Assembly: GCA_947459425.1 (NCBI GenBank)
Contig: CANHDJ010000005.1
Coordinates: forward strand, 1 to 64,000
Length of the DNA: 64,000 bases
Source of the DNA: Ignavibacteria bacterium
GTDB lineage: Bacteria > Bacteroidota > Ignavibacteria > Kapaibacteriales > UBA4661
Direction: 5' to 3'
In this document: positions 1-64,000 of the stretch, piece after piece
Position numbering within the stretch: the stretch's first letter is position 1
Layout: the number at the start of each line of letters is the position of its first letter
Translations under genes and position numbers: made by a program
The notes under the pieces: generated by a model
The model's database searches: none
The model's input: only the letters and a program-made list of their open reading frames with translations
What the model was told of the DNA's origin: nothing

Positions 1-1
1 G

Positions 2-139
2 GAGCGGTGGAACAACACCCTTCGGCAACGAGTGGGGCGTTATGTCCGCAAAACCCTCTCGTTTTCCAAACGAGACTTTTGGCATCAGATTGTAACCGAA
101 ATGTTTATTATTACTTACAATCTCTCATGTATTACTTGA
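2..139 (+). CDS. IS1-family transposase, C-terminal fragment
   Basis: Reading from base 2 gives 45 residues beginning ERWNNTLRQRVGRYVRKTLS and ending at TGA 137-139. The ERxNNxLRQR block, followed by VRKTLSFSK and an aromatic, YN-containing tail, is the diagnostic end of IS1-type DDE transposases (InsB side). The leading Glu is probably the catalytic Glu of the DDE triad. The N-terminal part lies beyond the left edge, so it cannot be judged whether the gene is intact or needs a -1 frameshift as in classical IS1. The family assignment is from sequence memory. Confidence 0.7.
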   Translation, partial: ERWNNTLRQRVGRYVRKTLSFSKRDFWHQIVTEMFIITYNLSCIT

Positions 140-147
140 CCACTACC
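131..147 (-). repeat. Putative right terminal inverted repeat of the IS1-like element
   Basis: The reverse complement of this stretch reads GGTAGTGGTCAAGTAAT. It starts with GG and overlaps the transposase stop codon, as IS1 right ends do. The matching left end is outside the window, so this is inference from position and the GGTR start. Confidence 0.45.
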
Positions 148-179
148 GTTTTTTATTGTCATAACAGGAGGAACACACC

Positions 180-584
180 ATGGGACGCAAGATTTTATCA
201 GTATTGGCAGGTCTTATTGCTGCAATGGCGACATTTTTCATTGTTGAGCAGTTAGGACATTCCATCTACCCGGCACCCGCAGGGCTTAATTTCGAGGACG
301 CGGCAGCAGTGAAGGCGTTTATGGACAACCGACCAATAGGGGCGTATTTGCTTGTTCTTGGCGGATGGCTGCTTGGAACGTTGGAAGCGGGCTTTATTGC
401 ACAAAAAATCTCGCGTGAGACCGCTAACACCATCCCGTTTATTCTGGGAGGCATTTTAACGGCTTCGGCGGCACTTAATTTCTTTCTCTTGCCGCATCCC
501 GTCTGGTTCGTGATTGTTGGCATTATCGTCTTTGTTCCCATGGCTCTTGTGGGTTGGAAACTTTCCCAACGCTTTGGCTCATAA
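180..584 (+). CDS. Small hypothetical membrane protein
   Basis: A 134-residue integral membrane protein with about four hydrophobic segments: near residues 5-22, 52-72, 80-98 and 105-125. A good ribosome-binding site (AGGAGG, about 8 nt upstream) fixes the ATG at 180. No catalytic motif is visible. The second segment is glycine-rich (LGGWLLGTLEAGF) and the third carries a GG pair (LGGILTAS), typical of tightly packed helices in small uncharacterised inner-membrane proteins. It begins 33 bp past the putative IS1 right end, so its native promoter may have been replaced or displaced by the insertion. Function unknown. Confidence 0.75.
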   Translation: MGRKILSVLAGLIAAMATFFIVEQLGHSIYPAPAGLNFEDAAAVKAFMDNRPIGAYLLVLGGWLLGTLEAGFIAQKISRETANTIPFILGGILTASAALNFFLLPHPVWFVIVGIIVFVPMALVGWKLSQRFGS

Positions 585-673
585 TCTTGTCATTTTTTGC
601 TTACTCTAAAACTCAACATTCAAAATTCAACACTATCTCATAACCCAGTATTTGCGCCCATTTCACCGCTATT

Positions 674-1906
674 ATGAAATCATCCCCCAGTACCAATCTT
701 GAATCGCTTCTGGCAAGTGCACAAAAGCAGGAACGGCGTATCGTCGGGCTTATGAGCGGTACGTCGCTTGATGGTCTAGATATTGCGCTTTGCCGCATCT
801 CTGGCTCTGGCGGCGAGACAAACGTTGTGGTGGAGCGCTTTAGAACCGTTTCCTACTCCGACGATATTAAAAATGCAATTCGCAGTGTTTTTGCCAAAGA
901 GCAGGTTGATTTTCAGTACCTTACGCTGCTTAACGCATGGATAGGGCGCTTGCATGGCGGTATGGTCGCCGAGAGCCTTCGGGCGTGGGATATTGACCCC
1001 GACGAGATAGATTGCATCGCCAGTCATGGGCAAACCGTCCTGCACGCGCCGCGCTCACTGCATAAAAAGTACGATTTTCCCGAAGGCGGATTCCCGAATG
1101 CAACGCTTCAAATCGGCGATGGCGACCATGTTGCCGTATCCTCCGGAATTATCACGTTGAGTGATTTTCGCCAAAAACACGTTGCCGCAGGTGGTGAAGG
1201 CGCTCCGCTAGCGGTGTATGGGGATTATTTCATGTTTTCTCAGCAAGGCGAAAACCGAATCATGCTCAATTTGGGCGGTATTGCGAATTTCACTTATCTG
1301 CCCGCAACGCTTGATGCGGGAGCGATTTTCACCACCGACACCGGTCCCGGAAACACAATGCTGGACGCTTACGCACGGCGAATGTACGGCAAAGCCTTCG
1401 ATAGCAACGGTTCTATCGCATTAGCAGGGCGCTCAAGTGAACGACTATTGGCGGCACTTAAAAATCATCCTTTTTTCGATGCGCCTTTTCCGAAAACAAC
1501 CGGACCGGAACTCTTCAACATGGCGTATTTAGACGGGGTTGCCGCCGATCACCGTGTTTTTCTCAGCGCTATGCCCGCAGAAGATGTCATGGCAACGCTT
1601 GTGCGCTTTTCGGCAGAAACGGTTGCCGATGCTGTTAAACGCTCGTTTCCTTCGGGTAACGAAAAATTCCGTGTCTATATGAGCGGTGGCGGGGCGCACA
1701 ATCCAGCATTAGTGGCGGCTCTCAAGGAATGTTTGCCCGATGCTCAATTCGGCACGACAGACGAACTTGGCATTGCGGGTGATGCCAAAGAAGCGGTACT
1801 GTTTGCGGTTTTGGCAAATGAAACACTCTGCGGCGGGCGCACCTATTTCGGCGACCGTCAGGGCGTACCAACGGTTTCGATGGGCAAAATCTCGTTTCCC
1901 GAATAA
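674..1906 (+). CDS. anmK: Anhydro-N-acetylmuramic acid kinase
   Basis: A 410-residue member of the AnmK family. The enzyme hydrolyses the 1,6-anhydro ring of anhydro-MurNAc and phosphorylates it to MurNAc-6-P in cytoplasmic peptidoglycan recycling. The ATP-binding motif GLMSGTSLDG is at residues 25-34. LNLGGIANFT, TDTGPGNTMLD and the later MSGGGAHNP motif of the family are all present. It is about 40 residues longer than the E. coli enzyme, mainly through a roughly 22-residue N-terminal extension before the first motif. The ATG at 674 is the only plausible start. No other recycling gene (murQ, nagZ, ampG) is adjacent. The next gene follows after 24 bp on the same strand and may be co-transcribed. 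Confidence 0.93.
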   Translation: MKSSPSTNLESLLASAQKQERRIVGLMSGTSLDGLDIALCRISGSGGETNVVVERFRTVSYSDDIKNAIRSVFAKEQVDFQYLTLLNAWIGRLHGGMVAESLRAWDIDPDEIDCIASHGQTVLHAPRSLHKKYDFPEGGFPNATLQIGDGDHVAVSSGIITLSDFRQKHVAAGGEGAPLAVYGDYFMFSQQGENRIMLNLGGIANFTYLPATLDAGAIFTTDTGPGNTMLDAYARRMYGKAFDSNGSIALAGRSSERLLAALKNHPFFDAPFPKTTGPELFNMAYLDGVAADHRVFLSAMPAEDVMATLVRFSAETVADAVKRSFPSGNEKFRVYMSGGGAHNPALVAALKECLPDAQFGTTDELGIAGDAKEAVLFAVLANETLCGGRTYFGDRQGVPTVSMGKISFPE

Positions 1907-1930
1907 AAGACTCTGAAGAAAAGGACAATT

Positions 1931-4075
1931 ATGCAACGACGTATTCTCACCATTGCTTTGAATTTATGCGTGCTGGCGCTGTTCCCCGTTCTGATGTCGG
2001 CAAAAGCATCGTTCTCGGATTCTACCGCAACGCAAAATGCCCCCGACGAGCGTATGGATGCGAGAGCGGGGATATTTCTCGGTGGCAATTTGAATCGCCC
2101 ACGAGTGAATTTCTACGAAATTCCGGGCTTGGAGGGCAATAAAACGGCGTTTACCGAAGGAATTGGCTTCGGTCCTCATGCGGGCTTCATCGGTGAATTG
2201 CCGATATTTCCTTGGTTGCATCTGGATGCACGGGCAAGCATTTTTCAACAATACCAGACCTTGCGCTCAGAGCCGGAAATTATTCCCGTCGGTTCGCTTG
2301 ACGGCAATGCCGACGTTGGGCAAGTTCAGCGTTTACTGGAAGCGCGGCTGGCAACGGCAGGTTTACAGCTTTTTCTGGGCATTTCGCCCGTACAGAACTT
2401 GAATATTTTTCTAGGGGCGCGGGGCGATCTTTTTTTTGAAAAGCGCTATTCGCAGGTGGAATCGCTCTTAGAGCCGAATTATGGGCGCTTTGCCGATGGA
2501 CTGCCGAATGAGCAGTTTCGCAAGCGCAACCCGCAATCGGGCGTACTTCCTAGCGTTCGGGCGCTCGGCGTGGCAAATTTGAGTATTGCGCTCATGGGCG
2601 GAATTGGCTACGAACTTCCCGTCAATGCCGCACAATCACTGACGATTGCCCCTGAAGTTTTTGTTTCGCGTGGGCTGACGAATGTTATTTCGGCGCAAGA
2701 TGTGACAGGGCGCGATATTGTCTGGCAAATTGATAATCTTCATGCAAGCCTCGCTTTTCGCTGGTATCCAGCCCGCGCAGCTCGCTTCAATGCCGAGGCG
2801 TACCAACTCAAAAAACTCCAAACCCTCGAAAAAGAAATTGCTCAAGAGCGTAAGAAAATCCAGACAGAATTGCAAGAATTGCGAACATCAGGGATTTCGG
2901 TCAAGCTGGCAGAAGTCAAAGCTGTTTTGCAAGACGGCAAACAGACCATCACGAATCCAACGCTGCGCGTCGAGGAATTTCGCGCCTCCAAGCAACAACA
3001 GCTTTTGCCGTGCATCTTTTTTAATGAAAATTCGTCGGTTATCCCGGGACGCTACAAACGCTTGACGGCAAATGAGCGCCTCAATTTTCGGATAGAATCG
3101 CTGGAGAAAGCCAAGCCACTAGAAATATATTACACGATACTCAACATCATTGGAAAGCGCATGGAATCGAATCCTGCGGCGGTTATTTTTCTGACGGGTT
3201 GCAATAGCAATATCGGTACGGAACAAGGCAACCAGCGCCTCTCCGAACAACGTGCGCAAACGGTGAGTGATTATCTGCAAGATGTTTGGAAAATTCCTTC
3301 TAAACGCATTGTTGTTCAAAAACGCGATTTGCCGGAAAAACCCTCGCAAACCTCATCAACACTGAATGCCGAAGAAGCGCAAGCCGAAAATCGCCGCGTT
3401 GATATGAGCAGCACCACGCCGGAAATCTTTGCGCCTATTGTCTTGGAAACGGTACAACTCACCGTTAATCCGCCGACCTTAGTGCTGGGATTGAGTATTA
3501 TTGCCGGTTCGGGCTTAAAACAATGGTCGTTGGAGATAAGCAGTTTCGAGGGGCGGGAAGAGCGCATCCTTCATTCCTTCGTCGGCGGCAACACCTATCC
3601 GCAGCAATATACGTGGAATCTTGATGCCGACCAGCGCAATATTCCTTCTGCTCCGGGCAGTATGGACATTCATTTGGACATGACGGACGTGGATAACCGC
3701 GATGCCGAATCGCCGATTGTTTCTGTTCCGGTGGAAGTTATCAAATACGCCGACAAAAAGCGTAATAAAGCGCCCGACAAGCGCATCAGCACCTATCTTC
3801 TCGGCTTTTTCGAGAATGATTCTCAGTCAGATGCTCTTTTGCAACGCATCAAAACACAACTCACTCCCCAAGCAAGTGTTGCGTTGGATTCGTATTCCGG
3901 CGCAGCACAAATGCAAGTGTTCACGCAGAAACTCGGCGTTCAAAATATCCGCTCTACTTTCTCGAAAGAGGCACAAGACCGCACCTTGAGTTTGCTCAAA
4001 TTCGATACCTCCGTGCCGGAAGGACGCTTTCACAACCGCGCAGTCCGCGTGGAAGTACAAGAAGCGGTGCAGTAA
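1931..4075 (+). CDS. Large OmpA-family outer-membrane protein
   Basis: A 714-residue secreted protein with an N-terminal signal peptide (hydrophobic [16 protein letters not shown], then an ASA-type cleavage region). The N-terminal third has beta-barrel-like alternation. A charged coiled-coil-like stretch ([20 protein letters not shown]) sits near residues 298-320. It is followed by an OmpA C-terminal-like peptidoglycan-binding domain, seen as [23 protein letters not shown] and ending in ENRRVDM. The last ~110 residues look like a second, degenerate OmpA-like module ending [10 protein letters not shown]. An AAGGA motif upstream supports ATG 1931. The likely role is anchoring the outer membrane to peptidoglycan. 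The first half matches no named family I recognise. Confidence 0.8.
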
Positions 4076-4130
4076 GGCACAAGTATTTTATAGTTACCTT
4101 GTTTTTTTGAACAATTATTTCCCTACAACC

Positions 4131-4451
4131 ATGATCGTAACAACAACAGGAGAAATCCAAGGCTACCGTATCAAACGCTATTTGGGCGTGGTAACAGGCG
4201 AGGCAATCGTCGGCGCAAATATGTTCAAAGATATGCTTGCCGGAGTACGCGACATTGTTGGCGGGCGCTCCGGTTCGTATGAGAATGAACTCCGCAAAGC
4301 ACGGGAAATCGCCTTCCAAGAGATGGAAGATATTGCGATTCAACTTGGCGCAAATGCCGTCGTTGGCGTAGATTTGGACTACGAAGTTCTAGGGCAAAAC
4401 AACGGAATGCTGATGGTCAGCGTCAACGGCACTGCCGTTATTATTGAGTAA
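4131..4451 (+). CDS. YbjQ-family (UPF0145/DUF74) protein
   Basis: A 106-residue protein matching the YbjQ/UPF0145 family, small pentameric proteins of unclear function. Typical features are the start [14 protein letters not shown], the [14 protein letters not shown] block, an acidic/basic helix with [16 protein letters not shown], and the end [17 protein letters not shown]. Family members are about 105 residues. ATG 4131 is chosen over an upstream TTG at 4107 because family members begin MIVTTT. The stop is 4 bp before the ATG of the DUF4112 gene, so the two are almost certainly co-transcribed. Confidence 0.9.
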
Positions 4452-4455
4452 CACG

Positions 4456-4971
4456 ATGACACCACCCCGTCAAACTTCGGTCACACCAACATCCTCGCCG
4501 ATAATTTCCGACCAACTCCAGCCCGTGCGCCGCATTGCGCGTGTGCTGGACGACCTTATTCGTATTCCGGGAACAAACATTGGGATAGGCATTGACCCTT
4601 TGCTGAATCTCATTCCGGTTGCTGGTGATGCCGCAGGAACTGTTATGAGCGCATATCTGCTCGTAACTGCCGTTAAAATGGGCGTTCCGAAGCGGATTTT
4701 GGCGCGAATGGTTCTGAATATCAGCATTGATGCTCTTGTTGGGGTAATTCCATTCGTGGGGCAGGCGTTTGATTTTATTTGGAAGGCGAACAACAAAAAT
4801 ATGGTTCTTTTGGAGCGCTACGCAACCAACCCTTCGGGAACAGCAAAATCAAGCGGCATAGCGGTTATGGTGATTCTGGTGTCGTTGGTGCTTGTGCTTG
4901 TCGGCACTCTTGCTTTTGCGTATTGGCTACTCACGCTGCTGTCGTCGTGGCTGAATCTGCCGCTCTGGTAG
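4456..4971 (+). CDS. DUF4112 domain membrane protein
   Basis: A 171-residue protein with the DUF4112 signature. RIARVLDDLIRIPGTNIGIG is followed by DPLLNLIPVAGDAAG and the helical PFVGQAFDFIWKANNKNM region, then a C-terminal transmembrane helix near residues 132-160. The family is common in bacteria and uncharacterised; the protein is probably inner-membrane. It starts 4 bp after the YbjQ gene. A strong hairpin lies just downstream. An upstream TTG at 4444 overlaps the previous gene and is less likely than ATG 4456. Confidence 0.88.
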   Translation: MTPPRQTSVTPTSSPIISDQLQPVRRIARVLDDLIRIPGTNIGIGIDPLLNLIPVAGDAAGTVMSAYLLVTAVKMGVPKRILARMVLNISIDALVGVIPFVGQAFDFIWKANNKNMVLLERYATNPSGTAKSSGIAVMVILVSLVLVLVGTLAFAYWLLTLLSSWLNLPLW

Positions 4972-4987
4972 AAGAAAACAACCGTAT

Positions 4988-5030
4988 AGAAAAAAGCCTG
5001 TCAGCTATCGTAACTGACAGGCTTTTTTCT
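4988..5030. terminator. Bidirectional intrinsic terminator
   Basis: A perfect 17-bp inverted repeat (stem core AAGCCTGTCAG / CTGACAGGCTT) with a 9-nt loop and A/T tracts on both sides. It sits between the convergent DUF4112 gene and the gene at 5047-5934, so it can serve both strands. Confidence 0.9.
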
Positions 5031-5046
5031 ATAATAGTTGTTCCGA

Positions 5047-5934
5047 TTATATTTCCGCAACGGCGCGTTCAATCAAACGGCGACCAACGGTCTGAACGCC
5101 TGTGTAATCGAAGTAATTCGTCGTTGCATCCAAAAAGCCCGCAACATAATCCAGTTTATCATCCGAAACTTCGATGAAGTTCTTCAAACTGCTGACAACA
5201 CCTTCTGGCGTGATATTTTTGGACGAAACAAAATTGCCCATCCAGCCTTTGATGCTGTTGAATCCTTGCTGCACAAATCCTAACTGCCCGCCAACGTCAC
5301 CACCCGGAATCATGGACGAAACAGCGCTGAATGCAGGGTTTTTGCTGAGGTCATCGGGAACTAAGCCGGAAATAAACTCTTCCATTTTGCGCAAGAAATC
5401 CGGTCCGAGTGGAATAAGCCCGTCGAAGCAAGTCAAAGCCGCCAAACGCATGATGGATTCTTTACCATAATCGCCCACAGCGCCCATAAATTCTGCTACG
5501 CCGTCGCCGGGAATACCGTTGATTTTGGCGTAGGCAATAATTTCAGCCGCAACTTTGATAGAAAAATCAATCGCTTGCGCTTTGTCGGCTTTGGGCGTGA
5601 TTTTCTCAAGAAAACTCAAGAAAGAAACGCTTTCGCCGATTTTGTTCGCTAATGCTGCTGCACCAAGTTTGCCGCCGATACTGTTGGCAGTCTGGTAGAG
5701 CCAGACGGCGCGTTGGTAGCCTTCTGCGGGGTCGTTGTAGAGCGTGATAGCGCGTTCGCCGATTTGCTGTACCATTCCGGGATCGCTTTCGCCCGTCACC
5801 AGCGTAATCATGCTGTCAAAGCTGGTAATATTTTGCCATTCGCCCGGAACGATGTAATCAAGCGCCCGGAGCGACATAACCGTTGCGCCGCTTTGGGGCA
5901 ACTCATTGATAAGTTCAAAAATAGGTTTGCTCAT
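5047..5934 (-). CDS. Uncharacterised helical protein
   Basis: A 295-residue protein starting MSKPIFELINELPQSGATVM. I do not recognise the family. There is no signal peptide or clear transmembrane helix. The sequence alternates amphipathic helices with Gly/Pro breaks (for example GIPGDGVAEFMGAVGDYGKES, SMIPGGDVGGQLGF) and looks like an all-alpha soluble protein. No catalytic motif is visible. It ends against the bidirectional terminator and stands alone: the next gene on this strand starts upstream at 6513 and the spacing is about 55 bp, so shared transcription is possible. ATG 5934 is the first and only good start. Confidence 0.75.
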   Translation of the reverse strand: MSKPIFELINELPQSGATVMSLRALDYIVPGEWQNITSFDSMITLVTGESDPGMVQQIGERAITLYNDPAEGYQRAVWLYQTANSIGGKLGAAALANKIGESVSFLSFLEKITPKADKAQAIDFSIKVAAEIIAYAKINGIPGDGVAEFMGAVGDYGKESIMRLAALTCFDGLIPLGPDFLRKMEEFISGLVPDDLSKNPAFSAVSSMIPGGDVGGQLGFVQQGFNSIKGWMGNFVSSKNITPEGVVSSLKNFIEVSDDKLDYVAGFLDATTNYFDYTGVQTVGRRLIERAVAEI

Positions 5935-5988
5935 CGTAATTGGTAGTGTTTGAATATGGAAGAGAAATGAATTGTGTGATGTGGCAGA

Positions 5989-6513
5989 TTATTTCATTGC
6001 CGCCAAGCCTGCCAAATTGACCTTATTGAGCCATTCTTCGCGGTTTGCTTTGGTAAAGGATACGTCGCGGGAAAGCACTTTTACTTGAAAGCGCCCGCCG
6101 ACAAGCACTGCCGTTGCGGTGCTGCCTTGATCAACCGCCGGGAAGCCGCCAATTTTCTTGGTGGCAGTCTTGAATTTATCGGCTGCTTGGGGATTATTCG
6201 CAACATCGGAAATGGCAATCATGGCTAAGTCCTTGCCACCTTTTTTCAATTTATACTCTGCAAAGCCCGTCTTTTCTTGGCTGGCAATCATTTCAAAGCC
6301 CGATTCAGTTTTCGGAAAGAACTTGTTAAACGAACCGCCTTCTTCGGGCGTTGGCAGTGCGCCGGATTTTTGTGCTTCTTTTTTCGCTTCAATCGCCTCT
6401 TTGCTTTTTTTGTCTGCCTCCGACCAACGCGGGTCTTCTTTTTTTGAACACGCGGTCAGACTAAGGACAAAAGCGCATAAAAGCAGCGCTGTACGGAATA
6501 GGTATTTATTCAT
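5989..6513 (-). CDS. Hypothetical lipoprotein
   Basis: A 174-residue lipoprotein. The signal peptide MNKYLFRTALLLCAFVLSLTAC ends in a lipobox, LTAC. A highly charged Lys/Glu linker follows (SKKEDPRWSEADKKSKEAIEAKK). The remaining ~110 residues form an alpha/beta domain with GGSFNKFFPKTESGFEM and a VLSRDVSF strand. This recalls membrane-surface ligand-binding lipoproteins but matches no family I can name. The longest reading frame starts at 6573, but ATG 6513 puts the signal peptide at the N-terminus. It is likely transcribed with rdgB upstream (90 bp gap). Confidence 0.8.
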   Translation of the reverse strand: MNKYLFRTALLLCAFVLSLTACSKKEDPRWSEADKKSKEAIEAKKEAQKSGALPTPEEGGSFNKFFPKTESGFEMIASQEKTGFAEYKLKKGGKDLAMIAISDVANNPQAADKFKTATKKIGGFPAVDQGSTATAVLVGGRFQVKVLSRDVSFTKANREEWLNKVNLAGLAAMK

Positions 6514-6603
6514 GGAAGGATAGAAAGGGGGTGGAAGAATACTATTTTTACCAAAGCGTCGCAATCTACACAATGCCTTTTGGACAGCAAAGTTTTTTTC
6601 TGT

Positions 6604-7206
6604 TTACGTGCTTTGGTAAGCAGCAAAGAGGGTGGCAAAGTGTTGAAGCGCCCGCCCGCGATGGCTGATGCGGTGCTTTTCAGCAGCGCCCATTTCGGCG
6701 AATGTTTGGTCGAATCCGTCGGGAATGAAGATGCAATCATAGCCGAAGCCACCCGCGCCACGCTCCGATTCTGTGATACGCCCTTCGCAGACACCCTCAG
6801 CAAAGGCAACCCGCAAATCGTCGTGATAGCAAATCACTGCACGGAAGCGGGCTGTACGCTGCTCCGGCGGCACACCCTTGAGCGCCGAGAGCAGTTTTGT
6901 GCGGTTTTCGGCGTAACTGGCATTTTCTCCCGCATACCGCCCCGTGTACACGCCGGGCGCACCGCCAAGAGCATCCACTTCCAAACCCGAATCATCAGCA
7001 ACGCAGGTGTGGTGCGTTGCAGCGAATATTGCCACTGCTTTGATATACGCATTTTCTTCCAATGTTGAGCCTGTTTCTACTATTTTTGTCGGGAAGGCTG
7101 AAATGGCACTTGGGAGGAGAATTGTTGCCAAATTTTCCGCTTGGAGAATATCCTGCATTTCCTGTGCTTTGTCGGGATTGTTCGAGCCTATCAGCAGTGT
7201 TATCAT
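6604..7206 (-). CDS. rdgB: dITP/XTP pyrophosphatase (RdgB/HAM1 family)
   Basis: A 200-residue non-canonical purine NTP pyrophosphatase that removes dITP, XTP and dHAPTP from the nucleotide pool. The family start is LLIGSNNPDKAQEMQ (usual S/T-x-N-x-x-K). The metal site is VADDSGLEVDAL, followed by GGAPGVYTGRYAG. The C-terminal GGFGYDCIFIPDG and AEKHRISHRGRAL motifs bind base and phosphate. ATG 7206 is chosen because family members start directly at this strand; the frame extends to 7389 but the extra residues do not resemble the family. It lies downstream of bshC with a 145 bp gap. Confidence 0.93.
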   Translation of the reverse strand: MITLLIGSNNPDKAQEMQDILQAENLATILLPSAISAFPTKIVETGSTLEENAYIKAVAIFAATHHTCVADDSGLEVDALGGAPGVYTGRYAGENASYAENRTKLLSALKGVPPEQRTARFRAVICYHDDLRVAFAEGVCEGRITESERGAGGFGYDCIFIPDGFDQTFAEMGAAEKHRISHRGRALQHFATLFAAYQST

Positions 7207-7351
7207 GGTATTACAAGATTGCAAAAATTTCGTGAAAGTTAAAGAAGACATACTGAGAATGGTCAGAAGGTTGCATATCCAGCACCCGCCCGACGGCAGC
7301 GTACTTGCACTCTTCAGCCGCCGGACGGGAAGATGTTTTCGACCTTCTTCA

Positions 7352-9019
7352 CTATATTGACGAGTCTTTATCGACGGTTTCGGCATCAATCACGGCGACA
7401 ATGTGTGCCGTTGCGCCTTCTTGCGCATTCCCCACCGCGACAATCTGCCGCATTTGCCGCGACAACGCCTCAAAACCGACCTTTGCAACAAAGTACAAAT
7501 ACGGCAATGTGCGTTCCTGCAATCCACCATCGGGATACAGCAACGACGAGGCTTTGCGGGCTTTGCTGAGAGTGGTTTCTTCCAGCCGTTTTTGTGCTTT
7601 GCGCACTTTTGCTTCGAGGTCGCTCACGCCTTGCAAGGCTTGATTTTTCATGCGGTCGGCGCTTGGAGCAAGCGTTGGGTCGAGGTCGGCGATGTGGGGC
7701 TGCACATTGGCAAATGCTTGTTCGATAGCGGCTTTTGCCGCGTCCAGTGCCGCCGCCAAGGGCTTATTTTCCTGCTCTTGCATGATGGATTTTTCTACGT
7801 CCTCGTATCGGCGCATGAAAAACGACGGTTCGACCTTGAGTTTGGCACAAAGCTGTTCTGTGCGAGAATCCATCAGCGTTGCGGAATGCCGCGCCAGTGT
7901 TGCCGACTGTTCCACGCCAAAGATTGGGTACAGTTCCTGAATTTGCGCCAAATACGCAATTTCGCCCGGACCGCCAATGTATGCGGCATTCGGGAATATC
8001 GCATCTTGGACAATCGGGCGCAACAGCACCGATGGGCTGAAGCGATCCGGCTCGTTTGCCGCCAACGCGAGGAGTTCTGCTTTGGAAAAGATTATCTCAC
8101 CCGCTTGAAAACGATCGTTTCCTTCGGCAACATTGATTTTATGCCGTTTTCCGTCGGTATGAAGAAAAAGATTTACCGCCGAAGCCTGTGCCTGTCCGTG
8201 ATAGCCGCGCTCGGCAAGGAATGATGATGCTTGCGCAACAGTTTCCGCCGTCAAACCTGTATTTTCAAGTTCCTTCTGAACAACCTGCTTAAAAAGCCCG
8301 CGTTTGCGCAATTCTACTGCCGACACAAACAGAATGCCACTCGCGCCCAAGGTCGCTTGCAGAATCTGCACAAACGCCTTCACAACAGGTGTTCCGGGCG
8401 TATAAGCCGTGCGCAAAAGTTCGGCAACCTCATGGCTATATTCCGCATTTGGAAGCGCTTCAATAGCTTCATCAAGACTTGCCGTAATAGCGCCATCGTA
8501 GGCGGCATCTGCTGCCGCGACACGCTCCGGCATGAGATTCCATGCGGACTTCAGCGTGAGCGCGTCGCCCTGCTGATTCAGCATTCCAATTTTCGCAATT
8601 TCCTCAATATCATGGTCGTTGTCTTCAATCCAAAAAACGGGAACAAATTGTAAGCCTTTATGCGTGGAAGCGAGATTCTGTGCGGACTGCACGGCAGTCC
8701 ATGCTTTGAGCATCGTATAAAGCGCACCACCCAAATAACCGACTTGCTGACCCGTAATGACGGTGAGACTGGTTTCGGCAGCAAGGCTTTCGAGTTGCTC
8801 ACGCTGTTCCGCCGTTAGCTGAATCGAAGACATTGTTGCGGCAATAGCCTCAATAAACAAGGCACGGTGCGGTGCGGAAGCCGACCGCGCCGTAAGATTT
8901 GCTGTATCAGAAAAAAGTCGGGTATTCGCTTGAAACCGTGAGTGAATATGCTCTTTTTGGTTGATAAAATCCGTAAAGAGCGCAGAAAACCCCAGTGAAG
9001 GAAAAGAAAGTGTAGTCAT
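7352..9019 (-). CDS. bshC: Bacillithiol biosynthesis cysteine-adding enzyme BshC
   Basis: A 555-residue BshC-type putative cysteine ligase, the last step in bacillithiol synthesis (adding Cys to GlcN-malate). The family hallmarks are TVITGQQVGYLGGALYTMLKAWTA near the N-terminus, PVFWIEDNDHDIEEI, the Rossmann-core motif FVSAVELRKR, RPIVQDAIFPNAAYIGGPGEIAYLAQ and the C-terminal coiled coil. The size matches the family (about 540). ATG 9019 (MTTLSFPSLGF) is preferred over the longer frame from 9055. bshA and bshB are not in the window. BshC occurs in Firmicutes and many Bacteroidota/Chlorobi. Confidence 0.92.
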   Translation of the reverse strand: MTTLSFPSLGFSALFTDFINQKEHIHSRFQANTRLFSDTANLTARSASAPHRALFIEAIAATMSSIQLTAEQREQLESLAAETSLTVITGQQVGYLGGALYTMLKAWTAVQSAQNLASTHKGLQFVPVFWIEDNDHDIEEIAKIGMLNQQGDALTLKSAWNLMPERVAAADAAYDGAITASLDEAIEALPNAEYSHEVAELLRTAYTPGTPVVKAFVQILQATLGASGILFVSAVELRKRGLFKQVVQKELENTGLTAETVAQASSFLAERGYHGQAQASAVNLFLHTDGKRHKINVAEGNDRFQAGEIIFSKAELLALAANEPDRFSPSVLLRPIVQDAIFPNAAYIGGPGEIAYLAQIQELYPIFGVEQSATLARHSATLMDSRTEQLCAKLKVEPSFFMRRYEDVEKSIMQEQENKPLAAALDAAKAAIEQAFANVQPHIADLDPTLAPSADRMKNQALQGVSDLEAKVRKAQKRLEETTLSKARKASSLLYPDGGLQERTLPYLYFVAKVGFEALSRQMRQIVAVGNAQEGATAHIVAVIDAETVDKDSSI

Positions 9020-9160
9020 AAAGCGGGAAGCAAGAAGTGGAAAGATGGTATGCAAAAAGGTTTGCGCTCAAGAAAGACGCAAGTATGCGCTGCTATGTTG
9101 CAAGGACGCGGTAAAAATACGCACAAATTTGGTGACTACAGCCAAAAAGGTTTTGCCCTT

Positions 9161-9197
9161 TTTGATGTAGCCCGCTCAAACGCAGGGCTACATCAAA
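9161..9197. repeat. Intergenic inverted repeat (hairpin)
   Basis: A 13-bp perfect inverted repeat TTTGATGTAGCCC / GGGCTACATCAAA with an 11-nt loop, between bshC and the M3 peptidase gene. It has no T-tract on the minus strand immediately after the stem, so it is not a classical terminator for the peptidase gene. It could be a 3' stabilising hairpin or a dispersed palindrome. Confidence 0.6.
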
Positions 9198-9217
9198 GTT
9201 CTTCGTTGGGCATCATA

Positions 9218-10933
9218 TCAAACAGCTTGCGCATCCAGCCACGATGAGGCTTCGGCGACAATCCCCGTCATTGTGGAGCGCTCAAACGGTGAATCCAAAT
9301 GCGCTGCACGAACAATCTCCAAAAACGGCATACTTCCGCCAATCCGACAGATGGCGATATAATCCTGAAGAGCGCTTGCATCCTTGTTTTGATGGCGCTT
9401 CCAGAACTGCAAAGCACATAATTGTGCCAAGGCATAGTCAATGTAGTAAAATGGGTAAAGATAGACGTGCAGTTGTGTTTGCCAAAGTGCGCCGGACTCG
9501 TTAAATGGCGCATTGGCATACTGCCGCCAAGGAAGGTAGGTCGATTCCATTCGCTTCCACTCTGCTTTGCGCTCGGCGGGCGTGGCTTCTGGGTTGGTGT
9601 AAATCCAGTGCTGAAATTCGTCAATCGCACAAGCATACGGCAAGAAAGTGACGGCTTCTTCAAGATGGGAATAGCGAAATTGCGGGGTTTTTTCACCAAA
9701 AAATTTCTCCATCCAATCCCACGTCAAAAACTCCATGCTCATGGAGTGAATTTCACACGCTTCCATCGTGGGCCAATAATAATCCAACAACGTTTGTTCA
9801 CGGCTGCTGCAATAGACTTGGAAGGCGTGTCCCGCCTCGTGAGTCAGTACACGAATATCGTCTGCTGTACCGTTGAAATTGGAGAAAATAAACGGCACAC
9901 CAAATGCCGGAAAATTCGTGCAATAGCCGCCCCGCGCCTTATTCGGACGGGTGGTCAAGTCCATATAGCCGCCTTCAATCATCATGGCAAAAAATTTGCC
10001 CGTTTCGGGATGTAACTCATTGTACATCTTTTGCGCATCAGCAATGATGCCGTCTTCCGGCGCAGAAGGTTGGGGATTGCCGTTGGGGAAATTCAAGGCT
10101 TCATCAAACGAGTAAAAATCCGACAAGCCGCTTAAACCCAAGCGTTTTGCCTGTTTTTCGTGTTGCTTCAGCGCTAGTGGCACAACAACATCCCGCACCG
10201 CAGCACGGAATTTTGCTACGTCTGCCGCACCATATTCAATGCGCCCCATCTGCATATACCGATATTCCACAAAGTTTGCGAAGCCCGTTTTTTGAGCAAT
10301 TTCATGGCGAAGTTTGACAAAACGGTCAAAAAGCGTGTCCAGTGTATCGGCAATCGCCGTCAGCGCTTGCTGCTGCGCCTCCGAGGCCTCGCGGCGCGTT
10401 GTGCGGTCGGGGTCTTCGGCAAATTTGCGAATACCGGAAAGATTGTATTTTTCGCCGCGAAAGGGAATTTCTAATTCTGCCAGAAGCGCCGTGTATTCTT
10501 GCCCGGCGTTGGCTTCGTCCACGAGCAGAGGCTTGATTGCGGGGACAAATGTTTTTGTGGCATCTTCCAACCGACGGAGAAAAAGCCCGCCATATTTTTG
10601 CTCAATAGCACTGCGGAATGGTGAGCGCAAAAGCCGCTTTGTGACTTCTTCGTTCCATTCCGTTACCGTCGGGCTGTTGTCGGTATAAAATTGCTTTTCG
10701 GCTTTGACCGCCTCGTCTTTGACGTTTTGCGTGAAGTGTGTCTCGGTGAGGTTTTCCATCGTTGTGTAGTTCGTGCGAAGCGCATTCCAGTCGTCAACAG
10801 CGCGTAAAACCTCGTCTGCGGAGACGGCAGCGTCAAGTTTTGCCCAAATCACGGCGAAATGCTCTTGAAGTGCCGTCAAATCAGGGCGTTGATAGGGTAA
10901 ATCGCTAAATTTTATGGTTGGTAATTGTGCCAT
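9218..10933 (-). CDS. M3-family oligoendopeptidase
   Basis: A 571-residue zinc metallopeptidase of family M3 (oligoendopeptidase F/thimet class), cytoplasmic, cleaving short peptides. The zinc site HEAGH is at residues 365-369, followed further on by the conserved EIHSMSMEF segment carrying the third Glu ligand. The characteristic RGGYCTNFP and FIFSNFNGT blocks precede HEAGH, and the C-terminal YALAQLCALQFW helix is present. ATG 10933 (MAQLPTIKFSDLPY) is used because family members begin here; the open frame continues to 11032. It probably shares transcription with the transglutaminase gene upstream (61 bp). Confidence 0.9.
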   Translation of the reverse strand: MAQLPTIKFSDLPYQRPDLTALQEHFAVIWAKLDAAVSADEVLRAVDDWNALRTNYTTMENLTETHFTQNVKDEAVKAEKQFYTDNSPTVTEWNEEVTKRLLRSPFRSAIEQKYGGLFLRRLEDATKTFVPAIKPLLVDEANAGQEYTALLAELEIPFRGEKYNLSGIRKFAEDPDRTTRREASEAQQQALTAIADTLDTLFDRFVKLRHEIAQKTGFANFVEYRYMQMGRIEYGAADVAKFRAAVRDVVVPLALKQHEKQAKRLGLSGLSDFYSFDEALNFPNGNPQPSAPEDGIIADAQKMYNELHPETGKFFAMMIEGGYMDLTTRPNKARGGYCTNFPAFGVPFIFSNFNGTADDIRVLTHEAGHAFQVYCSSREQTLLDYYWPTMEACEIHSMSMEFLTWDWMEKFFGEKTPQFRYSHLEEAVTFLPYACAIDEFQHWIYTNPEATPAERKAEWKRMESTYLPWRQYANAPFNESGALWQTQLHVYLYPFYYIDYALAQLCALQFWKRHQNKDASALQDYIAICRIGGSMPFLEIVRAAHLDSPFERSTMTGIVAEASSWLDAQAV

Positions 10934-10994
10934 AGTGTGAAGTGAAAATGAAAAAAGAGAACAGATGTCGCTACATTTCAATCGGAAATATCGC

Positions 10995-11996
10995 CTACGC
11001 CAAAACCCGCGCCACATCAACCGAAACATCAAGTTCCGCCGTTGCTGCGCTTAACATCACGCCTTTGAGCGGCGCAACGTCGGCGTAATCGCGCCCCCAG
11101 CCAACGGTTAAATGCTGGTTGCGGACAAGATGATTATTCGTCGGGTCGAACTCGACCCAGCCCAGCGACGGCTCAAAGACTGCTATCCAAGCGTGTGAGG
11201 CATCCGCACCGACAAGGCGCTCTTTGCCTTCGGGGGGAATTGTTTCGATATAACCGCTCACATACCGCGCCGCTAATCCCAATGAACGCAAGCATCCAAG
11301 CGCTAGATGGGCAAAATCTTGGCACACACCTTTTCGCTCGCGCAGCACCGTTGCAATCGGCGTACTGATGGTCGTAAAGCCGGGAACATACTTAAAATCA
11401 GCATGAATACGCCGCACAAAATCACGCACGGCTTCCAAAAGCGGTCGCCCGGGCGCAAACGATGGCAAAGCGTAATCGCGTAATTCCGCCGAAATACCCG
11501 CAAATGCCGATGGAAACACGTATTGCGCCGCATCCAGCACCATTGCAGACGTATTCGTATCCACCACCAGCCCAATAAGCGGGAATTGCATCATTTCGGC
11601 AACCCGCTCCCACGCTTCGCTAGAGGACAAAAAATCATCACTAACGGGCGCATAACACAGCCGCTCAATGACGCTTGATGCCGTCACGGTCAAGGTCTCA
11701 TGCGGCTTTTGGAGTGCAAAATAGAGAACTTCATTACCGAAAAAATCAACGTGGGTGCGCTCGTCGTCGGGACGAGGCAGAATTTGCAGGGAACTGGTGA
11801 TGCAGCGCTGCTCTAAAAGCGGCGTAGAATAGGAGCGCGGCGTAAGCAACGCCTCATTCTGGCAAACGTTCACGGTTCCTTGATAGGTGTATTCGGTCAG
11901 ATGCACAATGCGAAAGCGCTGCGAGGAAATAGATGCCCCAAACGCTGTGTGCGGGTCGGTCAAATCAGGCTGTATGAGTGTTTCTTGTGTGTTCAT
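10995..11996 (-). CDS. Transglutaminase-like protein
   Basis: A 333-residue protein with an N-terminal bacterial transglutaminase beta-domain (residues ~27-120, starting FRIVHLTEYTYQG) and a transglutaminase core. The apparent catalytic triad is Cys225 (KGVCQDFAH), His268 (DASHAWIAV) and Asp284 (WVEFDPTNN). Such proteins are predicted cysteine proteases or amidases and are often encoded near alpha-E or circularly permuted ATP-grasp proteins. Neither partner is in this window. No signal peptide. Substrate unknown. Confidence 0.88.
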   Translation of the reverse strand: MNTQETLIQPDLTDPHTAFGASISSQRFRIVHLTEYTYQGTVNVCQNEALLTPRSYSTPLLEQRCITSSLQILPRPDDERTHVDFFGNEVLYFALQKPHETLTVTASSVIERLCYAPVSDDFLSSSEAWERVAEMMQFPLIGLVVDTNTSAMVLDAAQYVFPSAFAGISAELRDYALPSFAPGRPLLEAVRDFVRRIHADFKYVPGFTTISTPIATVLRERKGVCQDFAHLALGCLRSLGLAARYVSGYIETIPPEGKERLVGADASHAWIAVFEPSLGWVEFDPTNNHLVRNQHLTVGWGRDYADVAPLKGVMLSAATAELDVSVDVARVLA

Positions 11997-12125
11997 AGCA
12001 GTAAAGCAGATGGGCGGAATTGATGGACAACCAAACTATACGGAATATGAGTGAAGTATGTTTTTATGCGGCTTCTACGATTCATTCCTTGTATGTTATC
12101 CCTTCCTTATTGTTTTTCCTCGCGC

Positions 12126-13277
12126 CTACACCGTAATCTTCCTTCTCCGCGCCAAAACTGCCCTCACGCCTGTAACAGTGCTTCCTTCAGGCGATTCCTC
12201 CACCCAATATGCTTGGTCATACAAATTCACCGTTGGGCAGATATGATAGGGTACGCCATAGAGTGCGTCGCCAACCTGCAATCGCTCCCAAAGCGCATTG
12301 TTGCTGATGCGGATGACGCTGTGTTCTTCGCTTTGTCTCAAAAGCTCATAGCTTTCGAGGTTCAAAAAACGAATGCGTTTCTCAATCGGATTTTCCGCAG
12401 CCACGGCTTTGTGTCCCATATCTACCGAAATTAAGCCCTGAAGCGGTTTTGAGATGATGCGCGTCAGAACAAGTCCAGCGTATTCGTACTCCTGTTCTGG
12501 CAAAATTTCAGCGTAGCCCCAATCCCACAGTACGCACGTTCCCGGGCTGCGAAACCGCTCCCAATGGGCGCTGTGAACCGAAAATGCCGGAGTGCCGCCC
12601 GCAATCACCATCGGCGGCGTGCCATGCCAAGCCGTGATTTCTTTGCAGAGCGTCTCAACATCGTGGAAGCCTGATTCTATCGTGCTTTTGCGCTCCTCAA
12701 AATTTTCTTGACGAATATGTCCGTCGTAGGCGTGCAAGCCGTGAAGTCGCAGGTGGGGCAGCGCGGCAATATGCTTGTACAACGCAAGAGTGCTTGCGCC
12801 GAGCGGTGTGCCGGAACGATTCATACCGTTATTCACATCCAAAAGCACGTCGCTATTTGCCTCGTGCGCCGCAAAAAAATCACTGTGTTGCTGTGCTGTG
12901 TGGGCGTTGTCGAGTAGTGAAGCAAAAAACACGTCGGGGTATTGTTGCTTGAGAGCAAGCAGTCGTGCGGTTTTTGGGGGAACAAGTTGGTGCGCAATCA
13001 CCACATATTTCGCCCCCGTCATCGCCAGCATTTCTGCCTCGGCAATCGTCGCACACTTGAAGCGCGAAATGCCCGCTTGTAGCATCATTTCGACAACGGC
13101 GGGCGTTTTATTGGTCTTGATGTGCGGTATCAGACGCTCTGTTCCATGCGAACGCTCAATCATTCGTGCGATATTGCACCGCACTCTGTCCGCGTACATT
13201 AACAGCGAGGGAGAATCAAGTGTGTCAACGTTTTGGATGGTGTACCAATCGGAAGTTGCCTCTGGAGTAGTCATCAT
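12126..13277 (-). CDS. PLP-dependent D-threonine aldolase / D-serine dehydratase-like enzyme
   Basis: A 383-residue protein with an N-terminal alanine-racemase-like TIM barrel (PLP lysine expected in HIKTNKT, residues 53-59) and a C-terminal DSD1-type beta domain. That domain has the metal-binding HICPTVNL motif characteristic of D-threonine aldolases and eukaryotic-type D-serine dehydratases. It likely acts on D-beta-hydroxy amino acids. The motif GLHAYDGHIR is also typical. Its ATG overlaps the stop of the upstream Uma2 gene (TAATG), indicating translational coupling. A second ATG three bases on is equally possible as start. Confidence 0.85.
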   Translation of the reverse strand: MMTTPEATSDWYTIQNVDTLDSPSLLMYADRVRCNIARMIERSHGTERLIPHIKTNKTPAVVEMMLQAGISRFKCATIAEAEMLAMTGAKYVVIAHQLVPPKTARLLALKQQYPDVFFASLLDNAHTAQQHSDFFAAHEANSDVLLDVNNGMNRSGTPLGASTLALYKHIAALPHLRLHGLHAYDGHIRQENFEERKSTIESGFHDVETLCKEITAWHGTPPMVIAGGTPAFSVHSAHWERFRSPGTCVLWDWGYAEILPEQEYEYAGLVLTRIISKPLQGLISVDMGHKAVAAENPIEKRIRFLNLESYELLRQSEEHSVIRISNNALWERLQVGDALYGVPYHICPTVNLYDQAYWVEESPEGSTVTGVRAVLARRRKITV

Positions 13278-13789
13278 TATTGAATGTCTGCGTGAAAAAT
13301 ATCTTCAACCTTGAGCGGCTCGCGCAAAAAACGATTCGTCAATACTTCCCCTTCATGCCGCACAAAACGTCGCTCTTTCGTGCAAACAGTGATGCTCTCG
13401 TTTGCCGGCTCGACAATCCAACATTCTTCCACGCCGCTTTCCAACATACCTTGGCACTTTTTGACCATTGCGCCGATGGTTTGTCCGGGGCTGATAATTT
13501 CAATGGCTAGTAAGGGCGGCAATGAATCCGCCGCTGCATTCGCAAAGAGGCTTTTTGGTGTTAGATGATACAGGCTCACGTCTGGCGTGTAACGCTGAGT
13601 TAGCCCTTGAAAGGTAACAGGCGGGCTAGCCTGATACTCCGCTTTGAGCAATGTTCTGAGCAGCAATAATATCTGCAACTGTAAATAACCGTGCATTCGT
13701 GTTGGCATTTCGTCGTCCTCCTCTTCTTCGGCAAGTGATATTTCATGTTCCAGCTCAAGAACATCGTCGTCATATTCTTCGTAAGCCAT
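13277..13789 (-). CDS. Uma2-family (DUF820) putative endonuclease
   Basis: A 170-residue Uma2/DUF820 protein with a PD-(D/E)xK nuclease-like fold. The core is visible as YTPDVSLY, the strand LAIEIISPGQT and the KKCQGMLESGVEECWIVEP segment. The first ~35 residues are strongly acidic (EEYDDDVLELEHE, EEEEDDE), which is unusual and may mimic nucleic acid or be regulatory. A GGAG ribosome-binding site about 7 nt upstream supports ATG 13789. These genes are abundant in Cyanobacteria and Chlorobi and their biological role is unresolved. It is translationally coupled to the aldolase-like gene through TAATG. Confidence 0.85.
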   Translation of the reverse strand: MAYEEYDDDVLELEHEISLAEEEEDDEMPTRMHGYLQLQILLLLRTLLKAEYQASPPVTFQGLTQRYTPDVSLYHLTPKSLFANAAADSLPPLLAIEIISPGQTIGAMVKKCQGMLESGVEECWIVEPANESITVCTKERRFVRHEGEVLTNRFLREPLKVEDIFHADIQ

Positions 13790-14010
13790 AGCCGTTCTCC
13801 ATTCTGGTAATGATAATGAGGTTATTAGAAACAGCAATCTACAACCAAAAGCACTTTCCTGCAAGCGCGGAAGAGCGCATATTCAGGCAATCGCATGAGT
13901 TTTTGGGAATGGCTTAAAACCTCAGTATTCCAAACACTGGTTTGCAACCCATTGTTCAGCAGAGCAAGGATTGATGCGGGGTTGAAATTTTCAGGTGACT
14001 GCCCTGCGGT

Positions 14011-15297
14011 TTATCCTTTCACTAATGGAAGACGTTCTCCGCTCCATCCGGGAAAAAGTTTCGCGCTGTCGGCGATACCAAGATGTTTGGCGGAGATTTC
14101 GGCGAAAATAGCACGGAAGTCCGTCGTTACGGGGACATCACGCCCATCGGCGAGGTTTTCCGGCGCAAGAAGTGGCAAATTGCCATGCACCTTGCCACCA
14201 TCCAGATGATTGCCCAAAACAAACAAACACGAACCACGACCATGATCCGTTCCGCCGGAGCCATTCTCGCGGACAGTGCGCCCAAATTCGGTCATCGTCA
14301 TGAGAACAACATCGCTTTGGTGCGCTTCAATATCGCGCCAAAATGCGTCAATCGCGTCGGCTAAATCCTGCGCTCTTCGTGCAAATACGCCTGCGACAGT
14401 GCCTTGTTGCACGTGCGTATCCCATCCGCCCGATTCGGCAAAGGCGATTTCCAAGCCAACATTGGCTTTGATAAGTTGCGCGATTTGCTTCAAACTCTCG
14501 CCAAGCGGCGAAGTTGGATAATTCACCCCTTTTGCAGGTGTATAACTTTTGAGGTTTGCCTCGGATAAAATTTTCATTGCATCAAAACTCTCTTGCCCCG
14601 CCCCGCGCAAGATTTTCTGCGATGTTTGTTCGTACAGCGCCTCAAATCCCTTGCCGGAACTATTTGCCAGCGCCAGTGTTGATGCGCTATTCCCGCCGCC
14701 ACCAACCCGTACACCAAAATCCTCCAAACGAGCAATAGCCAACGCCGGAGCGTCGCCATAGAGCGAGCGGGGCATAGCGGAGGTCATCGCAACGCTGCTA
14801 AAGGGCGTAATGTCTGCTTTTGAGGCACTGTGCAGAAGGCTACTGGCGCGGTTAAGCCAGCCGGAGGGCGTACCTTTGCGGTCGGGAGTACCGGTCTCCA
14901 TGTAATCTTGTGCGTCAAAATGGGAGCGCGTCGTGTTCGGCGAACCCATGCCATGCACGATTGCCAGCCGTTGTTCGCGGTACAGACGCTCCAAAGCACC
15001 AAGTGAAGGGTGCAGCGCGAATTTACCATCAAGGTCAATCAACTGCCCTTTATTTTTGCCGATGCTCATTGCCAGACGAGGACGCGATGTTGCCAGATGA
15101 GGGTCAGCGAAGGGCGTAACAGCCATCAAACCATCCATAGCGCCGCGTTGGAAGATAGTGACGAGTGTTTTTCGGCTTTTGAACGGGGTCTGTGTGACCG
15201 AGGCAGCCGCACGGGTCAGAAAAAGCGGCGTTCCCGCCGTTCCAAGTGCAACAACCGCCATGCCGCTTGATTTCAGGAATGTTCGTCGGTTTATCAT
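14011..15297 (-). CDS. DUF1501 protein, Tat-exported
   Basis: A 428-residue DUF1501 protein of the alkaline-phosphatase/sulfatase-like superfamily. The N-terminus has a twin-arginine signal (NRRTFLKSSGMAVVALGTAG). Family motifs are FQRGAMDGL, NTTRSHFDAQDYMETG, GGWDTHVQQG and MTEFGRTVRENGSGGTDHGRG. A GGAG box upstream supports ATG 15297. DUF1501 genes usually sit beside a DUF1800 gene, but none is present here. It is probably periplasmic with an unknown substrate. The 221 bp between its stop and the Uma2 start hold no convincing gene. Confidence 0.9.
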   Translation of the reverse strand: MINRRTFLKSSGMAVVALGTAGTPLFLTRAAASVTQTPFKSRKTLVTIFQRGAMDGLMAVTPFADPHLATSRPRLAMSIGKNKGQLIDLDGKFALHPSLGALERLYREQRLAIVHGMGSPNTTRSHFDAQDYMETGTPDRKGTPSGWLNRASSLLHSASKADITPFSSVAMTSAMPRSLYGDAPALAIARLEDFGVRVGGGGNSASTLALANSSGKGFEALYEQTSQKILRGAGQESFDAMKILSEANLKSYTPAKGVNYPTSPLGESLKQIAQLIKANVGLEIAFAESGGWDTHVQQGTVAGVFARRAQDLADAIDAFWRDIEAHQSDVVLMTMTEFGRTVRENGSGGTDHGRGSCLFVLGNHLDGGKVHGNLPLLAPENLADGRDVPVTTDFRAIFAEISAKHLGIADSAKLFPGWSGERLPLVKG

Positions 15298-15398
15298 GGT
15301 TCAATCTCCGTTGGATGGTTAATCTGTTTTTTCGTTAGACACGGTACCACGCCGAAAGATTCATCGCAAAGGAAGATACTCGTTTTTGAGGTGTTGAC

Positions 15399-15434
15399 AA
15401 AAAAAACCGCTTTGGCAGATAGTCCAAGAGCGGT
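15399..15434 (-). terminator. Intrinsic terminator of the small membrane-protein gene
   Basis: On the minus strand, a stem ACCGCT..TGG / CCA..AGCGGT with a small internal mismatch is followed by eight T residues. It lies just past the 56-residue gene at 15460-15630 and supports that gene being real. Confidence 0.75.
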
Positions 15435-15459
15435 AGTGCGAGGCATAGACGAAATTGTA

Positions 15460-15630
15460 TTAGACGGAGGACAAGGAAAACGTCACCCAGACCAGTAAAA
15501 ATGCCGTCAGAAGAATCAATCCTACGGCAAAGTGCGATTGTAAGCGCTGTCGGGGCGGCGGCATCGGCTCGTGATAGCCTTTGGGGGCAAGCGGCTGTTG
15601 TTCGGCAGTATCGGCAAGAGTTGGTATCAT
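15460..15630 (-). CDS. 56-residue single-pass membrane protein
   Basis: A small protein starting MIPTLADTAEQQPLAPKGYH. A Pro/Arg-rich, hydrophilic N-terminal half (PPPRQRLQ) is followed by one transmembrane helix, FAVGLILLTAFLLVWVTFSL, near the C-terminus. GGAG lies 7 nt before ATG 15630 and an intrinsic terminator follows 25 bp after the stop. This makes a compact monocistronic unit. Longer in-frame extensions to 15879 lack any signal. Function unknown; the size and topology resemble small subunits or regulators of membrane complexes. Confidence 0.65.
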   Translation of the reverse strand: MIPTLADTAEQQPLAPKGYHEPMPPPRQRLQSHFAVGLILLTAFLLVWVTFSLSSV

Positions 15631-15847
15631 GGTGAATCTCCAAGAATCATGCGTTTTGAGGCATTGAATTACTCTGTTTACCAATGGTTTTGAGTGTGGA
15701 GATACGATAGCAATAAGAGGAAAGTTGCAATAAAAAAAACATGATGCTCCTTCTGCTTGATACGAAAAAAATATTGGTACATCGTGCGGGAATGACGTAT
15801 TTTCAGGGTGTTCACTGCTCATTTTTCCTTTTCTTTGAGAACATTCT

Positions 15848-16627
15848 ATGTCCGAAATACTTGTACCTGCAAACACCACAGAACCTCATATTTCCTCGCT
15901 CCATACGGAACATTTGGTCAAAATCTACAAACAACGAAAAGTTGTACAGGGCGTGTCCCTGTCGGTCAAACAAGGTGAAGTCGTGGGGCTTCTGGGACCA
16001 AACGGGGCGGGCAAAACGACCTCATTTTACATGATTGTTGGCGTGGTGCGCCCAAGCGAGGGAAAGGTCTTTTTGGACGACACCGACATTACCAAAGTGC
16101 CAATGTACAAGCGGGCGCGGCTGGGATTGGGTTATTTGCCCCAAGAGGCATCGGTTTTTCGCAAAATGACGGTCGAAGAAAATATTTTGGCGGTATTGGA
16201 GTTACAAAACCTCAAAAAATCGGAGCGAAAGGAGCGATTGGAGCAGCTTTTGGAGGATTTAAGTATTACCCATATTCGCAAAAGCAAAGGTTTTATGCTC
16301 TCCGGCGGAGAACGTCGCCGTTGCGAAATAGCACGTGCGCTCTCAACAAACCCCAAGTTTATCTTGCTTGATGAGCCTTTTGCGGGCATTGACCCGATTG
16401 CGGTGGAGGAAATTATCGGTATTGTGCGATCGCTCCGGCATCGTGGTATTGGAGTGCTGATAACCGACCACAATGTTCACGAAACGCTCTCCATTACTGA
16501 CCGCGCATATATTTTGATTGATGGCAATGTTTTTTATTCCGGCACTGCCGAATCTATTGCCGAGAACGAGGAAGTCCGTCGGCGCTATTTGGGTGCGACC
16601 TTTAAGCTGGAGCGATATGGCGAATAG
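15848..16627 (+). CDS. lptB: LPS export ABC transporter ATP-binding protein LptB
   Basis: A 259-residue ABC ATPase that powers LptFG extraction of lipopolysaccharide from the inner membrane. Walker [10 protein letters not shown] is at residues 50-58, the signature LSGGE at 151-155, Walker B FILLDEP at 171-177 and the switch His at 208 (TDHNVHE). LptB-specific features are the Q-loop context [20 protein letters not shown] and the C-terminal [19 protein letters not shown]. The first ~20 residues are an extra N-terminal extension. No other lpt gene is adjacent. It converges on the next gene with only 18 bp between stops and no visible terminator. Confidence 0.93.
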
Positions 16628-16645
16628 CGGACAAAACGGGCGTTC

Positions 16646-17947
16646 TCAGGGAAATGCAACCGTACCGACTTCCATAAATTTTCCTCCGGCAATGCGCCAG
16701 ATAATGTAGGTTCCGTGCGTAACATCGCCTTTTGCATCAAACTCCACCGGACCGCTTGCTCCCTCGTAGTTGATGGCTTTTCCTTGTTTGAGAGCATCTT
16801 TTGCTTTCGCAAATTCCCCAACGTTCACGGTCACGCTTCCTTTACCTGCACGGGAAATGGAGGACATTTGTTTGGCAATCTCGGAGGGCTTTGTCGAAGC
16901 GGCTTTTAATGCGGCCAGGGCAAAGGTGTAAATCGCATCATAGCTTGTGGCAGCGTAGGAATTTGTTGCTTCAACATCCAGTAAATTTGCCAGCGAAATA
17001 TTCGCAAGGTCGGAGGTTTCCGCGCTGCGCTGGCTGAACTCTTTGAACTTTGCAAAAAACGTGTCATAATTTGCATACTTCATCGGGTGAACATATGACA
17101 AACCCTCCATGCCCTCAATCATTGGCAGGTCTGCCGATAGCAAAAAATCGTTGTTGTAGTTGCCATCGCAGCCGAAGATAAACGGTTTGTAGTTTGCCGT
17201 CACATAGCCTTTGGAATCATTCATAATTTTTGCACCATCGTCGTTGTAGCTCACCAGATAAATAGCCGATGGCTTTTGTGCATAGAGCGAATCCAATTTT
17301 GCCTTAAAATTGAACGTATCGTAAGAAGCGACATCGGGATAAGCAATGGAAGCAACAATTTTTCCACCCGCTTTTTGAAATGATTTTGCAAACGAAGCAG
17401 CTAATGCCGATCCGTAGGCGTTGTTAATCGCAATAATTCCAACGGTTTTGTGCTTTTTCTTTTGCAGAAGGTCTGCCGCGACGTGCGCCTGAAATATATC
17501 GGAAGGAATCGTGCGCCAAACCAAATTATTATCAATAACATCGCCAATACGCGGAGAAGACGATGCCGCCGTCATCAGCATCACACCTTTGGAAACGGCT
17601 ATTTGTGCAGCACGGAGCGTATTACCGGAGCCACTCCCCGAAATAATGCACGTCGCCCCGGCAGCAATGAGCCGATAGATGGTACTATCCATACTTTGCG
17701 GGTCTTTAGCGTTACCGTATTCGACTTGCATAGCAAGATTTTTTCCATTGATTCCCCCGGCAGCATTGATTTCTTCCACTGCCATACGCATACTGCGTAC
17801 CGACGACACGCCCGACGGCGTTGCTGCGCCCATTGAAATACCAATTAGAACAGTATTTGCCGCAGTAGTTTGTGCCGTGCTGAAGGAAACGGACAAATAA
17901 GAGATGATAAGCGTACTTATCGTAAGGTAATAGTGTGAAAAGCGCAT
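16646..17947 (-). CDS. ABC-type branched-chain amino-acid-like substrate-binding protein
   Basis: A 433-residue periplasmic binding protein of the LivJ/Peripla_BP_6 family. The signal peptide starts MRFSHYYLTISTLIISYLSV and ends STAQ. The mature protein begins VLIGISMGAATPSGVSS and has the typical MAVEEINAAGGINGKNL, IISGSGSGNTLRAAQIAVSKGV and YGSALAASFAKSFQKAGG blocks. ATG 17947 is chosen so that the signal peptide is N-terminal; the open frame extends to 18037. No permease or ATPase genes of such a transporter are nearby, so it is an orphan receptor. Ligand unknown. Confidence 0.88.
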   Translation of the reverse strand: MRFSHYYLTISTLIISYLSVSFSTAQTTAANTVLIGISMGAATPSGVSSVRSMRMAVEEINAAGGINGKNLAMQVEYGNAKDPQSMDSTIYRLIAAGATCIISGSGSGNTLRAAQIAVSKGVMLMTAASSSPRIGDVIDNNLVWRTIPSDIFQAHVAADLLQKKKHKTVGIIAINNAYGSALAASFAKSFQKAGGKIVASIAYPDVASYDTFNFKAKLDSLYAQKPSAIYLVSYNDDGAKIMNDSKGYVTANYKPFIFGCDGNYNNDFLLSADLPMIEGMEGLSYVHPMKYANYDTFFAKFKEFSQRSAETSDLANISLANLLDVEATNSYAATSYDAIYTFALAALKAASTKPSEIAKQMSSISRAGKGSVTVNVGEFAKAKDALKQGKAINYEGASGPVEFDAKGDVTHGTYIIWRIAGGKFMEVGTVAFP

Positions 17948-17991
17948 GATAACTGAGGGAAAAATGAAGAAATACATCATCGTACAAACAA

Positions 17992-18027
17992 CAAGAGGAT
18001 ATTGCGGATAAACGCAATACCCTCTTG
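17992..18027 (-). terminator. Intrinsic terminator of the PorV/PorQ gene
   Basis: On the minus strand CAAGAGGGTATTGCG pairs with CGCAATATCCTCTTG (one G-U pair) and is followed by a T-rich run. It lies 29 bp past the stop of the gene at 18056-19063. Confidence 0.75.
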
Positions 18028-18055
18028 GAGTAAACATACAAAAAAACAGGTTGGT

Positions 18056-19063
18056 TTACAAGCGAACATTCAACGACACGCGGTGGACATCGCCCGGCAT
18101 ACCCAACGCCATCAGCGCATAATCAATCGAAAATTTTTCGAGAACGACACCAACCCCACCCGAAAAACCCGCCAAACGTGGTTGCGCATCCGCCGCAATC
18201 TCGCGTCGGCGCTGATTGTCGTAACCAAGACGCACCCGCACCGCGCTGCCAAAATAAAACTCCCCACCAATCGCAAAATTGAGAAAACGGTCGGTAAAAA
18301 CGGGAACATTGTCGGCAAGCCGCGTCAGCGTAAGATTCAGCAAGAGTGGGAGTCCTCGCAGACGATGATTGACACCCAAGCGTACATCCAGAGGCAGTGC
18401 TTCCTGTGCGCCTTTCACCGTTGCGACCTGCACCCCGGCATTCAATACGGAAAGTCCGATATTCGTATTTGCCTTCGGAATTCGATAGAGCATTCCTGCG
18501 TCCACCGCCACAGCGCCTGCCGATACGTTATCCAGCCTATTGTTCACATATTTTACGGCAACGCCATAGAACCAATTAGAATCCAGTTCGTTTGCATAGC
18601 CGAGCGAAATCGCTATATCGCCTCCACCAAAAGAAGCGCCAGAGACCGTGCCATTGCGGTCGAGGCGCTGAAATGAGCCATAATTCACATAATTCACCCC
18701 CAACGCAACCGAGCCTTTTGCGGCTGGGGAGCTAGACTGTACGCCAAGTGTTTGGAGCGATGTGTTATAAACAACAAAGCCCGAATTGATGTCCTGCACG
18801 TGCTTGAAGAATGTTACACTCAGTTGGTTGTCCTCTGCCGAAGCAATTCCGGCGGGATTGTAGAAGAGCGAAACGGGGTCGTCGTGGATAGCCACAAACG
18901 AACCAGCAAGAGCAGCAGCACGGGCGCTGGCATCATTGCGCAAAAACGAGTATAAACCACGTTGGGCAAACAGAGAGGAACCAAAGCATCCCCAAAAACA
19001 AACGGCAAGCAGCACCAAAACGAACTTCTCGCCATTGCGAGAAAATATGCGGGTATTCAACAT
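18056..19063 (-). CDS. PorV/PorQ-family outer-membrane beta-barrel protein
   Basis: A 335-residue outer-membrane protein with a signal peptide ending SSLFAQ. The mature N-terminus, YSFLRNDASARAAALAGSFVA followed by DDPVSLFYNPAGIA, matches the PorV/PorQ (FadL-like, UPF0164) family, whose members support type IX secretion. The rest alternates as beta strands and ends VSLNVRL. The best resemblance may be to PorQ, but PorQ, PorV and paralogs cannot be separated by eye. Two T9SS-sorted proteins occur in the same window, consistent with a T9SS in this organism. ATG 19063 is preferred to an upstream TTG. Confidence 0.8.
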   Translation of the reverse strand: MLNTRIFSRNGEKFVLVLLAVCFWGCFGSSLFAQRGLYSFLRNDASARAAALAGSFVAIHDDPVSLFYNPAGIASAEDNQLSVTFFKHVQDINSGFVVYNTSLQTLGVQSSSPAAKGSVALGVNYVNYGSFQRLDRNGTVSGASFGGGDIAISLGYANELDSNWFYGVAVKYVNNRLDNVSAGAVAVDAGMLYRIPKANTNIGLSVLNAGVQVATVKGAQEALPLDVRLGVNHRLRGLPLLLNLTLTRLADNVPVFTDRFLNFAIGGEFYFGSAVRVRLGYDNQRRREIAADAQPRLAGFSGGVGVVLEKFSIDYALMALGMPGDVHRVSLNVRL

Positions 19064-19223
19064 GAAACCATCCAAAATAATGGAACATTGAGAGATTACG
19101 GAGCAGAATGAGCGTAGAGAAAACGCACAATGTGCTGAGAATCAAGGGTGCATAGACGAAAAGGGAAATGTGATACGAGAATTGTAGGCTCAAGAAGCAT
19201 GAAATCTAACGACGAAGGCAGTA

Positions 19224-20207
19224 TTACTGCGCTTTACGAATATTCGTTGCAAAGGTAGTTTTTCCTTCACTATCAAGAAACTCAATGTACAGACGCGATT
19301 GCGTAACGGCAATATAATGAAATCCGCCGTTAGTAGCGGCAAAAATTGTGTTCGTGCCGTAGCCCGTATCTCGCCCGCTACCGCCGCCGCCAGAGATAAG
19401 GCAATAAAAACGGTCTTCTGGCGCTTTCAAATATTGCAGATCGTGGTCGTGTCCATTCACATACAAATCCACGGTAAACTCGTCCAGAAGCGGCTTAATG
19501 TTCTCAATCATATAATCTTGGTCGCCGTAGCCGCCGTGTGAACGAATCATATGATGCCCGACGACAATTTTCCATCGTGCCTTGGAAACGCTCAATTCGC
19601 CCCGCAACCACGTATTCTGCTTGCGTGTGAAGGCAGTGTCCTTGCGGTTAAGTGGGTCGGTGTCAATCGCAATAATATCCAGCGTCGTTCCGTCTTTTGC
19701 CATTGTGCCGAAACGATAGTAACGGTCGGGCATATTCCAACGTGGATTTTTCTGATGATAATCTATTTGCGCTTGAAAACTGCCCCGGTGGTCGTGGTTG
19801 CCCAAAACCACATACCAAGGCAGCATGAGTTCTGCACATGAATAAATATCCTCAAATTTTGTTTTCCATTGCGGGTCGTCCACCGATGCAACGCCACTGT
19901 TGTAGATATTATCGCCTGTGCTGAGAATAAACATGGGCTTTTCTTTACCAGCTTTAGCGCACATCTGCTCTGCAATGCGCTTTTGCAGCGATGCCCCTGT
20001 TCCCCAATCACCAACAACCAAGAGTCGCACGGCTGAGGAGTCGACAAAGGTTTCAGTTTGAAATGGCGGGACAGGCTTTGCGTTGGCGACGGTTTTCGGT
20101 GCGCTTGAGAGCGACGAAAGCATCATTGGCAGTTTAACATTGCAAGCCGTTATCGACAGGAGAACCGCCCAAAGAAGGAAAAACGCCAAAAGACGATAAT
20201 AGTGCAT
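19224..20207 (-). CDS. Purple acid phosphatase-like metallophosphoesterase (lipoprotein)
   Basis: A 327-residue exported metallophosphoesterase resembling tartrate-resistant acid phosphatase (type 5). All five metal-binding blocks are present: GDWGTGA, GDNIYNSG, VLGNHDHRG, VVGHHMIRSHGG and VNGHDHDLQ. The N-terminus is a lipoprotein signal (LLSITAC), so the enzyme is probably anchored to a periplasmic or surface membrane. It likely hydrolyses phosphomonoesters. ATG 20207 places the signal peptide at the start; the reading frame stays open to 20297 but would overlap the upstream lipoprotein gene. It is probably co-transcribed with that gene. Confidence 0.9.
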   Translation of the reverse strand: MHYYRLLAFFLLWAVLLSITACNVKLPMMLSSLSSAPKTVANAKPVPPFQTETFVDSSAVRLLVVGDWGTGASLQKRIAEQMCAKAGKEKPMFILSTGDNIYNSGVASVDDPQWKTKFEDIYSCAELMLPWYVVLGNHDHRGSFQAQIDYHQKNPRWNMPDRYYRFGTMAKDGTTLDIIAIDTDPLNRKDTAFTRKQNTWLRGELSVSKARWKIVVGHHMIRSHGGYGDQDYMIENIKPLLDEFTVDLYVNGHDHDLQYLKAPEDRFYCLISGGGGSGRDTGYGTNTIFAATNGGFHYIAVTQSRLYIEFLDSEGKTTFATNIRKAQ

Positions 20208-20262
20208 TCGTGCCGTGAAGAGTTGATAAGAAAGACGAGGAATAGCCCCAAGAAGCGTATGA

Positions 20263-20619
20263 TTACTGATACCGAACCAAACGCCCACGAAGAACACGGA
20301 TAATCATTTCCGGTCCCGGCGGCGAGGCAAAACGAGCATCAGCTTCACCAATAATCACCGCATTTGCGCCACGCAGCCGCGATTCGTAGATCAGTTGCTG
20401 CTCCATCGCTGGTGTAATCACGGATTCAGTTGTTTCGAGCAGAATTTCACCCATAAACACATACTTCGCTGCGACAATATCTTTTTCCGCATAGACAACA
20501 TCAAGGGTCGGAGTAGGCGGATACATCCTGCCAACGTGATGCAAACGCACGACGGCGCATCCTGTCAGCAAAACAGCCACCACGACAAGTGTTAATGAGG
20601 TTTTGAAAAATCTTTGCAT
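20263..20619 (-). CDS. Small hypothetical lipoprotein
   Basis: A 118-residue lipoprotein with signal peptide MQRFFKTSLTLVVVAVLLTGC and lipobox LTGC. The mature part has an alpha/beta character with IYESRLRGANAVIIGEADAR, similar in style to the YbjQ-like or DUF4156-like lipoproteins in which a GANAV strand precedes a variable loop. No catalytic residues are apparent. It lies 55 bp upstream of the phosphatase gene and downstream of the C25 peptidase gene on the same strand. Confidence 0.75.
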   Translation of the reverse strand: MQRFFKTSLTLVVVAVLLTGCAVVRLHHVGRMYPPTPTLDVVYAEKDIVAAKYVFMGEILLETTESVITPAMEQQLIYESRLRGANAVIIGEADARFASPPGPEMIIRVLRGRLVRYQ

Positions 20620-20664
20620 TGCGCTGCTGGGAAAATATCAGGTAAATACGCTATCGGAAATCAT

Positions 20665-22179
20665 TTATCGGCTAACAGTGAGCATAATGTTTTGTTGCTG
20701 CTCCCCAGCGAAAAGCCGACACGAGTACATACCCGTTGGGAGGGCATCGGTAATGATGTTCAAGGATTGATCGCCCGCACCTTGCGTTTCACGAAGACTC
20801 ATTACCGTTTGTCCGAGAAGATTGACAACATCAAGGCGAATATCACTTGCCGATAAAAGCCTGTACTGGAGCGTTGTTTGAGCCGATGCAGGGTTTGGAG
20901 AAATAGTCATTGTGCCTTGCAGAGCGCTTGGTGGTGGGGCGTTCACGGATGTTGCAAGACGGGAAAAAGGAACAAGTGCAGGATCGCCGAGAAGTGCAAT
21001 CCGGCGTACGATGTCGTCCTGCGGCGGCATTCCAACAGTGTACATCTCACTTTTTGCATTGAGAATTGCCGTGCCGACATCAATGCTCTTGGTGAAAATC
21101 TCCCGAAAGTACAAACGGATAAAGAAGCCATTATCGAGATAAGTGGAATACCCCGATGAAGCAATAGTCAAGGCAGCACCGCCGTTATCCAGAAGCATCA
21201 TCGCCTCGACAATAGACGGTTTGCGGGGCGCGTCATAATTCTGGCTGCATCCGAGCGTAACCATCATAAATGGCTTGCCATTGCGAGCGAGGTTATTCCC
21301 AACATCATCCGTTGTTAAAATGCTATACTTTGACCATACTTCCGGCGCTCCATGCCCATAATACATGACTATTGGCTTATTATCGCTCATCGCATTTGTC
21401 ACTTGTCGCCGGGCGTTGGGCTGTGTTGCAATAGTTTGATAATTGACAACATTCATATTCATCGGCTTTTTGACACTATATCGCAGAAAATTATCCAAGA
21501 GAAAAACTTGACTATCAAAAACTTCATTGTCTTCGGCATCTAAAATAACCGTTGCGCGAGTACTGAGGTCGAATCCCAAGCTATTACCACTCTCCTCAAA
21601 AAGCCGTGTTTTTGCCAGTACTCGACGAATTTCCGCCGACGTGCGCCCGGGAATACGCCCAATAGCCGCTTGTGGTCGAGTGGTAAACTCTTGACGATAC
21701 TTATTAACGACATACCATTCATCCATCGGGATAGAATCTTCATGAAAGATAAAGGGCGGCCGCGTGAAAAGATCAATCCCAACTTTAACGCGGTAGGCGG
21801 GCAGAAGATTCGTGCTACCAACAAGCATCACGCGACTTGGTGCGGGTTTTGACCAAAACTGGAGTGTATAGCCAATGAACGTCCGAATAGCTTCGGCTTG
21901 CGACTGCGGCAAATTTTTTGTGGAATCGCCAAATTCACGGTTAATGTCTTCGATGGTAACAATGCGTGTTCGCAGTGCCGGATGGGTTGCCGTTGTTCGA
22001 GAGCGCCATTCTGCGTGTGCCTGAAGGTCACTGGCAAATTGCGAGGGGGTAATAATGAGGTAGTCAACGCGGCTGTCGGTGCGCAAAAGCGACTCCGACG
22101 AGGTGATAAGTTGGGAGTAAGCAAAAACAGGAAAACAAACGAAGCCAATAATGGTGATGATGGACATCAAATGCCGCAT
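20665..22179 (-). CDS. Gingipain-like C25 cysteine peptidase with T9SS sorting domain
   Basis: A 504-residue secreted protein. A signal peptide (to about residue 22) is followed by a peptidase C25 domain with catalytic His276 (MYYGHGAPEVW) and Cys311 (VTLGCSQNYDAPRKPSIVEAMML). The domain ends with the conserved RIALLGDPAL block. The last ~80 residues (from TMTISPNPASAQTTLQYRLL to the end) form a type A T9SS sorting domain, so the protein is exported and attached to or released from the cell surface. It is much shorter than gingipains and lacks haemagglutinin domains. It may alternatively be a T9SS-linked peptidase of the PorU type, but PorU is much larger. Confidence 0.88.
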   Translation of the reverse strand: MRHLMSIITIIGFVCFPVFAYSQLITSSESLLRTDSRVDYLIITPSQFASDLQAHAEWRSRTTATHPALRTRIVTIEDINREFGDSTKNLPQSQAEAIRTFIGYTLQFWSKPAPSRVMLVGSTNLLPAYRVKVGIDLFTRPPFIFHEDSIPMDEWYVVNKYRQEFTTRPQAAIGRIPGRTSAEIRRVLAKTRLFEESGNSLGFDLSTRATVILDAEDNEVFDSQVFLLDNFLRYSVKKPMNMNVVNYQTIATQPNARRQVTNAMSDNKPIVMYYGHGAPEVWSKYSILTTDDVGNNLARNGKPFMMVTLGCSQNYDAPRKPSIVEAMMLLDNGGAALTIASSGYSTYLDNGFFIRLYFREIFTKSIDVGTAILNAKSEMYTVGMPPQDDIVRRIALLGDPALVPFSRLATSVNAPPPSALQGTMTISPNPASAQTTLQYRLLSASDIRLDVVNLLGQTVMSLRETQGAGDQSLNIITDALPTGMYSCRLFAGEQQQNIMLTVSR

Positions 22180-22409
22180 ACATATTCAATAAAAATGGGA
22201 ACAAATTTCTTGTAGAGACAGCAAATTTACGGAAAAAAATCCTGACTCCAGCACAAGAAAGAGAGAATTTTTTGGGACGCTTTCAGAATATTGGATAAAG
22301 AGAGAAATCAAAAAAAGCCGTAAATTAGTGTTCTTACTGTCTTGCAATGCCTCAACCATATTTTACAAGGGCGAAACCGTCGCCCTTGAGTTTTAAGGAA
22401 AACAACATT

Positions 22410-22577
22410 ATGAATGGCATATCCTATCTTGTTGACGACCAAGGACAACGTTCAGCCGTTGTCATAGACCTTGCCGTTCACGGTGAGATATGGGAAGATT
22501 TTTACGATGCTCTCACCGCAAAAGAGCGTCAGCATGAGCCGTTAGAATCATTAGAAGATGTTCTCAAGGAATTGTAA
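22410..22577 (+). CDS. Antitoxin-like small protein, no toxin adjacent
   Basis: A 55-residue acidic protein starting MNGISYLVDDQGQRSAVVID. It resembles the short antitoxins common in Cyanobacteria and Chlorobi, with a YLVDDQGQRSAVVIDL strand, a WEDFYDAL helix and an ESLEDVLKEL tail that would wrap a RelE/ParE-type toxin. AAGGAA precedes ATG 22410 and an upstream in-frame ATG at 22347 adds unrelated residues. No toxin gene follows; the next gene is the methyltransferase 59 bp downstream. The call rests on remembered pattern similarity. Confidence 0.6.
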   Translation: MNGISYLVDDQGQRSAVVIDLAVHGEIWEDFYDALTAKERQHEPLESLEDVLKEL

Positions 22578-22636
22578 CAGCCGGATGTGGAGAAATGATG
22601 GAATAATCGTTCACCGAAGAGAAAAACTGACCGCTC

Positions 22637-23572
22637 ATGAAGCACACACCGCTAACACAATCACCCAACAACCGTACTCTCACACTCTCCGAGCTAGAAC
22701 GTCAGCAATTACGCGGCTCTCTGACCACATTGTCCGCTTCTGCACAGGTTGACGAGGTGCTGGGAAAAATTTTCCATCAGACTTGCCAAACTGCGCTTAC
22801 ACACTTGCCTTCAGCCTTTGTTGATGTGCTTATCCTCGACCCGCCCTATAATCTGACCAAATCTTTCAATGGCGAAACGTTTCGTGCCAAAAACAGCACG
22901 GATTACGCTGCATGGATGGATTCGTGGCTTCAACCAATGATACGGCTTTTGAAACCGACCGCAAGTGTGTATATTTGTGGTGATTGGAACTCGTCGGCAA
23001 GTATCGTTGCTGTTGCAGAAAAATATTTGTACATTCGCAACCGCATTACGTGGGAACGTGAGAAGGGACGCGCTGCAAAAGCAAATTGGAAAAATTGTTC
23101 GGAAGATATTTGGTTCTGCACGGTGTCGAAAAGCTACACCTTCAACCCAGATTCCGTGAGCCTCAGAAGGCGCGTCCTTGCTCCTTACCGCGAGAATGGT
23201 GTGCCGAAAGATTGGCAGGAAAATGGCAACGGCAACTTCCGCGACACCGCACCCTCGAATCTTTGGACAGACCTCAGCGTTCCGTTTTGGTCAATGCCCG
23301 AAAATACCCGACATCCCACGCAAAAGCCGGAAAAACTTATTGCAAAACTGCTCTTGGCAAGCAGTAATGCGGGCGATGTCGTACTCGACCCCTTTGCCGG
23401 CTCTGGCACAACGGCAGTCGTAGCGAAAAAACTGGGACGGCAATTTTTGGCAATAGAGCAGGAGGAAGAATACTGCCTCCTTGCGCTCAAGCGTCTGGAA
23501 TTGGCTTCGGAAAACGCTTCAATTCAGGGATATGAAGATGGCGTGTTTTGGGAGCGCAATACGAAACGATAA
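22637..23572 (+). CDS. Site-specific DNA methyltransferase (N4/N6, beta class)
   Basis: A 311-residue DNA amino-methyltransferase. Motif IV DPPYN comes first (VLILDPPYNLT), followed by the RHPTQKPEKL segment and the SAM-binding motif I at the C-terminal side (VVLDPFAGSGTTAVVAKKLG). This order defines the beta class. It modifies adenine-N6 or cytosine-N4 at an unknown site. No restriction endonuclease gene is adjacent, so it is an orphan methyltransferase unless its partner lies elsewhere. It is flanked by two antitoxin-like genes on the same strand. Confidence 0.92.
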   Translation: MKHTPLTQSPNNRTLTLSELERQQLRGSLTTLSASAQVDEVLGKIFHQTCQTALTHLPSAFVDVLILDPPYNLTKSFNGETFRAKNSTDYAAWMDSWLQPMIRLLKPTASVYICGDWNSSASIVAVAEKYLYIRNRITWEREKGRAAKANWKNCSEDIWFCTVSKSYTFNPDSVSLRRRVLAPYRENGVPKDWQENGNGNFRDTAPSNLWTDLSVPFWSMPENTRHPTQKPEKLIAKLLLASSNAGDVVLDPFAGSGTTAVVAKKLGRQFLAIEQEEEYCLLALKRLELASENASIQGYEDGVFWERNTKR

Positions 23573-23613
23573 ATATTCTGAAAAAACGGCTTCATTTTTT
23601 ACTGCAAACAGCT

Positions 23614-23856
23614 ATGCAATTCATCATTAGCGATTATATCAATGCGGCAATGGCAGCCGCACATTTTGACAAACTTGACGACGGTAGCTTTGCAGGGCGC
23701 ATACCATCATGTGCAGGAGTCATTGCATTTGGCTCATCGCTGCGCGAATGTGAGCGCGAATTACATTCTACGCTCGAAGACTGGTTGTTGCTAGGGTTCA
23801 GACTTTCTCATTCCTTGCCAGCTATTGAAGGGATAGCGCTAAGTTTTGCAGCTTGA
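23614..23856 (+). CDS. HicB-like protein, no HicA adjacent
   Basis: An 80-residue protein with the HicB-type partial RNase H fold: a SDYINAAMAAAHFDKLDDG strand, then GSFAGRIPSCAGVIAFGSSLRECERELHSTLEDWLLLGF. The C-terminus is short and lacks the helix-turn-helix or RHH DNA-binding domain of longer HicB antitoxins. No HicA-like gene (about 60-80 residues with an SGSH motif) is found on either side, so this is an orphan. ATG 23614 is preferred; upstream in-frame residues overlap the methyltransferase gene. Confidence 0.7.
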   Translation: MQFIISDYINAAMAAAHFDKLDDGSFAGRIPSCAGVIAFGSSLRECERELHSTLEDWLLLGFRLSHSLPAIEGIALSFAA

Positions 23857-23898
23857 TTTTTTGTACGCCATTATTCCTACGTCATTCTTTCTTAATTT

Positions 23899-24903
23899 AT
23901 GGAACTTTCTCCCAACGATGTGAACGAACACGACAACGATCATAACGAGCAGTCACAACCGACATCGCAGCGCACTGACGCTGCCAGCGAGAATCTGCCG
24001 CGTCCCGACTTCCTTGCGCTCACGCGCCGTGAGCAGATGAACGCTGTCGAAGTGCTGCTCTTTGCCTCCGAAGAGCCGCTTTCTGCTTTGGCGCTCTACG
24101 ATATTCTCGTATTCGGCGAGGATTCGGAGAAAAAAAATGCCAACAAAAGCACAAAAAATGGTACGATACAGCACGAACCAATGAATGGCAAAACAAGCAA
24201 CGGCACAAGTAACGAGGCATTGTCCGATATATCCACAACCGAACCCAATAGCGAAATACTCAAAATTGCCTATTTGCAAGCGCAGCCGCCGGACGGCTTT
24301 ATTGATGCGGATTCGCTGGAAGAGAGTTTTGCGTTTGATGACGACAATTCCGCCAAAACCGCCAAGCCGGACTCCTTGATTATGAGATTGATTGACGATT
24401 TGAACGAGGAATTAGAGGCAACAGGGCGAGTATTCCGCGTGATTGAGGTTGCCCGCGAAGGCGCGAAGGGCTTCCAATTTGCCACCAAGACCGAACATGG
24501 TGAGCTTCTGGCGCGTCTGGTCAAAGCAAAGTCGAAGAAACGGCTTTCCAAAGCGGGTTTGGAGACGTTGGCAATTATTGCATACCGCCAGCCTGTCTCG
24601 AAGCCGGAATTGGAGGTTATTCGCGGTGTAAGCTCGCATGAGATTATGAACCGCCTTTTGGAAAAAAATCTGATTACAATTGTTGGGCGAAGCGAATCCG
24701 TCGGCAAGCCGCTTCTCTACGGCACAACCGATGAGTTTTTACGTCTTTTTGGGCTACACAGCATCGCTGATTTGCCCAAACCCCGCGAACTCGAAGAACT
24801 GATGGCAGAACGTGCCGATATTCTGGAGACCGCACAAAATCTTCTGCCAAATAACGACACACCAGAAGAATCCTCAATCAGTCAGCCACCAACCAACAAC
24901 TGA
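23899..24903 (+). CDS. scpB: Segregation and condensation protein B, with a large insertion
   Basis: A 334-residue ScpB, part of the SMC-ScpAB complex that compacts and segregates chromosomes. The family N-terminus is NAVEVLLFASEEPLSALALYD; the C-terminal winged helix has LSKAGLETLAIIAYRQPVSKPELEVIRGV and PLLYGTTDEFLRLFGL. Between the halves of the first winged helix (about residues 75-140) is a low-complexity insertion rich in Asn, Thr, Lys and acidic residues, absent from typical ScpB (about 180-200 residues). scpB upstream of an RluB-type gene is a widespread arrangement; scpA is not in this window. Confidence 0.92.
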   Translation: MELSPNDVNEHDNDHNEQSQPTSQRTDAASENLPRPDFLALTRREQMNAVEVLLFASEEPLSALALYDILVFGEDSEKKNANKSTKNGTIQHEPMNGKTSNGTSNEALSDISTTEPNSEILKIAYLQAQPPDGFIDADSLEESFAFDDDNSAKTAKPDSLIMRLIDDLNEELEATGRVFRVIEVAREGAKGFQFATKTEHGELLARLVKAKSKKRLSKAGLETLAIIAYRQPVSKPELEVIRGVSSHEIMNRLLEKNLITIVGRSESVGKPLLYGTTDEFLRLFGLHSIADLPKPRELEELMAERADILETAQNLLPNNDTPEESSISQPPTNN

Positions 24904-25029
24904 ACAACAACCGAACAACGTGGTGAGAGCGGGCTTTCGTAACGCTTGCCGTCTTTTTCTTCTCACGCAAATTTTTCTCACGCATTGGCACTTTTTCTCA
25001 AAGAGCCTTTTTATTGAAAGCAAGCATTT

Positions 25030-27150
25030 ATGCCTCGTCCAACACGCCCTAAATCCGCACCGCGCTCTGCCTCTGGTGTTCGCTCCTCTGGCGGCGGCGC
25101 ACGTGCGTCGTCGGGAACGCGCTCGTCGTCTTCATCGTCTTCATCGGGTCGCCGCCCTTCGTCTCCACGTCCTTCGTCCTCTCGTCCCTCTTCTTCTCGT
25201 TCATCATCGGGACCCCGCTCTGGAAGCGCTTCTCCACGTGGTCGCTCCGAAGGACGCAGTGAATCACGCTCCGAAGGTCGTTCCGAAAGCCGCAGCGAAT
25301 CACGTTCCGAAGGCTCTTGGAGCAAAGGACGCGATAGAGCATCATCGCCCTCCACCGCACCGCAACGCGCTTCTTACGGGAAGCCCGCAGGAAAGGCATT
25401 CAAACGCCCCGGCGGAAGACCTGCTGGCAGCCCCGGAAGCCGCTCTGCATCTGGATTCAGCAAATCATCATCGCCTCGCGGCAAATTCGGACAAGAGCGT
25501 TCTTCCGAAGAGCGTGGTGAACGGCGGTTTTCGAGCGAACGTCCAGAGCGAAAATTCTCTAGCGAGCGACCAGAGCGAAAATTCTCTGGCGAACGACCGG
25601 AACGCAAATTCTCTGGCGAGCGACCTGAACGCAAGTTCTCCGGCGAACGACCAGAACGCAAGTTCTCCGGCGAACGACCAGAACGTAAGTTCTCTAGTGA
25701 ACGACCGGAACGCAAATTCTCTAGCGAGCGACCGGAACGCAAATTCTCCGGCGAACGTCCGGAACGCAAATTCTCTAGCGAGCGTCCAGAACGCAAGTTC
25801 TCTGGCGAACGTCCAGAACGCAAGTTCTCTAGCGAACGTCCAGAACGCAAATTTTCAAGCGAACGTCCTGAACGCAAATTCTCTAGCGAACGACCTGAAC
25901 GCAAATTCTCCGGCGAACGACCTGAACGCAAATTCTCTAGCGAGCGACCGGAACGTAAGTTCTCTAGCGAGCGACCGGAACGTAAGTTCTCTAGCGAGCG
26001 ACCGGAACGTAAGTTTTCAAGCGAACGTCCTGAACGCAAGTTCTCTAGTCCTGCATCAGGAAAGCCTTCAAGAACAGGTGCAAAACCGTATTCAGCAGAT
26101 TCGCCACGCACAAGCACAGCACCGCGTCCCGTCCCCAAAACTGCGTATAGCAAAACTGCCAAACGCGCAACAGCAGAGGCTTCCGAGACTGTTGCCGGAA
26201 CAACGTCTGCGGTGATGCGATTGAATAAATTTCTCGCCGATGCGGGTATTTGCTCACGCCGACAGGCGGATGAATTTATTGAGCAAGGACACGTCAAAGT
26301 TAATGGTGAAGTTATTACCGAACACGGCACTCGTGTTCACCTTTCCGACCTCGTAACGGTCAAAGGTGAACCAGTGAATGCGGAAAAGCATCTCACCTAC
26401 ATCGTCCTAAATAAGCCGAAAGATTATATCACCACAACAAGCGACGAAAAAGGGCGTAAAACCGTCATGGAACTGATCCCGATTCATTCGCGGGTCTATC
26501 CCGTCGGGCGACTCGACCGCCATACAACAGGCGTTCTGCTCTTTACCAATGATGGCGACATGGCACACCGACTCATGCACCCCAGTTACCGCGTCTCGCG
26601 GATGTATGCGGCGTACTTGAATAAGCGCTTAACAACAACCGATGCAAAGAAAATAGCGGGTGGCGTGGAAGTAACGGTAGATGATGGCGAAAGCTACATA
26701 AGCGGCGAATGTAACGTGCTCATTGACCCCGAAGATCCACACTCAGCGCTTATTGAGCTTGCTGAAGGCAAAAACCGCGAAGTACGGCGTATTTTCGAGA
26801 TGCTGGGCTATGAAGTCGAAAAACTTGACCGCCGCGAGTATGCGGGCATACCGACACGCGGCTTGGCACGGGGCGAATACCGCCATTTATCGACGGCAGA
26901 AGTTCATGCACTCGAAAAACTTGTTGGCTTGGATAGCCGTCACGAAGCAGAAACTACTGCGGCAAAAGGACGCAAACCCCGCATCGGCGCACGTCCGTCA
27001 GGCAAAGAAGCTGGGGAAAAATCCGGCGGCAAAACCGTTGGGCGCGGCGCAGGAAAAACCTACGCCAAAACTCCGGCAAAAATCTACGGGAAACCCGAAC
27101 GCAAACCACCAACAAAAACCTCTACCAAACCTTACGGCAAGCGAGGATAG
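25030..27150 (+). CDS. RsuA/RluB-family pseudouridine synthase with long repetitive basic N-terminal tail
   Basis: A 706-residue protein. Residues 396-640 are a complete RluB/RsuA pseudouridine synthase: an S4 domain (MRLNKFLADAGICSRRQADEFI), the catalytic block PVGRLDRHTTGVLLFTNDGD with Asp496, and EGKNREVRRIFEMLG. It isomerises a uridine in 23S or 16S rRNA. Before it lie ~395 disordered residues: a Ser/Arg-rich part and then 19 tandem copies of S(S/G)ERPERKF (residues 168-338). The last ~60 residues are also Lys-rich. Such tails probably bind RNA. The arrangement scpB-rluB supports RluB (23S U2605) but RluB, RluE and RluF cannot be separated by eye. Confidence 0.88.
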   Translation: MPRPTRPKSAPRSASGVRSSGGGARASSGTRSSSSSSSSGRRPSSPRPSSSRPSSSRSSSGPRSGSASPRGRSEGRSESRSEGRSESRSESRSEGSWSKGRDRASSPSTAPQRASYGKPAGKAFKRPGGRPAGSPGSRSASGFSKSSSPRGKFGQERSSEERGERRFSSERPERKFSSERPERKFSGERPERKFSGERPERKFSGERPERKFSGERPERKFSSERPERKFSSERPERKFSGERPERKFSSERPERKFSGERPERKFSSERPERKFSSERPERKFSSERPERKFSGERPERKFSSERPERKFSSERPERKFSSERPERKFSSERPERKFSSPASGKPSRTGAKPYSADSPRTSTAPRPVPKTAYSKTAKRATAEASETVAGTTSAVMRLNKFLADAGICSRRQADEFIEQGHVKVNGEVITEHGTRVHLSDLVTVKGEPVNAEKHLTYIVLNKPKDYITTTSDEKGRKTVMELIPIHSRVYPVGRLDRHTTGVLLFTNDGDMAHRLMHPSYRVSRMYAAYLNKRLTTTDAKKIAGGVEVTVDDGESYISGECNVLIDPEDPHSALIELAEGKNREVRRIFEMLGYEVEKLDRREYAGIPTRGLARGEYRHLSTAEVHALEKLVGLDSRHEAETTAAKGRKPRIGARPSGKEAGEKSGGKTVGRGAGKTYAKTPAKIYGKPERKPPTKTSTKPYGKRG
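25531..26043 (+). repeat. 19 tandem copies of a 27-bp in-frame repeat
   Basis: Nineteen consecutive 27-bp units encode S(S/G)ERPERKF. Units vary at synonymous positions (CGC/CGT, GAA/GAG, CCA/CCG/CCT, TCT/TCC) and at one Ser/Gly switch; the protein unit is otherwise invariant. The 27-bp period also keeps other frames free of stops across the tract, giving long spurious frames on both strands. Confidence 0.95.
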
Positions 27151-27191
27151 AGATTCGATAAGCGAAAAAACTCTTCTCACCTAAAAACCGA

Positions 27192-27245
27192 AACGGCGCA
27201 ATGCAAAGCGAAATTTTCGCTGCATTGCGCCGTTCTCATTTTTTT
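27192..27245. terminator. Bidirectional intrinsic terminator
   Basis: A 14-bp stem AACGGCGCAATGCA / TGCATTGCGCCGTT is continued by an inner AGCGAAA / TTCGCT pairing. It is followed by CTCA and a T-tract on the plus strand, and on the minus strand by CGGTTTTT. It lies between the convergent pseudouridine synthase and T9SS-protein genes. Confidence 0.85.
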
Positions 27246-27269
27246 AATGCTTTTTTGTCCGCAAACTTT

Positions 27270-29468
27270 TTAGCGCGTAACGCTAAATTTCTGTGCTGCC
27301 GTTCCGTTTGATGTCGCCACTTGCACCATGTACAAACCTTGCGACAAATTGCTTACATCCATACGGAATTCGTAGATGCCTTCTGATTGTTGAACGCCAT
27401 TTGCCAAGACCGCTACAAGGTTGCCCAGTGCGTCGTGGACGCGAATTGTTACGCGGTCACTGCTTGGGAGATTGTAGCGCACGGTGGCTTGAATTGTGGC
27501 AGGATTTGGAAAGGTCACGATATTAAGCGACGTGGTAGCAGGTACTCTGTCGTCAGCAACACGGGAGGTCGGACCACCGGCGCGGTACGGGAAGTTTACG
27601 GGGTCGTAGGTAGCCCAGCCCAAATCCCAACGATTGGTAATGCCCGAAGCCGTCACGTCAAACGCGCCTTGATAGGGAACACGGGTGAAAAAACTATCAT
27701 CAATACGAACACTGCTTGTAGCGGGGCGCTCAAAGGAGGCGCGAGTCAAGATGGAAGCATTTGCAAGCGGGCGTGGGTCGAAATTGCGCTGCGTAGCAGG
27801 TGAGCCATCAGTATTGGTGATAACTACATCTCGCCCAAATGCAGAGCCAACTTCATCATACAAATCCACCAAACCACTTTGATTGATAACGCGATTGCCA
27901 CGTGTTGCATCCAAAAACCATGCTGATGTGAGGGCTGCGGGAATTGGATTTGCAGCCGTACCGCCCGGAGTGATAAGAGCAGCGCCTTTTACGCCATACC
28001 ACGTGTTATTGCGAACAAGAAGCGAATCGGTAACAGCAGCATTGCCTGTGCGGTCAGCTTGCAACTCGAATCCGGCGCGGGGCCAGCCGATAAAGACGGA
28101 ATTAACGATGGATTGACGCGAGTTACGGCGAGTCTGCGCTGCACTGCCATAACTTGTGTTCCACTGATTTGCGCCTGAACCGCCGGATTGCGCCGTGTCC
28201 GATACAGGACCAATGACCGTACAGTTAGAAAAAATTGGGCTGGTCAAGGGGAGATTAAATGAACCGCCCGCATCATTATCGGATTCAAATGCCTGAGATG
28301 TCGATTGGTCGGCAGTTTGTGAGCCGCGAACAATCAAGCCAAATTGAACACGCCCCGTAAAACCGAAGTCTGTATCAAAGTCGTCGTCGATTGCATTCTG
28401 AGAAATGAGATATTTTGCATCCACATTTCCGCCAAACCATTCGATACCGTCATCATTCGCAAACGATGATTGCACCCAACGAATGACGGTGCGGCGACCA
28501 ACGCCACCAAGCGTGATACCGTTCAATTCCTCATTAGGGAATGCAGCGATACCGCCAAATTCCACACGAACATATTCGAGAACACCCGAACTGTCATTAT
28601 CATCCGAGCCGCCATACCAACCACGAACACGGCTGTCATCGCCGATACCGCCTTCAAAGGCAACCGAACCGCCGCCACCGGAGGTCGTATTGATGCGGGC
28701 GCGACCTGCTATGAGCAAACCGCCCCAATCACCGGCGCGACGCTGACCGCTAACGGCGCGGCTTGTAAAGACAATCGGCAACTGGCGTGTACCTTGCGCA
28801 AATAAAATGCCGCCGCGATTCACACAAAGAGCGGAGTTTTGCCCAACGGTGTCGCCAACAACGATGGTTCCCGGCTCGATGCGCAATACGGCTGCCGAAT
28901 CCACAAAAACATAGCCATCCAAACCGTAGATTTTACCCCGACTGAGCGTTACCGTGCGTCCAGCGGTGATATTGCCCGTAAGCGTTGAATCAACGGTCAG
29001 CGCCGGAGGAGCCGCCAAAACGGTAAATCTATTGGAAACAGCCGTGCGCGAGGTATCGGCGGTATTGACCAAACGCAAATACCCATTGTCGGTTTGTGCG
29101 GTGAGCCGTATCGTAAGCCGAGAAATACCGCGACCTGAGCGACTACCAGCGCCCGGAGCGATATTGCCCACAGCGCCATCGGTGTGAATAAGCGGCTCTG
29201 AACGAAGAGTGGAGGTGTTACGCACTAAAATTGGTGTCCAGGGACCGTTCGCACCTGCGGAGGAAAATTCGATACGGTAGGTTGTATTTGCTGGCGAACC
29301 GGTGGTATCCCAACGGAGTGAGTACGTGATACCAAGACGCAAGGTATCAAGACGTGCCGTCGTTGCATTCGCCACGACAGTAAGATTAGTCGGTTGTGCA
29401 AGGGTAGTCGTTGTTGAAAAAGCAACAACAGCAAAAAGGCAAGCTAATCCGGTAAGTATTCGCTTCAT
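27270..29468 (-). CDS. Secreted T9SS-sorted protein with beta-helix-like core
   Basis: A 732-residue secreted protein with signal peptide MKRILTGLACLFAVVAFSTT to about residue 24. A beta-sandwich N-terminal part (to ~residue 150) is followed by a right-handed beta-helix-like domain: GNITAGRTVTLSRGKIYGLDG, IEPGTIVVGD, GDWGGLLIAGRA, GVLEYVRVEFGG, NDDGIEWFGGNVD and DDDFDTDFG. A type A T9SS sorting domain fills the last ~80 residues (NIVTFPNPATIQATVRYNL to the end). Proteins of this type are often encoded beside TonB-dependent receptors in Bacteroidota, as here. It shares an upstream repeat box with the receptor gene, suggesting co-regulation. Confidence 0.8.
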   Translation of the reverse strand: MKRILTGLACLFAVVAFSTTTTLAQPTNLTVVANATTARLDTLRLGITYSLRWDTTGSPANTTYRIEFSSAGANGPWTPILVRNTSTLRSEPLIHTDGAVGNIAPGAGSRSGRGISRLTIRLTAQTDNGYLRLVNTADTSRTAVSNRFTVLAAPPALTVDSTLTGNITAGRTVTLSRGKIYGLDGYVFVDSAAVLRIEPGTIVVGDTVGQNSALCVNRGGILFAQGTRQLPIVFTSRAVSGQRRAGDWGGLLIAGRARINTTSGGGGSVAFEGGIGDDSRVRGWYGGSDDNDSSGVLEYVRVEFGGIAAFPNEELNGITLGGVGRRTVIRWVQSSFANDDGIEWFGGNVDAKYLISQNAIDDDFDTDFGFTGRVQFGLIVRGSQTADQSTSQAFESDNDAGGSFNLPLTSPIFSNCTVIGPVSDTAQSGGSGANQWNTSYGSAAQTRRNSRQSIVNSVFIGWPRAGFELQADRTGNAAVTDSLLVRNNTWYGVKGAALITPGGTAANPIPAALTSAWFLDATRGNRVINQSGLVDLYDEVGSAFGRDVVITNTDGSPATQRNFDPRPLANASILTRASFERPATSSVRIDDSFFTRVPYQGAFDVTASGITNRWDLGWATYDPVNFPYRAGGPTSRVADDRVPATTSLNIVTFPNPATIQATVRYNLPSSDRVTIRVHDALGNLVAVLANGVQQSEGIYEFRMDVSNLSQGLYMVQVATSNGTAAQKFSVTR

Positions 29469-29527
29469 GAAATCTCCAACAAGGTGATGAAAAAACGATA
29501 AAACTTTTGCGCAAAAATATCACTGTC

Positions 29528-29556
29528 ATATTACGTGAATATTACGACGATATTAA
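29528..29556 (-). promoter_or_regulatory. Putative response-regulator box (three 7-mers, 11-bp period)
   Basis: Reading toward the T9SS-protein gene, three units TTAATAT, GTAATAT and GTAATAT recur with exact 11-bp spacing (7-mer plus 4-nt spacer), about 60 nt before the ATG at 29468. This is the architecture of Pho boxes bound by PhoB/PhoP-type regulators, which are one-turn direct repeats. The identity of the regulator is inference. Confidence 0.5.
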
Positions 29557-29604
29557 ATGCGCGTAATGTTGATAAAATCTCGTCGTTAGCAAACTTTACT
29601 CCAT

Positions 29605-29640
29605 AAAAAAGGGCGTATTTCCTCTCGAAATACGCCCTTT
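29605..29640 (-). terminator. Intrinsic terminator of the TonB receptor gene
   Basis: A 13-bp perfect stem AAAGGGCGTATTT / AAATACGCCCTTT with a 7-nt loop is followed on the minus strand by a T-tract. It lies 20 bp after the receptor stop codon and separates it from the promoter of the T9SS-protein gene. Confidence 0.9.
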
Positions 29641-29659
29641 GAAAAGAGTCAATATTCAA

Positions 29660-32506
29660 TTATTGAAAACGATAACTAAACCCAAGTGAGAATGTTCGTC
29701 CGCGAATATTCGATGCTACGCGGGTACCGATTTGCTCCCAGACGAGTGCTTGATTGAGCAAATCACGAATAAGGAACTTTACTTCGGCATTGCCTAAGGG
29801 CTGCACAACAGAAATATCCACCACATCGCGCGGAAGCTCGTACACGTGCGGCGATACACCTTGTGTTTCGTACAAACCAAGCTGGGCAACCTGCACAATG
29901 CGCTGACCAAAACGGTTGTAGGCAACATTAAGCGATGTGCCGACTTCGGGATGCGTGTAATACAAGCCCGCATTGATGCTGTATGGCGACTGTCCCCACA
30001 TTTGGCGGGTTTCTGTGAGTGAACCTTGCGAGACCGTCAGAACGGAGTTTATCAGGGCAACATTCGCATTGAAACCGACGGTATTGAGTGCATCGGCAAT
30101 AAAGCCGAGTGATTTGCGGAATTCGATTTCTACGCCGTAATTAGAAGCAACGCCCTGCGCATTGGTAAACGTCCGCGCAATAACGCTTCCGGGCTGGATG
30201 GTTTCTTCAATCGCATTCTCGAAGGTTTTGTAGAAACCGCTCACAGCAAATACTTCACCCGGATTCATAAACCATTCATAACGAACATCAAAATTGTTAA
30301 TCAGCGAGCGCACAAGATTCGGATTACCAGCCATGCGGCTTTGCGATTGGAAATCAAAGAAGGCAAATGGCGCAAACTCTCGAAGCGAAGGGCGAGCAAG
30401 CGTCCGCGTTGCCGAAAGGCGGATATTCATGTCATTGGTGACTTTGTACACCAAATGAAGCGACGGTAAAATATCCGTAAATGCAGGCGCACGGTTCACG
30501 GGTTGTCCTTGGTCAGAAAAGCTAAAAAGTCGTTGCACGTTGTTTTCAACACGCAAACCACCGATAACACGCAAATTCATCGTGCCGATTTGAAACGGTG
30601 CATCCCCCATGACATATCCTGCGTGCAAGGTTTCATCTGCGCTGTACGCATCACTCAATTTAGAATCTTCCGAGATTCCCAAGCCATCTCCGCGAAAATT
30701 CTCGCTAGAAAGCAAGGATGCGGGAGATTGTGCCAAATTGATGTCGCTGGGAATATCGGTGATAATAGCGCGGGTAAGAATCATTGTCAATGAGCGGGCA
30801 TTGAAGGTGCGATTGCGGCGCTCAAAAAGGTACCCGACTTTGACTTTGATATTATTTTCCAGTGGAAGTGTCGCATTGAACATCCCGGTTAATAAATCAT
30901 CGGTCAAGCCGGAATAGAATCGCCCTGCCACCGTACCATCGCCTTGCTGCGTTGCGGGAATATCCGCACGGAACTCGTCGTTTGTTCCAACAGTGCGCGA
31001 GTAGCGCAGACGGCGGAAATCCGGCTCGTCGCGGCGCGAGGTTGAATAGCCAATTTTCCAATCAATCAAAGAGTTACTAAGCGCACTCAAGGTGTGTTCG
31101 CCGCCTAGCTGACCAGAGTACAGGGTTTTCTCGACAAATTGTGCGCTATAAAAACGTCTGTCACGATTTTGCCCCACATCTAAGCCCTCCAAGGAGACAA
31201 CCTCGTTGTCAGCAGAGCGATTGTAAATATTTTTGAATGTGATAGACGATGATGAACCAATTTTGTACGCAATATTGAACAAGCCGCCCCAGCTTACGGA
31301 CTGCGTTGCTTGTTGTCCGGCGGTTTCAAACTGCACCCGACCATTGGAAAGAATACCGTCGCGCTCAATGGTGTTAATTTGGTAGCCATTGCCGTAGCTC
31401 AGATTCGCCACGATGCCGAGTTCGTCGTCACCAATTTGAATCGGGGTTGCAAAGGACAACCCCACGCCTGTATTCACAGGTGCTGCAATACGGTTCGATT
31501 TCCAGACGTTGCTATTAAGCGACTTGCTGGCATCAATCCATTCCCCAGCGCCATCAAGATCATTCGGGTCTCCGGCACGGCTCAGAAGTTTTGTCATGGC
31601 TGTACGGTTCGCAGGAATGGATGTGGGCAAACGGCGCGTACCATCGTCAATACCCAACCAATCCAAGCGCCCGCCCTCGTAGGTGTCAAACTGCCCACTG
31701 CGCAAGGAAACATTGTCGTTGTATGCGGTGGAAACAGAGGCTTTGAAAAAGGTTTTTTCGGGAAAGTCAATGGTGTTTAATTGAACCAAACCACCAGCAA
31801 AGTTGCCCGGAAGGTCGGGGGTAAAGGATTTGGCAACGTTGGCATTTTGTAAAAATTCGGAGGGAAACATATCGAAAGCAAACGCTTTTTTGTCCGGTTC
31901 GGTGGACGAAAGCGATGCGCCATTGAGCGTGGTATTGCTATATCGTTCACTCACGCCACGCACATAGACAAACTTTCCTTCGACCAAGGTAACGCCCGGT
32001 ACACGCCGCAAAGCCTGACCTGCGTCACTATCGGGTAATTTCTTGATTTCCGCCTCACTAATTCCGTCGCTCACCTGAGCCGCATTTTTGCGTTGGGAAA
32101 GAATGGCGGCTGCGTTATCGTTAATGCGTGAGGATTGGACAACAACTTCTTCTGTTTTCTTAACAGCAGATTCCATAACGACGTTCAGCGAAACGCTTTG
32201 TCCGTCGCTGACCACAACACCTTCAAAGGTTCTGGGCTTAAAGCCGATGTAGTTGAAGCGCAGGGAGTACGTGCCAGCAGGAACGCCTTTGATGCTGTAT
32301 GCACCTTTCACATCAGCAATTGCGCCCTTTTTGCTATTCAACACTTGAACAGTAGCACCGCGCAATACCTCACCATTTTCGCCATCGCGGACGGTGCCGG
32401 AGATTGTACCACCTGCTGAAGGTGCTTGAGCAAAAACAGACGGGGAATCGGCAATAACACTCGCCAAAGAAAGGATAACAACGCAGAAACGCAGTAACAA
32501 GCGCAT
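29660..32506 (-). CDS. TonB-dependent receptor with carboxypeptidase-regulatory-like domain
   Basis: A 948-residue outer-membrane receptor. A signal peptide ending SVFAQ is followed by a CarboxypepD_reg-like domain (GGTISGTVRDGENGEVLRGATVQV to SLNVVMES). Next comes the plug (AEIKKLPDSDAGQALRRVPGVTLVEGKFVYVRGVSERYSNTTLNG), then a 22-strand-type barrel ending in RGRTFSLGFSYRFQ with a terminal aromatic residue. It transports an unknown substrate using TonB energy. ATG 32506 (MRLLLRFCVVI) places the signal peptide first; the frame stays open to 32563. It has its own terminator and shares the upstream box with the adjacent T9SS-protein gene. Together with the phosphate-like box this hints at, but does not prove, phosphate-regulated uptake. 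Confidence 0.9.
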   Translation of the reverse strand: MRLLLRFCVVILSLASVIADSPSVFAQAPSAGGTISGTVRDGENGEVLRGATVQVLNSKKGAIADVKGAYSIKGVPAGTYSLRFNYIGFKPRTFEGVVVSDGQSVSLNVVMESAVKKTEEVVVQSSRINDNAAAILSQRKNAAQVSDGISEAEIKKLPDSDAGQALRRVPGVTLVEGKFVYVRGVSERYSNTTLNGASLSSTEPDKKAFAFDMFPSEFLQNANVAKSFTPDLPGNFAGGLVQLNTIDFPEKTFFKASVSTAYNDNVSLRSGQFDTYEGGRLDWLGIDDGTRRLPTSIPANRTAMTKLLSRAGDPNDLDGAGEWIDASKSLNSNVWKSNRIAAPVNTGVGLSFATPIQIGDDELGIVANLSYGNGYQINTIERDGILSNGRVQFETAGQQATQSVSWGGLFNIAYKIGSSSSITFKNIYNRSADNEVVSLEGLDVGQNRDRRFYSAQFVEKTLYSGQLGGEHTLSALSNSLIDWKIGYSTSRRDEPDFRRLRYSRTVGTNDEFRADIPATQQGDGTVAGRFYSGLTDDLLTGMFNATLPLENNIKVKVGYLFERRNRTFNARSLTMILTRAIITDIPSDINLAQSPASLLSSENFRGDGLGISEDSKLSDAYSADETLHAGYVMGDAPFQIGTMNLRVIGGLRVENNVQRLFSFSDQGQPVNRAPAFTDILPSLHLVYKVTNDMNIRLSATRTLARPSLREFAPFAFFDFQSQSRMAGNPNLVRSLINNFDVRYEWFMNPGEVFAVSGFYKTFENAIEETIQPGSVIARTFTNAQGVASNYGVEIEFRKSLGFIADALNTVGFNANVALINSVLTVSQGSLTETRQMWGQSPYSINAGLYYTHPEVGTSLNVAYNRFGQRIVQVAQLGLYETQGVSPHVYELPRDVVDISVVQPLGNAEVKFLIRDLLNQALVWEQIGTRVASNIRGRTFSLGFSYRFQ

Positions 32507-32576
32507 ACAACAAGGGTAAAAGTGATGAAAGTGTTGGAAGTATCGTGTCTTTGAGACGTGCAAAATTAGCTCTGCT

Positions 32577-32606
32577 ACATTACGTGAATGTTACAAGCCA
32601 TGTTAA
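32577..32606 (-). promoter_or_regulatory. Putative response-regulator box upstream of the TonB receptor gene
   Basis: In the direction of the gene the units TTAACAT, GTAACAT and GTAATGT recur, with spacers of 5 and 4 nt, about 70 nt before ATG 32506. On the plus strand 15 of 16 bases of ATTACGTGAATRTTAC are shared with the box at 29528-29556. The order, spacing and position match Pho-type direct repeats. The regulator is inferred. Confidence 0.5.
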
Positions 32607-32783
32607 ATTCTGGTAACATTGCCGCAAAACAATACCCCGACGCGATAGTAATTATTTGCGATGCTGCCTATTTTGAAGCCGATTTCTTTAGAGTTTGCGC
32701 ATCTGCTCGTTTTTTGGCATTTTGGGAGTTTTGTATCTCTACGCTAACCAAAAAATTTCTTATTCCTCATTCATCACAACAAT

Positions 32784-33770
32784 ATGATTGCATTTATCAC
32801 TGGCGCAACGGGCTTCGTGGGAAGTTTTGTTGCCGAAGAATGTTTGCGGCGCGGGTACACCGTGCGCTGCCTTACCCGTGCTACAAGCAGTTTGCAATGG
32901 CTCGAAGGCTTACCAGTGGAGCGGGCTGTCGGGTCATTGACCGATAGCGCTTCGCTCGAAAAAGCGGTTGCCGGAGCAGATATTATCATTCACATTGCCG
33001 GTTTGACGGCTGCTCGGAACCGCGAGGAATTTTTTCAAGGAAATCATGTTGGCACAAAGAATCTTTTGGATGCCGCCCTGAAAGCCGCACCAAATCTAAA
33101 GCGTTTTCTGCATTTAAGCAGCTTGACCGTTTGTGGTCCGGCACAGTCGCTGGAGCGCCCGACTTTGGAATCCGACCCCTGCAAGCCGCTTACCGCCTAC
33201 GGTGAAAGCAAAAAAGAAGCAGAAGATGAAGTGAATGCCCTCAAAGACAAACTCCCTATCACAATAGTCCGCGCACCCGCTATTTACGGGCAGCGCGACA
33301 CCGCAATTTTTGATTATTTCAAAGCCGTCAATAGCGGAGTTTCGGCACTCATTGGTTTTGACGATAAACGCCTCAGCCTTGTTCACGTCGAAGACCTTGC
33401 TCGTGGGATTGTTGACGCGGCGGAATCGCCCGCAACCATCGGTGAAACCTACTTTATCGCCGATGAGCCGTTTTATTCATGGGTAGAAATCACCGATGTT
33501 ACCAAACGAGCGTTAGGGAAAAAAGCAATTCTCACCATTCGACTCCCCCACGCAGCCGTGATGGGCGTTGCAGGTATTTCCGAGTTTTTTGGAAAATTTT
33601 CTGCAAAGCCACCAGTCTTTAACTACGAAAAAGGTGTGGATTTTGTTCAAAAATATTGGATAGGTTCGACGGAAAAAGCACGGCGCGACTTTGGCTACGA
33701 ATCACGCTTGGGGCTGGAACACGGTATTCCGAAAACAATTCATTGGTATAAAGAACACAAATGGTTCTAA
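32784..33770 (+). CDS. NAD-dependent epimerase/dehydratase (extended SDR family)
   Basis: A 328-residue extended short-chain dehydrogenase/reductase. The Rossmann motif ITGATGFVG is at residues 5-13, and IIHIAGLTAA marks the NNAG-like region. The catalytic Tyr and Lys are in AYGESKKEAE, and VRAPAIYGQRD is typical of NAD-dependent sugar epimerases and related 3-beta-HSD-like enzymes. Substrate unknown: candidates are nucleotide sugars or a sterol/dihydroflavonol-like compound. It is transcribed divergently from the TonB receptor. Confidence 0.88.
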   Translation: MIAFITGATGFVGSFVAEECLRRGYTVRCLTRATSSLQWLEGLPVERAVGSLTDSASLEKAVAGADIIIHIAGLTAARNREEFFQGNHVGTKNLLDAALKAAPNLKRFLHLSSLTVCGPAQSLERPTLESDPCKPLTAYGESKKEAEDEVNALKDKLPITIVRAPAIYGQRDTAIFDYFKAVNSGVSALIGFDDKRLSLVHVEDLARGIVDAAESPATIGETYFIADEPFYSWVEITDVTKRALGKKAILTIRLPHAAVMGVAGISEFFGKFSAKPPVFNYEKGVDFVQKYWIGSTEKARRDFGYESRLGLEHGIPKTIHWYKEHKWF

Positions 33771-33888
33771 GAGGCGACTCAAAAAATGAACAAAGTCGTA
33801 TATTGCGGTCGATGAATATGAGAATGTGGCTACGTCGCATCGGTTCGATTTAACTTCCTTTTACCGTTTCGCTTGCAAAAGGCTTGTT

Positions 33889-34299
33889 ATGCTGCTATAC
33901 AAGAAAACCCCAACACTTTCGATATATTATTCCTACGAACTCTACGCGGCACTTGCTCTCTGGCAAGGCAATATGACGGGCGCAGATATTCAAGAGTCGG
34001 CAGATTCTATCGAAGATGTTCTGCGCGAGTACAAAACGGTGAAATTGGTAACATATTCCGTTCCCGTCCGCATTATTGACCGCAAAGCCGCACAGTATCT
34101 TGCTGTGGAGTGGCTTCCGCGTGTAGCGGGAACGGTACTGCAATATTGGGCAGATGTTGTGCCGCGTCTTTCCCTCACATCACCTTCTGACGTGCCGGAA
34201 TCCCTAGACAACGTTGTCGAAAGCCACGATATTCCCGGCATCACCATTGCTCAGTTTGGAAATATTGAAGTTGCTAAAAAGTGGATTCATCAGAAGTAA
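33889..34299 (+). CDS. STAS/SEC14-like single-domain protein
   Basis: A 136-residue protein starting MLLYKKTPTLSIYYSYELYA. Its pattern resembles Bacteroidota STAS/SEC14-like proteins: an N-terminal hydrophobic strand, LWQGNMTGADIQESADSIEDVL, VRIIDRKAAQYLAVEWLPRV, and a terminal IAQFGNIEVAKKWI strand-helix. The family is speculative. ATG 33889 is chosen over the long frame from 33826, whose first residues do not resemble the family. It lies downstream of the SDR gene with about 118 bp between, so a shared transcript is possible, and it is followed by a terminator. Confidence 0.6.
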   Translation: MLLYKKTPTLSIYYSYELYAALALWQGNMTGADIQESADSIEDVLREYKTVKLVTYSVPVRIIDRKAAQYLAVEWLPRVAGTVLQYWADVVPRLSLTSPSDVPESLDNVVESHDIPGITIAQFGNIEVAKKWIHQK

Positions 34300-34383
34300 A
34301 TCTTGCACGTAAGATTTTGAATACAAAAGGATTACACCAAACCTTTAACAGACTCAGGATAAAATCAGCAACGCCCTGCTGCG

Positions 34384-34422
34384 AAAAACGCCCGTATTTT
34401 CAGAAAATACGGGCGTTTTTTT
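34384..34422. terminator. Bidirectional intrinsic terminator
   Basis: A perfect 17-bp inverted repeat AAAAACGCCCGTATTTT / AAAATACGGGCGTTTTT with a 3-nt loop and a T-tract. It serves the plus-strand gene ending at 34299 and the minus-strand gene ending at 34465. Confidence 0.9.
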
Positions 34423-34464
34423 ACGCTTTACTCCATCATTTTGGCGCGTCCAATCGGCACATTA

Positions 34465-34923
34465 TCAGAAAAAGAATTCAATACCAAGCCTTGCGCTGGG
34501 GAACGACACGGATAATGACGGCAAGACCTCTCCTTGGAATCCAAATTCAATGGGGTCTATTTGCGCCAGCACAGCAGCATTTGGGCTAACACTGTAACGC
34601 AGTCCGAGCGAAGCGCCCAGAAAGCCTTGCTCACGGTAGCCCGTCGTGGCGGGGCGAAAATTATAGGAAAGCGCCGCGAATGGTGCAATACCGCTTGCTG
34701 CCAAAGGCAGAAGTACACGCCCAAATGCTCCAAACCCTCGCGTCCCGGCGGACAAACCCGCATGAATATTGGGCGAAACGGTATAGACAGCATACAGGGA
34801 TTGACTTGAACCAATAGCGATACCAGCACCCAAGCGCTGTTCGGTCTGTTGTGCCTTTGCGGTGCAGCAAAGAGCGCTCACCAGCAATGCTAGAAGGCAC
34901 GCTCTGAACATCGAAGTTTTCAT
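34465..34923 (-). CDS. Small outer-membrane beta-barrel protein
   Basis: A 152-residue exported protein with signal peptide to AKAQ (about residue 24). The mature part is a small beta-barrel with alternating hydrophobic residues (LGAGIAIGSSQSLYAVYTV, FGAFGRVLLPLAASG) and a C-terminal aromatic end RLGIEFFF typical of BAM substrates. Length and pattern fit OmpW/OmpX-like 8-strand barrels, without recognisable family residues. The start is ATG 34923. Confidence 0.75.
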   Translation of the reverse strand: MKTSMFRACLLALLVSALCCTAKAQQTEQRLGAGIAIGSSQSLYAVYTVSPNIHAGLSAGTRGFGAFGRVLLPLAASGIAPFAALSYNFRPATTGYREQGFLGASLGLRYSVSPNAAVLAQIDPIEFGFQGEVLPSLSVSFPSARLGIEFFF

Positions 34924-34953
34924 AGAAATTGGGTAAGATGTGGAAAGAAATAT

Positions 34954-34969
34954 CCCTTGAATTCAAGGG
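34954..34969. repeat. 16-bp palindrome, left flank of the AT-rich island
   Basis: CCCTTGAATTCAAGGG is a perfect 16-bp palindrome. It is followed by GTCAG, and the same repeat (CCTTGAATTCACGGG..TCAG) recurs near 36214. A shorter copy lies at 35038-35049. Confidence 0.7.
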
Positions 34970-35037
34970 GTCAGCAATACTTAAAATTTGCTAATCAGGA
35001 ATAATTTCTTATTTTCCTCACAATCAATGTAGCACCT

Positions 35038-35049
35038 CTTGAATTCAAG
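35038..35049. promoter_or_regulatory. Palindrome CTTGAATTCAAG, candidate operator
   Basis: A 12-bp palindrome 40 nt upstream of the ribbon-helix-helix-like gene start. It repeats the core of the 34954-34969 palindrome. As RHH proteins bind palindromic operators and often autoregulate, it could be the operator; equally it may be part of an attachment site. Confidence 0.5.
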
Positions 35050-35089
35050 CCTCTCCGAGAATATATTAGAACCTGAGGATTAAATATTT

Positions 35090-35488
35090 ATGGCAAAAGA
35101 GTCACGATTTACGATAGATGATACCTTTTTCCAGTCTATCAAGATCTTTCTAAACCCGGTTATCCCAAGCAACGATATTATTCAATATGCACTCAGCCTA
35201 TTTCAATGGGCTGTGGGTGAAATACGCCAGGGCAACAAAATTGGCTCGCTCGACAAAGATGATGTTTTACATGAAATTACTATGCCCTTTCAGAGTAATA
35301 TTGTCGTTCAGTCCTATGAAGAAAGAAGAGATCAAACAAATGATAATGAAAGAGAATCGGCTTCCAACGAAAATTTCGATCAACTTGTTGATAAAATGCT
35401 TGACATTCTAGATAGGGATAATAAACAATTTTCCCAACATCTCAACTTGTATGAGGAACTTCGAGCAATAAGAAAAAAAAAAACATGA
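35090..35488 (+). CDS. Ribbon-helix-helix-like protein of an AT-rich cassette
   Basis: A 132-residue protein. The segment ALSLFQWAVGEIRQGNKIG, preceded by a short strand-like TIDDTFFQSIKIFLN, resembles CopG/RHH-type regulators, in which an ALxLYxWAVxEIxxGxxIG stretch forms the helices. The tail SYEERRDQTNDNERESAS is charged and probably disordered, ending in a coiled region. The ATG is preceded by the palindrome at 35038. Its TGA overlaps the next ATG by ATGA. The base composition is AT-rich compared with the neighbourhood. Confidence 0.55.
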   Translation: MAKESRFTIDDTFFQSIKIFLNPVIPSNDIIQYALSLFQWAVGEIRQGNKIGSLDKDDVLHEITMPFQSNIVVQSYEERRDQTNDNERESASNENFDQLVDKMLDILDRDNKQFSQHLNLYEELRAIRKKKT

Positions 35489-35679
35489 CCGAACTCGGTT
35501 TGGCTATTGTAACGAAACTTACTTCTGACATTAGGAAAAAAATTCCAGAGATTCTTGAACAGGAATACATTACTCTAGAGGTTCGTAAGCAACTATTTTC
35601 ATTTTTTAGATATTGCGATATTCCCGCCGAAGAAGAAAAAAGATATAGAGAACAAATCAACAAAATGCCCATCAAATAA
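35485..35679 (+). CDS. 64-residue protein of the AT-rich cassette
   Basis: A small charged protein starting MTELGLAIVTKLTSDIRKKI, mostly helical. It has Lys/Glu-rich ends and no transmembrane helix. It overlaps the preceding gene by 4 bp (ATGA), implying translational coupling, and is 12 bp ahead of the next gene. No family is recognised. Confidence 0.6.
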   Translation: MTELGLAIVTKLTSDIRKKIPEILEQEYITLEVRKQLFSFFRYCDIPAEEEKRYREQINKMPIK

Positions 35680-35691
35680 CTATCGCTTGTT

Positions 35692-36153
35692 ATGGCGAAA
35701 AGCATATCTTTAGAGGAACGAATTGCTAAGGTATTTACGAGTACATTCCAGCCTCATGTAAAAAAATCACTTTCCGAACATGGTGTAGGGCTTGCCAAAT
35801 GGGTACTCGTTATTATCTCTGTCTGCATACTTATTTTTACATCCATTGTTGCATTTCAAGAATTTGAACATAGAAATACCATAGACAATATCGCATCTAA
35901 AGCACCAGTGTCCCCAACAAATCTTATACTTCAGCAACAACTACAAGGTAAGTCGGACGCTTTGCGGGACGCAACTACTCGTGACAGTCTAAAAATCCGC
36001 CAGACAATAGACCTCCTCACAGCACTAGAAACACAGCGTAAATCAAGCCGAGATTTTTGGTTCACTGTCATTCAACTTACTCTACTCAACCTACTCCTGC
36101 CTACCTTAACAGCTATATTAGGCTATGTCTTTGGACGCGATAAAGGTGACTAA
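35692..36153 (+). CDS. Two-helix membrane protein of the AT-rich cassette
   Basis: A 153-residue protein with a transmembrane helix near residues 36-58 (WVLVIISVCILIFTSIVAF), a soluble coiled linker of about 60 residues, and a second helix near residues 124-145 (VIQLTLLNLLLPTLTAILGYVFG). The N-terminus is basic. No family is recognised. As the last gene of the three-gene cassette, it could be a membrane effector or anchor. The function of the cassette is unknown. Confidence 0.7.
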   Translation: MAKSISLEERIAKVFTSTFQPHVKKSLSEHGVGLAKWVLVIISVCILIFTSIVAFQEFEHRNTIDNIASKAPVSPTNLILQQQLQGKSDALRDATTRDSLKIRQTIDLLTALETQRKSSRDFWFTVIQLTLLNLLLPTLTAILGYVFGRDKGD

Positions 36154-36213
36154 AAAAAGAGTGAGAGTAACGGAATTTTTTCGATTTCGATACTCATACA
36201 ATGAAAAAATAAT

Positions 36214-36234
36214 CCTTGAATTCACGGGCTTCAG
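36214..36234. repeat. Right-flank copy of the palindromic repeat
   Basis: CCTTGAATTCACGGG..TTCAG matches the left-flank repeat at 34955-34975 in most positions. Together they bracket a segment of about 1.28 kb containing only the three-gene cassette. Confidence 0.55.
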
Positions 36235-36271
36235 TGTAAAGGAAAACAGAGACAAATGCTGAGGAAACAAC

Positions 36272-37090
36272 CTATTTGCCAGCCGCAAAACGCTCCGCAT
36301 GGAGAAGAATAGTAGTTTCAATATCGGATGAAGGTTGTAGAATCCCTGTTCCTATTTCTCCTTGGGTAAACTGGTATAACGACGAAAATGAGCCGGGAGG
36401 TTCGCTGCGAATAGCGTCATTAAATTTCGTGTCATTTGCCGCCAGCAAAAGAGAAGCCAGCAACCACAAGCCATCACCCGTTCCGATAAGAACTCTGTCA
36501 TAGTTGTACTGAGTCTTTTCCCGATGTTTTGCGATAACCTTGGCTGCAAGTTGGCGTTTTTCTAGTGTGTTGAGCCTCTTCAAAAAAGACTCTCGCGTGA
36601 GTGCTAATTCTATTGAAGCCAGTTGGGCTTGAATTTCGTAGGCATCTTCGGTAGCAGCCGATTGTATCACGGGTGAACACGCCGCCTCAAGTCTATCATA
36701 TCGCTCCATCATGGTTTGGTAGGCATCGGGGCGTTGCTCCAATGCTTGCCACGTATTCATGGTAAAAAATTCTTGTCTGCCTCGTGCTAAGGATTTCCGC
36801 AACTTCAAACTTGCTTGCGTATGAGGATTTGCTAAACAACTTTCCAAAAGCCCTCGTGTGGACATTGGGGGAATAAGGCTATCGGGGATATTCGTCGGAA
36901 TCGCCGTTATTCCGTGTGGTCGTAGCGGCGCATAGATGTAGCGGTCGGCAGTGTTGTAGGTGTATTTTGCCTTACACTCTTCGAGTGAAGGCATCTGTAT
37001 TTGTTGTATGGTACCGCACGAGGCAGAGACTAACGCCACAAGACTAACACACACACGGCATACTGTTCTGGAATACAGAAATTGTACCAT
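36272..37090 (-). CDS. Hypothetical lipoprotein
   Basis: A 272-residue lipoprotein with signal peptide MVQFLYSRTVCRVCVSLVAL and a lipobox (SASC). The mature part is helical with Arg/Lys-rich segments (ERYDRLEAACSPVIQSAATE). No family is recognised. GGAG just upstream fixes ATG 37090; the frame from 37141 extends too far. No operon partner. Confidence 0.75.
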   Translation of the reverse strand: MVQFLYSRTVCRVCVSLVALVSASCGTIQQIQMPSLEECKAKYTYNTADRYIYAPLRPHGITAIPTNIPDSLIPPMSTRGLLESCLANPHTQASLKLRKSLARGRQEFFTMNTWQALEQRPDAYQTMMERYDRLEAACSPVIQSAATEDAYEIQAQLASIELALTRESFLKRLNTLEKRQLAAKVIAKHREKTQYNYDRVLIGTGDGLWLLASLLLAANDTKFNDAIRSEPPGSFSSLYQFTQGEIGTGILQPSSDIETTILLHAERFAAGK

Positions 37091-37453
37091 GATTATCTCC
37101 TTTCGGTAAACGTTGTTGTTCGGTTGTACATTTTCACTCAACTATTGAGATTGTCCATTGTAGCCCATTCTAGTATTTGTCTGAATAACACACAAATCTA
37201 CATCGTTTTGTCTATGCCAAACAATGGGAAAGGTATGAAAGTGTAATTTTGCGGAACGAATATGTCATTTGGGGCGTATTTTTTTCTCAATGCCAATCTA
37301 TATCATCAATACAGCATATGTGCAATCATATTCGCTACGCTGCCGAAAGGCTTGCGTCACCTTGCAAGACACGCTACAAACACAGTTACCTCTTGGATCT
37401 GCATTTCGGGATATGAGATTATCCACGATGTAATCTCGTCAATCACATGGTGA
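37091..37453. other. Gene-free intergenic stretch
   Basis: This 363-bp stretch between two minus-strand genes holds no convincing gene. A 63-codon plus-strand frame at 37262-37453 has no ribosome-binding site or recognisable sequence and is probably spurious. I see no clear hairpin, tRNA or repeat. Confidence 0.6.
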
Positions 37454-38659
37454 TTATGCACGGTTCTCCCGCAAAGCCCTCGTCAATACTTGCACCTCCG
37501 CCCGTTCCTGCTGCCGAATAATACTGACCGTCTCGCCTGCGCCTAAACTCTCAGACGCACTCATCATGCGCCCTTCACGCTCAATAAGCGCAAAACCTTT
37601 GCTCAAAGGAGCATACGGATGCAGCGATGCGAGATGCTGACCGAGCGCACGCAATCGCTGACTCTCCTGCATGAGCAAACGTGGAACGGTAGTATTCATG
37701 CGGGTTTGATAATCGTCAAGTAATTGTTGTTTGTGGCGAAGTTCATCGGGGAATCGCGTGAGAGCGCTTTTTGTTGCGAGAAATCCAATGCGCTGCTGGA
37801 GCATACTCAATCGCTGCTGTACCGTGCGTGTCAAATATGCCTCTGTCCCTTGTAAGGCGCTCCATATCTCGTTTTGGTCGCGCACGGCAAGTTCGGCGGC
37901 GGCGGTCGGCGTGGCAGCACGAACATCGGCAACAAAATCCGCAATCGTGAAATCAATTTCATGCCCAACGGCAGATATAATGGGCTTTTCGGAGGTAAAA
38001 ATCGCTTCGGCAACAATTTCCGTATTAAACGCCCACAAATCCTCAATCGAACCGCCACCGCGCCCGACGATAAGCAGGTCGCAATCGGTGGCATTCAATT
38101 CGGCAATCGCACGGGCAATATCCTCTGCCGCACCCTCGCCCTGCACCAGCGTCGGACGCACGAGTACGTGTGCTGCGGGCATACGCCGCGCCAATGTTGC
38201 GATAATATCCCGCACCGCCGCTCCTGTCGGCGAAGTCGCCACACCAATTTTCAGAGGAAAGCGCGGAAGCGACTTTTTATGCGCCGCATCGAACCATCCA
38301 CGCTCATAGAGCGCACGTTTGAGTGCTTCAAATGCCAGTTGCAAATCACCCGCTCCGAGTGGCTCCATTGCCCTGCACTCAAGCTGTACTGCGCCTTGCG
38401 GGGCGTACATGGTGATTTTGCCCTTCGCAATGACGCTCATACCGTTGGTGGGCGTAAAACGGAGCGGACTGCTGCGCCACATCACGGCTTTTAACTGCGC
38501 ACCGCTATCTTTCAAGGAAAAATATCGATGACCTGATGAGTGATTGACAAAATTTGAGATTTCACCCCGCACAATCACTGTGCTGAAGCCACTTTCGAGC
38601 GTTTGTTGAATAGATCGGGTAATATCGCTGACCGAAAATATGTGGTCGGAAGTTGTCAT
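37454..38659 (-). CDS. xseA: Exodeoxyribonuclease VII large subunit
   Basis: A 401-residue XseA with an N-terminal OB fold (VIVRGEISNFVNHSSGHRYFSLKD, residues 23-46) and the catalytic central domain containing PLKIGVATSPTGAAVRDI. RGGGSIEDLWAFN, ISAVGHEIDFTIADFVADVRAATPTAAAEL and the KGFALIERE end are all present. The subunit works with XseB to degrade single-stranded DNA to oligonucleotides. No xseB gene is adjacent on either side. It is slightly shorter than E. coli XseA (456), mainly in the helical C-terminal region. Confidence 0.94.
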   Translation of the reverse strand: MTTSDHIFSVSDITRSIQQTLESGFSTVIVRGEISNFVNHSSGHRYFSLKDSGAQLKAVMWRSSPLRFTPTNGMSVIAKGKITMYAPQGAVQLECRAMEPLGAGDLQLAFEALKRALYERGWFDAAHKKSLPRFPLKIGVATSPTGAAVRDIIATLARRMPAAHVLVRPTLVQGEGAAEDIARAIAELNATDCDLLIVGRGGGSIEDLWAFNTEIVAEAIFTSEKPIISAVGHEIDFTIADFVADVRAATPTAAAELAVRDQNEIWSALQGTEAYLTRTVQQRLSMLQQRIGFLATKSALTRFPDELRHKQQLLDDYQTRMNTTVPRLLMQESQRLRALGQHLASLHPYAPLSKGFALIEREGRMMSASESLGAGETVSIIRQQERAEVQVLTRALRENRA

Positions 38660-38718
38660 AAAATGCTGTCTGAAAAGTGAGAGTGATTCACGATTTTGCG
38701 AAAAAATAATGTATTATT

Positions 38719-38745
38719 TTGACATTGCCCACCTTTTGTTATATT
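38719..38745 (+). promoter_or_regulatory. Candidate promoter for the TonB receptor gene
   Basis: TTGACA at 38719-38724 and TATATT at 38740-38745 are separated by 15 bp, about 83 nt before ATG 38828. It is one of the few well-matched sigma-70-like pairs seen by eye in intergenic DNA. The spacing is short and it may be chance. Confidence 0.35.
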
Positions 38746-38827
38746 GCGCCTGATGCACGGTACAGAGGATACCGAATCTGTGTGATTACCCCACTCGTTC
38801 CACTACTACCATTTTTTGGAGGTTTGT

Positions 38828-41083
38828 ATGTTAAAGGTTATACGCTTCTGCCTTTTTTGTTTTGTCTGCGCATTCATCGCAAGCACCAATCTTCTTGCAC
38901 AGCAGACCAGTTCTACTCCAGCAACCTCTACGGAGAAACTAGAGGAATTATCGCTTGAGGATTTGCTCAATGTGGAAATTAGCGTTGCATCCAACGTTAT
39001 TTCCGATAAAGATAAACAGCCCGTGTCTGTGACGACGATTACCCGCCGCCAACTGGAGCTTTCGGGCGCTCGCACGTTGGCTGATGCCTTGATGCTTTTT
39101 GTTCCCGGATTTTTTGTGACCGAAGACCAAGACGACGTGATTATGGCGTTTCGCGGTCTTGCGCCGGACAATAATTCCAAAGTTATGTTGCTTATCAATG
39201 GGCAAAACATGAATACGGAATTTTTCTGGGGACCTCCCTACGCGATTTTGACAAGCTCGAATTATTCCTACATTGAGCGCGTCGAGGTTATTCGCGGTCC
39301 CGGGTCGGTTACGCTTGGTCAAGGTGCGCTTTTGGGGGTTATCAATATTGTCACCCGCAAAGGCTCGGATATGAAAAATGACGGTGCGGGCATTGAAGCC
39401 TCCGTTTCTGCTGGTGCTGATAATTTCTTGCTTGCGAATGTTTCCACGCAAGTGAAAGTCGGTGATATTAAAGCTGCATTTTCTGTTTCGCGCAATGCCT
39501 ACGGCGGTCAGGAATATCGGAACGAAGGCAATGCCCTTCGCCCAAATGAAGGTGTTGCTGGCGGCACGGTCTTTGGCATGGGACACCGTTTGAAGCGCAA
39601 TGATAATATCGTTCTGCAAGGAAGCGTTGAATACAAAGGGCTTGAAATCAACGCTCTCTACGCGGATTCTCAGCAAGATTTATACAATTTCTACCGCGAC
39701 CGCGAAGTCTTTGGGCAGACACTCGCCTCACTTTCCGCGTCGTACCGTTTTGAACTCAGCAAAGATGTAAAATTGAAAACAAGCGCGTCGTTTATCCAAG
39801 ATGACATTCGCTTGGCTTCGCTAACGGGAACAACCATGGGCGGCACCCGCGAAGACCGCTATGGCGCTTCTGCGGTCTTGACGGTGGATAATCTTTGGAA
39901 GGGCAATAAACTTGCCGTCGGCGTGGAATATCGTCTTTTTGAGATGGGCAAACAGAATCGTGCCGGAAATAATTTTATCGCAAATGCTATCGGCTTCAAT
40001 CCTCGCACGATTAACCAAACCCAAACAATGGGCTATCGTCAAAATATCAGCGTTATTTCTGCATTTGTTGAAGATTTCTTCAGCGTCAATGAGCAGTTAG
40101 ATATTTTTGCGGCTGCGCGTTTTGACAGCCATACCGGTTGGGGGACAAATATTGCGCCCCGCGTTGGAGCGCTTTTCACGGCATCCAAAGATCTTCGTTT
40201 CCGCGCAAGTTACCAAATGGGCTTCCGAGGCGGCGTGGGCTTGGTCTATGGCGGCGGGTACCGTAATGACGGGTATTTGAGCTCAGCAAATTTTGGGAAT
40301 ATCGAAGCAGCACGCATTCCGGGTGAACGCAATCGCGCAATCGTACGCCCCGAAATTATGAACAGTATCGAACTTGCCGCGAATGTCAATATCATGCAAA
40401 ACTTGAAATTGGATGTCGTTGGTTTTTACAATTCCGTCAACGGTGTTTTGGACGTGGGCGTAATTTACCGCGACCGCGTGAACCCTATGAACCCTCAGCC
40501 CAACCAGTTTAATATGGTTCCCATCGGCACGGATGTTCCCGGTGATTGGAATGGGTATTGGTTCTTCAAAAATGCTCTTGGCAGCATCAACCAATGGGGT
40601 GCGGAAGCAACGCTTTCGTACTCAAGCGATATATTCAATGTGAATTTGAGCCATTCGCTTGTGCAGATTGCATCCGTTTCGGCAGAGCAGGACGACGATG
40701 CCCGCAAAGGCAACAGTATGTATCTTGCCGAAGACAAAGACACCAAACGCATCCGCCACAAAGTGTATCCCGAAAATGTTACGCGGCTCAATGTTCTGGC
40801 AACGCCATTCAAAGGCTTGGATATAGCGCTTAACGGCATACTGTACTCCAGTTGGCTCGCGCCTGACGGTTCAATTGGAAGCAGTGCTTTGCTCTTGAAT
40901 GCAGGCATAAGTTATGACATTCTGCCGAATATTGAATTTTCGGTGAATGTTGCCAATGTCAATATCGACCGAGAAATACCACTCTCCCCAATGAATGCTA
41001 ATGCGGGCGGTGCCGGATTACAGCCTGGTGCTCCGGCTATTGAGAGAAGAACATTCTGGGCGCGTTTGCGAGTACATTTCTAA
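38828..41083 (+). CDS. TonB-dependent receptor
   Basis: A 751-residue outer-membrane receptor. The signal peptide starts MLKVIRFCLFCFVCAF and a Ser/Thr-rich linker follows. Then comes SLEDLLNVEISVASN, a start seen in many colicin-I-type receptors. The plug has VSVTTITRRQLELSGARTLAD, VPGFFV, MAFRGLAPDNNSKVMLLING and IERVEVIRGPGSVTLGQGALLGVINI. The barrel ends in TFWARLRVHF. GGAGG just upstream supports ATG 38828; the longer TTG start at 38816 does not. No carboxypeptidase-regulatory domain. Substrate unknown. Confidence 0.9.
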   Translation: MLKVIRFCLFCFVCAFIASTNLLAQQTSSTPATSTEKLEELSLEDLLNVEISVASNVISDKDKQPVSVTTITRRQLELSGARTLADALMLFVPGFFVTEDQDDVIMAFRGLAPDNNSKVMLLINGQNMNTEFFWGPPYAILTSSNYSYIERVEVIRGPGSVTLGQGALLGVINIVTRKGSDMKNDGAGIEASVSAGADNFLLANVSTQVKVGDIKAAFSVSRNAYGGQEYRNEGNALRPNEGVAGGTVFGMGHRLKRNDNIVLQGSVEYKGLEINALYADSQQDLYNFYRDREVFGQTLASLSASYRFELSKDVKLKTSASFIQDDIRLASLTGTTMGGTREDRYGASAVLTVDNLWKGNKLAVGVEYRLFEMGKQNRAGNNFIANAIGFNPRTINQTQTMGYRQNISVISAFVEDFFSVNEQLDIFAAARFDSHTGWGTNIAPRVGALFTASKDLRFRASYQMGFRGGVGLVYGGGYRNDGYLSSANFGNIEAARIPGERNRAIVRPEIMNSIELAANVNIMQNLKLDVVGFYNSVNGVLDVGVIYRDRVNPMNPQPNQFNMVPIGTDVPGDWNGYWFFKNALGSINQWGAEATLSYSSDIFNVNLSHSLVQIASVSAEQDDDARKGNSMYLAEDKDTKRIRHKVYPENVTRLNVLATPFKGLDIALNGILYSSWLAPDGSIGSSALLLNAGISYDILPNIEFSVNVANVNIDREIPLSPMNANAGGAGLQPGAPAIERRTFWARLRVHF

Positions 41084-41109
41084 AGCCAGACTTTCTCGCC
41101 TAATACAAC

Positions 41110-41156
41110 AAAAAGTGAGCGTTTATGAGGCATTGCCTCGCAAACGCTCACTTTTT
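41110..41156. terminator. Bidirectional intrinsic terminator
   Basis: An outer 15-bp stem AAAAAGTGAGCGTTT / AAACGCTCACTTTTT encloses an inner GAGGCA / TGCCTC hairpin. It lies between the convergent TonB receptor gene and the DUF58 gene. Confidence 0.85.
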
Positions 41157-41207
41157 TGTTTTTTGAAATGTTGGACGGACGTGCGGAGCGCTCAAACTCA
41201 GCGCGTT

Positions 41208-42080
41208 CTATCTCCGCTCCCGTGCTTTGAAGAAGGTACGAAGTGGTGTGATGTAGGATTCTGCCGTGCCGAGCCGCACCACATCCACGCCGCTTTTGGC
41301 AAAAGCATTTGCCAACGTCATTTCGTGATTCGTCCACCACGTGCGGTATCCGGCACGGGCTTCGGGATTAGAAGTGTCCACCCACGCCAATGCGCCCGTC
41401 TCAGCGTCCTGCACCCGCATCATCCCGACATCCGGTAGCGTTGCTTCGCGCTCATCAAAAATACGAATTGCGACGAGGTCGTGTTTTTTGGCGGCAATGC
41501 GCAAGGCGGTCTCAAAACCGCTATCTAAAAAGTCGGAAATCAGGAAGGCAATGCTGCGTTTTTTAATGGCGCTCGTCAAGTATTGAAGCGCTTCAGCAAT
41601 GTTGGTGCGATTGTGCTGTGGCGTAAAATCAATCAATTCCCGAATAATGCGGAGAATATGCGACTTCCCTTTTTTGGGCGGAACAAATTTCTCAATGCGG
41701 TCACTAAAAAAGATAAGACCGATTTTGTCATTATTTTGAATTGCAGAGAACGACAAGACAGCACATAACTCGGTAACGAGGTCTTTTTTGAATTGCTTAT
41801 TTGTGCCAAAATCCTTCGAGGCGCTCACATCCACAACAAGCATAACGGTTAGTTCGCGCTCTTCTTCAAAAACCTTCACAAACGGCTCATTGAAGCGGGC
41901 AGTAACGTTCCAGTCAATCGTGCGAACATCGTCTCCGGGCTGATATTGACGCACTTCGCTAAATGCCATACCACGCCCTTTGAAAGCGCTATGGTACTCA
42001 CCGGAAAAAATCTGGTTCGATAAGCCTCGTGTTTTTATCTCAATGCGGCGGACTTTTTTTAGAAGTTCGGATGCTTCCAT
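41208..42080 (-). CDS. DUF58-family protein
   Basis: A 290-residue cytoplasmic DUF58 protein, a family with a von Willebrand factor A-like fold that usually acts with MoxR AAA+ ATPases. It begins ELLKKVRRIEIKTRGLSNQIFSGEY and has GMAFSEVRQYQPGDDVRTIDWNVTARFNEPFVKVFEEERELTVMLV. A MIDAS-like DVSAS motif follows immediately, consistent with metal binding. The expected MoxR gene is not adjacent; the neighbours are an FKBP lipoprotein and a histidine kinase. Confidence 0.9.
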   Translation of the reverse strand: MEASELLKKVRRIEIKTRGLSNQIFSGEYHSAFKGRGMAFSEVRQYQPGDDVRTIDWNVTARFNEPFVKVFEEERELTVMLVVDVSASKDFGTNKQFKKDLVTELCAVLSFSAIQNNDKIGLIFFSDRIEKFVPPKKGKSHILRIIRELIDFTPQHNRTNIAEALQYLTSAIKKRSIAFLISDFLDSGFETALRIAAKKHDLVAIRIFDEREATLPDVGMMRVQDAETGALAWVDTSNPEARAGYRTWWTNHEMTLANAFAKSGVDVVRLGTAESYITPLRTFFKARERR

Positions 42081-42123
42081 GAGGAAAGAATGAAGTGTAG
42101 TTGTGTTGTTACCCTGTTACCCG

Positions 42124-42903
42124 TTAAAATACGCTGACAAGTTCGATTTCAAATATTAACGTCGAATTTGGCGGGATAGAACCTTGCGCACGGCTTCCAT
42201 AGCCGAGTAAGGACGGTATTCTCAAACGACGCTTGCCGCCGACTTTCATACCGAGTACGCCCACGTCCCATCCACGAATCACGCTGCCCGCCCCAAGGCG
42301 GAAGGAGAACGGGTCTGCTCCTGCGGTTGTGGCATCAAAGATAATATTATTCGTCAAGCGCCCAACATAGCGAACATTGGCGGTATTGCCGAACTTTGCT
42401 TCTGTTCCTGTTCCGACCGTTATATCCTCAATCACAAAAAGCTCGGTATTCGTCAGTTTTACGTCATAAATAACTGTTGAATTTGGCGGGATATTGCGCT
42501 CTTGGCGATTTCCGTAGGCAAGGCGCGGCGGAATCGTAATGGTACGCTCTCCGCCAACACGCATCCCGCGCAAGCCTTTATCTAAGCCGGGGATAATCGA
42601 AAGATTATCAACCAAAACTTTGGTGGCAACGCTGGATTGCGTAACGGTACCGTTCAGAAGGCGTTCACTCAGAACAATATCAATTTGTGTAACAATGGTG
42701 GTATCCACCGAAATAGTTGCCCCCGTGCCAATCACTCTATCGGTAATAATCAATTCCCCACTTGTATCAAGCGGCGGGTCGGTCGGAAGGCAAGCGGTAA
42801 AAGCAGAAGCGCAATAGAGCGCCGCGAAAAATAGTGCAAGACGATATGCGTATTGGCGAGCAGTGCGAATAATACCGTCTTGAATGGGCGCAAAGGAAAT
42901 CAT
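42124..42903 (-). CDS. FKBP-type peptidyl-prolyl isomerase lipoprotein, tandem domains
   Basis: A 259-residue exported lipoprotein (signal to about residue 38, lipobox FTAC). It carries two FKBP-like domains. The first (about 60-155) has IIPGLDKGLRGMRVGGERTITIPPRLAYGN and IPPNSTVIYDVKL but a divergent N-terminal half. The second (about 160-259) is canonical, with VIRGWDVGVLGMKVGGKRRLRIPSLLGYG and IPPNSTLIFEIELV. It probably catalyses proline isomerisation or holds folding envelope proteins. It is 43 bp from the DUF58 gene and 56 bp from the histidine kinase gene. Confidence 0.9.
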   Translation of the reverse strand: MISFAPIQDGIIRTARQYAYRLALFFAALYCASAFTACLPTDPPLDTSGELIITDRVIGTGATISVDTTIVTQIDIVLSERLLNGTVTQSSVATKVLVDNLSIIPGLDKGLRGMRVGGERTITIPPRLAYGNRQERNIPPNSTVIYDVKLTNTELFVIEDITVGTGTEAKFGNTANVRYVGRLTNNIIFDATTAGADPFSFRLGAGSVIRGWDVGVLGMKVGGKRRLRIPSLLGYGSRAQGSIPPNSTLIFEIELVSVF

Positions 42904-42959
42904 GGTACGAGCAAAAAAATGAATAAAGTGCCTATTAGTGCGGTCTTAGCGCTTTCTTC

Positions 42960-44855
42960 TTACTCATCATCACTCATTTCTGCTGCGGGGAGTTCGATGA
43001 AAAATGATGCGCCATGACCATAGTCGCTTTCGCACCAAACCGTGCCGCCCATTGCCTCCGCCATTTTTTTGACGATAGACAAGCCTAAGCCCGTGGAATG
43101 TTCGCCGCCGGTTGGTTGTGCAGAAAGACGTGCAAATTTACCAAAAAGTTTTGCTTTATCCTCTTCTGTTAATCCTGGACCTTCGTCTTTGACTTCGCAG
43201 CGCACTCGCTTTGTGCCATTCATTGAGCATCGTACCCAAACATTTTTGTTGTGCGGCGAGTATTTAACGGCGTTGGAAATAAGATTGTCCAAAACTTGAA
43301 TCGTCGCATTTTGGTCGGCAAAAGTGTGAAGCAAGCCTTCTTCTGCCTCGAAATTCAGGACAATATCTTTCGCCTGAGCGCGTTGCAGATAATTGTCGCA
43401 GAGTGCTTTGACAATCATCGTGAAGTCGAAATCGCAGAGATACACCTTGATTGCACCACGCTCAATGGCGTTAATATCCAACAGATTCGTAATCAATTCA
43501 AACATCCGTCCGGCAGAACTGAGAATATCATTCGACAATTCCTTAATCTCGTCGTGGCTGATAGCCGTGTGTTCGTCGTGCAGCACTTTTGCCAGCATCC
43601 GAATACCGGAGAGTGGATTTTTCAAGTCGTGTGCTACGATACCGAGAAACTCATTCTTTTCATTGTCAAGCTCGACCAAATGCTTGTTCAACTGCGTAAT
43701 TTCAGCGCGGGTGCTTTCGGTTTCAGCAAAAGCCGTTGCCAGATAGGAATAGGCGTAAATATTGTCAATCGCCGTAGCAGCATACGTCGCAATGGTGCGC
43801 ATCATGTCAATCTGATATTTGGAATACGCATTGATATTAGCGCTTTGTACCGTCAAAACGCCAACAGCACGGTTTTTCACCACCAACGGGAAATAGACTA
43901 ACGACTGCGCGTGTGCTTCTTCCGCACGAAGGCGCGGCACATATTGGCTATAATCCTTCGGAACATTATTCATCACAATTTCCAGACGCTCATTCATACT
44001 TTTCACGGCAAGGCTAGTCTCGTCCTCCAAAGAAATCGGAACGTGGTAGCTTTGATGACCATTAACCATAAAAAGAAGGTATTCAATCGTATTGTCCGCA
44101 TCCCGCGCTACACCAAGTCCGAAGGTCGAAACGTCCAAAAGTTCGCAGACGCTTTGGTACATCGCACTCAAAATGGTCTCGTAATCCAGCGTCGAAGTGA
44201 TTTTCTGCCCCATCGCACTGAGCGTAGAGATGTCTTGATTGATTTTCTGCATTTTATCGTTGAGGTCGCGCAGGGAGTGGTTCATCACTTCCATTTCTGC
44301 CGCCGCATTCGCCAAACGCGAGTAGGAATTGAGGTTGTCAATCGCCACTGCTGCGTATGAGGCGATCGTCCGCAAAATGCCGATATGAATTTCTGCGTAA
44401 GCATTCGGCTGGAAGGATTGCACGGTTATCAAACCGATAGGCTCATTTTTGGCAATAAGCGGGAAATACATTTGCGAGGGAGCTTTGCACTCTTCGGGGC
44501 GCAATGTTTCGACATAATTGCGGTATTCTTCGGCATAGTTCTGCACAATGACTTCTTTGCTATTGTCAATAGCCCACACCGCAAAGCTGGTTTTTTCTTC
44601 CATCACCGCAGAGGGCATATACTCGAACTTTCCTGCTTCGATGTAGTATTGATACTCGATTTCGCCCCATTCGCGGTAAATAGCTATGCCAAAAATATCC
44701 GCCGGCATCAGCTCTTCGATGTTTTTGTGGACGGTGTTCAGAATCGTCTCCAAATCAAGGCTGGAGGTGATACTTTGACCAATTGCACCAAGTTTAACAA
44801 TATCAATGCTCGGACGTTGCGCGTCAAGCGGAGAGGAAGAAACGGAAGCGCTCAT
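42960..44855 (-). CDS. Soluble sensor histidine kinase with two GAF domains
   Basis: A 631-residue cytoplasmic histidine kinase with no transmembrane segment. Two GAF domains form a repeated unit: GLITVQSFQPNAYAEIHIGILRTIASYAAVAIDN and GVLTVQSANINAYSKYQIDMMRTIATYAATAIDN. They are joined by a coiled coil. The HisKA H-box has His near residue 409 (GIVAHDLKNPLSG); HATPase motifs are DNLISNAVKYS, VKDEGPGLTEED and GLGLSIVKKM. The sensed signal is unknown and no cognate response regulator lies beside it. ATG 44855 is used; the upstream in-frame ATG at 44897 adds no domain. Confidence 0.92.
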   Translation of the reverse strand: MSASVSSSPLDAQRPSIDIVKLGAIGQSITSSLDLETILNTVHKNIEELMPADIFGIAIYREWGEIEYQYYIEAGKFEYMPSAVMEEKTSFAVWAIDNSKEVIVQNYAEEYRNYVETLRPEECKAPSQMYFPLIAKNEPIGLITVQSFQPNAYAEIHIGILRTIASYAAVAIDNLNSYSRLANAAAEMEVMNHSLRDLNDKMQKINQDISTLSAMGQKITSTLDYETILSAMYQSVCELLDVSTFGLGVARDADNTIEYLLFMVNGHQSYHVPISLEDETSLAVKSMNERLEIVMNNVPKDYSQYVPRLRAEEAHAQSLVYFPLVVKNRAVGVLTVQSANINAYSKYQIDMMRTIATYAATAIDNIYAYSYLATAFAETESTRAEITQLNKHLVELDNEKNEFLGIVAHDLKNPLSGIRMLAKVLHDEHTAISHDEIKELSNDILSSAGRMFELITNLLDINAIERGAIKVYLCDFDFTMIVKALCDNYLQRAQAKDIVLNFEAEEGLLHTFADQNATIQVLDNLISNAVKYSPHNKNVWVRCSMNGTKRVRCEVKDEGPGLTEEDKAKLFGKFARLSAQPTGGEHSTGLGLSIVKKMAEAMGGTVWCESDYGHGASFFIELPAAEMSDDE

Positions 44856-45038
44856 AAAACGGTGAACCAACGGTGAAACATGAAGGAATGAACACAATTA
44901 CGCTGCATACAAATAGCCATGAATAACGGCTAGGAAATATACAGAGAAATCAGAGTAAATCCTACACTTTCCATGCCAAACTTTTGAGAAAATATCTTTG
45001 GGCAACGATTGGGTATCGGCTGCCATCGGTTATTAACG

Positions 45039-45077
45039 CAAAAACGGCTCTGGAAGGTCGTTTCCAAAGCCGTTTTT
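45039..45077 (-). terminator. Intrinsic terminator of the DUF4249 gene
   Basis: A stem AAAACGGCT..TGGAA / TTCCA..AGCCGTTTT with a mid-stem mismatch is followed on the minus strand by a T-tract. It lies downstream of 45099-46094. Confidence 0.75.
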
Positions 45078-45098
45078 TTGGAGGAAATGCCGAAAAAA

Positions 45099-46094
45099 TT
45101 ACGGGCGCACCGTCAACTGCAATGCCCGCGATTGTCCAATAAACAAGCCAATACCTTCGCCCGTCACGTTCCAAAGCGGATTTTGCCCACTATTCCCAAA
45201 AGGGCTACCGTTAGGGCTGTTGCGAGCTTGGGTTGTGATAAAATTCAGCAAAGCGTCGTCATGCGCAATCACCCGAATTATACTAACGGTTGTCGCCGTC
45301 GAAAGCGCGAAAATAATGGGTTTGAAGACTGAATCGCCGCGCAAGAAAAATCGCGTTTGCGATTGAATATTCATCGGCATATTTGCAGTGCTTCCGCCAA
45401 GCAAGGTGTTGGTATTTACCGAAATCTGATTCGTCGTCGAAAGGCGGCTCACGGTGTCTCGTGCAACAAATGATTCAATGCGATATGCCTCGCCCTGACG
45501 CGCTAACACTGGCACAATCACGGTTGCTAACATCGAAGGTGCAATGCCGGAGGCAGGAAATGAGCGCTCTCGCGGCACAACATACCGAAACGGCTCCGGT
45601 CGCCAGACAACACGCGCATCGGCGGAAAGTGTCGGTTCGGCAGGAATTCGCGTTGTTGCGGTGGCTTGTTTGCCATTCCAAGAAACTTGTAAGGTATAGC
45701 TCTTGCCAACCTGCACCGTAAGTCCGGGAGCCTCGTACAGACTGGGCTGGTTAGCAAGATTGAAATTAAGGCTATCTATCGTTGTTGTCGGCGCAACACG
45801 TGCTTGTAAACGAAGCGGATACGATGTGCCGTCCACCGTGATAGATGCTTGTGCATTCTCAACACGGCTTCGTTCCACGTTGAATGTGTCCAAAGGCGGC
45901 AAGGTGCGTGTGATTTGGATGTTTTTTATTGGCTCACCCCCGATGAGCGACGCATAGATAACAATTTGTTCTCGGTATGTGAGTTCCACACCTGTTACCG
46001 TTGTTGGCATACAACTTTGCAGCACCCATGCGCCTACAAAGAACGCAACGACGCAGACAAGCGTAATAGTAATATTTCTGAGAAACAATTTCAT
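45099..46094 (-). CDS. DUF4249 lipoprotein
   Basis: A 331-residue lipoprotein (LQSCMPT lipobox after a hydrophobic helix) with the DUF4249 pattern TYREQIVIYASLIGGEPIKNIQI near the N-terminus. DUF4249 proteins are typically encoded next to a TonB-dependent receptor with a carboxypeptidase-regulatory domain, as here with the gene 53 bp upstream. They probably act together in substrate uptake at the outer membrane, in the manner of SusD-like partners, although homology to SusD is not implied. Confidence 0.85.
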   Translation of the reverse strand: MKLFLRNITITLVCVVAFFVGAWVLQSCMPTTVTGVELTYREQIVIYASLIGGEPIKNIQITRTLPPLDTFNVERSRVENAQASITVDGTSYPLRLQARVAPTTTIDSLNFNLANQPSLYEAPGLTVQVGKSYTLQVSWNGKQATATTRIPAEPTLSADARVVWRPEPFRYVVPRERSFPASGIAPSMLATVIVPVLARQGEAYRIESFVARDTVSRLSTTNQISVNTNTLLGGSTANMPMNIQSQTRFFLRGDSVFKPIIFALSTATTVSIIRVIAHDDALLNFITTQARNSPNGSPFGNSGQNPLWNVTGEGIGLFIGQSRALQLTVRP

Positions 46095-46147
46095 ACAATC
46101 AATATCAAAAAGGGTTCAAAAATGTATCGTGGTGGTAATGCAAAAAA

Positions 46148-48577
46148 TTAAAACTTAAAACCAATGCTGAGTGTTGGAATGATACCGAACAGCACCGTTT
46201 GCTGGACGCTTGGAATCAAGACATTGGCAGAACGCGCTGTTACGCCTTCCATTGGCACAGGCGCAGTGACGGCTTGTCCATAGCGGACAGTCCATTGAAA
46301 CGGATTTTGACGGTTGTAAGCGTTGTAAACACTAAGTGCGGCATTGAAAGGAAGATTAAACCACGTGAAAAAGTGCGTGATGTTCACATCAAGTTTGTGG
46401 AAATCCGGCAGACGGAAGCCGTTACGCTCGGTGTAGTTCACCCGAACACCCTGAATAAGCGGGTTCGTCTGCTGAATACCACCGACCGTTGGGAAAGAAT
46501 ATTGCGCTGAGGGCATCGTAAATGCTTGTCCGGTGGCAAATGTCCATGTAGCACCGATTTCCCAATCATCGCTGATTTTATACGTCCCAACAAGGGAAAT
46601 ATCGTGGCGGCGGTCGAAACGTGGGAAATATGGCTTCCCATCGTTCAGTTCAGCAAACGTGCGGGTTGCCCATGAAAGCGTGTATCCAAGCCACCCTGTG
46701 AAAGCACCCATGCGCTTTTCCAAGAAAAATTCCACACCGTAAGCATCGCCTATGCCTTCGGTCAAAACGGCTTCCGTCGGTGTGAGCAAGCCAAAAGGCG
46801 CATTATCTCTAAATTCATAGAGATTGCGCATAAATTTGTAATAGCCTTCTACGCTGAAAAAATATTCACCATTAAAGAGCTTTGTTTCCGCGCCAAGCAC
46901 GTACTGAACAGCATTGGCGGGCTTGATATTGTTGGTTGCAGGAAACCACGTATCGGTCGGCAGAGCAACGTCGTTGCGAATAACCAGATGCAAAAACTGA
47001 TTTGCTACGGCAAAAGCGGCTTTGAAGGACAATTCATTCAAAATAGTGCCGGGCGTTTCGTCCTCGAAAACATTATAGGAAAACGACGCTCGTGGTTCAG
47101 GCAAAAAACGGTCTCCACGTTGGAAATACGCCATTCGCAGACCCAAATTTGTTGAAAATTGCGGTGTAATCTGCCATTCGTCTTGTGCATAAACAGAGGC
47201 TTCGAGAGCATCAATCGTATTGGCTGCGCCCAAGGCAGAAAGTGCTTGCTGGAAAGGGAGGCTTTTGGATTCGACCAGTGTGGTAAAGCGGTGGAAGGTC
47301 GCATCGAAGCCAAATTTTACGTTATGCTCTTCTGCTGGGAAATACTGTGCATCGCCGCGTAGTGTGAAATCTCGAATTTGGGAAAATGTTGTGAAGCCGA
47401 CTTCGTTTGCACCCGACCCAAAACCAATATTGATGCCATTGCGGTAATCGGTATAAATCGCAGAAAAATTTGTGAAGAGCGAAGGATTGACAACGTGCGC
47501 CCAGCGAATATTTGCCGTCGCATTGCCCCAATCAATACCGAATTTTAGCGCTGCATCGCCATCTCCTGCTGTTGAGGACAAAACATCATTGCCAAAATAA
47601 CCACTGGCATAAATGCGGTCATTTTCGGAGATTTTGTAATTGATTTTTGCGTTGACATCGTAAAAATAATAATTGAGGCTGCTTTGGTTGCCGCTAATCG
47701 CAGAACTGAGCGCCAAAAGTGGGTCTAAGTACGTGCGCCGCCCCGAAACCATAAACGAAGCATCCTCACCAATCGGACCTTCGACCGTTGCCCGCGCCGC
47801 AATCAGGCTCAAGTTTGCCGTACCGCTAATTTTCTCTTTTGTCCCTTCTTTCATGGTCAAGTCAATAACACTCGAAAGCCGTCCGCCGTATTCTGCCGGA
47901 AATGCTCCTTTAATCACGCGCACATCACGAATAGCATCGTTATTGAACACGCTCAAAAAACCGCCTAAGTGCGAGGGATTATAGACAATCACACCATCCA
48001 ACAGCGTTAAATTTTGGTCAGGCGACCCGCCGCGCACATACAAACCGCTTGAAAGCTCGCCGCCAGACTTAATACCAGGCATATACTGAAGCATTCGGAA
48101 CACATCCGCCTCGCCGCCAATCGTGGGAAGTTTACGCACCATCTCTGCTTTGAGCGCAACGGCACTGATGCTGGCGGTGGATTTCGTTTCGCGGTCAGCT
48201 TGGACGGTTACCTCTCCGGCGCTGACATTTGCTTGCTTCATAGCAATATTGACGCGAATACTCGCATCTGCTTTATCAATAACGATGGGCTTGACAAATG
48301 TTTTCAACCCGACACCGCGAACAATCAGGAACCACGAGCCTTGTGGCGCTCCGGCAATCGAATAAAACCCGTACTTATTCGTCCGCGCCCCCCGCAATAT
48401 CGCCGATGCGGACGAAGCCTTGTCGTCTTTCGACAAAATGACATTGACACCAATGACCGCCTCGCCCGATACAGCTTCGCTGACCGTGCCGGAGACAACG
48501 CCATTTTGCGCCCATATCGGCGCAGTAAGAAGAAAAAAGATACTCGCAAGCGCAAGACCTCGTTGCAAAAACATCAT
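46148..48577 (-). CDS. TonB-dependent receptor with carboxypeptidase-regulatory-like domain
   Basis: An 809-residue outer-membrane receptor. A signal peptide ending IWAQ is followed by a CarboxypepD_reg-like domain (NGVVSGTVSEAVSGEAVIGVN to RVNIAMKQ). The plug begins KLPTIGGEADVFRMLQYMPGIKSGGELSSGLYVRGGSPDQNLTLLDG, and the barrel ends PTLSIGFKF. It is followed by the DUF4249 lipoprotein gene, forming an uptake pair. Either of two adjacent ATGs (48577, 48574) may be the start. Substrate unknown. Confidence 0.92.
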   Translation of the reverse strand: MMFLQRGLALASIFFLLTAPIWAQNGVVSGTVSEAVSGEAVIGVNVILSKDDKASSASAILRGARTNKYGFYSIAGAPQGSWFLIVRGVGLKTFVKPIVIDKADASIRVNIAMKQANVSAGEVTVQADRETKSTASISAVALKAEMVRKLPTIGGEADVFRMLQYMPGIKSGGELSSGLYVRGGSPDQNLTLLDGVIVYNPSHLGGFLSVFNNDAIRDVRVIKGAFPAEYGGRLSSVIDLTMKEGTKEKISGTANLSLIAARATVEGPIGEDASFMVSGRRTYLDPLLALSSAISGNQSSLNYYFYDVNAKINYKISENDRIYASGYFGNDVLSSTAGDGDAALKFGIDWGNATANIRWAHVVNPSLFTNFSAIYTDYRNGINIGFGSGANEVGFTTFSQIRDFTLRGDAQYFPAEEHNVKFGFDATFHRFTTLVESKSLPFQQALSALGAANTIDALEASVYAQDEWQITPQFSTNLGLRMAYFQRGDRFLPEPRASFSYNVFEDETPGTILNELSFKAAFAVANQFLHLVIRNDVALPTDTWFPATNNIKPANAVQYVLGAETKLFNGEYFFSVEGYYKFMRNLYEFRDNAPFGLLTPTEAVLTEGIGDAYGVEFFLEKRMGAFTGWLGYTLSWATRTFAELNDGKPYFPRFDRRHDISLVGTYKISDDWEIGATWTFATGQAFTMPSAQYSFPTVGGIQQTNPLIQGVRVNYTERNGFRLPDFHKLDVNITHFFTWFNLPFNAALSVYNAYNRQNPFQWTVRYGQAVTAPVPMEGVTARSANVLIPSVQQTVLFGIIPTLSIGFKF

Positions 48578-48690
48578 GGAATAACCTTCAGTGAAATGAA
48601 TGGTGGTGAAAAATGGTTCAGACAGAAGAAGCCTTCAGAAAAGGCTTGGTTACAGTTTTATACGGAATGTTTTGTCATCAACGATGGCGG

Positions 48691-49197
48691 TTATGAACGT
48701 TTGATAGTCAACGATTTTACTTGTCGAACCCAGCGACCATTGCGTTTTTCGTGGGGAACGATGATGCAGAGCGCACCAGCATAGTCGTCAAGCGGTTTCC
48801 CATCACGTTTATCAGCAAGTAAAACAATATTTTCCGTGACAAGCGGATCAAGTTCCGGCAAAGCAAACACGACTTTGTAGCCGTCGAGTGCTTCCACAAC
48901 GAGATATTTTGAAAGCTCGGAATGTTTAAGATCTGCACCAAATTTTACTCCCCCACGACGTAAAACCTCGTGAAGCTCAACGCCTTCAAACGTGACCATT
49001 GTTGTTGATTTGTAATTTTTCGCGCTGACTTTTTTGCGTGGCATTGTTTCTAATACCTTGTAGTCGAGCGCGAGACGAGGTATTCCATCGCCTTCAATAA
49101 TGAGCGAATCGCCTGTAGCCGCAAGTAATGAGGTTGTCTGGATTTCAACGGTAAAAAACAGCACAAAAGAGAATGCAAGCCAGAGAAAAGACTTCAT
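48691..49197 (-). CDS. Exported sulfite-oxidase-fold (molybdopterin-binding-like) domain protein
   Basis: A 168-residue exported protein (signal to about residue 27). It matches the oxidoreductase molybdopterin-binding fold: TTMVTFEGVELHEVLRRGGVKF, LVVEALDGYKVVFALPELDPLV, ENIVLLADKRDGKPLDD and the terminal GRWVRQVKSLTI. The cofactor-coordinating cysteine of sulfite oxidases is not evident. It resembles the stand-alone, probably cofactor-free members. It lies 113 bp upstream of the TonB receptor and could be part of the same unit. Confidence 0.78.
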   Translation of the reverse strand: MKSFLWLAFSFVLFFTVEIQTTSLLAATGDSLIIEGDGIPRLALDYKVLETMPRKKVSAKNYKSTTMVTFEGVELHEVLRRGGVKFGADLKHSELSKYLVVEALDGYKVVFALPELDPLVTENIVLLADKRDGKPLDDYAGALCIIVPHEKRNGRWVRQVKSLTIKRS

Positions 49198-49433
49198 CGG
49201 GGTTTCATGGTGTGTTCATGAGTAAGTATTTATACCAATAGAAACGATTAAAGTTGTACGATATTGTACGAATACACTGCTTTTTTTGTTCAATAGCGAA
49301 TTACACCACTAATGCCGTGATATTTCAAACCGATTTTTCCCATCATGGTTTGTGTTCGTGAGAATTTTTTTTTGAGCATATTTGTAAAAAAGAATCACGA
49401 GCAATCACCTTTCCAACGATTCGACAAGCGTTC

Positions 49434-50225
49434 ATGGAACACATTCAAACTCTCTCGACTCTGCGCGGACGACTGGTTTTGCGCGATATTGTCCGCGAAT
49501 TGCGGTATGAAAAACAGGTCAGCAGCATCACGACATTGCTGACGTGCTGGCGGCTTTGTTGCTTCGAGCGCGAGGTGTACAGGTACAGCAAGCGCCAAGT
49601 GACGGTAATACACAAACTTGGGCTGTTTCGCGGAACATCACTCTGGTTGCAGGAGGTCGTCAATCGATTCTATTTTTCGACCATCAATTCTCTGGTGTAT
49701 TTGGGAGCCGCTATTTTGCTCGTGGTCATCTCCGGCTATCGCTTCACCGATCGCGTCGATACGAAATTGGTGATAGCTGGCGTGGGGTTGGAGGCACTTA
49801 TGCTGGTTATTCTTTTTGTCGTCATGTTTTTCTCGCCGTCGGACGATATTGACATGGAGGATGTCGCTGCCGAAACCGAAGATTCCAGTGAAATGCGCGA
49901 ATTGATTGGCGAAATCGGTGATATTGCTACCGACTACGCATCCGCCGGAGTCCGCTTGGAATCTATTGCGGTGGCACTCGCCGATGTAACCGCACGGCAG
50001 GACGAGCTTTTGGGAGCAGTCAACGACGTAGCCCGCGCCGTCTCCTTTGCCGCCAACCCGCAACCGGAATTTATCGAAACTATGCGCCAAACGAATCTTA
50101 CGCTGCAAGCCTTTCACCTCAACGTCCAAGCACTCGTCGAAGCCACGCACACGCTTCGGCGTGAGGAAATACAACGCGCTGTGCGTGTTGAAGTCGAGCG
50201 GATGTTGGAGCAGCGTATTCGCTAA
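49434..50225 (+). CDS. Membrane protein with C-terminal coiled tail
   Basis: A 263-residue protein. The N-terminal ~70 residues are basic and helical. Two transmembrane helices follow near residues 80-102 (SLVYLGAAILLVVISGY) and 110-130 (VIAGVGLEALMLVILFVVMFF). An acidic linker (SPSDDIDMEDVAAETEDSSE) and a long amphipathic, probably coiled-coil C-terminus (residues ~145-260) complete it. I recognise no family. It is transcribed divergently from the preceding gene and ends before a bidirectional terminator. Confidence 0.78.
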   Translation: MEHIQTLSTLRGRLVLRDIVRELRYEKQVSSITTLLTCWRLCCFEREVYRYSKRQVTVIHKLGLFRGTSLWLQEVVNRFYFSTINSLVYLGAAILLVVISGYRFTDRVDTKLVIAGVGLEALMLVILFVVMFFSPSDDIDMEDVAAETEDSSEMRELIGEIGDIATDYASAGVRLESIAVALADVTARQDELLGAVNDVARAVSFAANPQPEFIETMRQTNLTLQAFHLNVQALVEATHTLRREEIQRAVRVEVERMLEQRIR

Positions 50226-50312
50226 TCATAACGACAATGCGCAGAGACAGCGCATAGCTCAAATGGCGTAATGAAAGCACCATAAAAACCCAAACACTGG
50301 CTATTTTGCTAT

Positions 50313-50360
50313 AAAAAAATGGCGTAACTGCTTCAACGTGAGCAATTACGCCATTTTTTT
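50313..50360. terminator. Bidirectional intrinsic terminator
   Basis: A stem AAATGGCGTAA..TGCT / AGCA..TTACGCCATTT with one mismatch and A/T tracts on both sides. It separates the plus-strand membrane protein gene from the GlsB-like gene. Confidence 0.85.
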
Positions 50361-50386
50361 GAGTACGAAGAAAACCAGACCGTTTT

Positions 50387-50635
50387 CTACCCTTTCAACA
50401 TCCGATAGCCACCCAACAACACCAATGAGCCAACGATTGCCAGACCAAAGCTGCGAAGATTGAAGCCCGAAATATCGCCAAAGCCCAAAAATGTGCCAAT
50501 CCAACCGCCCAGAATGCCACCGGCAATACCGATGATGCTCGTAATAATCCAACCGCCCGGATCTTTGCCTGGCATAATCCATTTTGCCAGCGCCCCAGCT
50601 ATTAAGCCAAAAACAATCCAAGAAATAATACCCAT
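50387..50635 (-). CDS. GlsB/YeaQ/YmgE-family small membrane protein
   Basis: An 82-residue, three-helix membrane protein of the transglycosylase-associated (GlsB/YeaQ) family. The full signature is WIVFGLIAGALAKWIMPGKDPGGW, then ITSIIGIAGGILGGWIGTFLGF and FGLAIVGSLVLLGGYRM. It is linked with stress responses in other bacteria but biochemically uncharacterised. A GAGGAG site 8 nt upstream fixes ATG 50635. Confidence 0.93.
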   Translation of the reverse strand: MGIISWIVFGLIAGALAKWIMPGKDPGGWIITSIIGIAGGILGGWIGTFLGFGDISGFNLRSFGLAIVGSLVLLGGYRMLKG

Positions 50636-50686
50636 TACGTCTCTCCTCTGAATAAAAATGAAACAAAAACCGTTGCTCAACGGGTG

Positions 50687-51292
50687 CTATAAATTACGCA
50701 ATTTCTCTCGCCAATTTCCCACAAAACCGATAACACGCCGCAAATAACCGATAAGTTTGGGAATAATGATAAATGCCGCAACAACGCCGACGACAACAAC
50801 GGCAATCATTACCATCGGATAGTACACCGCCAGCGATACGCCGCCGATTGTCAGCACGTCCTCTGCTGCGCTGACGGCGATATTGGAGACGGGTTCGGGA
50901 CTGGTGTTGATGGCAGCACGGGTGGTGGCTTTGGTGGTGTGCGACGTTAATGCCAAACCACCGCCGATAAGGAGCGCAATCGTCTGAATTGTTGAATCAA
51001 ACGTCGTGACACTCGCCGCCGCCAATACCGCACCCGCCGGAACACGAATAAAGGTGTGAATGGCATCCCACGCCGTATCAACGGCAGGAATTTTATCGGC
51101 AACAAATTCTACACAGTACATCGCTCCGGCAATACCAATAACCCACCAATTCGTCAAAGCGTCCAAACTGCCCGGCAAAGGAACGTGCGCAAAACGTCCC
51201 AACAAGCCAAGCGTGGCGACTGTTGCGTAAAGATTCACGCCAGAAAGCCACGATGACCCCATTGCCATTGCCAATGTACTGGTTGTGTCCAT
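50687..51292 (-). CDS. DUF4126 membrane protein
   Basis: A 201-residue integral membrane protein with about five or six helices. It has the DUF4126 pattern MGSSWLSGVNLYATVATLGLLGRF, LTNWWVIGIAGAMYCVEFVADKIPAVDTAWDAIHTFIRVPAGAVLAA. Function unknown. It lies 51 bp upstream of the GlsB-like gene and may be co-transcribed with it; both are small stress-type or envelope proteins. Confidence 0.88.
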   Translation of the reverse strand: MDTTSTLAMAMGSSWLSGVNLYATVATLGLLGRFAHVPLPGSLDALTNWWVIGIAGAMYCVEFVADKIPAVDTAWDAIHTFIRVPAGAVLAAASVTTFDSTIQTIALLIGGGLALTSHTTKATTRAAINTSPEPVSNIAVSAAEDVLTIGGVSLAVYYPMVMIAVVVVGVVAAFIIIPKLIGYLRRVIGFVGNWREKLRNL

Positions 51293-51343
51293 GATACTTA
51301 CGAGATGGAATGAAGAAAAGGCGGTTTTATCAATCTGGTCTTT

Positions 51344-52579
51344 TCAATAAAAGAAATGAACTTGAAGATTCCACCGCGTGGCAGTAACGCGCTCATTGTC
51401 GTAGAAACGCCATTCGGGGCGGAGTTCGATGTAGGGCAGCGGAAACCACTGCACCCCAACGGTCAGATTATTAGCAAAAGTCGTATTTTTTTCATTGATG
51501 TTGACCAATGACTCTGTGCGCCCTTGTTCATAGCGCACGTAGGGATAGAGCCACGCAAAGGGGCGATAGGTCAGTTCCAACGTCCAATTGCGGGCAGAAA
51601 AACTCTTGCTAACATCCGCTATCAGATACTCACCCATCAGCGAAAGTTTATCCGTCAAGCCTACGCCCGCAAATATACTCAGCATTTGGAGATTACCATT
51701 CGCCAAAATCGACGAGCCGAGGTAGGAATTCAGAGCATGATCTTCGGTGCGAAGCCAGAATTTTACCCGTCCCGTTAGTGTTGGCGAGCGGAGTTGACGG
51801 GCAAAGGAAGAATCCGGCGCGATGGTATTGCCGATAATAGAGCCAAACGAACCATCACGGTATTCCGTATTGATAGCCGATAAATTTTGCGGTAAAAATG
51901 CGCCTACCGAGAGCGAAAGCCATTGCAAGCCGTCATATTGCAGTTCTGCACCCCAATCCGCATACATCGGCGGAATGAGCGGTTTTGGAAAAGCACCCGC
52001 CACCTGACGAATGAGCATGGTGTGGTCGTCGTAGCGAACACCAATGGTGGGCTGGAAATGCCCAACACGCAAGAGCGGCAGTGTAATGCCGGGCTGAATC
52101 AGCGCTGAAGCCGTCCAACCGGATTGCCCCCGATACGTTCCCCGTGCAGACTCCCATAACGAAGCCGCATCGAAGCCGCCTTCTAGGGTCAACCACTCCA
52201 ATCCATTCAGTTTTAATGCGCCGTAGAGCGCTAATTGCATCGGGAAAAACTTTCGAGGCGCAGCATCTCGTATAGGTGAGCGAGTCATCTGCCCACGCAA
52301 ATCCATGCCAATCGTAAGTTGCCCGTCAATATAGCTATTCGATTCGCCATCCAACGCATAGAGTTCGCGCAGAAGCGGAATATCCTTCGGATTCAGCATT
52401 GATGCGTCTTTGGCGACATACCAGCCCAGTTCGCTGCGAATGCCGCCACCTTGTGCGTTCACGTGGCACGTCAAGCAGCGATTTCCAGTTAATAAGGAAA
52501 ATTGAGGAAGAGCCGCAAGAGGAGGTACTTCCAACGTACAGAGAATGAGAACTATGCAAAAACGGGCAAGAATATTCAT
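51344..52579 (-). CDS. Outer-membrane beta-barrel with one N-terminal c-type heme motif
   Basis: A 411-residue exported protein (signal to about residue 22, ending PPLAA). Just inside the mature N-terminus is a single CxxCH heme-binding motif, NRCLTCHVNAQGGG, followed by about 340 residues of beta-barrel-like strands ending LQVHFFY. The motif GNRCLTCHVNAQGGGIRSELG matches a group of uncharacterised porin-like proteins with GxxCxxCHxNPxGGGxRxxxG. Covalent heme attachment would need a cytochrome c maturation system, which is not in this window. Probable roles are electron transfer across the outer membrane or a heme-tethered pore; both are speculative. Confidence 0.8.
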   Translation of the reverse strand: MNILARFCIVLILCTLEVPPLAALPQFSLLTGNRCLTCHVNAQGGGIRSELGWYVAKDASMLNPKDIPLLRELYALDGESNSYIDGQLTIGMDLRGQMTRSPIRDAAPRKFFPMQLALYGALKLNGLEWLTLEGGFDAASLWESARGTYRGQSGWTASALIQPGITLPLLRVGHFQPTIGVRYDDHTMLIRQVAGAFPKPLIPPMYADWGAELQYDGLQWLSLSVGAFLPQNLSAINTEYRDGSFGSIIGNTIAPDSSFARQLRSPTLTGRVKFWLRTEDHALNSYLGSSILANGNLQMLSIFAGVGLTDKLSLMGEYLIADVSKSFSARNWTLELTYRPFAWLYPYVRYEQGRTESLVNINEKNTTFANNLTVGVQWFPLPYIELRPEWRFYDNERVTATRWNLQVHFFY

Positions 52580-52611
52580 GGCGATTCGTTGTTAAAAGAG
52601 AATGGGAAAAA

Positions 52612-53562
52612 CTATTTGCCTTGTGTACGACCAATAACCTGTTCACGCTTCGTTATCGGCTCGACGGTGTAGCCTTGCTTACGCAGAAGCATTATCACGC
52701 CATTGTCTCCAACCAAATGCCCCGCACCGACAGCAAAAAATGTCGGCTTTGCCGTCATCATTTTTTCAATGCGTGGCAGCCATAATTTGTTTCTGGCATC
52801 AAGAAGCGTCTTGGTATATTCCTTGCTGCTAGGTTGGCTGGCAAGTAGAGGCTCGCTGGCAAGGGATTGCATTGTACCAATGATGTTTTCTGCTTTGTAC
52901 TCTTGTGCCGCTCTTCGTAAATCTGCTTGGATTTTCTTCCAATATGGTATCATCGCAACGATACTTTGTGTGAGAAGAGAATCAAACTTGGGTGCCGTTA
53001 CCCCAAGTTTTGTGCGGTCTTCGGTGGTTTCTAGTCCGGTAAATTCATGGTTATAGCCGCGTGTTTCGTTATCGCGTCTCGAAACCCCAATAACAACGTC
53101 CTCCGCACCTGTTTTCATGCAATCAAGCATCTTTCCTATCATTCGACGTACCAGAAGTGGCGGGCGGGTCTTTGTCCAGATACTATCAGGGATGAAAAGC
53201 GTTGTCGTCATAAAATGTCGGAGGCGCTGATAATCCTTTTCCTCTAGCCAGCGCTTATAGCTATCGGTATCGGTGAGCATATATTGCTGTAGCGCATTGG
53301 TCATATCTTGCTTATTAAAAAAATCCATTTCAAAGGCGATGCGTTGACATTTATTCATTGCCTCAATAGTCTGCCCACGCAAGATGAAATCCTGCACGCA
53401 AATCAGATGAATAGTGCCGTACAAATAAGAAGGCTGTGTCAATTTCTTGCCCGAAATTCGCCATAACAGCGAGTTCTCAAGAGGCTTTTGAGCAGAGAGA
53501 GTGGTATGCAATAGCATCATTGCCAAGACAATAATGAGTAGTTTTATCAAGTGTTTACGCAT
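52612..53562 (-). CDS. TraB/GumN-family protein
   Basis: A 316-residue exported TraB/GumN protein (signal at MRKHLIKLLIIVLAMMLL, ending LSAQ). Conserved blocks are LWRISGKKLTQPSYLYGTIHL near the N-terminus, GLETTEDRTKLGV, and FAVGAGHLVGDNGVIMLLRKQGY near the end. The GTIH and GxGHLxG motifs are thought to form a metal-dependent peptidase-like site. ATG 53562 is used; the frame extends to 53625 without a better signal peptide. It follows the MlaE-type gene by 22 bp and is likely co-transcribed with it. Confidence 0.9.
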   Translation of the reverse strand: MRKHLIKLLIIVLAMMLLHTTLSAQKPLENSLLWRISGKKLTQPSYLYGTIHLICVQDFILRGQTIEAMNKCQRIAFEMDFFNKQDMTNALQQYMLTDTDSYKRWLEEKDYQRLRHFMTTTLFIPDSIWTKTRPPLLVRRMIGKMLDCMKTGAEDVVIGVSRRDNETRGYNHEFTGLETTEDRTKLGVTAPKFDSLLTQSIVAMIPYWKKIQADLRRAAQEYKAENIIGTMQSLASEPLLASQPSSKEYTKTLLDARNKLWLPRIEKMMTAKPTFFAVGAGHLVGDNGVIMLLRKQGYTVEPITKREQVIGRTQGK

Positions 53563-53584
53563 AAGCAGTGGCAAAGGAAAAATT

Positions 53585-54757
53585 TTACAAACCAATCGCC
53601 TGAAAAATAACCGTAAAAATTGCATCCAGCAAAATAATTAAAAATATACCACTCACCACTGCCGATGTCGTAAAATGCCCAACACTCTCAGCACCGCCGC
53701 GCACCTGAAAACCGCGCATACAGCCGACAAGAGCAATCACCGCGCCCAACACGACACTTTTCAGCAAACCGCTTGCTAAATGTGCAACGGTGAGTGCAAC
53801 TTTTGTTTCGTTCAAATACCCACTCACACTGAGTTTTAGCGCTCCAATGCCAATGAGCAAACCGCCAAACATTCCGGCAATATCAGAAAACAGCACCAAA
53901 AGTGGCATCACGCAGACCACCGCCACCACACGCGGCATCACAAGGAAACGCATAGGATTGAAACCCATCGTGGTGAGTGCGTCAATCTCTTCGGCAACCT
54001 GCATCGTGCCAATTTCGGCAGCAAAGGCAGCACCGGAGCGCCCTGCAACGATAATTGCCGTCATAAGAGGTGCTAATTCTCGTGCCATCGAAATCGCAAC
54101 CATGTCCGCTAGGTATATTTCCGCACCAAACTGTGCAAGCTGCATTGCGCCTTGATAGCCGACAATAACGCCCATCAAAAAACCTACCAAAGCAACAATC
54201 GGCAGAGCGCTCACTCCCGCTTTGGTGACTTGTGCCGGAAAATCACTCCAACGAATGGAGCGTGGCGCACGAATCAAGTACGTCAGATTGATAAAAAATT
54301 CACCAAAAAACTCAACAAAAAATCGCACGTCCGCCCAGACTTGAAGCGTCGCCTCGCCGACGCTTTCCACGTAGCGGTGGAGCGATGTTTCTGCTGGCGG
54401 TTCGACGTGCTTTTCGAGTAAAGGGCGCTCCAAAAGCGTGATAAAATCTTGCATTTGCTCATGAATATACTGTACATCCAGCACAATTCCACGCTCTTTG
54501 CAAAAACGCTTTGCCGTTGCCAGCCAAATAACCACGTAGGAGTCATATTCTTCCACTGCTGCCATATCCACTGTAAGACGCTTGTGAGCGGATGCTTCCA
54601 AGCCAGCAAACAGAAGTATTTGTGCGGCTTCGTAGGCGCTGGCATCACTGAGCGTACAACGCCCTTCGGTAATACGGCAGTAGGTATAGGTTTGGAACTG
54701 CTGCACATCCAGCAGCGAGGCAGTTTTTGTGGAGGCTTGTGGTGATGAGGTGTTCAT
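53585..54757 (-). CDS. mlaE: MlaE-type ABC permease with N-terminal STAS-like domain
   Basis: A 390-residue phospholipid-transport permease. Residues 1-115 resemble a STAS domain (KRLTVDMAAVEEYDSYVVIWLATAKRFCKERGIVL), and residues ~140-390 are the MlaE permease. Family motifs are ALPIVALVGFLMGVIVGYQGAMQLAQFGAEIYLADMV, RELAPLMTAIIVAGRSGAAFAAEIGTMQVAEEIDAL and PRVVAVVCVMPLLVLFSD. The fusion occurs in various bacteria. The usual MlaF ATPase and MlaD genes are not adjacent. It shares its strand with the TraB gene downstream (22 bp). Confidence 0.92.
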   Translation of the reverse strand: MNTSSPQASTKTASLLDVQQFQTYTYCRITEGRCTLSDASAYEAAQILLFAGLEASAHKRLTVDMAAVEEYDSYVVIWLATAKRFCKERGIVLDVQYIHEQMQDFITLLERPLLEKHVEPPAETSLHRYVESVGEATLQVWADVRFFVEFFGEFFINLTYLIRAPRSIRWSDFPAQVTKAGVSALPIVALVGFLMGVIVGYQGAMQLAQFGAEIYLADMVAISMARELAPLMTAIIVAGRSGAAFAAEIGTMQVAEEIDALTTMGFNPMRFLVMPRVVAVVCVMPLLVLFSDIAGMFGGLLIGIGALKLSVSGYLNETKVALTVAHLASGLLKSVVLGAVIALVGCMRGFQVRGGAESVGHFTTSAVVSGIFLIILLDAIFTVIFQAIGL

Positions 54758-54773
54758 GGTGGTTCGGGAATAC

Positions 54774-54805
54774 AAAAGCCCGTCGTTCAGGGGAAAACGG
54801 GCTTT
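54774..54805 (-). terminator. Intrinsic terminator upstream of the mlaE gene
   Basis: A stem AAAGCCCGT / ACGGGCTTT with a 13-nt loop and a short T-run on the minus strand. It lies just after the gene ending at 54830 and before the mlaE start at 54757. Confidence 0.7.
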
Positions 54806-54829
54806 CTTGTTATGGTATTGTGCATATCA

Positions 54830-55519
54830 TTAAAAGCCCACGCGAAGGAAAATACTCGCAGAGCCTGTCGCATCGGCAAACACTTTTACCGGGTCATCAC
54901 CCGTCAGGCGGAGTAACAAAAAGTGTCCCTGTGTCCGCAAGCCAATATCAACCATTTTCGACAAGGGAATAACATAATCAATTTTCAGATGCCCGCCAAA
55001 CACCAAGCCATTACTATATGCGTATGCCGAAGGCGGATAGGTGCGAAGTGCGGGAAGCGAGTCAAGTCGTAAGGGGAGAGATGGTAGCGCCGTTCCGACA
55101 GTCCCTTGCCAGCGAAATTGAAATGTCGCGCCCGCACCAAAACGAAATCCCGATAAAAAGCCGCTACTGAATGGCGCAAGCATCACCGTACCATCAATAG
55201 TTGAATAATTCCGAAAGAATATGGAGTAGTCAGAAACACTGCTTTGCGATGGTGGACTGCCGAAGGCGACAGAATACGCGGATTGCTGAAAGGAGAGTTC
55301 CATTTCCACACCTTGAAGAATTGACCGCGTGTAGGTTGCCGACAAGAGCGCCGATGAGCCGCCGCTAGTAGCACCAAGAACACCAAGCGCAACACCAAGC
55401 CGATTGGAGACCTCGCTTTGCGCAGCACCCATGTTTTGCAAAGGATTGGTTTCTTGCGCTGCAAGAGGCAGCAATGCGCCAAGCAGCATCAAACCTGAGA
55501 GAAAAGCACGTTTGAGCAT
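54830..55519 (-). CDS. Hypothetical exported beta-barrel protein
   Basis: A 229-residue exported protein (signal MLKRAFLSGLMLLGALLPLAAQ). The mature part alternates in beta strands with Ser/Gly-rich turns (SGGSSALLSATYTRSILQGVEMEL, FLSGFRFGAGATFQF) and ends SIFLRVGF with a C-terminal Phe. It is likely an outer-membrane barrel. No known family. The start is ATG 55519. Confidence 0.75.
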   Translation of the reverse strand: MLKRAFLSGLMLLGALLPLAAQETNPLQNMGAAQSEVSNRLGVALGVLGATSGGSSALLSATYTRSILQGVEMELSFQQSAYSVAFGSPPSQSSVSDYSIFFRNYSTIDGTVMLAPFSSGFLSGFRFGAGATFQFRWQGTVGTALPSLPLRLDSLPALRTYPPSAYAYSNGLVFGGHLKIDYVIPLSKMVDIGLRTQGHFLLLRLTGDDPVKVFADATGSASIFLRVGF

Positions 55520-55565
55520 AGTTTTTCAAAAAGATGATTGGAAAGGTTTCTATTTCACAAGCAAT

Positions 55566-55612
55566 AAAAAGAGCCTTGTTTGTACATTAAAAAATGCTTC
55601 AAACAAGGCTCT
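55566..55612 (-). terminator. Intrinsic terminator of sucC
   Basis: A stem AGAGCCTTGTTT / AAACAAGGCTCT with a long loop is followed on the minus strand by a T-tract. It lies 22 bp past the stop of sucC. Confidence 0.8.
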
Positions 55613-55633
55613 CATAGCTATTGACGGGACTGT

Positions 55634-56875
55634 TTAGAGTTTATCCACCGTCTCTTTAACTTTCCGGGCTGCTTCTTCCAGCGTCGAACCTACGGAGAAC
55701 GTCAAACCGGATTTCTCCAAGATTTGACGCGCTTCTACGGCATTTGTGCCATCCAAGCGAATAATACACGGCACATTCAAACTCACTTCTTTCGAGGCTT
55801 GGATAATACCGTTAGCCACACGGTCACAGCGCACGATACCGCCGAAAATATTGATAAAAACAGCTTTCACATTCGGGTCGGAAAGCATGATGCGGAATGC
55901 GTTGGAGATGCGATGAACATTCGCTCCACCCCCTACGTCCAAGAAATTCGCGGGTTTGCCACCAGCGAGCTGGATTACGTCCATCGTCGCCATTGCCAAG
56001 CCAGCGCCATTGACCATACAACCCACGTTACCATCAAGTTTGATATAGTTCAAGTCGTATTTGGAAGCCTCAATCTCAAGCGGCTCTTCTTCTTCGAGGT
56101 CGCGGAGTTCGGCGTAATCAGGGTGGCGGTAGATAGCGTTGTCGTCGAAGGTCACTTTTGCGTCGAGAGCGATAAATTTATCGTCGCCTGTGCGCACAAG
56201 CGGGTTGACTTCAAGCATTGCGCAGTCCATTTCCTCGTAAGCGCGGTAGAGTTTTTGAATGAAATCGACAAAACTTTTGAGTGCATCGCCCGCAAGCCCA
56301 AGTCCCATGCCCAAACGACGTGCTTGGAATGCGCGAAAACCCGTTACGGGGTCAACATATTCGCGGAGAATTTTTTCGGGATGATGTTCTGCGACTTCCT
56401 CAATCTCCATGCCGCCTTCGGTAGAAGCCATGATGAGGTTTTGTGAGGTTTGGCGGTCAAGCAAAATGCTTAAATAATACTCTTTGGCAATGTTCATGCC
56501 TTCTTCGATGAACATTCGGCGAACGATTTTTCCTTCGCTACCGGTTTGGATCGTAACAAGTTTATTACCAATAGTTGCTTTTGCAATTTTGTACGCACGG
56601 TCAGCAAGGTTCCCTTCCAACAGCACCGATACACCGCGAACCTGCTTGCCGTCTATTTCTTGAGCCGCGCCGGAGGCAACATCATGCACAACGCCCTTGC
56701 CGCGCCCGCCAGCATGAATCTGTGATTTGATCACAATGACTTTATGCCCTTTTTGGACGAATTCTTTGAACGCAATCTCCCCTGCCTGCTCAGGCGAATG
56801 GACAACATGACCCGTCGGCACAGGAACGCCATATTTGCGGAGCAGCGCTTTTGCTTGGTACTCGTGGATATTCAT
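55634..56875 (-). CDS. sucC: Succinate-CoA ligase (ADP-forming) subunit beta
   Basis: A 413-residue SucC, the ATP-grasp subunit of succinyl-CoA synthetase in the TCA cycle (substrate-level phosphorylation). The N-terminus is MNIHEYQAKALLRKYGVPVP, with IHAGGRGKGVV (ATP-grasp loop) and ALDAKVTFDDNA. The carboxy-terminal ligase domain has NYIKLDGNVGCMVNGAGLAMATMD, NFLDVGGGA, INIFGGIVRCD and PCIIRLDGTNAVE. It is slightly longer than the E. coli enzyme (388). sucD, encoding the alpha subunit, is not adjacent, which is known in some Chlorobi/Bacteroidota genomes. Confidence 0.96.
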   Translation of the reverse strand: MNIHEYQAKALLRKYGVPVPTGHVVHSPEQAGEIAFKEFVQKGHKVIVIKSQIHAGGRGKGVVHDVASGAAQEIDGKQVRGVSVLLEGNLADRAYKIAKATIGNKLVTIQTGSEGKIVRRMFIEEGMNIAKEYYLSILLDRQTSQNLIMASTEGGMEIEEVAEHHPEKILREYVDPVTGFRAFQARRLGMGLGLAGDALKSFVDFIQKLYRAYEEMDCAMLEVNPLVRTGDDKFIALDAKVTFDDNAIYRHPDYAELRDLEEEEPLEIEASKYDLNYIKLDGNVGCMVNGAGLAMATMDVIQLAGGKPANFLDVGGGANVHRISNAFRIMLSDPNVKAVFINIFGGIVRCDRVANGIIQASKEVSLNVPCIIRLDGTNAVEARQILEKSGLTFSVGSTLEEAARKVKETVDKL

Positions 56876-56974
56876 AGCTTGTTACAAGAAGTTTGAGTGA
56901 AAAAAATTTATACGAATTGCCGTTGTAAGGAATGGAAGCAAGAATTGACAAGGCTTTGAGGCTTCGGAAGCCAT

Positions 56975-57016
56975 AAAAAAACCGAAAAGACTTGCAAATT
57001 TACAAGTCTTCTCGGT
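56975..57016 (-). terminator. Intrinsic terminator of the gene at 57056-57994
   Basis: A 14-bp stem ACCGAAAAGACTTG / CAAGTCTTCTCGGT with one mismatch is followed on the minus strand by a T-tract. It is about 40 bp after the stop. Confidence 0.8.
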
Positions 57017-57055
57017 GATTTCAAACTATTTCGGCAGCAAAGGGCAAATGTTTTC

Positions 57056-57994
57056 TTATTTCTGCTCTTTCACCATCAATTTCATGGTCTCATAATCAAC
57101 ACCCGTGCGGCGAAGAAACTCGCGGTAGGAATCATTGAAGATTTCTACATCGCCGCCTATTGTTGCTGCATCTTTGTACGCCGTCATTGCGCGGTACGTC
57201 AAGCCGTTTTGCTCGTAGAACGCACCCAGCATCAATTTATCCAATGCGCCAGCTTGTGTGCCTTGCTCTTGACGCAATGCCTGAAGCTGACCGCTCAAGG
57301 ATGCCGTTTCTGCCTCGTTCATCACGTAGAAGCAATAGCTTTCCGCAGGAACTTGCGCGTTGGTCTGCGTGACGCTCCAGTAGTAGCAACGGTCTTTTTC
57401 CAAATTCAACGCTTTCAAATTCACTGCCAACTGTGTTTCGGTCAATTCTTTTTTGAAGCGAACGGTTTGGCTTGCGTCGGTGATGGTGAAAAGATAGTTT
57501 GCTGGTTTGCCATCTACCGAACCGTGCCACGTAAAGGTCATTTCGTCATCAATCGTTTTGGTGGTGCGTGGCGAAATAAGGCGGAGTTTGTTGACGTTCA
57601 GCGACATTTCCACGCTTGCGCTCTTGATATTTTTGCCTTCCTCAGCGCCTTTGACCGAATTAACAACGAAACCAACAAGTTTGTCCATCCCATTAGATTT
57701 TTCGGAAACATTTTTCAAGAGGTCTTTCACCATGACAGAGCCTTCGCTGCGGAGTTCGACAGCTTTACCGCTTTTGTGAACCAAGCCGAGATAGACGGGT
57801 CCCTCCATACTGAGCAAATCGGTCGAGGTTAAGCCGGAGCCAACGGTGACGAGTTTCTGTGTGCGCTTGAGCGTGATTTTGCCTTTGCAAGCAATCACTT
57901 TGAAAATTTCATCGCCTTGCGAGAACGCGAGAGCGGGGAGCATAACCGCGAAGGTCATAGCGAAAGCGAGGGTTTTGAATGTGCGTGTCATCAT
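57056..57994 (-). CDS. Secreted protein with FecR-like N-terminal domain
   Basis: A 312-residue exported protein. The signal peptide is in MMTRTFKTLAFAMTFAVMLPALAFSQ. The segment VIACKGKITLKRTQKLVTVGSGLTSTDLL, then VYLGLVHKSGKAVELRSEGSVMVKDL, resembles a FecR-like beta-barrel module. The middle is a Fn3-like beta-rich region (FTWHGSVDGKPANYLFTITDASQ), and the C-terminus is helical and possibly TPR-like (LDKLMLGAFYEQNGLTYRAMTAY). AGGA 6 nt upstream supports ATG 57994; another ATG lies one codon on. It is not part of a FecI/FecR gene pair. Function unknown. Confidence 0.75.
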   Translation of the reverse strand: MMTRTFKTLAFAMTFAVMLPALAFSQGDEIFKVIACKGKITLKRTQKLVTVGSGLTSTDLLSMEGPVYLGLVHKSGKAVELRSEGSVMVKDLLKNVSEKSNGMDKLVGFVVNSVKGAEEGKNIKSASVEMSLNVNKLRLISPRTTKTIDDEMTFTWHGSVDGKPANYLFTITDASQTVRFKKELTETQLAVNLKALNLEKDRCYYWSVTQTNAQVPAESYCFYVMNEAETASLSGQLQALRQEQGTQAGALDKLMLGAFYEQNGLTYRAMTAYKDAATIGGDVEIFNDSYREFLRRTGVDYETMKLMVKEQK

Positions 57995-58188
57995 GACAAT
58001 TCCTAGAAATGAGGATGGTGAAAAATATATTTGAGTCGTTGTTGAGAGAATATCTTCGCCGTGTAAAAGGTTGTTGGAGAAGATACTTGTACAAAAGTAA
58101 CAGTTTCTTTGCAGATGCACAACAAGTTTGGGGCGAAACGACATGGAATAGGGGTAATCTATAACTGCCGAGTAGCGATATTGTTGGT

Positions 58189-59409
58189 TTACATTTGAAC
58201 GCGCTGCTCTTTCCGCAAGGTTTGAAGCGGGTAGAACGTCCCGCGCCAGGCAATTCCGCCCTTGCGCGTAGTTTGCCACGCTGAACGCAGCATCAGAGCG
58301 ATGGTCAAAAGGAAGGAGAGCGGCATCGTGGCAAAAAATATCGGCTCAAGCGGCAGCCGTTTTCGCATCACCAAGGTCGCCAGTAGTGGCAACACAAAAT
58401 GGACACACAGCACCAGACCGACCAGAACCATGTTTCCATGCGCCCAAAGCGCCCACAACGCCGCAAGATAAGGCAGCAGCACCATCGCGGCAATCTGCGA
58501 CACCCGCCAGAGCATCACGCGCCAGCGATAGCGCCCGAACCCCGCAAAGAAATTTTTCTCAAAGCCGTGCGCTATCTCGCCAAAGGTGGCATACCACTCC
58601 AAATGCAGCACCCCGACACCGTTTGCGGCATCGCACCGCGCACCGGAGCGTTTCATCATCATTCCCAGACCAAGGTCGTCAATAACTTCCATTTTAAGCC
58701 ATTCAAAACCCAACGTTTTCCGAAAAGCGCTTGTACGCACGAGATTAAAAGCGCCCACTCCGACAAATGCCGATGATTGTGGATTGCGGAGGCTTCGCAA
58801 GCGCAGGCTAAAAAGAAACAGCGATGCAAATCCCGCAATAGTGACCGACACCAACCACTGCTGCCAAACATTGGAAGAAGCGGGCTTGCGGGTTTCGGGA
58901 ACAACGACAAGATGGTCGAGGTGTTGCGCTTCAGCAAGGGAAAGGGCAAGCGTGAGAGCATCGGGCGCAAAGTGAATATCGGCATCGGTAAAAAGCAAAA
59001 ATTCACCAGAAGCCTCTTTGGATGCGGTGTGCAGGGCATGAACTTTGCCAAGCCAGCCATCAGGAAGCACTGCGATATGCAACGGCTTAACGCGCTTGTC
59101 GTGAAACGCTATACGGTCAATAATCGCGCCTGTCCCATCGGTCGAACGGTCGTTGACAATAAGAAACTCCACATCGGGATAATCGGTGGCAAGCAAGGAT
59201 TGGAGAGCCTTTTCGAGAGTTTTTTCTTCATTACACGCCGCGACGATGACGCTGAGGCGTGGCAATACTATTGGTTGGGCGAACGCATTTTGGCGCAAAT
59301 TCTTGAGCGAAAGTCCGTTTATGCCAACGATGGTAAAAAAGACAAACCACGCTGCCAACGCCAAGAGAACAAGAATCGTTGGTGAGTCGAGTGTGAAGGG
59401 AAAAAGCAT
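58189..59409 (-). CDS. Family 2 glycosyltransferase, membrane-anchored
   Basis: A 406-residue GT2 enzyme with an N-terminal transmembrane helix ([19 protein letters not shown]) and about three C-terminal ones. The catalytic domain has [20 protein letters not shown], the DxD motif FTDADIHF, and [19 protein letters not shown] as the acceptor-base region. This arrangement resembles carotenoid or glycolipid glycosyltransferases of Chlorobi/Bacteroidota. ATG 59409 is chosen because the frame from 59547 would overlap the divergent mdh promoter region. Acceptor unknown. Confidence 0.88.
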
Positions 59410-59575
59410 TTGCGAAATGGGTGGTGGTGAGAAGAGAGCAAAATTTTTCGTAAATGCGAAAACCTTTGCGCAAATTTCTGAAAAAGCGCGTAACTTGCAA
59501 ATCTCTTGCGCACAGTGCGCTTTCACATCAACGATAATCCACTTCATTTATTTCAAATTTCGCATACCTACCGTT

Positions 59576-60502
59576 ATGAAAATTACTGTTATCGGCGCAG
59601 GAAATGTCGGCGCAACCGCCGCTCAGAAAATCGCTTACGATGGACTCGCTCACGAAGTTGTCATCGTGGATGTGGTCGAAGATTTGCCGCAGGGCAAGGG
59701 CTTGGATATGTTTCAAGCAATGCCTGTTATCGGCTCGGACACTCGCGTTACCGGCACGAACTCCTACGATGCAACCGCAGACTCAAACATTGTGATTATG
59801 ACCGCCGGACTCGCCCGCAAGCCCGGTATGAGCCGCGACGACTTGTTATTCAAAAATGCAGAAATCGTGAAATCCTGTATCGAACAGGCGTACGCGAAAT
59901 CTCCCAATGCGTTTTTTATCGTCGTTTCCAATCCGCTTGATGTAATGACTTACGTTGCGCTGAAAGCTACGGGGCTGCCACGCCATAAAGTTTTAGGCAT
60001 GGCGGGCGTGCTGGATTCGGCTCGTTATCGCACGTTTATTGCGATGGAACTTGGCGTTTCGGTCGAGGACATCAACGCATTTGTTTTGGGCGGACACGGC
60101 GATACGATGGTTCCGCTCCCACGCTTCACAACGGTTGCGGGTGTGCCGCTTGCCGAACTTATGCCACAAAACCGCATTGACGAAATTGTCAAGCGCACTG
60201 CCAACGGTGGTGCAGAAATTGTCGGCTTGCTCAAAACAGGCAGCGCGTACTATGCGCCATCGGCATCGGCAGTCGAAATGGCAGAATGTATCATCAAAGA
60301 CAAACGCCGCATTCTTCCAAGTGCCGTTTGGCTTGAAGGCGAATATGGTCAAAAAGATGTTGTCTGCGGTGTGCCGATTGTCATTGGCAAAAACGGTATG
60401 GAACGCATTTTTGAAATCAAACTTTCTGCCGACGAGCAAGCTGCTCTGAATAAATCGGCAGACGATGTACGCTCAAATATGGCAAAATTGACTAATGTGT
60501 AA
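59576..60502 (+). CDS. mdh: Malate dehydrogenase (LDH-like type)
   Basis: A 308-residue NAD-dependent malate dehydrogenase of the lactate-dehydrogenase-like group found in Chlorobi and Bacteroidota. The nucleotide-binding motif [12 protein letters not shown] is near the N-terminus and the acidic residue for NAD selectivity is in [17 protein letters not shown]. The substrate loop has Arg residues in [15 protein letters not shown], and catalytic His174 sits in [13 protein letters not shown]. It catalyses malate to oxaloacetate in the TCA cycle. ATG 59576 is preferred to the very long frame from 59186. It is divergent from the glycosyltransferase gene. Confidence 0.97.
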
Positions 60503-60514
60503 TTGATTGTCTCC

Positions 60515-60560
60515 AAGCCTTGCAAGTATCGTCTTCTGATGCGCCTTGCAAGGCTTTTTT
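60515..60560 (+). terminator. Intrinsic terminator of mdh
   Basis: A stem AAGCCTTGCAAG / CTTGCAAGGCTT with an 18-nt loop is followed by a T-tract, just after the mdh stop. It lies upstream of the lipoprotein gene at 60583. Confidence 0.85.
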
Positions 60561-60582
60561 CGTTCACTTTTCCCCTCCTTTT

Positions 60583-61404
60583 ATGAAATTCTTCAAAATT
60601 CTCGGCGCTTTCGCAATCCTTGCTATTGCGATGGCAGCCTGTACCCCAACGGCACCTACCGGTGAACAATTTGGCTTCAAAACAGGTGACTACACTGTTT
60701 ACCAGAAAGTGACCTTGGACAGCGCCAACAATCCGATTCGTGATAGCGTTTTTCGCGTAACAAGCACAGTGATTGCAACAAACCGTTCTATTGGTGGTCA
60801 AAATGATGCCGTGTTGGTGATTGACTCAACATTTGATCGTGGTTCGACAACACGCCTTGCGAGTCTTGATTCCAGCTATTACCGTGTTGCCAATAACGAG
60901 ATTTATTGGTTTTTTGATACTGGTGCGATCGCTCAGTTTTTGGGCGGCTCAGGCAGTTTTAATCTTGCCGGGGTAAGTTTAACGGGATTTCAATCGCAAT
61001 GGATTAAACTCGGTGATCTAAAAGATGCCGCAAGCTCACAAGATTTCTCGACAACATCATTTAGCGCGAATATTAACGTCCAACCTGTTGGCAGTATTGG
61101 TATTGCCGCGACGATTGGCGGAAAAGGTCTCGGAAAAACAAGCCTTTCTCTGAATAACACCACCTATAGTGTTCATCGGCAATCCCAGACTATTGGTCTT
61201 CGACTAACGATACCTCTTCTTGGTAATCTAACCATTCCGACTATTCAGAGTGAGTATGATTACGGTATTCCCTCAGAAAACAGCACACCACGTACACTGC
61301 TGCGCCGTCAAATCAATACGGTTGTCTTTAACGTCCCCCTTGTTGGTCCAAGTGTATTTAATGGAGAGCGTAGAACGCTTGTGTCGTTTACGCCCGGAAA
61401 ATAA
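60583..61404 (+). CDS. Hypothetical lipoprotein
   Basis: A 273-residue lipoprotein with signal MKFFKILGAFAILAIAMAAC. The mature part is rich in beta strands and Thr/Ser, starting TPTAPTGEQFGFKTGDYTVYQK, with YRVANNEIYWFFDTGAIAQF in the middle. It recalls surface-anchored proteins with a beta-sandwich, but no family is recognised. ATG 60583 places the signal peptide first; the frame extends back to 60520, inside the mdh terminator. It is followed by a bidirectional hairpin. Confidence 0.75.
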   Translation: MKFFKILGAFAILAIAMAACTPTAPTGEQFGFKTGDYTVYQKVTLDSANNPIRDSVFRVTSTVIATNRSIGGQNDAVLVIDSTFDRGSTTRLASLDSSYYRVANNEIYWFFDTGAIAQFLGGSGSFNLAGVSLTGFQSQWIKLGDLKDAASSQDFSTTSFSANINVQPVGSIGIAATIGGKGLGKTSLSLNNTTYSVHRQSQTIGLRLTIPLLGNLTIPTIQSEYDYGIPSENSTPRTLLRRQINTVVFNVPLVGPSVFNGERRTLVSFTPGK

Positions 61405-61424
61405 TTATTCGCCGATAGTCTCAG

Positions 61425-61473
61425 AAAAAATCCCGCTTGCAGAGCATGATTGCATCTTCAAGCGGGATTTTTT
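61425..61473. terminator. Bidirectional intrinsic terminator
   Basis: A 15-bp stem AAAAAATCCCGCTTG / CAAGCGGGATTTTTT with a 19-nt loop, between the convergent lipoprotein gene and the gene ending at 61491. Confidence 0.9.
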
Positions 61474-61490
61474 GCTGATTATGGTGTGCA

Positions 61491-62381
61491 TTACTCAATT
61501 TGAAAACCTATTCCAACATAGCTATCACGCTGCTTGTAGAACATTCCATGCAGACTCACGCCGTCGTACCAATATGCCGACAGCAAGACACCATGCCCAA
61601 ATTTCTCGCCAATTTTCACGCCGATTTGGGCGCTTTGCGCAAGGCTTGTTGCGCCGCTCACGGTCAATATTTTTGCATCGTATCCCGCGCAAAGACTGAG
61701 CCAATGAAGCCCTAGAAGTGGTATCGTGGCATCTACGCCTAGTTGGGGTATTGCCGTACCGAAAAAATCGGGAATGGAGTGAAAAAGGAGGCTTGCACCC
61801 GCATAAAACCTCACTGTGCCAAATGAAGTTGCCGGGGAAAACGCGGCAACAGCATCCACAAACTCGCGGCTATAGACAAAGGTTTCCTGATATTGCGGAT
61901 AGCCGTCCACCAAATGCGCCGAAATATGGGCAACCCGCAAACGCCCCGAAAGCGAAGAACCATCGGCAAAAGGCGCTTTGACACTGGCATTGACACCAAA
62001 AAAGAAATCAGTGGTTTCGACAGGAAAGCGAAAATTTATCTCCGAGCGGAGGCGCGTAAAGGTGAAAAAGTCTGCTCCTAAGCGCACTTCGGGCGCTGTC
62101 TGCGCTGTGTCCGTAGGTAGAACATTTCCACGATTGAATACGAAAAGGTCAATCGAATGCCCAATATCCAAACGCAAGGCAGGACGCGGTGTTTGCGGCA
62201 GAACGCTGACCAATCCGCCCATACGTGATTCGATGATATTTGCCCGAAGCGGCTGAAAAAGCAGCCCTCGCGGAACCCATGATGGGCGTTCCGGTGATGG
62301 ACGCTCTGTTGCATCTTGGCTTTGCAGAGCGCTTGGAATCAGGGCGCAGCAAGCAATAAACAGAAAAATACTGATACGCAT
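61491..62381 (-). CDS. Exported beta-barrel protein (possible DUF1207 type)
   Basis: A 296-residue exported protein with signal MRISIFLFIACCALIPSALQ. The mature start, PRGLLFQPLRANIIESRMGG, resembles DUF1207 proteins, which are 300-residue outer-membrane barrels with an invariant LFxPLxAxxxExR-type segment. The remainder is beta-strand-rich and ends YVGIGFQIE. ATG 62381 is preferred; the upstream frame to 62453 adds no signal. The DUF1207 match is from memory and uncertain. Confidence 0.7.
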   Translation of the reverse strand: MRISIFLFIACCALIPSALQSQDATERPSPERPSWVPRGLLFQPLRANIIESRMGGLVSVLPQTPRPALRLDIGHSIDLFVFNRGNVLPTDTAQTAPEVRLGADFFTFTRLRSEINFRFPVETTDFFFGVNASVKAPFADGSSLSGRLRVAHISAHLVDGYPQYQETFVYSREFVDAVAAFSPATSFGTVRFYAGASLLFHSIPDFFGTAIPQLGVDATIPLLGLHWLSLCAGYDAKILTVSGATSLAQSAQIGVKIGEKFGHGVLLSAYWYDGVSLHGMFYKQRDSYVGIGFQIE

Positions 62382-62499
62382 AGATTGATGATGATGAAAG
62401 TGGTACAGAAATCGCCCCGCAATATACCACGTCTCAGGAAAAAAGCCATGCACGGCGGGATGTTCAATTATTGGTTAATCAATGGAAGTGCCACGAAAA

Positions 62500-62538
62500 C
62501 AAAAACCCGTCGAGCAGCAAAAAAGCCGCCCGACGGGG
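62500..62538 (-). terminator. Intrinsic terminator of the porin gene
   Basis: A stem CCCGTCG..CGGC / GCTG..CGACGGG enclosing a T-rich loop, with a further T-tract after it on the minus strand. It lies after the gene ending at 62566. Confidence 0.75.
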
Positions 62539-62565
62539 TAATATCTGAATAGTTACATTTCTTCC

Positions 62566-63678
62566 TTAAAACCATACCCCAAGGCTAACTACGCCTTCAA
62601 GACGCGAACTCGTTGGGCGGTCAGACGCATCACGGAAGAGTGTGTATTTGTTTTCTAGTGTCAGCGCTCGCACTTCGGCTCTAATGTACGAATTCGCAAC
62701 AGGGCGATACTCCACCGATACAGAGTACCCTGTTCCACGAAGTGCGGGCGTAATAATGCCAACATCACCATTTGCGCCGTTCGCATTCGCAACGTATTCA
62801 AAGCGCCCGGAGGCAAAAACACTCGGTGTAATCGCATATCGCAGCGCTAAAAAACTTGCTAGATATGTACCCCATTGGCGATTCAGTGTTGGCATTTCCT
62901 CAAGAGCATAATCTACTTCTGCCCGCACCGTTAGAGCATCCGAGGGCTGGTAGGTGAGAACAAGGTCATTGTAAATGCGTGTTGCTTCGGGTGTTCCGGT
63001 GGGCTGTTCGTTCCCGGCAATGCCAGTAAGAAGTGCGGAAAACTGGGATGACGGTGTGATACCAAAGAACCAACCGATGGATTTGTTGGCGTTATTATCC
63101 TCAAAAATACCGTAGCCATTCAGAAGATGGATTTGAGCCTGAATCAGGCTTCCCTCATACGAAAGTCTTGCACCAGCTTGATAGAATGGTTCGTTGGTTG
63201 TGGCAAAAGAGTAGAGTGTAAACCAGTTATCTTTCGGCAGGAGGCTCTCTCCGCCAATGTGCGTCATAAAAAAGCCGCCATCGAACCACAGTTTATCAAC
63301 GATGCGAAAGCCGCCATTTGCCTGTTGGAGCGTATTGTAGCGGGTGAGCGGCACATATGCGGAATTGCGCAAATCACCATATGCAACAGTAAGTGCTGCC
63401 CGATAATCCTCGTGAGCAACCGTCCCAGTAATCTGCGCCGTGTTCAGGTTAAATTGATTGCGGACATACCCCAAAAACGAGAATTGACGCGCTCCCGTGG
63501 GCTGTCCTTGCAAGACTGTTGCGTCATTATCAAAGGCGTAATAAGCATCAACATACCCCGAAAAGGTAATCGTTGGCGGCGTTGGTTTTTTGTCCTGCGC
63601 CCAGATTTGTTGCCCCATTGTCGAAGCAACCAAGAGTAGTAGAGCGGCTTTCAAGAAATAGTATGGGAATCGTTTCAT
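62566..63678 (-). CDS. OmpL-like beta-barrel porin (BBP2 family)
   Basis: A 370-residue outer-membrane porin of the putative beta-barrel porin-2 type. The signal peptide (MKRFPYYFLKAALLLLVASTMG) ends in IWAQ. The mature N-terminus TFSGYVDAYYAFDND is typical of BBP2, and the protein ends RLEGVVSLGVWF. GAGGATG just upstream fixes ATG 63678; the longer frame from 63756 lacks a signal peptide. A candidate promoter lies at 63738-63766. Substrate specificity cannot be told. Confidence 0.85.
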   Translation of the reverse strand: MKRFPYYFLKAALLLLVASTMGQQIWAQDKKPTPPTITFSGYVDAYYAFDNDATVLQGQPTGARQFSFLGYVRNQFNLNTAQITGTVAHEDYRAALTVAYGDLRNSAYVPLTRYNTLQQANGGFRIVDKLWFDGGFFMTHIGGESLLPKDNWFTLYSFATTNEPFYQAGARLSYEGSLIQAQIHLLNGYGIFEDNNANKSIGWFFGITPSSQFSALLTGIAGNEQPTGTPEATRIYNDLVLTYQPSDALTVRAEVDYALEEMPTLNRQWGTYLASFLALRYAITPSVFASGRFEYVANANGANGDVGIITPALRGTGYSVSVEYRPVANSYIRAEVRALTLENKYTLFRDASDRPTSSRLEGVVSLGVWF

Positions 63679-63737
63679 ACGTTCATCCTCAAGTAGTAAA
63701 TACAAAAAGTTAAAATAGTTTAGTTTTAAGCGGCTGC

Positions 63738-63766
63738 AATCTACTTTTTTTAACAATAAAAGTCAA
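63738..63766 (-). promoter_or_regulatory. Candidate sigma-70-type promoter of the porin gene
   Basis: On the minus strand TTGACT (63766-63761) and TAGATT (63743-63738) are separated by 17 bp, about 60 nt upstream of ATG 63678. The surrounding DNA is very AT-rich. Good by eye but untested. Confidence 0.4.
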
Positions 63767-63893
63767 TAAAAATTAAAAAATTCTATAAACTTTGTAAATA
63801 CGACGAAGAAAAAGTATGGTAAAAATCTACTGGATAGCGGAGAAGTAGCTTGAGTGGAAGGATACCTGAATGATTACAGTAAATGTTTGTGAA

Positions 63894-64000
63894 CTACACG
63901 ATCAAACCCCGTATTTGTGCGGTGTACGAGCGACTTACTTTCACTTTTGCTGCATTTGTCAATATTACGGTCAAATTCCCATTGGCATCGGTTTCCACGT
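63894..64000 (-). CDS. C-terminal fragment of a likely LytTR-type DNA-binding regulator (cut by window edge)
   Basis: Reading the minus strand from the window edge gives ..VETDANGNLTVILTNAAKVKVSRSYTAQIRGLIV and a stop (TAG) at 63896-63894. The pattern G(N/E)LTVxLxNxxxVxVSRSYxxxIR matches the C-terminal strands and recognition segment of LytTR domains, where KVPVSRSYxxxLR is the hallmark. Such proteins are usually response regulators. The rest lies outside the window. An overlapping plus-strand frame was rejected. Confidence 0.6.
   Translation of the reverse strand, partial: VETDANGNLTVILTNAAKVKVSRSYTAQIRGLIV

Follow-up and report, generated by a model that had tools for sequence, protein, structure and literature searches.

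The closest described counterparts of the protein considered here are Cyc2 and Cyt572, the fused monoheme cytochrome-porins that function as Fe(II) oxidases (PMC8406198, PMC5566968). Cyc2 unites a signal peptide, a single CxxCH motif and a 16-strand porin in one chain; Fe(II) oxidation has been demonstrated for Cyc2PV-1, which has a redox potential of 208 mV, and the structural templates given for Cyc2 include OprP and OprO (PMC8406198). In one published survey, 'Cyc2 homologs' are listed for the Ignavibacteriaceae (PMC6344600).

We analyzed a 64,000-nucleotide stretch of an Ignavibacteria bacterium genome, hereafter the window, in which a sequence-only reading had singled out an outer-membrane barrel bearing an N-terminal CLTCH heme motif in the same polypeptide. 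The open reading frame (Table 1) and its predicted 16-strand barrel bear out this fusion. The further claim that such a fusion is unusual when set against the multi-heme complexes is overstated, since Cyc2 and Cyt572 are already one-polypeptide, one-heme cytochrome-porins (PMC8406198, PMC5566968). We consider it fairly probable that the window protein is an outer-membrane electron-transfer protein with a Cyc2-like build that belongs to a separate family.

Heme segment and barrel of the window protein

Table 1. Features of the barrel locus and its immediate neighbors (positions in the window)
Feature	Position	Strand	Remarks
Fused monoheme cytochrome-porin	51344..52579	-	ORF with ATG start, 411 aa; homologues in 54/61 genomes; 16-strand barrel predicted
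Signal peptide, residues 1-22	52514..52579	-	read by eye; cleavage near PPLAA/LPQF
Heme-binding CLTCH, residues 35-39	52463..52477	-	invariant in 65/65 order and 18/18 more distant homologues
Post-heme segment VNAQGGGIRSELG, residues 40-52	52424..52462	-	conserved G44, R48, G52
16-strand beta-barrel, residues 88-410	51350..52318	-	predicted structure and DSSP; nearest folds OmpU, OprP 2o4v, OprO 4rjw
DDHT, residues 184-187	52019..52030	-	between strands 5 and 6, the porin loop L3 position; D185 83/83, H186 80/83
TraB/PrgY/GumN family, upstream neighbor	52612..53625	-	32-nt gap; not a conserved partner
MlaE permease, upstream neighbor	53585..54775	-	adjoins the window-type copy in several genus members
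DUF4126 membrane protein, downstream neighbor	50687..51292	-	51-nt gap; beside the barrel only in this genome and in the near-identical G002

The N-terminus of the protein, MNILARFCIVLILCTLEVPPLAALPQFSLLTGNRCLTCHVNAQGGGIRSELGWY, comprises the signal peptide followed by CLTCH; the first residues of the mature form (23-39) read ALPQFSLLTGNR-CLTCH and lead through VNAQGGGIRSELGWY into the barrel. A CxxCH arises by chance in just 0.04% of shuffled proteins of equal composition (4 Cys, 5 His). In our alignments C35, C38, H39 and R48 are identical across all 65 relatives from the order, the CxxCH is invariant in all 18 class-level relatives, and the CxxCH, R48 and G52 persist in relatives down to about 31-35% identity. 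The organism also encodes an 800-aa CcmF-type and a 350-aa CcmC-like protein; with both a CxxCH and a maturation system present at the level of the genes, the window protein is predicted to be a c-type cytochrome with covalently bound heme. Thus, the two points on which the sequence-only reading had staked its case, namely the conservation of the motif in homologues and the presence of cytochrome c maturation genes, came out in its favor. Domain searches recovered no Pfam or NCBIfam family for the heme part and a sub-threshold Pfam match to the barrel alone, and a sequence search of the PDB returned nothing relevant.

An AlphaFold2 model of the mature protein (41 sequences; mean pLDDT 85.2, pTM 0.85) likewise upholds the barrel: DSSP counts 16 strands, with short helices flanking the heme loop. 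Confidence is low at the heme segment (residues 39-52) because the model lacks the heme. The top PDB folds in a Foldseek search are the 16-strand porins OmpU, OprP and OprO, with identities of about 9-12% and TM-scores around 0.5-0.6. Scoring barrel conservation over 83 sequences (65 from the order and 18 class-level relatives) revealed a set of residues conserved in both groups: G91, D93, R95, Q97, M114, G173, F175, P177, G180, D184, D185, H186, T187, R349, an acid at 351, R391, Q406 and H408. M114 and D185 are kept in every sequence and H408 in 82. H186 is replaced in three sequences, each time by Met; as this is the sole substitute, the exchange would suit a heme or metal ligand, which we offer as a suggestion only. 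The residues in D93/R95/Q97, R349/E351, E389/R391 and Q406/H408 alternate along their strands in the manner of side chains on the same face, and in the model strands 13-16 and 1-2 adjoin each other across the barrel closure. The DDHT lies in a segment (residues 176-207) that connects strands 5 and 6 in the model, where classical porins have their constriction loop L3. We infer a putative binding site in the lumen of the modeled barrel, between the DDHT loop and the heme.

Conservation of these barrel residues greatly exceeds that described for the Cyc2 porin domain (PMC8406198), a difference suggestive of a specific ligand. Such conservation would suit an outer-membrane redox enzyme or a sensor-gated porin that serves as no conduit at all, its heme and lumen site acting on, or gating the uptake of, a particular small molecule. 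We regard this as quite improbable, given that the operon partners described below are electron carriers and not catabolic or transport genes. Of the two roles that had been proposed from the sequence, electron transfer across the outer membrane stands as the best reading, while the redox-gated pore is left without positive support.

Distribution, gene neighborhoods and the second copy

A whole-genome search of the order recovered homologues in nearly all of its genomes, the source genome counted (Table 1). Profile matches occur throughout the class and almost nowhere else in our sample of the phylum; named relatives are mostly from Candidatus Kapaibacterium and Ignavibacteria MAGs, with one match in a Latescibacteria assembly. 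The chromosome of the latter (L131) carries two similar barrel copies in tandem (7911-9080 and 11823-12593, the second frame being shorter), each preceded by a ~300-aa protein of one family; a recent duplication or a lateral transfer is possible.

Neighbor clustering and family assignment revealed a recurrent gene order: one or more heme proteins, the barrel, a ~100-aa membrane protein, a YceI protein and a Rieske protein. Among 60 distinct barrel loci with at least 2.5 kb of downstream sequence, the Rieske gene follows the barrel in 44, YceI in 24 and the small membrane protein in 20, with all three absent downstream in 13; a heme protein lies no more than two genes upstream in 21. As the source genome has only three Rieske genes in 3.4 Mb, the barrel-Rieske linkage is not a matter of chance. 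Most Rieske partners possess a CxHxxC...CxCH pattern, while in some the disulfide cysteines are missing; essentially all 60 Rieske sequences read show a CxH together with another Cys/His pair, and 55 of the 60 have an RR signal followed by a Cys in a possible lipobox. The usual company of Rieske, YceI and cytochrome genes suggests, as far as gene content goes, an undescribed electron route across the outer membrane.

One barrel family, f3, has a gene for a 5-6 heme cytochrome upstream of the barrel and further multiheme proteins after it. At the f3 loci L050 (7214-10969), L051, L054 and L059 the barrel cluster continues into a 13-heme protein, and at some of them also includes a multiheme membrane protein; the extended cluster looks like a possible electron path from the inner to the outer membrane.

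The association of Rieske, YceI and cytochromes within one cluster, together with the 5-6 heme cytochromes upstream of the f3 barrels and the 13-heme proteins nearby, could also be read as a system for outward transfer. YceI domains bind isoprenoids, and electrons from quinol or cytochromes might then pass via the Rieske protein and YceI, the latter perhaps carrying quinones or isoprenoids, to the heme, and from there to a soluble extracellular acceptor such as humics, quinones or Fe(III) chelates. However, one heme located at the periplasmic mouth could not relay electrons as far as a solid surface, and the architectural relatives that have been studied experimentally, the Cyc2 proteins, oxidize Fe(II); hence, we hold outward transfer to be unlikely.

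Next to the barrel gene, several class-level relatives encode a one-heme protein of ~220-240 aa with a CxxCHxNPxGGGxRNxFG-like segment (L146 7623-8306, L147 3098-3769, L149 6728-7399, L152 7267-7938, L154 7103-7762, L155 7188-7913 and L158 6935-7600). The one example scanned, from L147, has a Temptin_C match and a type IX secretion tail, which suggests that proteins of this type might be surface-exposed cytochrome partners of the barrel. The CxxCHxNxxGGGxR context, previously surmised to be a recurring one, does recur in the class-level barrel relatives and in these adjacent Temptin_C proteins.

The source genome encodes two barrel copies. The copy on contig C37 shares 46% identity with that of the window and has the full set of cytochrome lipoprotein, barrel, small membrane protein, YceI and Rieske, whereas gene order at the window locus places no redox partner beside the barrel. 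In a phylogenetic tree the window copy falls in a clade (support 100/98) with copies from other members of the genus, apart from the operon-type copies, and two window-type copies, those in G004 and G005, have a cytochrome-lipoprotein gene downstream. The lack of conserved partner genes, and a relative's copy (G003) that reads as two frames and contains a stretch of unknown residues, might be taken as signs that the window gene is a decaying, functionless duplicate. Against this, five window-type copies from different species keep the CxxCH and all the residues listed above, the other four share 57-79% identity with the window copy within their well-supported clade, and the G003 break falls at unresolved bases and is probably an assembly gap. 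Such decay is therefore highly improbable; the supported clade, the kept residues and the cytochrome-lipoprotein genes in G004 and G005 mark the window copy, by its sequence record, as a maintained paralogue, which probably shares carriers made elsewhere. The conserved barrel residues specific to the family, the Rieske/YceI/cytochrome operon and the status of the window gene as a second copy without partners all go beyond the sequence-only reading.

Elsewhere in the window, a gene for a small exported protein that matches the molybdopterin oxidoreductase domain PF00174 below threshold (48691-49197, minus strand; E 1.3e-4) adjoins a TonB-dependent receptor gene, and type IX secretion sorting tails are present on a C25 (gingipain-type) peptidase and on another protein (20665-22179 and 27270-29468, both on the minus strand).

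Proposed path of the electron

Under the preferred reading, the heme domain would plug the barrel at its periplasmic mouth. From outside, a small, soluble substrate capable of redox chemistry would enter, bind near the DDHT segment and the conserved wall made up of strands 13-16 and 1-2, and exchange one electron with the heme, which in turn would exchange it with periplasmic carriers: in the case of the operon-borne paralogue, the cytochrome lipoprotein and the Rieske protein. The substrate is most likely a small soluble molecule, with Fe(II) as the leading guess. The disulfide-type CxHxxC...CxCH ligand set found in most of the Rieske partners is typical of high-potential Rieske centers; this, along with the analogy to Cyc2, makes inward transfer, in which Fe(II) or some comparable donor would be oxidized, the likeliest direction.

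Some observations count against this picture. No redox partner lies beside the window copy itself, and the near-universal presence of the family in the order, even in genomes of 2 Mb, agrees with a general role whose link to iron is less obvious. We tentatively entertain a stronger version, one that could well prove too bold: that these proteins represent a second, separately specialized kind of monoheme cytochrome-porin, with a dedicated substrate site in the lumen and a Rieske-YceI-cytochrome chain. They would then form an undescribed redox module across the outer membrane that is nearly universal among bacteria of the Kapaibacteria type and need not use iron as its substrate.

Relation to Cyc2 and other known systems

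Like Cyc2, the window protein is a single polypeptide with a signal peptide and one N-terminal CxxCH about a dozen residues into the mature protein, has a 16-strand barrel with OprP and OprO among its nearest solved folds, and shares the heme spacing AxPxF....G..CxxCH; at 411 aa it is close to Cyc2 in size (about 410 aa) and lies above the Cyc2 length threshold of at least 365 residues. Unlike Cyc2, the family never shows FAR[Q/K][T/Y] before the heme and has GGxR...G after it instead: AxPxFAR[Q/K][T/Y] upstream of the CxxCH is found in 0/65 order and 0/18 class-level relatives (the window protein has ALPQFSLLT), with the AxPx[FY] portion retained in 42/65 and 14/18, respectively. The PxL four residues after the CxxCH is likewise seen in 0/83 relatives, residues 40-52 standing in its place in the window protein; this is a weak criterion because PxL is also absent from 30/30 Chlorobia Cyc2-motif proteins. 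The barrel residues conserved here do not appear as invariant positions in the Chlorobia-type Cyc2 alignment, and the Rieske/YceI operon further distinguishes the barrel family from Cyc2.

A Cyc2 profile run against the window protein gave no significant match (hmmsearch, Z set to 1000; E 0.027). For profile comparisons, we retrieved Cyc2-motif proteins by a DNA pattern search within the same phylum, which matched 58 of 396 genomes and had no hit in the source genome; the retrieved proteins are single-heme and of Cyc2 length. Against these, whole profiles scored 96.6% for the order family and 98.7% for the class-level group, and the heme segments aligned with the same spacing at probabilities of 85% and 93%, respectively. 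Reversed-profile controls against the barrel parts gave 0.2-0.3%, but heme-less PF07396 porins reached 0.2-27% against the order family and 57-95% against the class-level group. We therefore rejected similarity of the barrel profiles as proof of kinship with Cyc2: 16-strand barrels are distantly alike in general, and the specific link is carried mainly by the heme segment and the shared architecture. Proteins with the Cyc2 motif PAFAR[KQ]....CxxCH also occur in the same order alongside the barrel family (L199, L200, L201 and L202, from G020, G034 and G053), with G020 encoding two of them and three barrels of the window family.

None of the 83 relatives has the diagnostic motif, so the window family is not Cyc2 by the published motif. 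It is probably a distant sister of Cyc2 and, by analogy, in all likelihood works like it. This type of architecture is thus already known; descriptions of the family, of its conserved barrel residues and of its operon seem to be lacking from the literature searched, which included few subscription journals and yielded no matching reports on YceI and Rieske together with Cyc2 or on Kapaibacter cytochromes. Cyc2 is used as a marker in iron-oxidation surveys, and 'Cyc2-like' calls in Ignavibacteria may mix two families. A sister architecture with other motifs, a putative binding site and a testable Rieske/YceI operon broadens the set of one-heme outer-membrane electron-transfer proteins, and indicates that a one-heme barrel can come close to being a core trait throughout a bacterial order that is not known for oxidizing iron.

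Other known systems resemble the window protein in part. The MtrAB/MtoAB/PioAB and OmbB-OmaB-OmcB complexes likewise pass electrons across the outer membrane by means of a barrel and c-type heme, but consist of a separate multiheme cytochrome and porin (26 strands in MtrCAB); with one heme, one chain and 16 strands, the window protein falls outside the Mtr/Mto type. OprP, OprO and the general 16-strand porins have the barrel fold in common with it but lack a heme domain and are 10-11% identical to it in sequence. The Temptin_C monoheme proteins (PF24784), in turn, share the CxxCHxNPxGGGxRNxFG-type heme segment with the barrel family but have no barrel, the one scanned example ending in a type IX secretion tail.
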